32,328 nucleotides of DNA, from the IMG/VR virus record IMGVR_UViG_3300036860_000210, positions 1 to 32,328 of that record; one strand, 5' to 3'. The translations under genes were made by a program, and so were the position numbers. Positions 1 to 32,328 of the stretch are shown here, piece after piece (positions within the stretch are counted from its first letter, which is position 1; each line of letters begins with the position of its first letter). Source of the DNA: a virus. The notes under the pieces are model-generated. The model was not told the DNA's origin. It searched no databases and saw only the letters and a list, made by a program, of their open reading frames with translations.

Positions 1-1120
1 CGCAGCGGGTGATCTTGTTCCAGTTGTTGTCTAGGTTCCCGGCCGCACCCGCGTCGAGATAGATGGCAGTAACCACGTTTCCAACAGCGTTGGCGGAGAA
101 CACGCATTCGGTGATGCGCCAGCGCAATGTGCCTGAAATCTTGATGCACGTAATGCCGGTAGTGCCCGCATCAATGAATCCGATGTGTTCTACTGCCCAG
201 CCGTGTTGGTCAACCGAACCACCTTCGGGATCGTTAAGAATGGTCATGCCGTTGGTGGCGGCTGAAATGTACGTGCCGTACGTGCTGTCGATGCCGGGAT
301 GACCATCACCGAGAATCTTCACCCCGGGCTTGGGTACGAGGGCAACAGTTGTCCGATAGATGCCGTGTGGGATGAAAACTGTACGGCCCTTGCCCCATGA
401 AGGATCAGCCGCTGCTGTGTCAATGGCAAGTTGAAGGGCTGTCGCGTTGTCGGTCGAGTCGTTTCCAACTGCCCCATACCAAAGGGCGTTTTCATGGGGA
501 GGCTCGTCAATGATCACCCGCTTATCGGTGATCCGGTTGGCAGTGATTGATGTGGCCGCCGGCAGAACGGTAACTGCCGCAAGGACGACCTTGCCCGTGG
601 TGATGGTGGGCAGGGCGGCTCGAGTTGGATCGGATGCCGTTCCGGCAATGGCGGTCTTCACCCCGGCCGTGTCCACCACGATGAGGTCGCGCCGCTTGTT
701 CGTAGCATCCGCTGCGGTGATGGTGACGTTAGCCGCTGCCACTTCGACACGGCGACCACCGATTCGCACCGTACCCGCAGCTACTGCAACCGTCATATTT
801 GGTGTGCCCTGAGCCGTTACAGCGCATCCTGGGCTGTTGCTTGTTGGCGTCCGTGCCTGCACGCCCGTTGGGCCTGCGCCATAACTTCCTGCGCTAGGGG
901 TACCATGCGACAGGCCGGCGGTCAGGATGTCTAGGTCAACCTTGTCCGGCGCCGCCTGGTCGCTGGTACCTGCGTCGACCTCGTTGGGGATGACAAAGCC
1001 GCCACGCTGTTCCGAGACAAAGCGATCCCACATCGCCCTGCCGTTTCGCCGAAATCCGGCGGGGGCCCGGGACACCTTCGCCGCGATAGCGGCGCCGGGA
1101 ATGTAAAGGCCACGGCTCAT
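1..1120 (-). CDS. Tailspike / beta-helix tail protein, pectate-lyase-3-like (3' end cut by window)
   Basis: The open frame runs from an ATG at 1118-1120 to the window edge without a stop, giving about 373 residues and no C-terminus. The N-terminal 100 residues look like a virion-anchoring segment. Near residue 225 the motif GAVGNDSTDNATALQLAID matches the start of pectate-lyase-3 right-handed beta-helix domains, followed by TVFIPHGIY and repeated short beta turns. Such proteins form tail spikes that bind or degrade surface polysaccharide during adsorption. The start overlaps the stop of the Tat-leader gene (TAATG), so the two are translationally coupled. The fold is recognised with good confidence; the substrate and any enzyme activity are not visible, because the catalytic part may lie beyond the edge. 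Confidence 0.8.
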   Translation of the reverse strand, partial: MSRGLYIPGAAIAAKVSRAPAGFRRNGRAMWDRFVSEQRGGFVIPNEVDAGTSDQAAPDKVDLDILTAGLSHGTPSAGSYGAGPTGVQARTPTSNSPGCAVTAQGTPNMTVAVAAGTVRIGGRRVEVAAANVTITAADATNKRRDLIVVDTAGVKTAIAGTASDPTRAALPTITTGKVVLAAVTVLPAATSITANRITDKRVIIDEPPHENALWYGAVGNDSTDNATALQLAIDTAAADPSWGKGRTVFIPHGIYRTTVALVPKPGVKILGDGHPGIDSTYGTYISAATNGMTILNDPEGGSVDQHGWAVEHIGFIDAGTTGITCIKISGTLRWRITECVFSANAVGNVVTAIYLDAGAAGNLDNNWNKITRC

Positions 1121-1368
1121 TACGCACCCCCCTGGAACGTGTCGACACCCTGAAAGGTCGAGCCGCCGGTGGTCTTCTGAAAGACGAAGATGCCCATGGT
1201 GGCAGGACTAGGAGGTGGACTGGGTGAGGGTGTTGGAGATGGCGTCGGTGAAGAACTTGGTGAGGGACTCAGTTTCGGTGTATGCGTGGGGCGAGGCTTC
1301 GGACTGGGACGAAACGCGATGACGCTCAGTCCGAGCGCCGCGACGCCGAGGAACTCCCGGCGATTCAT
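1120..1368 (-). CDS. Small exported protein with twin-arginine leader and Pro/Ser/Thr stalk
   Basis: This 82-residue protein starts MNRREFLGVAALGLSVIAF. N-R-R-E-F-L-G fits the Tat signal consensus (S/T-R-R-x-F-L-K) and is followed by a short hydrophobic stretch, with no obvious A-x-A cleavage site. Residues 21-56 are an almost pure Pro/Ser/Thr stalk. The last 25 residues carry Phe, Gly and Thr, with two copies of a TFQG-type motif. It overlaps the TatA-like gene by four bases (ATGA) and the tailspike gene by one base (TAATG). Inference: a Tat-dependent, membrane-tethered or virion-associated stalk that works with the neighbouring TatA and tailspike. No known family is recognised beyond the leader, and the low-complexity stalk alone would not make the case. 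Confidence 0.72.
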   Translation of the reverse strand: MNRREFLGVAALGLSVIAFRPSPKPRPTHTPKLSPSPSSSPTPSPTPSPSPPPSPATMGIFVFQKTTGGSTFQGVDTFQGGA

Positions 1369-1508
1369 TCATCGTCTCCCTCCGTCGCACCCTTGCGCAG
1401 TTCGTGTACCGAGCGACCAACCGCGCGCGCCAGCTCGGGGATCTTCTTCGCGCCGAACAACAGCACGAGGATCCCCAGGACGATGAACCACTCAGGGCCG
1501 AAGCTCAT
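1365..1508 (-). CDS. tatA: TatA/E-like twin-arginine translocase subunit, phage-encoded
   Basis: The protein has 47 residues. After a short N-terminus, residues 5-18 form one hydrophobic transmembrane segment. The hinge FGAKKIPELARAVGR is the TatA hallmark (F-G-x-K-K-[IL]-P-E-L), and an amphipathic helix follows (about 23-41) with an acidic tail. TatA oligomerises in the cytoplasmic membrane and supports export of folded proteins with RR leaders. The length is at the short end of the family. The start at 1508 overlaps the upstream virion gene (ATGA), and the stop overlaps the RR-leader gene (ATGA), so it is embedded in a virion operon rather than in a host tatABC locus. No TatC is visible, so it would need host TatC, or would act without it as a holin-like membrane-thinning peptide. 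Confidence 0.88.
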   Translation of the reverse strand: MSFGPEWFIVLGILVLLFGAKKIPELARAVGRSVHELRKGATEGDDE

Positions 1509-1948
1509 GGCGCGAACGTGATCGTGTAGACGCCGCCAGCAGCGAACTGAATCGTGAACGTGCCGGCGGTCGAGGTGAAGTCCGCTCCGAAGTTCATACC
1601 GACGAGTAGGTTGTTGCCCGCAAGCGCGTCTGCGTAGAGCTTGGCTCCGCGAGCGGTGACCGAGGTGGGCGAGGCCCATACTTCGTCGGCCATGTCGTAC
1701 GTCAACACGGCAGTGGCGCCAGCGACGACGAATGTCGGAGAGATGATGACCTGACCACCCGCCGTATAGCCGGTCCCAGAGACTTCATTCGTAGCCGCGT
1801 ATGCCGTCTCGGTCTCGAAGGCGGGAGTTTCCGTGTTGTTGTACATCGCCCACTTGTGGCTCGTCAGCGAGAAGTCGAGCGCTAGGTTCGTCGCGTTCAG
1901 TGCATCACGGAAGCTGAGCGCATAGAGACCGCTCTTGGTCCATGCCAT
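1505..1948 (-). CDS. Probable virion (tail/decoration) protein
   Basis: This 147-residue protein starts MAWTKSGLYALSF. It has a central GTGYTAGGQ motif, then a beta-rich half (VLTYDMADEVWAS, ARGAKLYADAL) and an ending of the type FGADFTSTAGTFTIQFAAGG. This pattern is common in small structural proteins near tail-fibre genes of siphoviruses, usually annotated only as phage protein. There is no signal peptide or membrane segment. It lies upstream of, and overlaps, the TatA-like gene. The structural role is inferred from the pattern and position; the exact virion location is unknown. Confidence 0.6.
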   Translation of the reverse strand: MAWTKSGLYALSFRDALNATNLALDFSLTSHKWAMYNNTETPAFETETAYAATNEVSGTGYTAGGQVIISPTFVVAGATAVLTYDMADEVWASPTSVTARGAKLYADALAGNNLLVGMNFGADFTSTAGTFTIQFAAGGVYTITFAP

Positions 1949-2140
1949 CTATTCCTCCTCAGTCACTTTGAGCTCGACCTCAAGCGTCTTGGGCTGTGCG
2001 ACGGCATCCTGGCGATCGTCCCAATGCTCTACGTGATAGCCGGCACGGGATCCATCGTCCTCGTTGACGACGGGCTTCTTCTGAGAGGTACCTCGCCGGA
2101 GCGACACACCCACCCCTTTCTCTTGCCACTTAGTAGGCAT
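1949..2140 (-). CDS. Hypothetical 63-residue protein in tail block
   Basis: A small charged protein that begins MPTKWQEKGVGV and ends in an acidic tail (EVELKVTEEE). It has no cysteines, signal peptide or membrane segment. The start ATG at 2138-2140 overlaps the end of the upstream small gene by 11 bases, and its stop directly abuts the start region of the virion gene at 1948. That packing supports real expression. No family is recognised; a minor structural or adaptor role is only a guess from position. Confidence 0.55.
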   Translation of the reverse strand: MPTKWQEKGVGVSLRRGTSQKKPVVNEDDGSRAGYHVEHWDDRQDAVAQPKTLEVELKVTEEE

Positions 2141-2303
2141 GTGCCCTCCGTTTCAGACAGCCACGTAGACGCAGCAGCCACAGTTCTGTCTTGCCGATTC
2201 GATGAATGGCGCGGATCGCTATCCAGCAGGCAGAACGGTAGTCCTCGTGCTCTAGGGCCAGCGCGTAGTGGGCCTCGAGGTGCGAGAGGTTTTCGACAGC
2301 CAC
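2130..2303 (-). CDS. Small phage protein, paralogue of the 23134-23424 gene
   Basis: A GTG start at 2303 with a GAGG five bases upstream gives 57 residues. The body reads VENLSHLEAHYALALE, then DYRSA, AIRA and LWLLRLRGCLKRR. It aligns without gaps to the first 50 residues of the 23134-23424 protein (VENL-H-YALA-DYR-A-AIRA-R-LW-LRLR-L-RR), with roughly half the positions identical. That alignment fixes this frame and start. It is predicted helical, with no export signal. Its function is unknown; both copies lie next to tail genes. A longer TTG-start version reaching 2399 is possible but less likely. Confidence 0.6.
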   Translation of the reverse strand: MAVENLSHLEAHYALALEHEDYRSACWIAIRAIHRIGKTELWLLRLRGCLKRRAHAY

Positions 2304-2419
2304 GCGAGCCTCGCGTTCTTCCGCCGTGCCACATGGCACCGACACCAACATCCGCCGGGAAGAAGCTTCTGACCGAGGGAGCACTCGGGGCAGCACCAAG
2401 GATGAGGGGCTCTGGGCAT
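2252..2419 (-). CDS. Short cysteine-rich ORF, possible zinc ribbon
   Basis: An ATG at 2417-2419 follows a near-perfect GGGAGG ribosome binding site and opens a 55-codon frame. The first half has a C-C-P-E-C cluster followed by C-W-C-R-C-H, which could bind zinc. The last 17 codons overlap the next gene in another frame, where the residues look less protein-like. The strong binding site and the spaced cysteines support it. The overlap and lack of a known family weaken it. Confidence 0.4.
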   Translation of the reverse strand: MPRAPHPWCCPECSLGQKLLPGGCWCRCHVARRKNARLAWLSKTSRTSRPTTRWP

Positions 2420-2432
2420 CAGGACCTCCCAG

Positions 2433-2505
2433 CGGTCCTAGGGAGTCGTGGGGTACGCGTCCGGCCTAGGTTCCGGGATCGCCTCCACAGCACTCCCTAG
2501 GACCG
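2433..2505. repeat. 14-bp perfect inverted repeat around CCTAGG, 45-base spacer
   Basis: CGGTCCTAGGGAGT at 2433-2446 is exactly reverse-complemented by ACTCCCTAGGACCG at 2492-2505. A third CCTAGG lies in the spacer (2465-2470). An imperfect second inverted pair follows (about 2518-2531 and 2564-2578). The arms could form a cruciform or RNA hairpin, or be paired protein-binding sites. The 45-base spacer is long for a terminator. Confidence 0.75.
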
Positions 2506-2600
2506 TGAAGAGTGGAAGGCTAGGCCCAGCCGGTCGCGACACCCATCACTGCCATACTGTTGGCGCTGGACCTAGCCCACCAATTTGACCCTACAAGCCA

Positions 2601-2641
2601 AGAGCCGCTCCTGAGGGAAGGGGGGGTTCAGGAGCGGCTCT
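2601..2641 (-). terminator. Strong hairpin terminator ending the early operon
   Basis: A 14-bp perfect stem (AGAGCCGCTCCTGA at 2601-2614 pairing with TCAGGAGCGGCTCT at 2628-2641) has a G-rich loop. It lies just downstream of the last early gene, which ends at 2697. There is no clear U tract, as is common in high-GC Gram-positive terminators. Confidence 0.75.
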
Positions 2642-2696
2642 AGCCGGGTCGAGGGCCCATCCCCGAGATGGACCCACCACACCAAGGGTAAGGAAA

Positions 2697-2864
2697 TCAC
2701 AGGCGTGGGATTCGGTCAAGAACCTGATCCCAGGCACGCCGGGCGTCATCCCGGAGCTCTCCCCTGCGAAGCCTCAGATACCAGACGTGCTCAGCGTGGC
2801 ACTCTAAACAGCGGCCCTTCCGGACAGCCGGCCGCTCGTGGCAGTCCAGGCACGGGGTCATCAT
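2697..2864 (-). CDS. Small zinc-finger protein, last gene of early operon
   Basis: This 55-residue protein has two CxxC pairs (C5/C8 and C19/C22, within PCLDCHERPAVRKGRCLECH), typical of a treble-clef or zinc-ribbon knuckle. A basic and acidic helical tail (RLRRGELRDDARRAWDQVL) follows. Tandem ATGs at 2864 and 2861 overlap the upstream stop. It probably binds zinc and perhaps nucleic acid or a protein partner. No specific family is recognised. Confidence 0.65.
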   Translation of the reverse strand: MMTPCLDCHERPAVRKGRCLECHAEHVWYLRLRRGELRDDARRAWDQVLDRIPRL

Positions 2865-3271
2865 TCGGGGATCGCTTCCCCCCGCTCCCATCGGCGCCGT
2901 TTGGCTGCCACTGAGGCCTCGAACTTCGCTACGGAAATACCCTCCCTGCCCTTCGGCGGTTGAACCATCAGCGGACCCACTACTCGTTCGAGAGCGTTCC
3001 TGGCGTTGTAGAGCTCCCACCGGGCCACGTACACCTTCTTCGCGGCGCGACGGGCCTCGGCCCTTCCCCGCGCCTTCGACTCCGCCAGGACGACGGCCGA
3101 GGTCGGATCCGCATCGTGAGCCTTCACACCGCCGGCGCTGTCGCCGACCGAGGGAGCAAGTGACCAGCCGTGGGCGTGGCGGTAGAGCTCACGGAGCTCG
3201 GAGAGGACGTCGGCGATGGCTCGGAGATCGGACTCGAACTCAGCGGGCGAAGGGAGCCTAGAACGGCTCAC
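2861..3271 (-). CDS. Hypothetical helical protein, early operon
   Basis: A GTG start at 3271 overlaps the upstream stop (GTGA) behind a GAGGTGG ribosome binding site and gives 136 residues. The sequence is mostly helical and charged, with an Arg/Ala/Glu-rich middle (ESKARGRAEARRAAKK) and a basic C-terminus (AAKRRRWERGEAIPE). It has no cysteines, signal peptide or membrane segment. The family is not recognised. Its place in the early operon suggests an accessory replication or host-takeover role, but the sequence does not show one. Confidence 0.6.
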   Translation of the reverse strand: MSRSRLPSPAEFESDLRAIADVLSELRELYRHAHGWSLAPSVGDSAGGVKAHDADPTSAVVLAESKARGRAEARRAAKKVYVARWELYNARNALERVVGPLMVQPPKGREGISVAKFEASVAAKRRRWERGEAIPE

Positions 3272-3570
3272 GCAACCACCTCGTAGGTGGCCTCGAAGAT
3301 ATCCGGCTTGCAGGGATAGAGCTCGCCCTGCACACCGCGGATGATCCAATCGTCCTGCCGGCCGAGCATCAGCCCTTCCTTCGTCGGTATCTGTAGGCCG
3401 ATCACGTCCGTGCTGTCGGCCGTGGCATTGCCGTCGCCGTCGATGTAGCAGCCCTCGGGTTTGCCGTCCTCAAGCTTGCCGATGCCCGCGAATTCGCACA
3501 TCTCGCCCCACGTATCCCAGCGCAGTTGAACCGCCTCGATCTCGACAGGCTTCTTTCGATAGCGCCCCAT
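3268..3570 (-). CDS. Conserved phage protein, MGRYRKKPVEIEAVQ family
   Basis: This 100-residue protein opens with MGRYRKKPVEIEAVQL, a well-known start of a widespread phage protein of unknown function. The C-terminus (WIIRGVQGELYPCKPDIFEATYE) also fits: the family typically ends with a G-E-x-Y-P-C-K-P-D-I-F pattern. ATG at 3570 is preferred to the adjoining GTG at 3573, and a G-rich ribosome binding site lies just upstream. The protein is probably cytoplasmic. The family is recognised with confidence; its function is not known. Confidence 0.78.
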   Translation of the reverse strand: MGRYRKKPVEIEAVQLRWDTWGEMCEFAGIGKLEDGKPEGCYIDGDGNATADSTDVIGLQIPTKEGLMLGRQDDWIIRGVQGELYPCKPDIFEATYEVVA

Positions 3571-3580
3571 CACTCCCCCC

Positions 3581-4543
3581 TCACGCGCACGACCACGGCG
3601 ACCATCCCTGTGCCTCCACCATCCGCGCCGTCACCACGATCATCGTGCGGCTGTTCCCCCACCAGGATCGGAGGTGCCACCACATCGGCGCGTAGCTCCG
3701 CACTCGGTCGTACCACGATGCCAGCGCATGTTGGGCTAGGCCGACGTAGGGGCCGCCGGCGTTGTACGCCAGGCGCCACCACCCCGACTCGCACGAGATG
3801 ACCGATCGGAACTTGCTCAGCCCGCCGGGCACCGGCCATCGCTTGAGGACGCACCACGTCGTGCGGTCCTCCTCGCGTTGGGTCCAGATTCCTCGATCGA
3901 GCCCTTGGAACCTGCACTGTTCCTGCCTCCAGTTTGCGTTCTCTGATCCGGCTAGGTGAACATCACGAAGCCGGGTTGTCTGTTCTGCCTGGCGGCTGTC
4001 CCCCCAACCTCCCACCAAGAGCAGAAGGGGGACAGCTATGCCAGCGATCACGTGTTTCCAGTTCTGTCCTTTCGCCGCTTTGTAGATGGTGCCCCAGTGA
4101 ACGCCGTATGTGATTGCCAAGCTCTCATAGGTCGGCGGACGAGGCGCTGCCCTCGCAGCCCGGATCTCGCGAACTTGTGCTGCCGTGAGTCTGTGATTTG
4201 GTGTCCGCTCACCCCGAACTCGGGTAGCCACATCGCGGCCCTTGGCTTGTCGGTCAAGAGCATTGTCCCGATGCGTCCCCAGGAATAGATGCGCCGGATT
4301 CACACAGGGAGGGTTGTCGCAGGTATGGCAGACAAGGAAACCGGGGGGAATAGGACCGTGAGTGAACGTCCACGCAGCGCGATGAGCCCAGAACTTGTTC
4401 TGGCCGATTGTGAAGCGGCCATAGCCTAGGCCGTATCCCCGGATGATTTGCCCCCGCCATTCCCAACACTCTGTCGCCCCCCTTCGGACTACCTTGCTCC
4501 AGAACCGTTGCTCATCTGCAACAGTCCACGTCATTAATCTCAT
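3581..4543 (-). CDS. HNH homing endonuclease fused in frame to membrane-anchored lysozyme/transglycosylase-like domain
   Basis: This 320-residue protein has two unrelated halves. Residues 10-105 are an HNH_3-type nuclease (ECWEWRG, then CHTCDNPPCVNPAHLFLGT with H73, C75, C80, N82 and H85). Residues 119-163 are an HTH tail that ends GQNWKHV, where free-standing family members normally stop. Reading continues without a stop into a transmembrane segment (about 165-180) and a goose-lysozyme/transglycosylase-like domain: SCESGWW with candidate catalytic E252, N261, YVGLAQ, and the ending ARMVEAQGWSPWSC. A GTG at 4051 (codon 165) could start the lytic domain alone. The start at 4543 has a perfect GGAGG. 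It overlaps the upstream HTH gene by 32 bases. Inference: a mobile HNH gene landed at the 5' end of a lysozyme-like gene. Confidence 0.78.
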   Translation of the reverse strand: MRLMTWTVADEQRFWSKVVRRGATECWEWRGQIIRGYGLGYGRFTIGQNKFWAHRAAWTFTHGPIPPGFLVCHTCDNPPCVNPAHLFLGTHRDNALDRQAKGRDVATRVRGERTPNHRLTAAQVREIRAARAAPRPPTYESLAITYGVHWGTIYKAAKGQNWKHVIAGIAVPLLLLVGGWGDSRQAEQTTRLRDVHLAGSENANWRQEQCRFQGLDRGIWTQREEDRTTWCVLKRWPVPGGLSKFRSVISCESGWWRLAYNAGGPYVGLAQHALASWYDRVRSYAPMWWHLRSWWGNSRTMIVVTARMVEAQGWSPWSCA

Positions 4544-4778
4544 TCGTACCTCCGTCGAGTAGGCCGCGCGGGCGCGGCACGGGACGGTCTCGGTCTGTTG
4601 CTCTCACCTCCTCCCACCAGCCATGGAATGTGTAACCGAAGGAATTGACGATCTGCGAGACACGAGCGGGCGTCAGATCAACAATCTCGGCGATGTAACG
4701 CCGTCCGAAGCCCATGGAGAAGAGCTCCATGATGTGTTCGTTGCGGGCTGCTTGCTCAGCAGTGGTGAGCCAGCTCAC
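4512..4778 (-). CDS. HTH protein (sigma-region-4-like)
   Basis: A GTG start at 4778 overlaps the upstream stop (GTGA) and follows GGGAGG, giving 88 residues. Residues 13-48 form a helix-turn-helix: MELFSMGFGRRYIAEI, then LTPARVSQIVNSFGY, the pattern of sigma-region-4 or transposase-type HTH units. A basic tail follows. It probably binds DNA and may regulate middle or late genes. The C-terminal 10 codons overlap the HNH-lysozyme gene, so the original end may have been disturbed by that insertion. Confidence 0.62.
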   Translation of the reverse strand: MSWLTTAEQAARNEHIMELFSMGFGRRYIAEIVDLTPARVSQIVNSFGYTFHGWWEEVRATDRDRPVPRPRGLLDGGTNEINDVDCCR

Positions 4779-5062
4779 AAAGGGCTCCTCCCAACGGGGA
4801 ACGGAGCCGAGAGCGGGAAGCGGTGATACTCCGTGTGATGCCGCGGCCGGAGGCAACGATTAGGTTCGTCGGCCGTGGTCCCACACCGTGGGACGTAGCA
4901 CGCTCGACAGATAGTCATCATCTCGTCGGGGTTCCAGCGGCTCTCGACCACGTCACCCACCCGGAACGTCCACCAGTCGTGCTCCGGCGCCTTCGGGCAT
5001 GCGGCGACGGCATCAGCGTCGTAGCCGCCGTCGAGCCAGAACGGGCGCTTGGCCTTGCTCAT
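4775..5062 (-). CDS. Cys/His-rich small protein, early operon
   Basis: This 95-residue protein starts at an ATG that overlaps the upstream stop (ATGA). The C-terminal half has C52, C55, C60, C70 and His residues at 75, 76 and 80 (ICRACYVPRCG, RCLRPRHHTEYH), probably a zinc site. The N-terminal half is aromatic and acidic (DWWTFRVGDVVESRW). Similar Cys/His-rich proteins are common in actinophage early regions, without a known function. Confidence 0.6.
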   Translation of the reverse strand: MSKAKRPFWLDGGYDADAVAACPKAPEHDWWTFRVGDVVESRWNPDEMMTICRACYVPRCGTTADEPNRCLRPRHHTEYHRFPLSAPFPVGRSPL

Positions 5063-5367
5063 CGGTTTCTCTTCCCATGAGCCCGCGCCGCCAAGGCGTC
5101 GAATCTCTCCCCGAGGAGATGCTCGAAGAACTCGATCTTGGATGCCGGATGCGAATCGATGAATTGATGACACCCGTAACAGAGAGCCACTGCATTGTCG
5201 GGGTCGTGACGTGTCGCCTTCACCCTTCGGCTGAACATGTGAGCCGCGTGAAGACCGTTGGAGTTGGGGAGATGCTTGGATCCGCAGCGTTGACAGGTGT
5301 AGTCGTCTCGTTCGCGGATCATCTTCGAGAACCGGATGTCTTCGGCGGTGCGGCGCAGACCAGTCAC
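5059..5367 (-). CDS. HNH / NinG-type nuclease-fold protein
   Basis: A GTG start at 5367 overlaps the upstream stop (GTGA) and gives 102 residues. The layout is that of a compact HNH domain: a zinc pair (YTCQRCGS, C25/C28), then GLHAAHMFSRR with H40/H43, N59 in DNAVALCYGCHQF, and C63, C66 and H67. It resembles lambda NinG-like and other phage HNH proteins in recombination or replication operons. It sits between the helicase-loader-like gene and the Cys/His gene. It may cut branched DNA or assist packaging; the sequence shows the fold, not the substrate. Confidence 0.68.
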   Translation of the reverse strand: MTGLRRTAEDIRFSKMIRERDDYTCQRCGSKHLPNSNGLHAAHMFSRRVKATRHDPDNAVALCYGCHQFIDSHPASKIEFFEHLLGERFDALAARAHGKRNR

Positions 5368-5906
5368 TCGTCCCCGATTCCGCTAACAAGGGCGCGCATC
5401 TCATTCGGCAGCTCACGCCGTTCCGACTTCACCAGGGCCTCAGGGTGATCGAGTAGGAGACCGACTCGATCCTCGATGATCTGGCCATAGAGTTGCTCAG
5501 CATTACGGCGGAACCAGTGGTCGTCCATGCTCGACATGCGGAACGTGTGCCAACCGATGGCCGAGGCGAGTCGAGCGATTGCAGGATGAGAGAAGCCAGG
5601 CGGCTCATCGGGTCGGAAGTAGTTGCTGGACGAGGCAGCCGCGCCCATCTCGGACCACGCGGCATCGAAGGCGGGAGGCGCATCGGCGTCGGCAGCGATC
5701 GCTCGCAGGATCTCAGCAAGAGACGGCGCGAACTCACTCGTCCGTTCCCGAAGCATGCGGCGGATTGCCCCTGCGGCAAGAGCTCGCTCAACGGGAAGAC
5801 GTTGAAGTTCGTCGGCGAACAACGCGACTGTTTCGTTCGGCCACGGCTGCCTCGGATATGCCGCCTGAATCACGGCGACCAACTCAAGGGCATCGGCCTG
5901 CTTCAC
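5364..5906 (-). CDS. Putative replicative helicase loader (G39P-like)
   Basis: A GTG start at 5906 with a strong AGGAGG overlaps the upstream stop (GTGA) and gives 180 residues. The N-terminal half (ALELVAVIQAAYPRQPW, then ETVALFADEL, and later PSLAEILRAI) follows the helical pattern of the SPP1 G39P-type helicase loader or inhibitor family. The rest is less conserved. The gene directly follows a DnaD-like replication protein, the usual order for phage initiator and loader genes. The assignment rests on pattern and context, with no sharp motif. No helicase, primase or polymerase is encoded in the window, so the host replisome would be recruited. Confidence 0.5.
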   Translation of the reverse strand: MKQADALELVAVIQAAYPRQPWPNETVALFADELQRLPVERALAAGAIRRMLRERTSEFAPSLAEILRAIAADADAPPAFDAAWSEMGAAASSSNYFRPDEPPGFSHPAIARLASAIGWHTFRMSSMDDHWFRRNAEQLYGQIIEDRVGLLLDHPEALVKSERRELPNEMRALVSGIGDE

Positions 5907-6676
5907 GATTCCTCCTCTCGGGCAGCGAGAGACATCGCGTAGATCTCGGCTGCCCTTCCGGTGCGACTGTTCCCACCGTTGCCTTGAGCCTTTAGGCGAA
6001 GCTGGTCGTACTTGGCTCGGAACTTGGGCATCGACATGATGTTGGAACGCCAGAAGGGATCGGCTTGGCACCATCGGAGAAGTTCTTCGGCCTCTGCGGG
6101 GTCCCGATGGTCGACTTCGACCAGTCGCCGAGCTTCGGTCCGCCATTGCTTGGTGATGGTTGGTCTCTTTGAGCCGTTCTCTTCGATGAGGTTTGTCAAC
6201 AAGAGGCAGAGCGACTCGATTTCGGGACGAAGAGATAGGGACGGTTCTACTGATGGTTCTACTGACGGTTCAGCGGCAACAGCTGTTGCCGGTCGACGTG
6301 ACGCTGGGTTGCCGGTCGAGGACGCGCTGGGCTTCCGGTCGGCAACGGGTTGCCGGTCGGCAGATATTGCCGGTCGAGGGGGGAACATCAGGGCGATCTG
6401 CTCCGAAGTGGGAAGCCGCTCCACAGCGATGCGGTGCTTATCCGTTCCTCGAGAGCCGGCCCGGCCCATCTTCTCGATCAGGCCCATCTCGCGTAGCTCG
6501 GCGATGTGGCCGCGGACGGCTCGCTCCGACGCTCCGGTCTTCCGGGCTAATCTGGCCTGACCGACGAAGATGCCGCTGCCATCGTCCTCGGCGTGATCCC
6601 CGAGAGCCAAGAGGGTGAGCTTGAGATGTGCTGGGAGATCGAGGTAGAAGACTCGCCCCATGACGAGGCCGCTCAC
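5903..6676 (-). CDS. Phage replication protein, winged-HTH plus DnaD-like C-terminus
   Basis: GTG at 6676 (GTGA overlap with the upstream stop) gives 257 residues; an in-frame ATG at 6661 is a possible alternative. The N-terminal 80 residues form a winged helix: HLKLTLLALGDHAEDDG, RLARKTGASERAVRGHI and LREMGLIEK. A Ser/Pro/Arg-rich linker (about 100-155) follows. The C-terminal part, with AEELLRWCQADPFWRS and MSMPKFRAKYDQLRLKA, matches the DnaD-type tail of phage replisome organisers. It probably binds the phage origin and passes DNA to the downstream loader. Next to the G39P-like gene, this is the core of the replication module. Confidence 0.68.
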   Translation of the reverse strand: MSGLVMGRVFYLDLPAHLKLTLLALGDHAEDDGSGIFVGQARLARKTGASERAVRGHIAELREMGLIEKMGRAGSRGTDKHRIAVERLPTSEQIALMFPPRPAISADRQPVADRKPSASSTGNPASRRPATAVAAEPSVEPSVEPSLSLRPEIESLCLLLTNLIEENGSKRPTITKQWRTEARRLVEVDHRDPAEAEELLRWCQADPFWRSNIMSMPKFRAKYDQLRLKAQGNGGNSRTGRAAEIYAMSLAAREEES

Positions 6677-6951
6677 CGCACGCTCCAATACGGGCCCTTG
6701 CAGACCGGACAGCACTCCTTCACGATCTTTCCCGACGCCTCAAGCGCATGGAGATGGCTCTGAATGGTGGATGTGGAAGAACGGCCCACCGCGACGCACA
6801 ACTCACGAACGGTGGATCCGGGCCGTCGCGCCAAAGCGCGGATGATGGCGTTACGAGTCTCCTGGCCCTGATCGGGCGAACGCTTGTACCGCCCTACTCC
6901 GGAGAGTGCGCTGTCGGTTTGAGTGGACTTGGGGGGGACATTGACGTTCAC
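6673..6951 (-). CDS. LexA/MarR-type winged-HTH regulator
   Basis: A GTG start at 6951 overlaps the upstream stop (GTGA) and gives 92 residues. After a flexible N-terminus (res 1-28), residues 29-77 form a winged helix (ETRNAIIRALARRPGSTVRE, STIQSHLHALEASGKI) like the LexA DNA-binding domain. A short C-terminal tail with three cysteines (ECCPVCKG) follows. There is no LexA protease domain. It is probably a small DNA-binding regulator of early transcription, lying just upstream of the replication genes. Confidence 0.62.
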   Translation of the reverse strand: MNVNVPPKSTQTDSALSGVGRYKRSPDQGQETRNAIIRALARRPGSTVRELCVAVGRSSTSTIQSHLHALEASGKIVKECCPVCKGPYWSVR

Positions 6952-7235
6952 TGAAGCTGAGCTCCCACCTTCACCATGTGCTCAAGGGCCACAGCAATAC
7001 GCTCCAAGAGCTCTGCATGGCGGGCATTGGCAGCCTCAACCACGTCACGATGGGCTCGCCAGTCAGCACACCCATCCTCTCGTTCTTTGATTTCGCTATC
7101 TACTCCCTGCGCGTATTTCGCACTCTCGGCCTGAATCGCCTTCTCCCTGATATCGAGCTCACGCTCGGTCAGGGCCAAAGTCTTCTCCTGAAGATCCAGG
7201 CGTCGTGATTCCATCTCCTCAAACGTCTCTCTCAT
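6948..7235 (-). CDS. Coiled-coil protein, early operon
   Basis: This 95-residue protein starts at an ATG with GGAGG. Residues 1-50 (EEMESRRLDLQEKTLALTER) and 65-90 (ARHAELLERIAVALEHMV) form long charged heptad-like helices. It has one cysteine and no membrane segment or signal. It probably oligomerises. The gene starts 35 bases after the upstream stop, one of the few real gaps in the early operon. Function unknown. Confidence 0.6.
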   Translation of the reverse strand: MRETFEEMESRRLDLQEKTLALTERELDIREKAIQAESAKYAQGVDSEIKEREDGCADWRAHRDVVEAANARHAELLERIAVALEHMVKVGAQLQ

Positions 7236-7270
7236 GTCTTCCCTCCTCCACTAAGTCATTGCTTGACGTT

Positions 7271-8002
7271 TCACGCCACCACCACTGCTCCGCACCGAAT
7301 GCAGACATCGATGGCCCCGCCTGTCTCCCTGGTGATGGTCTTGATCCCTTCGGTGTGAAGACATCGGCGACGAGAGAGGGAGCCGGGAGTTTGCACGTTC
7401 TCGCGGGGAGTCACTGCCTCGGCGCCGAGTGTGTCACCCCCGCCTACCGTGCTATCGCCAGCGTCCCCCTCCCGCCGTTCATCGGGCGAGACTCCCTCTG
7501 TGGAATGAAGGGGATCCGGTACCTCGCCCGAGATTGTGTCCGAGGGGGGGCCTTGTGCGCCCCGCTCGATCAGAGACTCACCGGCAGCGCTAACGCTCGC
7601 CTTTGCAGGCGGACCCTCGGACACACTTTGAAGCAAGTAGTAGAACCTCTTTGTCCATGCTTCGATGTCTCCACCGAAATGCTGGTTTGAATCCTTTGTG
7701 TTGGATGTCAGCAGGATCACTGCTTGCTGCAAAGCCACGCTTGCATGAATGCTGGCCTGCTCCAACAGGAACGCTTCCTTCGTGTTGCGGAATGCAGTCT
7801 GGCCTCCACCTCGGCCTTCTTTCGGCGGGAGGAGTTGCTTGCCCTTTGGACCATCCCGAAGCGTCCAGCCGTCTGGGAGTTCCTTGCCGACAAGTTCGGC
7901 AGCCTTGGCGATCTCCGGTGTCCAAGCCTCCGTCTCGTCCTCGAAGCGCACGAAGCCCTGTTCGGGTTTTCGAGGGTTGGGCTTGAACGCAATGACTTTC
8001 AT
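7271..8002 (-). CDS. Hypothetical 243-residue early protein with C-terminal Cys pair
   Basis: The ATG at 8002 overlaps the upstream stop (ATGA). Residues 1-70 are basic and beta-rich (MKVIAFKPNPRKPEQGFVRF). Residues 80-135 are helical (EQASIHASVALQQAVILLT; FGGDIEAWTKRFYYLLQS). The next 80 residues are low-complexity and acidic, and the end has CIRCGAVVVA with an earlier Cys, perhaps a degenerate zinc ribbon. The order (ordered core, acidic linker, small tail) resembles single-strand-binding or annealing accessory proteins, but no such motif is visible and no function is claimed. Confidence 0.6.
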   Translation of the reverse strand: MKVIAFKPNPRKPEQGFVRFEDETEAWTPEIAKAAELVGKELPDGWTLRDGPKGKQLLPPKEGRGGGQTAFRNTKEAFLLEQASIHASVALQQAVILLTSNTKDSNQHFGGDIEAWTKRFYYLLQSVSEGPPAKASVSAAGESLIERGAQGPPSDTISGEVPDPLHSTEGVSPDERREGDAGDSTVGGGDTLGAEAVTPRENVQTPGSLSRRRCLHTEGIKTITRETGGAIDVCIRCGAVVVA

Positions 8003-8181
8003 GATTTCCCGCTTCCCCGACAGACGGGACATTCGATCAGTTCGCCCTCGAACGTGCCGGGTGCCATCGTCAAGACGTAGACCGGATTCTCGATCTTGCC
8101 AACCGGACCATCGCGCCAGGACTTCTCACCCGTGTCGCGCTTGTCGACGCTACCCCAGCCACCGCACAACCAGCAGTTCAC
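7999..8181 (-). CDS. Small zinc protein with two CxxC knuckles
   Basis: This 60-residue protein has CWLCGGWG near the start (C3/C6) and CPVCRGSGKS at the end (C51/C54). These are DnaJ-type CxxCxGxG half-motifs separated by a beta-rich stretch. They probably fold on one zinc ion. It is coupled to both neighbours by ATGA overlaps. Function unknown. Confidence 0.65.
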   Translation of the reverse strand: MNCWLCGGWGSVDKRDTGEKSWRDGPVGKIENPVYVLTMAPGTFEGELIECPVCRGSGKS

Positions 8182-8537
8182 GCCGATTCGACCTCACTTG
8201 GGGACCACTTCGCCAGAGCGGCTTCAGCCTTGGTTAGTGAGGCAAGCGACTGAAGGGCAGATAGCCATTGGCGTTTCGATTCGACCGCTTGGGATGCGCT
8301 GCGCTTCAGCCCTTCAGCGAGGCGGGCCTTGTACTGAACCTCGGATGTCGCCTGGTCGGTGTAGGCTTGACGCTCCCCTGCCGTTCCAGAGCTCGACAGA
8401 TATGCCGATGCCTTGGCGATCTTGGCCACCCGATCGGCCTCAGCGTCGTCGATGATCGCTTTCTCGTAAGCCTCGAGGGCCTGGTCGATATCCCTCTTGG
8501 CAGCGAAGAGCGACTTGGTCAGGTCTGCAGCGTTCAT
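8178..8537 (-). CDS. Conserved phage helical protein next to recombination/replication genes
   Basis: This 119-residue protein starts at ATG 8537 (ATGA overlap). It is almost entirely helical, with long charged heptads (DLTKSLFAAKRDIDQALE, GERQAYTDQATSEVQYKA, KRQWLSALQSLASLTKAEAA). The pattern (short helix, AYLSSSGTAGERQA, then a coil ending SLTKAEAALAKW) is one I recognise from unnamed proteins in actinophage early operons. It probably oligomerises. Function unknown. Confidence 0.62.
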   Translation of the reverse strand: MNAADLTKSLFAAKRDIDQALEAYEKAIIDDAEADRVAKIAKASAYLSSSGTAGERQAYTDQATSEVQYKARLAEGLKRSASQAVESKRQWLSALQSLASLTKAEAALAKWSPSEVESA

Positions 8538-8785
8538 TCTGGAATCCACTCATCAGCGTCGGCCAGTGCGTAGCAGGCCTCGCAATCCATTGCAGGGGAG
8601 ACGCCATGAACCGGGCACGCTCCGAAGGCCGCGGCCTCCTCCTCCTGTGCCTTCTCCGAGTGGAACCGGCCGGCAACGCATCCCGACTTGTGGCGATACG
8701 TCCAGCGGGGATAAGGATTGAACTCTCGGGAGAGCCAGGTCCGCTTGCCTCCGCACTCGGGACAGGTACCGATGGGGAAGGTCAT
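8534..8785 (-). CDS. Zinc-ribbon protein, early operon
   Basis: This 83-residue protein has four metal-type clusters: C8/C11 (TCPECGGK), H32/C36 (RHKSGC), C57/H60 (CPVHG) and C68/C71 (CEAC). It may bind two zinc ions. The first knuckle is typical of zinc ribbons that bind nucleic acid. The ATG overlaps the upstream stop (ATGA). No specific family is recognised. Confidence 0.65.
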   Translation of the reverse strand: MTFPIGTCPECGGKRTWLSREFNPYPRWTYRHKSGCVAGRFHSEKAQEEEAAAFGACPVHGVSPAMDCEACYALADADEWIPE

Positions 8786-8961
8786 CCCATCGCCTCCTTG
8801 CGCAGCGCATCCTCGAGCTCTTGCTCGACAAGCCGTTGCTCTTCACATGCTTCATGGACCCCGTCCTTATGACGGTCGATGTAGAAGACCGGGAACGGAA
8901 GGAGCGGCTCCTGACAGAGCAGACACACCAGGGGGCCGTCAGACATGATTACGAGAGACAT
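8782..8961 (-). CDS. Small Cys/His zinc-finger-like protein
   Basis: The start at ATG 8961 is chosen for its AGGGAAG ribosome binding site; an inner ATG at 8946 is the alternative. This gives 59 residues. VCLLCQEP (C13/C16) with H36 and C39 makes a likely zinc finger, and an acidic helix follows (EEQRLVEQELEDALRKEA). It overlaps the upstream gene by 23 bases. Function unknown. Confidence 0.6.
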   Translation of the reverse strand: MSLVIMSDGPLVCLLCQEPLLPFPVFYIDRHKDGVHEACEEQRLVEQELEDALRKEAMG

Positions 8962-9121
8962 TGGCTTCCCTGTACGCCTTGATCGATGCATCTCGCAGGA
9001 CCGAGCCAGTGGCACAGAGTCGATCCTTTTCCGGCTCTGACTCGTCGACGTAGCAGACTTCGCAAGCGAAGAGGTGCTTCCCCCATCGCTCCGAGGCAGA
9101 GAGGGTGGGATAGGTGCTCAT
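8939..9121 (-). CDS. Small cysteine-containing early protein
   Basis: This 60-residue protein starts at ATG 9121, overlapping the upstream stop (TGATG). C20, C23 and C36 (FACEVCYVDE, RLCATG) could coordinate metal. The N-terminus SERWGKHLFACEVCYVD resembles other small Cys proteins in this operon. Function unknown. Confidence 0.55.
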   Translation of the reverse strand: MSTYPTLSASERWGKHLFACEVCYVDESEPEKDRLCATGSVLRDASIKAYREANVSRNHV

Positions 9122-9369
9122 CAGCAACTCAGCAGGTAATGGAGTCGGGCCGGATAATCCGCACAGGGAACCGGAGCCTTGGGCGGCCCATCGTCATCGG
9201 GGTCGTCGGCAAGGATGACGTGCCAGCCGTTCGATGTCCCCGATGGATTCAGCGCGTTCGCCCGTTCCTCGACTCGCTCAGGTGGCACTTCCCCGTACGC
9301 ACACACCTGCATGTAGAGCAAGCCGATGACGGGCTTGGTGACGACAACATCCTCGACGGGCACGCTCAT
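9121..9369 (-). CDS. Hypothetical 82-residue early protein
   Basis: The ATG at 9369 overlaps the upstream stop (ATGA). The N-terminal half is beta-like (PVEDVVVTKPVIGLLYMQV) and the middle is acidic (ADDPDDDGPPKAP). Three cysteines are present (CAYGEVP, PCADYP, the final C). There is no membrane segment. Function unknown. Confidence 0.55.
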   Translation of the reverse strand: MSVPVEDVVVTKPVIGLLYMQVCAYGEVPPERVEERANALNPSGTSNGWHVILADDPDDDGPPKAPVPCADYPARLHYLLSC

Positions 9370-9656
9370 GCCGCGCCACCGTGGAACGGACAAGCTGGGT
9401 CGCGGTAATGCCGTCCGCTAGCGTCGCTGATGTTTGCTGACCGGGATGAGAAGCTGAACCCCGTGCAGGAGCAGACGCGGACGCCGGCCATCGGTTCATT
9501 CACCCAGGGCTCTGGCTCGTAACCGAGTTTCTTGCGATCGAGGAAGATCCGGTCGACTTCTCGTCCCATCCGTTCCTCGTAGATCGCTGCCACCCATGCA
9601 CCCATGAGGACACCGATGGGTAGAGCGATGGCGAGGCCGAAGAGGAAGCCGATCAT
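9366..9656 (-). CDS. Small membrane protein with Cys/His tail
   Basis: This 96-residue protein starts with a hydrophobic segment at residues 2-26 (MIGFLFGLAIALPIGVLMGA) acting as an N-terminal anchor. A basic linker follows, then a tail with C62/C64 and C88/H91 (RVCSCTG, DPACPFHG) that may bind metal. The order of a membrane anchor followed by a charged linker suggests the bulk is cytoplasmic or exposed as a small domain. It could influence the cell envelope or exclude other phages; this is inference. Confidence 0.58.
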   Translation of the reverse strand: MIGFLFGLAIALPIGVLMGAWVAAIYEERMGREVDRIFLDRKKLGYEPEPWVNEPMAGVRVCSCTGFSFSSRSANISDASGRHYRDPACPFHGGAA

Positions 9657-9988
9657 GGTCGGCGCCCTATCTCCGGATCACGGCGCCGACGCCGGACTTC
9701 GTCTTTCCACGCTTGCGTCAGCGTGTAGTACCCACCGAGGTCACTCGGGTTGTCCTCGAACCCGTAGTGCCGCGCCTCATCATCGGAGAGCTTAAGACGT
9801 TTCAGGCCCTCGTCGTAATCACCGAAGAGCTGCCCCGTCACACACTTGCAGGAATCGCTGATGTCAAGAGGCCGGATCTTGATCTTGCGCCACCAGAACG
9901 GAACGAGCCTATCCAGCAATCCAGCACCAGCAGATGCCCGACCTCGGGTCCGTTCCGCCATTGATCTGACGTGCGGTTGTCTCCGCAT
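9653..9988 (-). CDS. Conserved actinophage-type protein (SDSCKC motif)
   Basis: The start at 9988 overlaps the upstream stop (TAATG) and gives 111 residues; an inner ATG is possible. The core DISDSCKCVTGQLFGDYDEG, then EARHYGFED, then YYTLTQAWKDEVRRRR is a pattern I recognise from unnamed phage proteins of high-GC Gram-positives. It has a Cys pair and a basic C-terminus. No catalytic motif is seen. Confidence 0.6.
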   Translation of the reverse strand: MRRQPHVRSMAERTRGRASAGAGLLDRLVPFWWRKIKIRPLDISDSCKCVTGQLFGDYDEGLKRLKLSDDEARHYGFEDNPSDLGGYYTLTQAWKDEVRRRRRDPEIGRRP

Positions 9989-10257
9989 TAGAAGTGCCAC
10001 TTCCAGTTGACGCTGTAGACGACGGGCGCGAAGTATTTGACCCAGCGCGTGTAGTAGTTCCAGAATCGGAAGTAGCGGGGACCCCACGCCGTGTGAACGG
10101 TGACGTTCATCTGGACTGCGTAGGCCGTGTAGTTGTAGCAGACGACCTTGTGCGCGGTCGGCACCCGGCAGAAGACTTGGGCCGCTTGCGCCGGTGCCGG
10201 CATGAAGGCCACCAGGAGCACCGCGATCATGGTCGCGGTCACGATGATGCGTCGCAT
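9988..10257 (-). CDS. Small secreted protein with Sec signal peptide
   Basis: An ATG at 10257 with GGAAGGGA gives 89 residues. Residues 1-26 form a clear Sec signal (RR, hydrophobic core IIVTATMIAVLLVAF, then PAPAQA-A as the cleavage site). The mature part (about 63 residues) has a Cys pair (VFCRVPTAHKVVCYNY) and is rich in Trp, Tyr and Phe, looking like a compact beta domain. As an early-operon exported protein it may change the envelope or block superinfection. Family not recognised. Confidence 0.65.
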   Translation of the reverse strand: MRRIIVTATMIAVLLVAFMPAPAQAAQVFCRVPTAHKVVCYNYTAYAVQMNVTVHTAWGPRYFRFWNYYTRWVKYFAPVVYSVNWKWHF

Positions 10258-10271
10258 CACAATCCCTTCCT

Positions 10272-10787
10272 TCAACATGCCGAGGTGGTCGTGTTCTCGA
10301 CTGCGGTCGTGGCCTGATCGATCGAGCTCGTCGCCGCGTTCACTTCTTGAGTCGCGAGTGTGTACTGGCCAGACTCAAGAGCAGCCGCAGAGGCGTCGAG
10401 GTGATTCGCCGCACTCTCCTCCAGACTCGAGATGGCCGGATCGGCCGCAGTCAGGACCGCGACCGCATGAAAGTCCGATGCGGCGCTATGGACGAAGGAG
10501 ACCGCGCTAGCGACATCGCCGTTGTTCGCGGCTTGGCCTGCGGCGGTCAGCATCTCCGACGCATGGTTCGTCTTGGCGGCAGCCGCCTCGCCGTCGATGC
10601 ATGAGGCACCGACAGCCGGCGCCACGGTTGTCGTGGTCGTGGGCTCAGTTGCCGTGTTCTGGTTCAAGAGGCCAGCCCCGGTTAGGGCGACGACGATCCC
10701 GCCTGCGATCCACGGCCAGCGCTTCTTCTTCGGTGCTGGTGGTGCCGGTGCCACTTCTGGTGGTGCCGGTAGTAGCTGCGTGTCCAT
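10272..10787 (-). CDS. Membrane-anchored extracellular helical protein
   Basis: The ATG at 10787 overlaps the upstream stop (TGATG) and gives 171 residues. After a Pro-rich N-terminus and a KKKR stop-transfer cluster comes a transmembrane segment (about 25-41, PWIAGGIVVALTGAGLL). A Thr-rich linker (TEPTTTTTVAP) and a helical Ala/Ser domain (about 65-171) with one Cys near each end follow. The topology is likely cytoplasmic N-terminus with the helical domain outside. The shape is typical of host secreted or anchored proteins. It and the secreted protein just downstream are the exported products of the early operon; an exclusion role is inferred. Confidence 0.62.
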   Translation of the reverse strand: MDTQLLPAPPEVAPAPPAPKKKRWPWIAGGIVVALTGAGLLNQNTATEPTTTTTVAPAVGASCIDGEAAAAKTNHASEMLTAAGQAANNGDVASAVSFVHSAASDFHAVAVLTAADPAISSLEESAANHLDASAAALESGQYTLATQEVNAATSSIDQATTAVENTTTSAC

Positions 10788-11020
10788 CACGATCCCCCTT
10801 CCGCTGCCCACTCGGGCAGCTCGTCAAAGCCATTTGCCTTGACGAAATCGATGAGCGCCGCGACCCGCAAGTCCCACATCGCCCGACCGAGGGTCTTGGC
10901 GGCGTGCTCCCAGCAGAGTGGCTGGCCGTTCACAGCGAAGAACGTGAAGTCGACACGGCAGACCGACCACGAACAGCGACACGGGAAGGCGAGGCGCTCG
11001 GTGATGGCGTAGGGAGGCAT
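10787..11020 (-). CDS. Small Cys-rich early protein
   Basis: This 77-residue protein has C14, C16, C21 and C36/H39 (FPCRCSWSVCRVDF, PLCWEHA), a likely zinc site, and then a helical acidic tail (AALIDFVKANGFDELPEW). The arrangement is that of small phage zinc domains. It is coupled to both neighbours (TGATG overlaps). Function unknown. Confidence 0.6.
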   Translation of the reverse strand: MPPYAITERLAFPCRCSWSVCRVDFTFFAVNGQPLCWEHAAKTLGRAMWDLRVAALIDFVKANGFDELPEWAAEGGS

Positions 11021-11205
11021 CAGTCTTCCGCGAGCAGTGAGAGCTCGGAGTCCGCGAGGCGCAGGATGCGCTCCAAGCTCTCCTCGACCGTCTCGAGGTT
11101 CGTCTCGGCGAGGGTGCGAACGTAGCGGTCGACAACCCTCCCCTTCTGAACGGGGAGACTTCGGTAGACCTTCTGACCACCCTCGAACTGCGGTTCGTGC
11201 TCCAT
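11020..11205 (-). CDS. Small helical early protein, next to the Cro/repressor-like gene
   Basis: This 61-residue protein starts at ATG 11205, overlapping the HTH gene stop by one base. The first 20 residues are polar; the rest is a single charged helix (VRTLAETNLETVEESLERIL). It has no motif of a known family. Its immediate coupling to the HTH gene suggests a co-regulator or early modulator, by position only. Confidence 0.55.
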   Translation of the reverse strand: MEHEPQFEGGQKVYRSLPVQKGRVVDRYVRTLAETNLETVEESLERILRLADSELSLLAED

Positions 11206-11417
11206 CAGGAAGCCACCTCCCGCGGCGGAAAGAGGAAGTCCACCGTCACGCCGAGGGCCTCGGCGAGGTTGCGAGCGTCGTCGAGCTTGGGGTGCTGACC
11301 CTTCTCGATCCTCACGATCCGGTCGAGCTGAACCCCGGATGCGTCGGAGAGTTGCTGCTGGGAGAGTCTTCGAGCCTCTCGGAGGCCACGCAGGAGGGTC
11401 TTCGGCTTGGTCTGCAT
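11205..11417 (-). CDS. XRE/Cro-CI-family HTH regulator heading the early operon
   Basis: This 70-residue protein has one HTH domain (residues 18-40: LSQQQLSDASGVQLDRIVRI) followed by two helices, the Cro/C.AhdI size class with no dimerisation or cleavage domain. The start at ATG 11417 is chosen because the -10 (CAGGAT, 11425-11430) ends seven bases upstream, so the mRNA would begin at or next to the ATG. In-frame ATG 11426 lies inside the -10. It heads the leftward early operon, so it is more likely a Cro-like lytic regulator than the main lysogeny repressor. A palindrome between its -35 and -10 suggests autorepression. Confidence 0.75.
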   Translation of the reverse strand: MQTKPKTLLRGLREARRLSQQQLSDASGVQLDRIVRIEKGQHPKLDDARNLAEALGVTVDFLFPPREVAS

Positions 11418-11424
11418 ACCCGTC

Positions 11425-11453
11425 ATCCTGACGGATTTCCCGTCAGGTGTCAA
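11425..11453 (-). promoter_or_regulatory. Leftward early promoter with palindromic operator
   Basis: Reading leftward, TTGACA (11448-11453) is followed after 17 bases by CAGGAT (11425-11430), close to high-GC Gram-positive consensus. The spacer is covered by a perfect inverted repeat: CCTGACGG at 11427-11434 and CCGTCAGG at 11440-11447, five bases apart. An operator in this place would block RNA polymerase. Transcription would start at or beside the ATG at 11417, giving a leaderless mRNA. Confidence 0.75.
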
Positions 11454-11470
11454 GCGATTCTGGCAGGGAC

Positions 11471-11499
11471 TTGCAGATTAGCGGAAGCCCAGGGATAAT
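11471..11499 (+). promoter_or_regulatory. Rightward promoter of HTH/integrase genes, leaderless
   Basis: TTGCAG (11471-11476), a 17-base spacer and GATAAT (11494-11499) lie just upstream of the HTH gene. The ATG at 11506 is seven bases downstream of the -10, the expected start point, so the mRNA is probably leaderless. It is divergent from the early promoter; the two -35 boxes are 17 bases apart. Confidence 0.7.
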
Positions 11500-11505
11500 G
11501 CCTGC

Positions 11506-12204
11506 ATGGCGACGGAGAACGCCCAGGCCAAGCCCCGGTCCTTCGCTCAGGAGCGGCGGCTGATCGGCCGGCGGGTGGCTGCCGGGAGGGTCCTGCGAGG
11601 CTACAACCAGGCTCAGCTCGGAGCGGCCTCGGGGCTCAAGCGGCAGACCATCTCAGAGATCGAGCAAGGGATTCGGGCCGTGAAGGCCGAAGAGGTTCCG
11701 TGGCTGGCGAAAGCCCTAGGCCAACCGATCTCGTGGTTCTTCGAGGATGTAGCTTTGGGCCTAAAGCTCAATCGCGCAAAGGTCCATCCCCCGTCAGCCG
11801 TCTCGGAATCCGTAACCCGCCGGATGGCCTACAGTCAAAACATCAGTCACACTCCCCCCATCCCCGATAGGGGTGGGGGGGGTGCCCGAGAGGGCCCAAA
11901 AGTGGTCGACCTCGGCGAGGCTCGACGTGAGCGGACCCGACATCTTCGAGATCGTGGGGAGGTGGGAGGACTGGCTCGCGGTGCGGGGCCGGGCGCCGGA
12001 GACGATCCGGGAGTATCGGGCCTACTTGCTGAACGCCGGCGCGCTCCTGCGAAAGGATCCGCGATGGTTCTCCCCCGACGACATCGTCGCTGTCCTGAAG
12101 TCCTACGCCGACCGGGGGCCGGCCAAGACCAACATGATCACCGCGCTGAAGTCATTCTTCCGCTTCGCCGAGGCCCGCGAGCTCTGCGGGAATCCCATGG
12201 CTGA
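11506..12204 (+). CDS. XRE-family HTH regulator, likely lysogeny repressor; frame disturbed at 3' end
   Basis: Residues 34-57 form an HTH domain (YNQAQLGAASGLKRQTISEI), and residues 61-80 (AEEVPWLAKALGQPISWFF) finish the XRE fold. About 40 residues of linker follow. After the G8 tract at 11875-11882, the frame stays open to 12204 only as a shadow of the integrase: the residues become Arg/Gly/Ala-rich and GC at third positions falls here, while the integrase frame takes over. So the real protein is probably about 120 residues, or the first part of an HTH-integrase product made by a frame change. It is the first gene of the rightward lysogeny transcript and the best candidate for the immunity repressor. 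Confidence 0.68.
   Translation: MATENAQAKPRSFAQERRLIGRRVAAGRVLRGYNQAQLGAASGLKRQTISEIEQGIRAVKAEEVPWLAKALGQPISWFFEDVALGLKLNRAKVHPPSAVSESVTRRMAYSQNISHTPPIPDRGGGGAREGPKVVDLGEARRERTRHLRDRGEVGGLARGAGPGAGDDPGVSGLLAERRRAPAKGSAMVLPRRHRRCPEVLRRPGAGQDQHDHRAEVILPLRRGPRALRESHG
11854..11882 (+). repeat. C/G hairpin and G8 tract at HTH-integrase junction
   Basis: C6-AT-C4 (11854-11865) pairs with G4-T-G6 (11870-11880) across a GATA loop with one bulged base. The G tract (eight G, 11875-11882) continues past the stem. The stem covers the earliest integrase start (GTG 11873). It could sequester that start, pause polymerase, or stimulate slippage. The coding frame changes here. Confidence 0.65.
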
Positions 12205-12760
12205 TATCGCCGTGAGACCAGAGCCGGAGAAGGACGCGGCGTCGCTGGATCCAGAGCAACTCCGGGCGCTTCTGCGCGCCGCCTTCCGGCGGGACCCACG
12301 GCGGGGCTGGACGCTGACGCTGCTCTACGCCACAGGGGCCAGGATCGGCTCCCTAGTGGCTGTCACAGCGGAGGATGTCACGCCAGCGAGCATCACGTTC
12401 CGGACCATGAAAGGGCATCGGGGAGCGCATGAGGTTCCCCTCAATCGGCTGGGGCGCATTTCAGCTTTACACTTGCTTGCCCTCAATCCAGGACCTCGGC
12501 CCACGCTGATCGGCGTGGGCAAGGGCGCGATCTGGCAGTGGGTACATCAGGCAGCGCTCGAGGGGAATGTCAGGGTCGACGGGCGGCTGGCCTGGCCACA
12601 TCTGCTCAGACACTCCGCGGGGACGGCAGCCTACGAAGCGACCAAGGACCAGCTCGGGGTGGCCGAGTTCCTCGGACACAAGGACCTCCGGCAGATCCGA
12701 AGGTATGTGGGACGCACCGACGAACGCAAGCGTAGAGTGGCCCAGGCCGTCGGCCTGTGA
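11873..12760 (+). CDS. int: Tyrosine recombinase (phage integrase)
   Basis: From GTG 11873 this has 295 residues; GTG 11882 and GTG 11927 are other possible starts. Residues 24-105 are a SAM-like core-binding domain (DIFEIVGRWEDWLAVRGRAP; ALKSFFRFAEARE). Residues 125-290 are the catalytic domain with all active-site residues: R157 (TGARIGS), K180 (MKGHRG), H243 and R246 (PHLLRHSAGT), H269 (LGHKDL) and nucleophile Y278 (RRYVG). It should integrate the phage into the host chromosome by attP x attB exchange. It lies downstream of the HTH gene, and third-position GC supports its frame from the G8 tract onward. The attP site could not be identified. Confidence 0.92.
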   Translation: MGGVPERAQKWSTSARLDVSGPDIFEIVGRWEDWLAVRGRAPETIREYRAYLLNAGALLRKDPRWFSPDDIVAVLKSYADRGPAKTNMITALKSFFRFAEARELCGNPMADIAVRPEPEKDAASLDPEQLRALLRAAFRRDPRRGWTLTLLYATGARIGSLVAVTAEDVTPASITFRTMKGHRGAHEVPLNRLGRISALHLLALNPGPRPTLIGVGKGAIWQWVHQAALEGNVRVDGRLAWPHLLRHSAGTAAYEATKDQLGVAEFLGHKDLRQIRRYVGRTDERKRRVAQAVGL

Positions 12761-12772
12761 GAGGGGGGATCC

Positions 12773-12901
12773 ATGGAGCAGAGACCGCCGAACAAAGCAC
12801 AGTTGATCGGCCAGCTCATCAGCCACCTCGGGAGCTTCATCATGCTCCTGTTTCTGCTGATCCTGTTCGGGAGCTGCGCCGTAGTCATCCTGCGGTCCTA
12901 G
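12773..12901 (+). CDS. Small single-pass membrane protein downstream of integrase
   Basis: A GAGGGGGGAT ribosome binding site precedes ATG 12773 and a 42-residue frame. The N-terminal half is polar; residues 20-39 (FIMLLFLLILFGSCAVVILR) form one transmembrane segment with a Cys. It starts 12 bases after the integrase stop, so it should be on the lysogeny transcript and expressed in the prophage. Such short lysogenic membrane proteins sometimes exclude other phages; this is inference. Confidence 0.6.
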   Translation: MEQRPPNKAQLIGQLISHLGSFIMLLFLLILFGSCAVVILRS

Positions 12902-12912
12902 GACGCGAAGAA

Positions 12913-12944
12913 GGCCCGGGATCCCTAGGTTCGGGTCCCGGGCC
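12913..12944. terminator. Bidirectional terminator hairpin between convergent operons
   Basis: GGCCCGGGA at 12913-12921 pairs with TCCCGGGCC at 12936-12944 around a short loop. It lies just after the last rightward gene and before the end of the leftward lysis cassette, so it can serve both strands. There is no U tract. Confidence 0.7.
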
Positions 12945-12959
12945 ATTGACTTCCCCGTC

Positions 12960-12984
12960 GGTCGGCGGAAGGGGGGTGCCGACC
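12960..12984. terminator. Second hairpin in convergent gap
   Basis: GGTCGGC (12960-12966) pairs with GCCGACC (12978-12984) over an 11-base G-rich loop. It is weaker than the hairpin at 12913 and may back it up for the leftward transcript. Confidence 0.5.
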
Positions 12985-13012
12985 TCACAGGCATGTTCAC
13001 GATATCACGCGC

Positions 13013-13234
13013 CTAATCACGTTCTCGACGGATGAGGCGAATGAGGAAGTGGAAACCGAGCCACAACCCGACGGCGAGGGCGAGCTCGCCGAGGCCACGC
13101 GTCACGGTCCAATCCGTCAAGGGTTGGGTGTGCGGATCCCCGTCGAGCAGGGCGATCGCCTCGGGGATGCCGAAGGCGAGGCCGACAGCGACGAAAAGCC
13201 AGATCGCCCAGTACCAATCGGTCCAACGCCTCAT
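13013..13234 (-). CDS. Two-pass membrane protein, holin-like
   Basis: This 73-residue protein has two transmembrane segments (about 7-30, YWAIWLFVAVGLAFGI; about 47-67, GLGELALAVGLWLGFHFLI) with a short loop and a basic C-terminus (RLIRRERD), a common holin layout. The ATG overlaps the nuclease stop (ATGA). It is the last gene of the lysis cassette. A second small membrane protein (13882-14088) is also a holin candidate; one may be an antiholin. Confidence 0.6.
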   Translation of the reverse strand: MRRWTDWYWAIWLFVAVGLAFGIPEAIALLDGDPHTQPLTDWTVTRGLGELALAVGLWLGFHFLIRLIRRERD

Positions 13235-13563
13235 GTCAGATACGGCACGGCCTGTCCGGCCGCAATCATCATGTCGCCCAAACTGTCGCCGGTCGGCAGG
13301 ATGATCCGGGCCAGGAACCGACCGTACTTGTCCTCCTTGGTGGCCACCAGGATGACCTGCGAACCCGGTGGGGCCAGTCCCTCGGCGTAATCCCTAGCCT
13401 CCGGCCCCCCGGCGTCGTGGAGCTCGGGAGCGTTGATGCCGTGGACCCGGACCTTCTCGCCATGGATGGTCTCGCCGGGCTTGGCCTGGCGATGAACCGT
13501 GCAGGAGTCCCCGTCGTACCAGGAATCGATCTCGGCGGGGAACTGGAAGATGAAGGCAGTCAC
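13231..13563 (-). CDS. Staphylococcal-nuclease-like (SNase) protein
   Basis: This 110-residue protein has the thermonuclease motifs: YDGDSCTV with D17/D19 for calcium, VRVHGINAPEL with R39 and E47, and DKYGRFLARI with R82. The spacing of R39, E47 and R82 matches the SNase catalytic triad (R35, E43, R87 in S. aureus), so it is probably active on DNA or RNA. There is no signal peptide. The GTG start at 13563 is close behind the HAD gene. A nuclease in a lysis cassette may degrade host nucleic acid or released DNA; the role is inferred. Confidence 0.8.
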   Translation of the reverse strand: MTAFIFQFPAEIDSWYDGDSCTVHRQAKPGETIHGEKVRVHGINAPELHDAGGPEARDYAEGLAPPGSQVILVATKEDKYGRFLARIILPTGDSLGDMMIAAGQAVPYLT

Positions 13564-13564
13564 A

Positions 13565-13885
13565 TCATTCTCCGTGCTCTGCGGCGAACTCGATATGAGG
13601 CAGGTACTCGAAGCCAGCCTGCTCAGCGGCGGCCGTGTCCCCGTTGTCGCTGACGTAGATGAACCGATCCTCGTCGGGGTGCATGGCTTTCACGGCCTCG
13701 AGGTTGGCCGCACGGTCGCCCCCGCCATTGGGAAGGACGACAGGGAAGAACGGCGGCCGAGCCGCCGACGGGCTCACGATGTAGACGTAGTCGCCTCGAT
13801 GCTGGAGCCCGATCAGATGGGCGTCGCTGATCGGGCCAGCCGAGGAGGTGAGCGTCCCGTCGACGTCGAAGGCAAAGACGGTCAT
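13565..13885 (-). CDS. HAD-superfamily phosphatase/hydrolase
   Basis: This 106-residue protein has motif I FAFDVDGTLT (nucleophile D7, acid D9), a motif II-like IVSPSA, and a motif IV-like FIYVSDNGDTAAAEQAG. It is shorter than free-living HAD enzymes and lacks a large cap domain. It could act as a small phosphatase, for example on a nucleotide or on a DNA or RNA 3' end together with the neighbouring SNase; this pairing is inference from adjacency. It overlaps the upstream holin-like gene by four bases. Confidence 0.72.
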   Translation of the reverse strand: MTVFAFDVDGTLTSSAGPISDAHLIGLQHRGDYVYIVSPSAARPPFFPVVLPNGGGDRAANLEAVKAMHPDEDRFIYVSDNGDTAAAEQAGFEYLPHIEFAAEHGE

Positions 13886-14088
13886 CGTTCCTTGAGCCAG
13901 GTCACCACGGCCGGCACCAGGCCCAACAGGACCACGACAGCACCGATTTGGGCCGCAGTGAGGTCGAGGCCGAACAGCGTCACCAGCGCCCCCACAACCA
14001 CCGACACTGTGCCTGCTGTCGTCTCCGCAGGACGTTTCCTGGCCACCTTCTTGACGACCTTCGTGGTCGCCTGAACGGGCTTGGTCAC
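13882..14088 (-). CDS. Holin-like small membrane protein
   Basis: This 68-residue protein has a basic N-terminus (TTKVVKKVARKRP), then two hydrophobic stretches (TAGTVSVVVGALVTLFGL; AAQIGAVVVLLGLVPAVV) and ends WLKER. This matches small actinophage holins. The start is GTG 14088 with AGAGGAGG upstream. It lies downstream of the endolysin and accessory lysis genes. Probably the main holin candidate. Confidence 0.62.
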   Translation of the reverse strand: MTKPVQATTKVVKKVARKRPAETTAGTVSVVVGALVTLFGLDLTAAQIGAVVVLLGLVPAVVTWLKER

Positions 14089-14101
14089 GAGTCCTCCTCT
14101 G

Positions 14102-14449
14102 CTAGCAGTTCAAGATGGAAAGCGAGTCGACGGTCTGCCTCTGCGCCACGAGATTGGTCCGGATCATCGCTGGCGAGATCCCGGGGATGCCGTTGGGGTG
14201 CTCCTCGAGGAATTGCTCCGAGGCGGCGACGCGAGCCTGGACATCGTGTCGAAAGGCACACAGTGCTCGCTGGTTGGTACTGGCGATCTGGTTGATGTAG
14301 GAGACGTCGTGGGACCGGATCGCCCAGGCTGTACCCCCGAACAGAGCCAGGACGAGGTACAGCACCACGGTCGCCCTGGCCATGCTTCTTTGAGCGCCGA
14401 GGATCTGGTTGAGCACCTTGACCGGACCGTTTTCCTCCTCAGCGTTCAT
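14102..14449 (-). CDS. Membrane protein of the lysis cassette
   Basis: ATG 14449 gives 115 residues. One transmembrane segment (about 25-45, TVVLYLVLALFGGTAWAI) separates a short N-terminus from an external helical domain with ALCAFRHDVQARVAAS, HPNGIPGIS and a final Cys. This single-TM pattern with a conserved G-I-P-G-I-S is common next to endolysin genes in actinophages. It may tune lysis timing. The first four codons overlap the upstream TM coiled-coil gene. Confidence 0.6.
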   Translation of the reverse strand: MNAEEENGPVKVLNQILGAQRSMARATVVLYLVLALFGGTAWAIRSHDVSYINQIASTNQRALCAFRHDVQARVAASEQFLEEHPNGIPGISPAMIRTNLVAQRQTVDSLSILNC

Positions 14450-14702
14450 GTCGCCGCCTCTCGTTCTCCCGCTGCTCCCTTGCCCAGAGGCGTTCACGCT
14501 CCTCGCACTCCCTAGCTCGCGTCTCGGCGGCCACCGCACGCCGCTCCGTAGCCTCCTGAACGGCACGGCTCTGCTCCCAGAGCTGCGCGGCCTCGCTCAT
14601 GTCGATCCGCCCGCTCTGTCTCCGAGCGAGTCGTAGGTAGGCCCAGGCGCCGCCGATAGCGGCCACGCCCCACGGGACCAGGAAGGGAAGCCACGTCTCC
14701 AC
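14439..14702 (-). CDS. Membrane-anchored coiled-coil protein, lysis cassette
   Basis: GTG 14702, directly after the upstream stop, gives 87 residues. An N-terminal transmembrane segment (residues 4-25, WLPFLVPWGVAAIGGAWAYL) is followed by a long, highly charged coiled coil (about 36-87, ATERRAVAAETRARECEERE). The shape resembles an i-spanin or a second holin. No o-spanin-like lipoprotein partner is obvious, so an actinophage accessory holin is more likely. Confidence 0.6.
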   Translation of the reverse strand: METWLPFLVPWGVAAIGGAWAYLRLARRQSGRIDMSEAAQLWEQSRAVQEATERRAVAAETRARECEERERLWAREQRENERRRHER

Positions 14703-15080
14703 TCATTCACACACCAATGTCTTGGAGTTCCAGATGGCGAAGTGCCCGCCGGCGCGGGTGTCGCCCTGGATGACGGCGTAGTAGGCCACGGTCCGAACAC
14801 AGGCAACCTTCAGCTGAACGCGGATGCTCCGACACCCACCGGAGTCACAGTGCCGCGCCTTCTCCTCGACGATCCGGCCGCTCCCGGCTTCGATGATGAA
14901 GCCCGTGACCAAGAGGAAGCGGTGCCTCTTGCTCACCACGTAGGTCCCGCGGGCCTTGGCGTAGCCATCGTCGATGAAGAAGCGGTGATCCCGGATCTGG
15001 GACGTGCCATGCGCCCATGCAGGAGCCGAGCCCACCAGAGCCAGGCTCAGCACGAGCGCCAGGATGTACCCGCGTCTCAC
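14703..15080 (-). CDS. Secreted protein of the lysis cassette
   Basis: GTG 15080, four bases after the endolysin stop, gives 125 residues starting with a Sec signal (RRGYILALVLSLALVGS, then APAWA-HG as cleavage site). An upstream ATG would hide the signal, so it is not preferred. The mature domain is beta-rich with four cysteines (HCDSGGCRS, VACVRT, the final C), probably two disulfides. It may act in the envelope during lysis or exclusion. Family not recognised. Confidence 0.62.
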   Translation of the reverse strand: MRRGYILALVLSLALVGSAPAWAHGTSQIRDHRFFIDDGYAKARGTYVVSKRHRFLLVTGFIIEAGSGRIVEEKARHCDSGGCRSIRVQLKVACVRTVAYYAVIQGDTRAGGHFAIWNSKTLVCE

Positions 15081-15084
15081 CTGC

Positions 15085-15507
15085 TCACCCGCTGATGAAG
15101 TACGAGTAGTGCCAGGGCTCATCCGGACGCGCCTGATGCCAGCCTTCGGCCTTCAGCGCAGCTCGCATGAGGGTTTGGTTGGGCGCCGCCGTGCTCACGT
15201 CGATGGCCAAGCCGCGGGTGTGGAGCGTTCCGTTCGGGCTCGCGTATCGGTTGGGATCCCTCCGATAGCACTCAGCCTGGAAGGCGCAGGAGCGCCATGA
15301 GCCTGTCAGCGGGATCGCCCGCCACTTCCGTCCCGTCCGCTCCCCATACCGGCGCTCCGCAGCCTTGAACGATCGCATGGCAGCGGCCTGGAGCTTGACC
15401 GGTGAGCCTCCCTCAGGAGGCTGGTCGTAGAGCTGGAGGTTCGGATAGTCGTCCTTGCAAACCCCGTTGTAGTGGATGATGCCGTACGGCGTCTTCTGGT
15501 CGGTCAT
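15085..15507 (-). CDS. M15-family peptidase endolysin (VanY/L-Ala-D-Glu type)
   Basis: This 140-residue protein starts at ATG 15507 with AGGAGG. It has the M15 zinc-peptidase motifs: SWRSCAFQAEC, TLHTRGLAIDVS with H96 and D103, and DEPWHYSY with E130 and H133 (third zinc ligand). These enzymes cut D-Ala or L-Ala-D-Glu peptide bonds of peptidoglycan. It has no signal or wall-binding repeat, so it needs a holin to reach the wall, and holin-like genes lie downstream. It opens the lysis cassette. Confidence 0.85.
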   Translation of the reverse strand: MTDQKTPYGIIHYNGVCKDDYPNLQLYDQPPEGGSPVKLQAAAMRSFKAAERRYGERTGRKWRAIPLTGSWRSCAFQAECYRRDPNRYASPNGTLHTRGLAIDVSTAAPNQTLMRAALKAEGWHQARPDEPWHYSYFISG

Positions 15508-15528
15508 ACCGTCCTCCTGTAATCAGAG

Positions 15529-15558
15529 TTGACACCCGGACCCGGACCTGCCTATCCT
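15529..15558 (+). promoter_or_regulatory. Rightward promoter of the RTX/HTH island
   Basis: TTGACA (15529-15534), 18 bases, then TATCCT (15553-15558) lie 31 bases upstream of the RTX gene start, which has a GGGAGGAGGTG ribosome binding site. The promoter lies in the gap divergent from the endolysin gene. Confidence 0.7.
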
Positions 15559-15589
15559 GTCACCAGCGATGACGGGAGGAGGTGAACAC

Positions 15590-15880
15590 ATGAAGCGATT
15601 GGTGGCAGCGATGGCCCTCGGCCTGACCCTGCTGGCGACTCCGGCCCTGGCCTCCTCGATGGGCGGGCCCGGCGACGACGTGATCTTCGGCACGCAGCAG
15701 GTCGACGACCTCTCCGGTGGTCCCGGAGCGGACCTCATCTACGGTCGGGCAGGCGACGACTACCTCTATGGAGGTCGCGGCGCGGACGAGCTGCACGGCG
15801 GGCCCGGGTTCGACATCTGCTTCGCCCAGTCGGTGGACGTGGTCTTCGGCTGTGAGGTGATCACAGGCGACCAGGGCTGA
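15590..15880 (+). CDS. Secreted RTX-type calcium-binding repeat protein
   Basis: ATG 15590 with GGAGG eight bases upstream gives 96 residues. Residues 1-21 form a Sec signal (KRLVAAMALGLTLLATPALA). The rest is a row of RTX nonapeptides (GGxGxDxUx): GGPGDDVIF, a variant, GGPGADLIY, GRAGDDYLY, GGRGADELH, GGPGFDICF. They should fold into a calcium-bound beta-roll. Two cysteines near the end may pair. It is unusual as a stand-alone phage protein: there is no toxin, protease or adhesin domain. It has its own promoter on the plus strand inside a minus-strand genome, the hallmark of a moron gene. Confidence 0.8.
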   Translation: MKRLVAAMALGLTLLATPALASSMGGPGDDVIFGTQQVDDLSGGPGADLIYGRAGDDYLYGGRGADELHGGPGFDICFAQSVDVVFGCEVITGDQG

Positions 15881-15898
15881 GGTGTAGGGTAAGCAGCG

Positions 15899-16084
15899 AT
15901 GACGCTCTACGGCATCGCCGAGATCGCACGAGCCCTCGGGGTCTCCCGGGGGCTCGTCGCTCAGTGGCACAAGCGAGGAAAGCTCCCCGAGCCCACCGCG
16001 CGCCTCGCCTCCGGCCCCGTGTGGACGGCGAGGGCGATCGAACCGTGGATCCGGCGGCAAGCGGTTAGGACAAGGCCCATCTAG
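15899..16084 (+). CDS. AlpA/excisionase-like HTH protein
   Basis: This 61-residue protein is a compact MerR/AlpA-type HTH: LYGIAEIARALGVSRGLVAQ, then WHKRGKLPEPTARL, then VWTARAIEPWI. Such proteins act as excisionases (recombination directionality factors) or small regulators. It starts 18 bases after the RTX stop on the same strand. Its stop TAG and the stop of the convergent tail gene share CTAG at 16081-16084. The distance from the integrase (3 kb) and the link with the RTX gene leave open whether it is the phage Xis or a moron regulator. Confidence 0.7.
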   Translation: MTLYGIAEIARALGVSRGLVAQWHKRGKLPEPTARLASGPVWTARAIEPWIRRQAVRTRPI

Positions 16085-16743
16085 GCATAGCGGATAAACA
16101 CAGCGGGTGGGCGGCCTGAAGTGCGGACAGCACTTGCCGGATATGTCGCAGGAAGCGCAGCGAATGTATGCGCGGTGCTGAGATAGTTACCACCGGTAGC
16201 CCCGCCAGTGCTGGGCCATCCCACGGCTGGAAAGACCGCCGACGGGTTGTTTCCGGTCGGTATGCAGTGAAATGTTCCAGTGCTTCCAGTCCCCACGACT
16301 ACCGCAGCCCAAAGAATGAAGTTCGAGCCGACGGCGGCAGATATGGTCGTAGATGCCATTCCCGTCGAACCTGTTGTCCAAGGCCCACCCTCGGCCAGGA
16401 GTGACCCGGGATAGATATTCGTTTGAGATTTGGGCGCGTAAAGGCCTGCCCGAGCATCTAGGTCACCAGTCGTGGACACCGAGACGCCGATCCGATCAAT
16501 CGTGGCTCCTCTGATCGGGAAGAATGGGACGACGTAAAGCAAATCGGTGGAGAATGATCCGCCGACAAGATCGGCACCTGTTCGAGCACCACACGGATAC
16601 CATGCCTCAAGATCCGTCGTGCCACGCTGATATGCACCAAGTGCTGGGCCAAGTGCGTTCATGTTGTCCCGGATGTGCGTGTTCATCTGCGAGGCGGTGA
16701 CAACCTCGCCCGTCACCCAAGTCCGGGGGTCGGTCCAGGCCAT
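16081..16743 (-). CDS. Tail/receptor-binding-type protein
   Basis: This 220-residue protein starts with the phage-tail pattern MAWTDPRTWVTGEVVTASQM, followed by NTHIRDNMNAL, seen at the start of many minor tail and fibre proteins. The rest is beta-rich with Gly/Thr/Ser (STTGDLDARAGLYAP, TGTFHCIPTG) and ends VFIRYA, as in C-terminal fibre or receptor-binding domains. It is the last gene of the main tail operon. Probably on the distal tail; a link to the tailspike block at the other end of the window is likely but not shown. Confidence 0.65.
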   Translation of the reverse strand: MAWTDPRTWVTGEVVTASQMNTHIRDNMNALGPALGAYQRGTTDLEAWYPCGARTGADLVGGSFSTDLLYVVPFFPIRGATIDRIGVSVSTTGDLDARAGLYAPKSQTNIYPGSLLAEGGPWTTGSTGMASTTISAAVGSNFILWAAVVVGTGSTGTFHCIPTGNNPSAVFPAVGWPSTGGATGGNYLSTAHTFAALPATYPASAVRTSGRPPAVFIRYA

Positions 16744-17156
16744 CAGGCGTCCCCGAGGCCGTGCTCGGCGTTCTCACGCTGCAGATCCGCGACGGACTCA
16801 TGCGGGAGCCAGTGCCGATTCTCCGTAGGCCGGATGATGAGCTCGTCCTCGATGGCCTCGGGGGCGGCGGGCCAGACCACGCGCATCCACTTCCCGCCGA
16901 TGGCCATATTGCCGCAGTCCGCGCAGAGAAATCGGCGGTCATCCGGCGAGGTGAACTGGGCCCCGCCGCAAAACGGGCAGTCGGCGATCCACCGGCCCTC
17001 GTTCACCCGCGCCGCCACCGTCTCTGTCGGGTCGAGCTCCATGGTGATGGGGACGAGCTTGGTGAATCGAAGGGCCCGCTCGGCGGGGGCCAGCACCTCG
17101 AGGTTCTCGCCCGAGGGCGTACGCAGGTAGTGAGACTCAGGGGTCGCGAAGCGCAC
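16743..17156 (-). CDS. Zinc-ribbon protein in tail operon
   Basis: GTG 17156 gives 137 residues. The centre holds a four-cysteine zinc ribbon (C60/C63 CPFCGG and C78/C81 CADCGN). The flanks are beta (NLEVLAPAERALRFTKL) and acidic helical (DELIIRP, SVADLQRENAEHGL). It lies between two tail genes and is coupled to the next by TGATG. Such zinc-ribbon proteins between baseplate genes occur in other siphoviruses; their role is unknown. Confidence 0.62.
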   Translation of the reverse strand: MRFATPESHYLRTPSGENLEVLAPAERALRFTKLVPITMELDPTETVAARVNEGRWIADCPFCGGAQFTSPDDRRFLCADCGNMAIGGKWMRVVWPAAPEAIEDELIIRPTENRHWLPHESVADLQRENAEHGLGDA

Positions 17157-17170
17157 AGGCGAAGTCCTTC

Positions 17171-18358
17171 TCAGTAGTAGAGGCGCGTGGTCGAATCCAG
17201 CACGCCATAGACCGAGTCGCCGAGGACCCAGTACGTAGTCACCTCATCAAGCGGCGACAGGTTCAGCGTGACCTCCCATTTGGTACCGCGACGAGCGTAG
17301 AAGTCGTGGGTGATTCCCTCGACGAAGCTGTCCTGCTCGATCGTTCCGCCGCCCACCGGGCGCTTGCGGGCCCGGAGCTTGGAATGAAGCTCGCGGTCGA
17401 GCAGCCGATCCCAGTAGTCGATCGAGGTCCCGATCAGCATCGAGGACACGCGGTTGGCCGGCGTGGCGTAGCGCGTCAGCAGGTAGTTGGCCCGATCGGC
17501 CATCTCGTTCTGATCGTCGTGGATCGTTGACAACGGCAGCGTCCGGTATGCGACGGTGTAGGCATCGCGGCTCGCAGAGTCGACCACGTCGACCGTCGTC
17601 TTGCCCGGCGCGTCGATCACGACGCGGTTCCAGAGGTTCGTGTCGGTGCGCTCGAGCGGCCCGAGGTCGACGTAGATCTTCTCGCTTCCGAGGTCGCCCC
17701 AGGTGTAGTTCGTCGTGTCGAGCGCATCGAGGACGAACTTGGTCCGGTCCTTGAATGTGACCTTGCCGTCAGCCGACATGAACAGCAGGCCGCCCTCGGT
17801 GAGCTCGACCTCCTGCAGCGCCGAGAGCGCCGAGTCCTCGTCATAGGTCTTGGCCTGCACCGTGGAGATTCCGGCGTCGATGGTCCGGTCGGCGGCGGGC
17901 CAGTTGATTCCATCGAGGATCGCCCCGATGCGCGTGCCGGATGCCTCCGCCGAGCGGACTGCGCTGTACTTGGCTAGGCTCAGGATCTTGAACGCGTCGA
18001 CGGCCTTGATCGTGACCTCGGCATCGCCAGACGGCCCCAAGCTCCAGACCTGCGGCCAGGTCTCGATGTAGCCATTGAAGATGTTGTAGGTGACGGCCGA
18101 ATACGTCGCGCGAATCCGGATCCGCTTGCCCGGCTGGACGTTGGGATAGTAGGGGCCGGTCGCCTTGTTCGAGTCGAACCGGCCGTCGCGATTGCCGAAG
18201 GACACCGACGCCTCGGCGGTCTGGATCTTGTCGAGCTCGTGATTGCGGCCGCGGCGAACGTGCCACTCCCGAACGTAGGCGGTCACGTCGGTCCACGTCG
18301 GCGTGGATCCGGGGTTGGTCGAGAACGCGATCTCGATCGAGATGGTGGGCAGTGCCAT
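17171..18358 (-). CDS. Minor tail / baseplate protein after tape measure
   Basis: This 395-residue protein directly follows the tape measure, the usual place of the distal tail or tail-hub proteins. The N-terminal 110 residues (PTWTDVTAYVREWHVRRGR, ASVSFGNRDGRFD, GKRIRIRATY) have the beta pattern of tail-hub N-terminal domains, including a D-x-T-x-Y-V-R start found in actinophage minor tail proteins. The middle contains AVDAFKIL and a helical stretch; the C-terminus is beta-rich. Likely hub or adhesin carrier. No catalytic motif is seen. Confidence 0.72.
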   Translation of the reverse strand: MALPTISIEIAFSTNPGSTPTWTDVTAYVREWHVRRGRNHELDKIQTAEASVSFGNRDGRFDSNKATGPYYPNVQPGKRIRIRATYSAVTYNIFNGYIETWPQVWSLGPSGDAEVTIKAVDAFKILSLAKYSAVRSAEASGTRIGAILDGINWPAADRTIDAGISTVQAKTYDEDSALSALQEVELTEGGLLFMSADGKVTFKDRTKFVLDALDTTNYTWGDLGSEKIYVDLGPLERTDTNLWNRVVIDAPGKTTVDVVDSASRDAYTVAYRTLPLSTIHDDQNEMADRANYLLTRYATPANRVSSMLIGTSIDYWDRLLDRELHSKLRARKRPVGGGTIEQDSFVEGITHDFYARRGTKWEVTLNLSPLDEVTTYWVLGDSVYGVLDSTTRLYY

Positions 18359-18361
18359 GGG

Positions 18362-20581
18362 CTAGACGATCCCGGAGGTGCCGTTTCGCCGCTGGAGTTT
18401 CAGGATGTACTCGTAGACCTTCCGGCCGGTGACCTCCGGATCACCCGCCCCACTGACGTTGATGGTGGCGTAGATGTTGCCTCCGCCGCCACCACCTCCT
18501 CCTCCGCCACTCGGCGTGATGTCCACGCGTTCCCTCGTGCCGGCCTCACCGGCGAGGATCAGCGTCGGGCTGGAAACCATCCCGTGGAAACCGTGCTGGG
18601 CACGCTCGACATTGAACAATCGGGCGGCGACCTGGATGCTTACCGGCCCGAGGCTGTTCACGAACGAGCGGAACGACGCGACGGCGGCCCGCGCTGGACC
18701 CGTATCGGCGATGATGTCGATGGCCTTCTTGGCCGGGATCCCCTTGATCGAGGCGGCGAGGTCGTCGGCCTTGTCCTTCGCGTCCTTCATGGCATCGCGA
18801 GCGATCTTCAGCGCTCCGCTGAAGTCTCCGACGGCCAACAGATTGTGGATCTGCTGCTTCTCGAGATCGGTGAGCGAGCCCCCGTATCGAACCGTCTGAA
18901 CGATCACCTCGCGGAGTCGTTCCCGCTGCTGCTCCGTGACCCGGATAGCGTCGGACATGACGAACCACAGATCCTGCTGCGCCCTCGTCAGCCCGGAGAC
19001 ATTGTTCTGCTGGATCTTGGCGGCTGTAGCCACATGCGTGGCGCTCTCCGCGAGGTGCTGGCCCTCAACTCCCGCCTTGCCCCACGCGCGTGCTACGTCG
19101 CCAGCAGCCGCAGTCGCCTCTTCGCTGTTCTTTCCAGCTATCTGCACGGCCTCCGCGTACCGGTTGATCGAACCGGTGGTGTCGCTCGCCGTGTGCTGCA
19201 GGGCAACGTATGCGGCCGCGAACGCGACCAGAACGACCGTTGCCGCAGCAGCCGCAGTCGCCATGACCCCGACTCCTCCTGCCACTGCTGCCGTCCCTGC
19301 TGCTGCCGGAGCGGCAGAGGCCCCGATGCGAAGGAAGATGCTGGTGATCCCTCCGCTGACCTTCAGGAGGCCGCCGAAGATACGGAGCAGCGGGCCGAGT
19401 GCGGCGACTAGGAGCCCGATCTTGATGATCGTCTCCTGCATCGCCGGTGAGAGGTTCGAGAAGGCCTCGGCCCAGCCCTTGACCATATCGGCGATCTTCA
19501 GCGCGATCGGCAGCAGCTTCTGGCCGAGGTCGATGGCAGCGACCTTGAGCTTGGTGAGCGCCTGCTGGAACTGGAATCCGGCGCCCTTGGTGGTCTCCTC
19601 GAACGCCTTGTTCAGCGAGCCGGTGGAGTTCTTCACCCGGTCGAAGATCTCGTTGACCTTGTCCGCCTCCTGCCCGGTGAGCCCGAACGCGCCGGTCATG
19701 GCCCGGATGTTCGGGATGATCACCCGCATCTCGTCGATGTTTCCGTGCGTCCGCTCCTCGAGCAGCCGGAGCGCGCCGAGGATCCCTTCATCGGAGATGA
19801 CCGAGCGCATCTGATCCGCCGAGATACCGATGGTGTCCATCATCTCGGCCGCCGCCTTGCCCGGGGCGACAAGCGCCGAAAGCAGGCCTCGCATGGCCGT
19901 GACGCCCTCGTTCACGTCCAGGCCGATGTTTGAGAGGCTCGCCAGCGACGCCGCGATCTCGTCGAATCCCACCCCGGCCTTGGCGGCGATCGGGAGGATC
20001 CGGCCCATGGCGGTACCGAACTCATCGGTCTCCGCTGAGCCCTCGCGGACGGCGGCTACCAGCGTGTCGGTGACCTTCGCGGCCTTGAGTCCCGTACCGG
20101 AGTAGGCGTTCAGAGTGTTCGCGGTGAGCTTGGCGATGGTGGCCGTGTCGCCCAGACCGGCGGCGGCTGCCTTGGCCGAGGCTTCTAGGGTCGGCATGAT
20201 CTGAGTGGTCTTCAAGCCGGCGGAGGACAGGAAGAACAGGGCGTTAGCGAGCTCGCGCGGGTCGCGGGCGGTGGCGCCGGCGAGTGACTTCACCGACTCC
20301 TTCCACTTGTCGATGTCCTTCTGCGAGGCATTGGAGACGGCGGCGATCTTGGTGAAGGCACCCTCGTAGTCGGTGGCCATCTTCACTGCGGCAACACCGG
20401 CGCCGACGATCGGCAGCGTGAGGTTGCGGGTGAGCGTGGCGCCGGCGGAGGAGAGCCGCTGACCCACCTGGCGCATCTTGTCGCCGATGTTGGCGTGGGC
20501 CGTATCGATCTGCTTCAGCGCACCGAGGACGCCACTCGCGTCTCCGGTGTACATGATCCGTAAGGTGCGACTCCCGGCCAT
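18362..20581 (-). CDS. Tail tape measure protein
   Basis: This 739-residue protein has the TP901/PhageMin tail core in residues 65-330 (MATDYEGAFTKIAAVSNAS, AVREGSAETDEFG, MRGLLSALVAPGKAA), followed by hydrophobic segments (about 385-418 and 432-461, AAVAGGVGVMATAAAAATVV) and a helical C-terminal part. Near the end a run of ten glycines precedes a beta tail (NIYATINVSGAGDPEVTG), common in this family. The length would give a tail of roughly 110 nm. It sets tail length and may help DNA entry. It follows the frameshifted chaperones and the gp10-like gene. Confidence 0.92.
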   Translation of the reverse strand: MAGSRTLRIMYTGDASGVLGALKQIDTAHANIGDKMRQVGQRLSSAGATLTRNLTLPIVGAGVAAVKMATDYEGAFTKIAAVSNASQKDIDKWKESVKSLAGATARDPRELANALFFLSSAGLKTTQIMPTLEASAKAAAAGLGDTATIAKLTANTLNAYSGTGLKAAKVTDTLVAAVREGSAETDEFGTAMGRILPIAAKAGVGFDEIAASLASLSNIGLDVNEGVTAMRGLLSALVAPGKAAAEMMDTIGISADQMRSVISDEGILGALRLLEERTHGNIDEMRVIIPNIRAMTGAFGLTGQEADKVNEIFDRVKNSTGSLNKAFEETTKGAGFQFQQALTKLKVAAIDLGQKLLPIALKIADMVKGWAEAFSNLSPAMQETIIKIGLLVAALGPLLRIFGGLLKVSGGITSIFLRIGASAAPAAAGTAAVAGGVGVMATAAAAATVVLVAFAAAYVALQHTASDTTGSINRYAEAVQIAGKNSEEATAAAGDVARAWGKAGVEGQHLAESATHVATAAKIQQNNVSGLTRAQQDLWFVMSDAIRVTEQQRERLREVIVQTVRYGGSLTDLEKQQIHNLLAVGDFSGALKIARDAMKDAKDKADDLAASIKGIPAKKAIDIIADTGPARAAVASFRSFVNSLGPVSIQVAARLFNVERAQHGFHGMVSSPTLILAGEAGTRERVDITPSGGGGGGGGGGNIYATINVSGAGDPEVTGRKVYEYILKLQRRNGTSGIV

Positions 20582-21016
20582 CTACATCAGCCCCACGGGA
20601 GAGGCACCCGCAGCGCCGGTCGCCCAGCCATGGATCTCGAACAGGTTCCGAAGGCCCCGCTCCAGGATGAGCTCGATCTCGGCCTCCTTGTCCTGGACCG
20701 CCCGGCCGGCGAATCGGGAACCCGGCGACCCATAGCGGGCGAAGCCCGTCCATTTCCCACGGGCTCCCCACTCGGCGCCGGCTCCGTAGGGCACGCCGCT
20801 GGTGATCTCCCCGGTGACGCCGCGAACGCTCGCCCGGTAGCTGCCGGCCAGGGCACCTGTGATCTGCGGCGATTCGGCGGAGGCCTGGGCGATGACAGGC
20901 TCGCCAGCCGCCTTGAGAGCCAGCATTAGGTCACGCGGCGCGAGCCAGATAGAGCTCCTGATCGCGCTGCGGAATGCCGCGAGATTCTCGATTCGAACGC
21001 CGTACATCTCAGCCAA
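20582..21016 (-). CDS. HK97 gp10-like minor head-tail/tail protein
   Basis: This 144-residue protein has the gp10-like pattern: a helical start (VRIENLAAFRSAIRSSI), EPVIAQASAESPQITGALAG, then YRASVRG and VPYGAGAEWGARGKW. The family occupies the neck or tail completion position. Here it lies between the chaperones and the tape measure rather than with the connector genes upstream, an unusual but not unique order. The start overlaps the chaperone-extension stop by eight bases. Confidence 0.68.
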   Translation of the reverse strand: MAEMYGVRIENLAAFRSAIRSSIWLAPRDLMLALKAAGEPVIAQASAESPQITGALAGSYRASVRGVTGEITSGVPYGAGAEWGARGKWTGFARYGSPGSRFAGRAVQDKEAEIELILERGLRNLFEIHGWATGAAGASPVGLM

Positions 21017-21538
21017 TGAGCCCGTCCCGTCTGTCTTTCAGCTCACGCATACGTCGCTCTCGCTCGAGAGCGACCTCGCGGTCGCGAAGGACCATCAGCA
21101 CCGCCTCGTAGAGCTCCGGATCCTCATCCGGCAGCGCTCGCGTGACGCCGCCGGTGTTGACCAGGACGCTCGCTAGCTCGTAGGTGGCGGTGCCGCGATC
21201 GTAGGGTTTGGCTCCGGGGCCTCCTCGGCGAACTTCACGTCGAGCTCGTCGACCTCTTCGCAGAAGACGTCGAAATTCCCGACTTGCCCATTCAACGAAC
21301 GCGCCAACGCCCGCCAGCCGTAGAACAGATGCCACTCCTCCCGCACGTTCGCGAAGTCGGCACCCGGCTTGGGATCACCCTTCTCGTCGTAGAACTCGCC
21401 GAACTTGCTGAAGGAAGCCGAGGAGAGCTTGAACCGCCGCTCGAAGGCGATGCGGTCGGCCGTGCACATGTAGGTCTTAGTCTCGGCCCGCAGCTCCCGG
21501 CCATCGAGCATCGTGACAGTCACAGTCGCCGTCGTCAT
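21009..21538 (-). CDS. Tail assembly chaperone GT, made by -1 frameshift
   Basis: The zero-frame G product (21173-21538, 121 residues, start ATG 21538 overlapping the secreted gene) carries MTTATVTVTMLDGRELRAET and a helical core (FYGWRALARSLNGQ). At 21203-21209 the mRNA reads A-AAC-CCT, a canonical X-XXY-YYZ slip site. A -1 shift there joins residue 112 to a second frame (YDRGTATYELASVLVNTGG, then LRDREVALERERRM) that ends at 21009, giving a 176-residue GT protein. Lambda gpG/gpGT-type pairs in this position fold the tape measure before tail assembly. The second frame also has a long 5' extension, which is a shadow. Confidence 0.82.
21173..21538 (-). CDS. Tail assembly chaperone G (unshifted product)
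   Basis: This is the zero-frame 121-residue product of the chaperone gene, ending PNPTIAAPPPTS just after the slip site. In lambda-like phages the unshifted form is the more abundant one. It begins MTTATVTVTMLDGRELRAET. Upstream it overlaps the secreted protein gene by four bases (ATGA). Confidence 0.8.
   Translation of the reverse strand: MTTATVTVTMLDGRELRAETKTYMCTADRIAFERRFKLSSASFSKFGEFYDEKGDPKPGADFANVREEWHLFYGWRALARSLNGQVGNFDVFCEEVDELDVKFAEEAPEPNPTIAAPPPTS
21203..21209 (-). promoter_or_regulatory. AAACCCT slippery site for -1 frameshift
   Basis: On the minus strand the mRNA reads A AAC CCT with AAC and CCT in the zero frame, so both tRNAs can re-pair on AAA and CCC after a -1 step. It lies about 36 bases before the zero-frame stop and inside the overlap with the second frame. 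A downstream stimulatory structure was not worked out. Confidence 0.75.
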
Positions 21539-21939
21539 GGTCCGCTCACCGAGAGGTTGTTCGTCGTATCGGTGAGCACGACCGAGGTGAACTGCACGGT
21601 CATCGGAGGACTGCACTCGGGCGAGAACGTGGCCGTAGCGGTGAGCGTGTAGTCAGCCTTTCCGTTCTGCACCGGCACCACTGCCGACGTCGAGAACGAC
21701 GTCTTGTTCTCCGCCTGCGGGTGATTGCCTCCGCCGTTGATACAGTCCGCCGTTCCCGACAGGACCGCAACGATTTGGTCCTCGTCCCCGAGCCCGGCCT
21801 CCTTCGCCGTCACCATCACGGTATTGCCCGATGTGGTGAACACGGGCGTCCCCACGAAGTGTGGGCTACCCGCCTGGGCTGGCAATGCGAGCACGCCGAG
21901 CAGGAGCCCGATCGCCAGTGCAACTACTAGCTTCCTCAT
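21535..21939 (-). CDS. Secreted protein inserted in tail operon (moron-like)
   Basis: ATG 21939 with AAGGGAG gives 134 residues. Residues 1-23 form a textbook Sec signal (RKLVVALAIGLLLGVLALPA, then QA-G cleavage). The mature part is beta-rich, like an Ig or adhesin domain (GTPVFTTSGNTVMVTAKEAG; GKADYTLTATATF), with two cysteines (TADCINGGGN, SPECSPP). It resembles secreted proteins of high-GC soil bacteria. A secreted protein between the tail tube and the chaperones is unexpected; it could be a host-derived cargo or an exclusion factor. Confidence 0.7.
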   Translation of the reverse strand: MRKLVVALAIGLLLGVLALPAQAGSPHFVGTPVFTTSGNTVMVTAKEAGLGDEDQIVAVLSGTADCINGGGNHPQAENKTSFSTSAVVPVQNGKADYTLTATATFSPECSPPMTVQFTSVVLTDTTNNLSVSGP

Positions 21940-21954
21940 GCCAACTCCCTTCTT

Positions 21955-22950
21955 CTAGCTCCCCGTGTAGTTCGTCGCGGCCTCCTGGTTGTGGACCAGC
22001 GCCGTGAAGGCGTTGGGCGTGGTATCCACGACCGTTGCCGTGAGCTCGATCTCCGCCGGACCACCCGCCGGCGTCGGGTTCGGATAGGCCCCCGGTGTCC
22101 ACGGCAGCCGGGTCGCGGCGAAGTCCAGATCCCGCGTGCCGGCCACGACCGTCCACAGCGTGTGAAACGAGCCGTAGACCGGGACGTTGGAGACCGCCGT
22201 GCCCGCGTCCGCACCGGTGACGATGGAGCGCCAGAGCGTGGTGTTGGTGGGGATGAGCCGGAGCACGACGGTGATCTCCTGCCATCCCGGCCACACGTCG
22301 ATCGGCTCGAGCTGGCGGGAGGCACGCACCGGCTCGAGGTGATTGTTGATAGTGATAGATCCGCCGGTGATGTCGGCGGTGACCGGCGTGGTGGAATCCG
22401 AGTCAAGAGCGAACGTCCCGCCGGCGGGGAAGAAGGACGTCTGGCCCGAGTCATCCGTGGTCGGATCGCCGGAGGTGGTGTACGGCGTGGCCACGGTGCC
22501 CATGAGCCGGCAGCCCATCTCGATCGGCTCGGCTTGGTCCCAAGTGAACGAGAGCTGGTCGACCCGGCAATCTCGGATCTTGTGGTACTCGGTGTCCAGC
22601 CGCGTCGCCGCCGTGAGGTAGCCCGGGGCTGCGGCCGTGTTGGTGATGGTGTGAAGGAACGGGTCGCCCGCGCCGGTGGTGTTCCGCGAGCCCAACGCGT
22701 TCTCCAACAGCATGACCACGCTGCGAGGCCATGCGCGGGAGGTGACGTCCACGGTCCACAGGAATGCCGAGCGGTATGCCGAGGGCGGCACGCGCGTGGC
22801 GATGGTGAGCTCCTCATAGGACTGGTCGAGCCCAGGGTTGAAGATGTCGCCACCGCGCAGCGCCAGGCCGTACTTCCGGTTGGCCGCCAGTGTCCCGAAC
22901 GAGGTCTGCTTGTCGATCGCGAGGACAGCGATCTTCTTGTTCAGAGCCAC
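21955..22950 (-). CDS. Major tail (tube) protein
   Basis: This 331-residue protein sits at the tail-tube position, after the connector and terminator genes. It begins MALNKKIAVLAIDKQTSFGT, with typical tail-tube features: an early R-K-Y-G-L-A-L-R-G-G-D loop, repeated beta stretches (YRSAFLWTVDVTSRA, VDQLSFTWDQAEPIEMG, PVTADITGGSITINN) and a beta C-terminus. It should polymerise in hexameric rings around the tape measure. The family is assigned from pattern and context. Confidence 0.8.
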   Translation of the reverse strand: MALNKKIAVLAIDKQTSFGTLAANRKYGLALRGGDIFNPGLDQSYEELTIATRVPPSAYRSAFLWTVDVTSRAWPRSVVMLLENALGSRNTTGAGDPFLHTITNTAAAPGYLTAATRLDTEYHKIRDCRVDQLSFTWDQAEPIEMGCRLMGTVATPYTTSGDPTTDDSGQTSFFPAGGTFALDSDSTTPVTADITGGSITINNHLEPVRASRQLEPIDVWPGWQEITVVLRLIPTNTTLWRSIVTGADAGTAVSNVPVYGSFHTLWTVVAGTRDLDFAATRLPWTPGAYPNPTPAGGPAEIELTATVVDTTPNAFTALVHNQEAATNYTGS

Positions 22951-22954
22951 GGCC

Positions 22955-23122
22955 TCATTCCTCCTTGTCCGATGGCTTCACGCGCTCTGCGTAGCCCAGC
23001 TTGATCAGGTGCTCCAGCGCCGCTACTTCGTTCTCCTTCGCCTCCACGACACCGGCCTTGAACGTCAGCTCCGGGTCGGCCCCGAGGGCGACCGAGCAGG
23101 CTTCCTTCACCCTGTACTTCAT
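22955..23122 (-). CDS. Small protein between tail terminator and tail tube
   Basis: ATG 23122 with GGGAGGAAAG gives 55 residues (MKYRVKEACSVALGADPELT, then EVAALEHLIKLGYAERVKP). The pattern (beta start, F-K-A-G-V-V-x-A, helix L-I-K-L-G) resembles the N-terminal part of the 24831-25199 protein, in which [20 protein letters not shown] and [12 protein letters not shown] follow the same order. Both may be small head-tail junction domains. It starts 12 bases after the stop of the paralogue gene upstream. Confidence 0.58.
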   Translation of the reverse strand: MKYRVKEACSVALGADPELTFKAGVVEAKENEVAALEHLIKLGYAERVKPSDKEE

Positions 23123-23133
23123 CGCTTTCCTCC

Positions 23134-23424
23134 CTATCCGGTCCGAAGAACTCGGGCCCTGAGAGCGCCCAGGAAGTGAGGAAGGGCCCTCCTGGTACTC
23201 GCGGGCCCGAGCGCCTCATTCGCCTCGCGCCGCACGGAGCGATATTGCGCGGGGCCATGCTGGTGGCGGCGGGCGAGGCTCTGGCGCAGCCGCAGGTTCC
23301 ACAGGTCGCGCGGGACCGCACCGCGCCGGAGCGCCCGGATGGCCACTCGCGACGCCGTTCGGTAGTCCCCGAGCTGCACGGCAAGCGCGTAGACCCCATC
23401 GTTGTGGTTGAGGTTCTCGACCAT
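23134..23424 (-). CDS. Small phage protein, paralogue of the 2130-2303 gene
   Basis: ATG 23424 with GAGG gives 96 residues. The first 50 (MVENLNHNDGVYALAVQLGD, then YRTA, AIRALRRG, LWNLRLRQSLARR) align without gaps to the 57-residue protein at 2130-2303. The last 45 residues are unique and basic (RVLRTG at the end). It lies between the tail terminator and a small gene. Function unknown; two copies in one phage genome argue for real use in tail biology or DNA contact. Confidence 0.6.
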   Translation of the reverse strand: MVENLNHNDGVYALAVQLGDYRTASRVAIRALRRGAVPRDLWNLRLRQSLARRHQHGPAQYRSVRREANEALGPASTRRALPHFLGALRARVLRTG

Positions 23425-23432
23425 CTCAGCCT

Positions 23433-23867
23433 CTACGTCAGCTGCGCGAAGACCTCCACGCCGTACTTGATCCGGGCCAGAACGCCCTCGAGATACTGGG
23501 TCGTATCTAGCTCGTAGCCGCGCCCCTCGGCCCAGTCGATGATCGATAGGCCCAGACGCGGGGTGTCCGCGAGCTCGTTCTCTACCTCGGCCAGAATCTC
23601 GAAGGCCCGGGCCTCGGCCACCGGAGGAGTGACGCCGGAGACGAAGCAGTGGATGATCAGGTCCACCGTGTACTGCTCGTCGCGAGGAACCCGTCCGCCC
23701 GTGGTGCCGCTGACGGCGTGGACGCCCCGCACCCGATCTAGGTAGATCGCCTCTTGGGGCATCTCACTCGGCTGGGCATAGGTCACCGACACGCCGTCGA
23801 GCCCAGAGCGCGCATCCAGCCGCGAGGTCAGGGCGGCCTTGACCGCCGGCACCGTGCTGGTGTTCAT
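23433..23867 (-). CDS. Tail terminator / completion protein
   Basis: This 144-residue protein begins VPAVKAALTSRLDARSGLDG and has the tail-terminator layout: VSVTYAQPSEMPQEAIYLDR, a beta middle with YTVDLIIHCFVSG, a helix with EARAFEILAEVENELADTP, and a beta end (GVLARIKYGVEVFA). It follows the connector gene with a four-base overlap and comes before the tail tube, as expected for a ring that caps the tail and joins it to the head. Confidence 0.75.
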   Translation of the reverse strand: MNTSTVPAVKAALTSRLDARSGLDGVSVTYAQPSEMPQEAIYLDRVRGVHAVSGTTGGRVPRDEQYTVDLIIHCFVSGVTPPVAEARAFEILAEVENELADTPRLGLSIIDWAEGRGYELDTTQYLEGVLARIKYGVEVFAQLT

Positions 23868-24688
23868 GCCACCATGACGAGCTTGCGGGCCTGCAGTACC
23901 GCATCGACCTCGGGGATGCCGGTCGGTCGCATCGGCGCCGTGCGGATCACCGTGCCCATCTCCGTGACGTAGGAGGTCATCCGGTCCGGGATCCCGGACT
24001 GCTCGGTGAGCACTCGCGCCCGGATGGCCTGCATGGCCACTTGACGGAGCTCGACGTCGGGCTCGTCCGCCCCGTACTCGTAGGTCACCTCGACGTTGCG
24101 GTGGCCGGCGGCGAAGGATCCGGTGTCACGGACGATGCGCCCGGTCTCGTAGAGGTCCCAGGTGGACATGCCGCTCTGGGCGGTCCCGTCCACCTTGCAC
24201 GTCAGGATCCGACGCGGGAGAGCTCGCTTGAGCCACAGCTCCGCCGAGCCCTGCCCATCGAGGAACTCGTGCTCGAAGCGCGGGACGAAGGCCACGCCGC
24301 AGAATCGCTCGGCAAGGTCCTCGAACCACTGGCGCTTCTCCTCGAGGACATCCTGGGCGATAGTGCCCAGCCCGTTCATCGCCTTCAGATCGGGGATCGG
24401 CACATAGAAGGCCCCGACGAAGTCGACGTGGATCGGCGGGTGATACTGCACCGCGGTGCCGAAAGTCCCGTGGAAGTCTAGGGTGATGTACTCAAGGTCA
24501 GCCTGCGGCGCAAGCGTGTAGCTGTAGACCCCTAGGCTCACATGGCTCGTGGCCTGATTCGCCAGCACGCTCCCGTCGGCCCGGGTGATGTCCACGACCA
24601 CACTGGTGCCGTCGACCAGCACGCCGTCGTCGTAGAACCGGGCCTCGATCGTCGCCTGGGTATTGCGAAGGACCCGTTGAACGCTCAC
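23864..24688 (-). CDS. Head-tail connector (gp6-like) with N-terminal beta domain
   Basis: GTG 24688 overlaps the upstream membrane gene (GTGA) and gives 274 residues. Residues 1-95 form an Ig/fibronectin-like beta domain (EARFYDDGVLVDGTSVVVDI; GVYSYTLAPQADLEY). Residues 105-274 are the connector: a helix with GLGTIAQDVLEEKRQWFEDL, a central beta part (RRILTCKVDG), then PDVELRQVAMQAIRARVL and the end VDAVLQARKLVMVA. Phage gp6-type adaptors sit between portal and tail terminator. The N-terminal domain is an added decoration-like domain. Confidence 0.72.
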   Translation of the reverse strand: MSVQRVLRNTQATIEARFYDDGVLVDGTSVVVDITRADGSVLANQATSHVSLGVYSYTLAPQADLEYITLDFHGTFGTAVQYHPPIHVDFVGAFYVPIPDLKAMNGLGTIAQDVLEEKRQWFEDLAERFCGVAFVPRFEHEFLDGQGSAELWLKRALPRRILTCKVDGTAQSGMSTWDLYETGRIVRDTGSFAAGHRNVEVTYEYGADEPDVELRQVAMQAIRARVLTEQSGIPDRMTSYVTEMGTVIRTAPMRPTGIPEVDAVLQARKLVMVA

Positions 24689-24834
24689 TCAGGTCCTCCT
24701 CGAAACACCATGGCGATGGCGATGGCCGCCACGAACCAGGCGAGCGGCGAAAGGTGGGTCTGCCAGGCGAAGATGGCGGTGAGGAACCCCAGGACGATGC
24801 AGGCCACAGCGACGAGGAAGAGGACGAGTTTCAC
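24685..24834 (-). CDS. Small two-segment membrane protein in head-tail operon
   Basis: GTG 24834 overlaps the upstream stop (GTGA) and gives 49 residues, with hydrophobic stretches at 2-24 ([20 protein letters not shown]) and 31-43 ([13 protein letters not shown]), then F-R-G-G-P-E. The stop overlaps the connector start (GTGA). Such a small membrane protein in a structural operon is unexpected; it could be a pinholin-like or exclusion peptide. The overlaps on both sides support translation. Confidence 0.6.
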
Positions 24835-25199
24835 GCCCGGAGTGCCTCGATAAGCTCGGCCTTCGACATGGAGAAGTAGCCCTCGACCCCGCGCTCGCGC
24901 GCCAGGGCCCGGAGCTGGACGACCGTCCGGTCCTCATAGGGCCCGGTCCCGGTGTCCTCCTCCTCCGATACGACAGTGCCGCGGCGCTCACCCGGCGCCT
25001 GGGTCGCCGTCTCGACGTGGTCCCATCGGCCGAAGGACGTGACCTCCTCGAAGTGCTCGGCCACGGCGTTCTTGCCGAGCTGCTTCAGGAGCGCGTGGCC
25101 CGCGGGGACGATCTCGCCTTCGGCGAGCGTGATGAACTCGCCCTTGAACTGCACCCCGAAGGCGTGCTTGGCCTTGTAGTAGTCGTTCTTCTTGGTCAT
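24831..25199 (-). CDS. Head-tail junction protein with C-terminal SAP/Rho-N-like domain
   Basis: This 122-residue protein begins [20 protein letters not shown] with a beta domain similar to the 22955 gene. A linker (EEEDTGTG) joins a short helical unit at the C-terminus ([20 protein letters not shown], then [10 protein letters not shown]), typical of SAP, HeH or Rho-N DNA-binding units. It lies after the capsid gene and the LAGLIDADG gene, where head completion proteins occur. The DNA-binding unit suggests contact with packaged DNA or assembly regulation; inference. Confidence 0.62.
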
Positions 25200-25210
25200 T
25201 GGCCCCTCCT

Positions 25211-25744
25211 TCAGACCACTCGGAAGCGGTCAGGTGTGATGCCGAGCCGGCGGCGCATGCGTTCGCGGGTCTGCGCTCGCCTGCATTGCCGACAGCGACG
25301 AGCTACGAAGGACCGGCCAGCTCGCATGCGCAGTTCCTCCACCAGATTGCCGCCGGAATAGGGATGCCCTCGCGGGCAGTTGGCCCGCTCACTCATGCGT
25401 TGAGTCTTGCGAGTCGCAGCGAGCACTTCGCGAGCTTTCGCTCGTCGCCTCGCACCGAGGCCGAACCAGAGCATCGCAACGAGGGCTTGCACATTTTCGA
25501 ACCCGTAGACACGCCAAGTGGGAACGGCCTTTTTACTACCCGTGCCGGGGCGGTGGACGTAAATGTGACCGAAGCCCACGGCACGTTGAAATCGCTCGAC
25601 GGAGTCGAGATCAGTCATCCCAAGAGAAGCCTGAGCGGTGATGGACCTCCCAGCTCCATTGCGTCCAGCGGGATATTGGCCGAGAGAACCTTCACCCTCG
25701 AACAGACCCGCAGCCCAGGCGAGTTCTGTGCGAAACTCTCCCAT
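25211..25744 (-). CDS. LAGLIDADG homing endonuclease with C-terminal zinc domain
   Basis: ATG 25744 with a perfect AGGAGG gives 177 residues. [15 protein letters not shown] is a single LAGLIDADG motif (acid in F-E-G-E-G), so the enzyme should act as a dimer. A beta region ([40 protein letters not shown]) and [11 protein letters not shown] follow. The C-terminus [11 protein letters not shown]...CRQC adds a zinc domain seen in HNH-type endonucleases. It is a diverged relative of the gene at 28483-28839. It lies just after the capsid gene, behind a terminator hairpin. Probably a free-standing mobile gene. Confidence 0.82.
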
Positions 25745-25772
25745 GTCGAACCTCCTGTCCAGGTTCGACAGT

Positions 25773-25801
25773 AGCCCCGAGGGACGACACCCCTCGGGGC
25801 T
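25773..25801 (-). terminator. Terminator hairpin after the capsid gene
   Basis: AGCCCCGAGGG (25773-25783) pairs with CCCTCGGGGCT (25791-25801) across a seven-base loop. It lies between the capsid stop (25816) and the LAGLIDADG start (25744). It may reduce read-through so that capsid protein is made in excess of downstream products. Confidence 0.7.
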
Positions 25802-25815
25802 TTCCTGTCGTCTTC

Positions 25816-27318
25816 CTATGTCGTACCTGTTCCCGCCCGGAAGCCCACGGGGTCCAGGACCTTGGAACCGTTCCGCCACCACGCGAAAAGACCGCGTTGC
25901 CCAGTTGGAAAGCCGAATCCCGCTCCGGCCACGGCCTGCTGCGTGAGGTTCTGCACGAGCTCGACGTTCATGCCGACCCGATCGATGATCTTGAACATCG
26001 AGAAGTCACCCAGGAAGATGTCCTTCACTCCGTTCACGATCGTGGCCGGTGCCGTCGAAAGCTCGTTCACGGCGTAGCCGAGCAGTCGCAGCCCGGTGTT
26101 GCCGTTTCCACCCGAGGACGCCGGAGCGTTCCCCATGAGCTCACCGATGCGGAGCCACAGCTGCGCGCCGCCGGCGGTGTCCAGCGCTCGGATGATGTTG
26201 TAGATCGCCCGGTTCGCCACCCACTGAGCCCGTGGGCGGAAACGTGGAGCGAGTGCCGCCTCGATCGCGTAGAGGTTGGCGGCGGTGATCGTCAACCCGG
26301 TCGACAGAGCCGTGGTCCCGGTGACGCCCGTCGACAGACCGAAGGGGTTCGGCGGGGTGCCGTTGCCGCTGAAGAACGCGGTGGCCTCCTCGTCGTCCTT
26401 CGAGTCGGCGAACAGACGCGCGAGCCCGGCGTCCATGCCGGGCCAGTCGCCCTCGGCCTCGACCGAGAACGGCACGAACGCCTGAACACGCGAGCAGACG
26501 ATCGCGGGCTGCGCAAGCGTCGGCGTGTTGTCGGTCGTGACCGCACCCTCAGCCGCACGGGACGCCGTGATGGCCGCCGCCGTGGTGCCGCGCCACTCGT
26601 TCGCCCCCACGATCGACTCGACGTTCGAGATCGCCCTCAGTGGGTTGACCACCGAGGCCGACACCGGGATCAGCGTCGGGTCGAGGGTGAACGTGATCGG
26701 GATGCCCGTGGTGCCGAGCGAGAATGCACGCTGCTCCTCGTTCGTCATCGGGACGCCGGACATCCACTTGCGGAACGCCGCCCGGTAGGCTGGCGACCCG
26801 GTCTTGAGGATCCGCCGGGCGAGTTGCCCATCGTCGGTGTCGAACTCGTCGAGCAGGCGTGCGATGTGCTCCTGCACCCGCTCCCTCGGCAGCGCGCCGG
26901 GCCGGTCGGGGAAGTGCGCAAGCTCGATCGCTCGCATCGCCCGGTCGCGGTATTCCTGGCGTCCGCGGCTCGGGTCCTCCGGATTGAATCGGACGTTCGA
27001 CAGGTCGTAGATGTCCCGTTCCTTGAGGCTGGAACGGTCGACCTTTGGTGCCTCCCAGGCCGGGGTTGCGCGCGCCGGATCCGCCGGCCCGTTCGTCGCG
27101 ATGTGCTTCAGGTACTTCTCGCGCTTGTCCAGCTCGACCACGCGCTTGTCGATCTCCTCGTTCGTCTCCACGAGCTCTGCGTAGCGCTCGCGCGCGTCGT
27201 CGGGATAGGGCAGGCCGGCATACTCGTTCTCGAGCGCCGTGAGTTCGGCCTTGACCTCCCCCTGCTTGTTCGTGAGCTCCTCGATGGACCGGAGCTCGTT
27301 CAGCTCTGCGACATCCAC
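25816..27318 (-). CDS. HK97-fold major capsid protein
   Basis: GTG 27318 with an AGAGGAG ribosome binding site is preferred (GTG 27327 has no spacing to it), giving about 500 residues. The N-terminal 75 residues form a charged coiled coil (delta/scaffold domain: LNELRSIEELTNKQGEVKAE, EEIDKRVVELDKRE), normally removed by the prohead protease. The rest has typical HK97 elements: an N-arm region, SRVQAFVPFSVEAEGDWPGM, a long P-domain helix, AQWVANRAIYNIIRALD, and an A-domain part with FLGDFSMFKIIDRVGMNVEL. It should assemble the shell. Its terminator and downstream endonuclease are noted separately. Confidence 0.92.
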   Translation of the reverse strand: MDVAELNELRSIEELTNKQGEVKAELTALENEYAGLPYPDDARERYAELVETNEEIDKRVVELDKREKYLKHIATNGPADPARATPAWEAPKVDRSSLKERDIYDLSNVRFNPEDPSRGRQEYRDRAMRAIELAHFPDRPGALPRERVQEHIARLLDEFDTDDGQLARRILKTGSPAYRAAFRKWMSGVPMTNEEQRAFSLGTTGIPITFTLDPTLIPVSASVVNPLRAISNVESIVGANEWRGTTAAAITASRAAEGAVTTDNTPTLAQPAIVCSRVQAFVPFSVEAEGDWPGMDAGLARLFADSKDDEEATAFFSGNGTPPNPFGLSTGVTGTTALSTGLTITAANLYAIEAALAPRFRPRAQWVANRAIYNIIRALDTAGGAQLWLRIGELMGNAPASSGGNGNTGLRLLGYAVNELSTAPATIVNGVKDIFLGDFSMFKIIDRVGMNVELVQNLTQQAVAGAGFGFPTGQRGLFAWWRNGSKVLDPVGFRAGTGTT

Positions 27319-28505
27319 TGCAGCCACTCCTCTCGTGTGCGAAATCGCCGCACCTCGGGAACGGGCAGAGGCTTTTCCTCAGGAGGCTTTTCCTCGGCGC
27401 CCTTCTTCTTCAGCACGTCCTCGATCATCCGGGCCAGCTCGCCCGGACGTCTTCTCGCCAGCTCGGCCACCGTCTCGGTCGCCGGCCGGAATTCATCGGT
27501 GAGGGATCGCACGCCGGCGGTGGCGCCGACATAGGCCGGGAACGTCACCGGGCCCGCCTCGAACACCGAGGCCTTCACGATCGTCCGCTCCGGGAGACCT
27601 TCCGGATTGTGATCGGAGACCTCGGGCTTGTGGACGATCTCCTCGTCGTCAATGCCGAATCGGAACGACGCCCCGTAGGCACCGGCCCGCAGACCATCGA
27701 CCACGAGCGGGGGCACCCCGGCGAACATGGGTGCCTCAGCCACCGCGACGAGGTCGGCCTCGCGTGCCGTCACCGGGTGGCCGAGCAGCTTGTCGCCGAG
27801 CTCGGGATCCCGACCATGGTTGAACGTGATCTTCGGTGTGCGCTCGGCGAACGAGTCGAGGAACGCACCCTGTCTGATCCGTTCCATGAACCGGCCCTCG
27901 AACCACGAGTCGATCTCGGTCCACTCGTTGAACCGGGCGAAGTTGACGACCAGCGTCGGGGGGTGATCGCCCTCCCCATCACGGAGCTCGAAGTTCTCGG
28001 CCGATGGGGCGATCGCGCGGTACAGATCGGCCGTCGGAAGCGCGGATGCCTCCTGGGCCTGGATCGTTGCCATGTGCGCCTCCAGGTGTCGACGAGCCTC
28101 GGCGGCGTTGGTGAGGCCCTGGGTCTGTCCAAACCGCTGCAGCGCTTTGCGAACGCCCTCAGCGTTGGGAACCGGATGCTTCGCCAGATAGTGGTGGGGC
28201 AGCTTGTGGCTCGAGCGGAGCGCGGCGTCGCCGGAGGTCTTGCCCGCGCAGATCTTGTTGTACTCCGCGGCCGTCGAGCACTGCGTCATCGCCTTGTTGC
28301 CGTCCCACGCGCTGTTATCGACCGCGGCCCGTGTGGCCTGATCGACCATGCTCGCCTCCTTCACGTTGGCGTTGAGCGCCGCCAGGTGCTTGAGCGCCGC
28401 GGCCTTCGTCGGGTGACAGCCGCCGGGCACGATCTTGCCCGTAGCATCGAGCACCACGGCCCAGCCCGAGCAGCCCGAGTAGCTACTGTCTAGGTGCCAC
28501 GGCAT
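27300..28505 (-). CDS. Prohead protease with N-terminal extra domains
   Basis: This 401-residue protein has three parts. Residues 1-50 (CSGWAVVLDATGKI, then CHPTKAAALKHLAAL) are a small domain common at the N-terminus of phage proteases. Residues 52-150 carry a helical region with paired Cys (TQCSTAAEYNKICAG). Residues 160-340 are the HK97-type serine protease: VVNFARFNEWTEIDSWFEGR, KITFNHGRD with candidate H230, and IVKASVFEAGPVTFPAYVGA with candidate S313. A Lys/Glu/Pro-rich tail follows. It trims the capsid delta domain during maturation. It lies between portal (and LAGLIDADG) and capsid. Confidence 0.85.
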   Translation of the reverse strand: MPWHLDSSYSGCSGWAVVLDATGKIVPGGCHPTKAAALKHLAALNANVKEASMVDQATRAAVDNSAWDGNKAMTQCSTAAEYNKICAGKTSGDAALRSSHKLPHHYLAKHPVPNAEGVRKALQRFGQTQGLTNAAEARRHLEAHMATIQAQEASALPTADLYRAIAPSAENFELRDGEGDHPPTLVVNFARFNEWTEIDSWFEGRFMERIRQGAFLDSFAERTPKITFNHGRDPELGDKLLGHPVTAREADLVAVAEAPMFAGVPPLVVDGLRAGAYGASFRFGIDDEEIVHKPEVSDHNPEGLPERTIVKASVFEAGPVTFPAYVGATAGVRSLTDEFRPATETVAELARRRPGELARMIEDVLKKKGAEEKPPEEKPLPVPEVRRFRTREEWLQWMSQS

Positions 28506-28839
28506 GACGCTCCTCGACGGTCCGCAGCGACGGTCTCAGCGCAAGCACGGCTGCAAGCTGTCGACGGCGTCGTTCGCCGAGCCACGGGCCGATGAGTTCC
28601 CCGAATCTGCTCACGTTGACATGGCCCTGCGTTTGCCAATGCCACTGCACCTTGTTGCCCGGCCCCTTGTTACGCGGGTCGACTGTCCCGCGACCCATGA
28701 CATCTCGGAATCGCTCGATCACATCACGGTCGGTGGATCGGATCGCGGCGAGCGGATAGCCGCTGGATCGCGTGAACCAGCCCTCGCCCTCGAACAAACC
28801 GGCGGCCCAGGCGAGTTGCTCCTCAACTGACGGCGGCAT
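28483..28839 (-). CDS. LAGLIDADG homing endonuclease, portal-protease junction
   Basis: ATG 28839 (17 bases before the portal stop) gives 118 residues. [17 protein letters not shown] is a single LAGLIDADG motif, followed by a beta region (STDRDVIERFRDVMGRGTVD; KVQWHWQTQGHVN) and ELIGPWLGERRRRQ. It is a diverged relative of the 25211 gene but lacks that gene's C-terminal zinc domain. The 3' end overlaps the protease start by 23 bases. It is probably mobile and cuts a related phage at this junction. It is likely active, since the acidic motif is intact, but this is not proven. Confidence 0.8.
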   Translation of the reverse strand: MPPSVEEQLAWAAGLFEGEGWFTRSSGYPLAAIRSTDRDVIERFRDVMGRGTVDPRNKGPGNKVQWHWQTQGHVNVSRFGELIGPWLGERRRRQLAAVLALRPSLRTVEERHAVAPRQ

Positions 28840-30217
28840 CGGCGGGCACCTTCCCGTTCCCACTCGGCGCTGGCAGCTCGCCGCCCGGTGGCTGGAGCTG
28901 CACCGAGAACAGGCCCGTGTGCTTGAGCAGCGACAGGTCGTTGGCATCGACCGCCGCGACCACCGACTCCGACTCGAACCCGGCATCGACCAGGGACTTC
29001 ACGGTCGAGGCCCGTACCGAGAGGATCTCGGCGGCGTCCTTCTGGTCCTCCTGCAGGAACGGGATGTCGCGGTCGTCGTACCACAGGCGGGCGTCCGAGG
29101 GGGTACTGATGATGTTCTGCAAGGACCCGGCGAAGTTGCGCCACGTCGGGCGGGCCCACTCATCGGCGAAGGCCCGCCGGGCCTGGCCGTAGTTCGAGTA
29201 CGTCGCGGCCTGCAGCCCCTCGGAGAGTCCGACGAGCACCGGTGGCACGCCGGCAGCCGCAGCGATCCGGGTCTCCCCGGCGCCCTGGGTCTGCTTGAAA
29301 TCGACCTGCCGTAGGTTTGCACCGATCACCGTGGCGTCGGCGCCGCCGCCGAGGAAGATCCGCTGGTAGGCGCCCTGGAGCCCCTCGGGGTGCATCTCCT
29401 TGAACAGCTTCACCCACTCTTTGAACTTCTCCGGGGTGATCTGCGGATCGGACTTCACCAGCAGGTTCGGAGTGGCCCCGCCCTCGAAGAACTTCAGCTT
29501 GTGAGTGGTGGCCGCGAGGTCTCCCTCGATCTCCCGGATGACCGGCGAGATCCACGACCTCCCCCTCCACGGCGCCAGCGGGTCGGGCATCGGGGCGAAG
29601 TGCGCCACCCGGTTCGGCAGCAGCGGGATGGGATCCTTGCCGCCAGCCGTTCCACCGGGCTGGTACAGGTAGCCGAGCACCTCCGCCCCCAGATCCCAGC
29701 CGTTGCTCTCCTTCACGTCGGGGATCCCCGAGACGATGGTCATCCAATCCGGACGGAGCACCTGCAGACGGCGCGGCGACAACCAAGCGACGAAGGCATT
29801 CCCGGCGAAGTCGGCCGAGATCAGAGACTTGGCCAGCAGGTCGCCGGTTGTTCCCCCGGGCCAGGGCCGCTCGAGGAGGTTCAGCGAGGGGTCCGAGAAC
29901 AGATCGCCCGGCCGGCCCTTTCGCATCCGCTGGAAGGCGAACCGCGCCTCCGTGAACACCCGGAGCCGCACGGCACAGCAGGCGAACACGACGGCATCGG
30001 CGCCGAGAGCCCCCGTGACGTGGCCCGTGTATGACGGTGCGATCCTCTCCTCGTTGCCCCGCAGCGTGGTGTTCAGCCCCAGCGGATAGCTGGTCCCCAT
30101 GAACGAGACCCACGTCAGCCAATCATCGATCGAGAGCGGATCGTTGCGCTCCTCCATGGCGAGCTCGTCCCCCTTGAGGGCGAGGCCACGGCTGAAATCG
30201 AACGTGAAGCGTCCCAT
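28823..30217 (-). CDS. HK97-type portal protein
   Basis: This 464-residue protein has ADAVVFACCAVRLRVFTEAR, RPWPGGTTGDLLAKSLISAD, AWLSPRRLQVLRPDWMTIV, and KLKFFEGGATPNLLVKSDPQ, the stepwise pattern of the HK97 portal family. The C-terminus is long and flexible, with Pro/Gly (LQPPGGELPAPSG), normal for the wing-to-barrel end. The start at ATG 30217 has AGGAGC upstream. It forms the 12-fold ring for DNA packaging and head-tail joining. Confidence 0.9.
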   Translation of the reverse strand: MGRFTFDFSRGLALKGDELAMEERNDPLSIDDWLTWVSFMGTSYPLGLNTTLRGNEERIAPSYTGHVTGALGADAVVFACCAVRLRVFTEARFAFQRMRKGRPGDLFSDPSLNLLERPWPGGTTGDLLAKSLISADFAGNAFVAWLSPRRLQVLRPDWMTIVSGIPDVKESNGWDLGAEVLGYLYQPGGTAGGKDPIPLLPNRVAHFAPMPDPLAPWRGRSWISPVIREIEGDLAATTHKLKFFEGGATPNLLVKSDPQITPEKFKEWVKLFKEMHPEGLQGAYQRIFLGGGADATVIGANLRQVDFKQTQGAGETRIAAAAGVPPVLVGLSEGLQAATYSNYGQARRAFADEWARPTWRNFAGSLQNIISTPSDARLWYDDRDIPFLQEDQKDAAEILSVRASTVKSLVDAGFESESVVAAVDANDLSLLKHTGLFSVQLQPPGGELPAPSGNGKVPADAAVS

Positions 30218-30226
30218 TCGGCTCCT

Positions 30227-31801
30227 CTAGATCGACGCGATCATCGGCTCGCGGGCACCCTGCGCCGCGTAGAACATGGCCCGGTCGTAGGCGAGCACAG
30301 CTGCCACCGCGAGGTCGATATGGCGCGGGGAATCCCGCGTCTCCTTGGTGATGTAGGCCCCGTCGCGGTGCTCCTTCACCACGGCGTTGTGCAGGTGCCG
30401 TGACAGCCCGGGGTTCCCGTCATGGGCGATCCCGGTGCCGTTGACCACCGCGGCGTAGAAACGGGCGCATGCCGGCGCCATCCGCACGATCGAGTTGGTC
30501 GGAAACTCCACCACCTGACGGTAGCGGTCGGTCCACTCCTCGATCTCTGAGGTCCACCGGTGCGGGTCGCACGCCATCTCGCGGACGTCGTAGGTGCGAA
30601 ACGCCCGATCGACCGCGGCGTCGACCTCGCCGCGGGGAACCCGCCAGCTCTCGTCGGCGTTCTCGGGCCGCTCCCACCAGTCGAGCACGAACAGGAAGCC
30701 GTCGAGCGTGCAGCCCACCAGCCCCGTGCAGTCCCGGTTGTACGAGCCGTCGAATCCGAGCACCACCGTCGTCCCGGGCTCGACCTGACAGTCGACCTCG
30801 AGGTTTCCCCACAGGCCAGCCGGAAGCCACGATCCGGCCGGCCGGACGAACTGGCCGAGGTGATAGCGCCGGAACTCGTGCTCGGGAATCCGGTCCACCT
30901 CATAGCGCGCCGCGATCCGCTCGATGTCCACCCACGACGCCGGCATGGCCTCGCGGATGGCCGCCCGGAGTTGCTCGGGATCCCCGAGGTCGTACTGGCC
31001 GGTTGCCGCGTATCGCACGTACAGGAACGTCGGGTCGACAATCTCGCCCGCCGCGACCTTCTCTCCGTAGGCCACCAGGCCGCCGATGAGCGAGTCCGGT
31101 TGGGCATCGTCCGGCGTGCTGATGTTCAGCTCGAGCCCCTGATCGCGCTTGGAGAGCGAGTTGCCGACGACCAGATGCACCCGGCGCTGGCGAGGCAGTG
31201 TCCACTCGTGGAGTTCGTCCGCGATGAAGGCCGTCGGAAGGCCGCCCTCATTGGTCCCACCCACGCCAGCAACCCGGAACAGCCGGCCGGGCTGACCCTT
31301 CACCCCGATCTCGGTCTCGAACGCTTCGAGGAACGGCGCCACGCCGCTTGATTCGTGGGTGGCCATGATGTACGTCGGCTCGAACAGCCGGTCCGTCTGC
31401 TCCCACGACGCCGCCGCGAGCGGGATGTTCGGCGACTTCCGCCGCGTCGGGGCGCCGGTGGTCGTGACCGTCGTCGGGCCCGCGAGCTCGGCCAGCCCCA
31501 CGGCGCCCAGGAGCTCGGTCTTGCCCCAGCCCTTCGGACCGATAAACAGCGCACGGCGGACGACCCGACGATGCGTCTCGGCATCGACGAGGTACAGCCG
31601 CCGGAGCAGGAATCGCTGGAACGGATCCGTCAGGAACGGCTGCCCGTAGAAATCCCCCTCAGCGTGGACGAGGTTGGCCTCGATCCAGTCGGCGACGACG
31701 CCGCCGAGGTCGATGAACCTACCGCTCGGGGGCGGCGAGATCGCTGCCGGCGTCGCTGATTTCGACGAGGGGCGGCGCGTCGTCACGGTCGATCTCGCCA
31801 T
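30227..31801 (-). CDS. Terminase large subunit
   Basis: ATG 31801 with GGAGG gives 524 residues. The ATPase domain has Walker A FIGPKGWGKTE (G88-T95) and Walker B AFIADE (E196). Nuclease-domain acids are D351 (VVLGFDGSYNRDCTGL), D412 (ACDPHRW) and D496 (DSPRHIDLAVAAVLA). The N-terminal 35 residues are low-complexity; the start is supported by the ribosome binding site, although it overlaps the small subunit by 83 bases. It packages and cuts phage DNA at the portal. Confidence 0.92.
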   Translation of the reverse strand: MARSTVTTRRPSSKSATPAAISPPPSGRFIDLGGVVADWIEANLVHAEGDFYGQPFLTDPFQRFLLRRLYLVDAETHRRVVRRALFIGPKGWGKTELLGAVGLAELAGPTTVTTTGAPTRRKSPNIPLAAASWEQTDRLFEPTYIMATHESSGVAPFLEAFETEIGVKGQPGRLFRVAGVGGTNEGGLPTAFIADELHEWTLPRQRRVHLVVGNSLSKRDQGLELNISTPDDAQPDSLIGGLVAYGEKVAAGEIVDPTFLYVRYAATGQYDLGDPEQLRAAIREAMPASWVDIERIAARYEVDRIPEHEFRRYHLGQFVRPAGSWLPAGLWGNLEVDCQVEPGTTVVLGFDGSYNRDCTGLVGCTLDGFLFVLDWWERPENADESWRVPRGEVDAAVDRAFRTYDVREMACDPHRWTSEIEEWTDRYRQVVEFPTNSIVRMAPACARFYAAVVNGTGIAHDGNPGLSRHLHNAVVKEHRDGAYITKETRDSPRHIDLAVAAVLAYDRAMFYAAQGAREPMIASI

Positions 31802-32243
31802 ACAGATCCTCCAGCCGTCGGCGCGCCTGCGTGAGCTGCAGCCCGAGCGAGAGACGCGCCCTCGGGTTCAGGCCAAACCGGTCCTCAAGCGCCCGGATTT
31901 CCCCATCGGTGGTCGCGAGGTACTTGGCCAGCGGGTGCAAGACGAGCTGCCCCTGCGAGCCGAGCGCCGTCGGGCCGGCATCGAGCGCCTTGATCGCCCG
32001 ATAGGTCCGCTCCCGTTCGTCCTTCAGCTTGGCCAGGCGCTCGAGCGCCTGGATGTCGGTGTCTCCCTGGACCGCCTTGGCCACGTCGGAGCGCCAGAAG
32101 GCGAACCACCAGGCCCGCGTGTCCCGAAGCAGCCCCTTCGGCGGCTTGGGGACCTCGAGCTCACCGACGATCGCCAGCTCGGCCTTCTTCGGGTGGTTGC
32201 GCCTCAGCGGGCGCTGCTTTGGAACCGGCCCGCGAGCACCCAT
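31719..32243 (-). CDS. Terminase small subunit, P27 family
   Basis: ATG 32243 with TTGGAGGTTT gives 174 residues. The start MGARGPVPKQRPLRRNHPKK is the P27 family hallmark (M-G-A-R-G-P-x-P-K-x), followed by helical DNA-recognition segments (AWWFAFWRSDVAKAV, ALERLAKLKDERERTYRAI) and a conserved end GLNPRARLSLGLQLTQ. It should recognise the packaging site. A longer start at 32285 is less likely. The 85 bases upstream (32244-32328) show no clear gene or promoter. Confidence 0.85.
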   Translation of the reverse strand: MGARGPVPKQRPLRRNHPKKAELAIVGELEVPKPPKGLLRDTRAWWFAFWRSDVAKAVQGDTDIQALERLAKLKDERERTYRAIKALDAGPTALGSQGQLVLHPLAKYLATTDGEIRALEDRFGLNPRARLSLGLQLTQARRRLEDLYGEIDRDDAPPLVEISDAGSDLAAPER

Positions 32244-32328
32244 CGAAAACCTCCAACCGGTACAACGCATGGAAAACCCGTACACGATCTGAGCCGACTG
32301 AGCGGGTGTGGAGCATTCACCCTGCGTT

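Follow-up and report, generated by a model that had tools for sequence, protein, structure and literature searches.

A predicted phage-encoded TatA paired with a small protein carrying a twin-arginine-type leader beside a tailspike gene

The window, i.e. the whole stretch of DNA analysed here, is the 32,328-base IMG/VR record IMGVR_UViG_3300036860_000210, which by its gene content belongs to a temperate tailed phage. Besides the integrase, replication and tape measure genes listed in Table 1, it has terminase-, portal- and capsid-type genes towards its right end (the terminase was identified by search, the portal and capsid genes by direct reading). The isolated phages closest in the terminase are Streptomyces phiC31-like phages (33-35%), thus the host is likely actinobacterial. 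At the left end four genes follow each other: a gene of phrog_644, a family without assigned function, tatA, the gene of a small protein with a twin-arginine leader (RR protein) and a tailspike gene, whose product contains a pectate-lyase fold domain (PF12708). Direct reading of the letters shows that the stop of phrog_644 and the start of tatA share an ATGA (4 nt overlap), that the stop of tatA and the start of the RR gene share another ATGA (4 nt overlap) with GGAGGGAG upstream, and that the RR stop and the tailspike ATG overlap by 1 nt in TAATG, so the four genes are likely co-translated. A reading of the window made previously from the sequence alone had coupled the pair to the tailspike gene, and these junctions, as well as the coordinates that it gave, proved correct. 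No promoter-like site was found in window positions 1-4600, and the RNA fold around the junction showed nothing remarkable. In relatives the phrog_644 gene stays adjacent to tailspike or fibre genes.

Table 1. Features of the window that are discussed in the text.
Feature	Position	Strand	Evidence
phrog_644 gene, 147 aa, PHROG without assigned function	1505..1948	-	PHROGs E 3.3e-9
TatA, 47 aa, MSFGPEWFIVLGILVLLFGAKKIPELARAVGRSVHELRKGATEGDDE	1365..1508	-	PF02416, TIGR01411, AF2 model, PDB relatives
RR-leader protein, 82 aa	1120..1368	-	sequence, junction, homologues in L009/L010
Twin-arginine leader MNRREFLGVAALGLSVIAFR, residues 1-20	1309..1368	-	direct reading and motif rule
Pro/Ser/Thr stalk, residues 21-57	1198..1308	-	direct reading
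C-terminal motif MGIFVFQKTTGGSTFQGVDTFQGGA	1123..1197	-	alignment with L009/L010
Tailspike, at least 373 aa, extends past record end	2..1120	-	PF12708 E 2e-8; PHROG tail-spike matches
Replication genes	5.4-6.7 kb
Integrase	11873-12760
Two-TM holin-like protein	13882-14088		phrog_9752 holin, weak, E 0.009
Peptidase-like candidate endolysin	15085-15507		D-Ala-D-Ala-carboxypeptidase-type motifs by direct reading
Tape measure gene	18362-20581

The product of tatA scored 58.2 bits with TIGR01411 (tatAE, cut-off 53.9) and 49.1 bits (E 3.3e-13) with PF02416 (cut-off 21), above the curated cut-offs of both models, and its best matches in a phmmer search of the PDB were solved TatA chains (9e07_F, E 2e-8; 7b7o; 2l16). 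It has a polar residue (E6) before a short TM helix, an FG hinge (F18-G19), an amphipathic helix and an acidic end. In an AlphaFold2 model, computed from an alignment of nine phage TatA sequences, helices at residues 6-18 and 22-46 are separated by a break at the FGAK hinge (mean pLDDT 80); the model is very short, and Foldseek found no PDB match for it. TatA does not need the segment past its amphipathic helix for activity (reviewed in PMC9527704), so that 47 residues can make a complete TatA. It must be noted that L37 occupies the position of F39 in E. coli TatA, which counts against a function in Tat export. Judged by the model scores, the gene is to be regarded as encoding a genuine, very short TatA, in agreement with the sequence-only reading. 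At three loci the phage TatA is matched (E 0.0001-0.003) by phrog_29532, a PHROG to which no function is given and which is probably an unnamed TatA-like family.

The second protein of the pair, also recognized in that reading, starts in the overlap with the tatA stop and has the predicted leader motif and stalk. Its NRREFLG fits the pattern (S/T/N)RRxFL and is followed by a moderately hydrophobic h-region (best 13-residue mean hydropathy 2.4). By reading, the leader has no evident AxA site; AxA-like sites are present in the partners at loci L091 and L097 and in RR2 of L092 (see below). Profile searches with the RR protein returned no Tat-leader model and no meaningful match, only low-complexity Pro-rich ones, so the term RR leader is founded on the motif and its recurrence. 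The C-terminal motif is similar to AFQQDAFQQDAFQ, which belongs to a fibre-module protein of a related record, G012, and the N-terminus of the 297-aa module protein of G012, MANAFQQDAFQQDAFQEPTGG, resembles the C-terminus of the RR protein. Among all loci fetched only the window and G012 phage types carry the motif. The resemblance, which is that of a short motif and proves nothing, is a hint at a fibre-module motif presented by the RR protein.

It is instructive to compare the window with its close relatives at the same locus, L009 and L010, which share ~50% identity with it in the phrog_644 protein. In both, an RR gene follows phrog_644 immediately (TAATG-coupled). Its product has a PTPTPT stalk behind the leader SRRGFV and terminates in TGRSFxGGPDLVGGNLTGG, a stretch that can be aligned with TGGSTFQGVDTFQGG of the window protein. 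One gene lies between the RR gene and the tailspike gene; in L009, for which the comparison was made, the tailspike is 35% identical to that of the window over residues 42-220. The RR genes of L009 and L010 differ by 10 synonymous and 3 nonsynonymous codon changes (dN/dS ~0.11), and both tatA and the RR gene have dN/dS values of ~0.1-0.3, indicating purifying selection; the RR gene is to be taken as a real, conserved gene. No TatA was found at the locus or elsewhere in the L009 and L010 records, which are possibly partial. The presence of RR genes without TatA in these relatives suggests that the RR gene is common to the locus, that TatA is a variable element between phrog_644 and the RR gene, and that the RR gene does not obligatorily require TatA. 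In two other related records, G001 and G012, the TatA-RR pair occurs elsewhere within this virion-accessory module; downstream of it lie genes for proteins that have Sec-type signals, and phrog_644 or fibre-like genes (84% between the phrog_644 of the window and of G001). G002 has neither gene within the part of the record covered. Thus, the idea of a system belonging to this locus held for the RR gene, which is kept in L009 and L010, and failed as to uniformity, TatA being missing there; likewise, related phages do have the pair (G001, G012), at another place of the module, and not all of them do (G002).

Signal-bearing proteins were also seen at other places. The TatA-RR module of G001 includes a signal-bearing DUF1996 protein (L103:3651-4616, minus strand, 151 bits). 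In a more distant relative the gene directly after phrog_644 (L028:8547-9731), at the place of the window's TatA-RR-tailspike genes, encodes a signal-bearing protein in which a Thr-rich stalk is combined with another long domain. At L091 and L101 large signal-bearing genes lie a few genes past the TatA-RR pair. In the window itself, the small protein encoded at 15569-15880 (plus strand, opposite to the late genes) combines RTX calcium-binding repeats (PF00353, 51.6 bits) with a Sec-type signal, and three other small proteins (21535-21939, 14703-15122 and 9988-10278, all on the minus strand) have signal-peptide-like N-termini and no Pfam match above cut-off. The phage seems to encode unusually many predicted exported proteins. 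In the frame at 3581-4543 (minus strand) an HNH endonuclease is continued by a C-terminal part resembling a stand-alone signal-bearing protein (CESGW...YVGLAQH) of G001 (L103:8015-8455), similar to one in G012; the frame may be an in-frame HNH fusion.

The distribution of the pair was studied in 2.9 million viral contigs by scans that used TatA features alone, with alignments and DNA patterns as queries. One alignment (A2) was built in part from bacterial TatA sequences; another (A1) contained two consensus-like rows and was used in no search. A single-sequence scan with TatA (50 aa) gave no match, probably owing to the short query. About a dozen TatA carriers were found among the 2.9 million contigs, and later scans mostly repeated them. 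When the likely cellular contig G014/L102 is left out, they form nine lineages. In six of these a gene with an RR or RK leader adjoins tatA, usually overlapping it (the window; G001/G010/G012; G005; G006/G013; G007; G011), and in three (G008, G009 and L121) there is no adjacent RR gene. The overlap is ATGA in the window, GTGA at L091, L101 and L097, and longer at L095 and L089; at L098 the genes are separated by a 12-nt gap, and at L092 a 60-aa RR protein is encoded ~90 nt upstream of tatA. The RR proteins are 60-82 aa long in the window, L095, L098, L092 (RR2) and L009/L010, and the other partners 127-198 aa. For the L098 partner no further relatives were found. The background frequency, determined with an automatic motif rule in 83 other viral loci, was 4 Tat-like genes in 974 (~0.4%), from which the chance of five automatic matches among nine lineages, with two neighbours per tatA, is ~4e-9; this is a rough figure, as G011 escaped the rule and the neighbours were checked by eye as well. 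The window and G001 lineages share phrog_644 and are therefore partly dependent; merging them makes the count 5/8.

As to the nature of the carriers, terminase genes are present in G001, G012, G005 and G008, G007 has terminase and portal genes beside the pair, G011 has Erf, RecE and RusA, and G006 a weak portal match. G013, G009 and L121 had no match to the terminase and portal models tried, and their viral status comes from IMG/VR's own call. Sequence comparison thus indicates that at least four other, unrelated phage groups carry the same kind of pair, and the description of the two genes as a unit, offered for the window, is justified. The link to tail-fibre genes that was part of the same proposal is not general: in G007 the pair sits between the terminase and portal genes.

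Several candidates were rejected. TatA matches among isolate phage records were all in UNVERIFIED, unannotated assembly nodes labelled as Listeria or Staphylococcus phage and were left uncounted as host carry-over; five UNVERIFIED 'phage' records that contain a TatA-like match, among them OR849886.1 and OR846728.1, are likely host DNA. A derivation of the L091/L101 partner from a major capsid protein, considered at first, was not supported by a search for a paralogue in the same records (with a query whose first four letters were inexact). A pattern for the exact TatA and an ATGA-coupled RR gene had one match in 84,980 species genomes, not an RR gene on reading; the pattern was strict, and prophage copies could escape it.

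It could be argued that tatA is a stray host gene next to an unrelated small gene, or that a cellular piece was mis-binned as viral. Few viruses indeed have TatA, other relatives lack it, and the 6867-bp contig G014/L102, which has tatA and a piece of tatC within 5 kb, looks cellular and was set aside as probably such. We find this explanation very unlikely: at either end the window tatA overlaps a phage gene, other records with the pair also have genes for terminase, portal or phage recombination proteins, and the RR gene is conserved independently.

Apart from G014, none of the 14 TatA records (the window included; records may be partial) has tatC, which supports the expectation that the window encodes no TatC. 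A Tat function of these proteins would therefore need host TatC. A screen with Klebsiella phages identified tatC as a host factor for some of them and found no Tat signal in the phages that it covered (PMC13412088). It is conceivable that the RR peptide and excess TatA occupy host TatC and block host export, weakening the envelope or excluding other phages. The very short RR proteins of several lineages (60-82 aa, little cargo) and the role of tatC in Klebsiella phage infection would suit such a block, which we consider quite unlikely, since the other partners are longer and more TatA should relieve a block rather than cause one.

Another possibility, raised already in the sequence-only reading, is that TatA is a membrane-lesion peptide similar to holins or pinholins, and the RR protein a lysis regulator or an incidental neighbour. 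The TM and amphipathic helix arrangement resembles that of small one-helix holins (PMC9527704), and in G009 the gene after tatA encodes a one-TM protein of 39 aa, and the second gene beyond it a lipoprotein-like protein with a coiled-coil end, a gene set that could be a lysis cassette. In the window, however, tatA is not beside endolysin or spanin genes, and a separate candidate lysis cassette lies far away at 13.9-15.5 kb (Table 1). Moreover, the phage protein retains Tat-specific residues and scores as a genuine TatAE, and a lesion peptide leaves the recurrent RR neighbour unexplained. Weakened by the separate cassette and the recurrent partner, this alternative is unlikely in our judgement.

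The direct translational coupling of the RR and tailspike genes raises the question whether the RR protein is a Tat escort. Such an escort would bind another virion protein or the tailspike, already folded, in the cytoplasm and carry it through the Tat pore as a hitchhiker, and display or release of the depolymerase would precede lysis. The cytoplasmic folding of trimeric beta-helix tailspikes would suit Tat. The RR gene is also near a homologous tailspike gene in L009 and L010, and the RR C-terminus resembles the FQ motif of the fibre-module protein. On the other hand, another gene intervenes in L009 and L010, no tailspike was seen near the pair in G007 and G011, and assembled tailspikes are very large for Tat. 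An escort role seems rather unlikely to us.

The interpretation that we favour, with a little more than even confidence, is that the phage-supplied TatA raises or retunes the activity of the host Tat machinery towards its own RR partner, which would be exported or anchored in the membrane. TatA would be made in translational coupling with the small twin-arginine protein and the tailspike, presumably late in infection. The RR leader would dock at the host TatC complex, which phage TatA would join as a pore- or thinning-forming subunit, and the flux of the RR substrate would be raised or retuned. The RR protein would thereby be inserted into, or moved across, the cytoplasmic membrane, with the Pro-rich stalk and C-terminal motif outside; the lack of a clear cleavage site in the leader favours a membrane-anchored stalk. 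Use of host TatC, export and anchoring are steps that we infer. As to its purpose, the weakest step, the RR protein would most likely be displayed on the envelope and cooperate with the tailspike/fibre module as a tether or a receptor mask, a link suggested by the RR-tailspike coupling and the proximity of the two genes in L009 and L010. The full version, in which the two genes take over the host exporter late in infection and display a fibre-linked ligand that masks receptors or tethers virions, we find doubtful. Tat is chiefly needed for folded cargo, and the window RR protein has no evident folded domain, which counts against a Tat role, as do the three TatA lineages without adjacent RR gene and the RR genes of L009 and L010 without TatA.

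The phage TatA shares the family, the TM-hinge-amphipathic-helix plan and conserved residues with TatA/TatE of the bacterial Tat translocase. It differs from them in being encoded by a virus, with no tatC or tatB adjacent, in its length of 47 residues and in its place inside a tailspike operon. The phoD-tatAd-tatCd operon of Bacillus subtilis is a dedicated Tat operon with a substrate gene. In dedicated bacterial operons, as in the phage, tatA stands beside a likely substrate gene; their substrate is a folded enzyme, whereas in the phage it is a short stalk protein encoded in an overlapping frame. In Lentibacillus salicampi a chromosomal tatA (L114:4334-4525, minus strand) has an RR-leader gene and the gene of a GMC-type oxidoreductase as neighbours, a cellular case in which tatA adjoins its likely substrate. 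It is known that phages send their envelope proteins through host export pathways. The one-helix holins TpeE and BhlA (PMC9527704) have, like TatA, a short TM segment followed by an amphipathic helix, with proposed membrane thinning, but are unrelated to it in sequence, lack the TatA residues and have no RR partner. The T4 antiholin RI is reported to use a cleavable signal peptide (PMC8385771); RI and the RR protein would be alike as phage proteins that a host exporter takes across the host membrane. The window differs from this case by a Tat-type leader plus a phage-made Tat subunit. We know of no phage-made exporter part for T4 RI.

In the literature searched, in which few subscription papers were covered, we found no description of a phage-encoded TatA paired with a Tat substrate; the apparent matches opened were mostly TATA boxes or unrelated words. 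The novelty is accordingly provisional. If the full version given above is true, the two genes would be a so far undescribed viral export module, present in several unrelated phages. Upon confirmation of the TatA-substrate pairing they would offer a natural 47-aa TatA with a co-inherited substrate for studying how TatA contributes to cargo choice, exemplify viral remodelling of the cell surface ahead of lysis, and provide a possible direct reason for the importance of tatC in phage infection.
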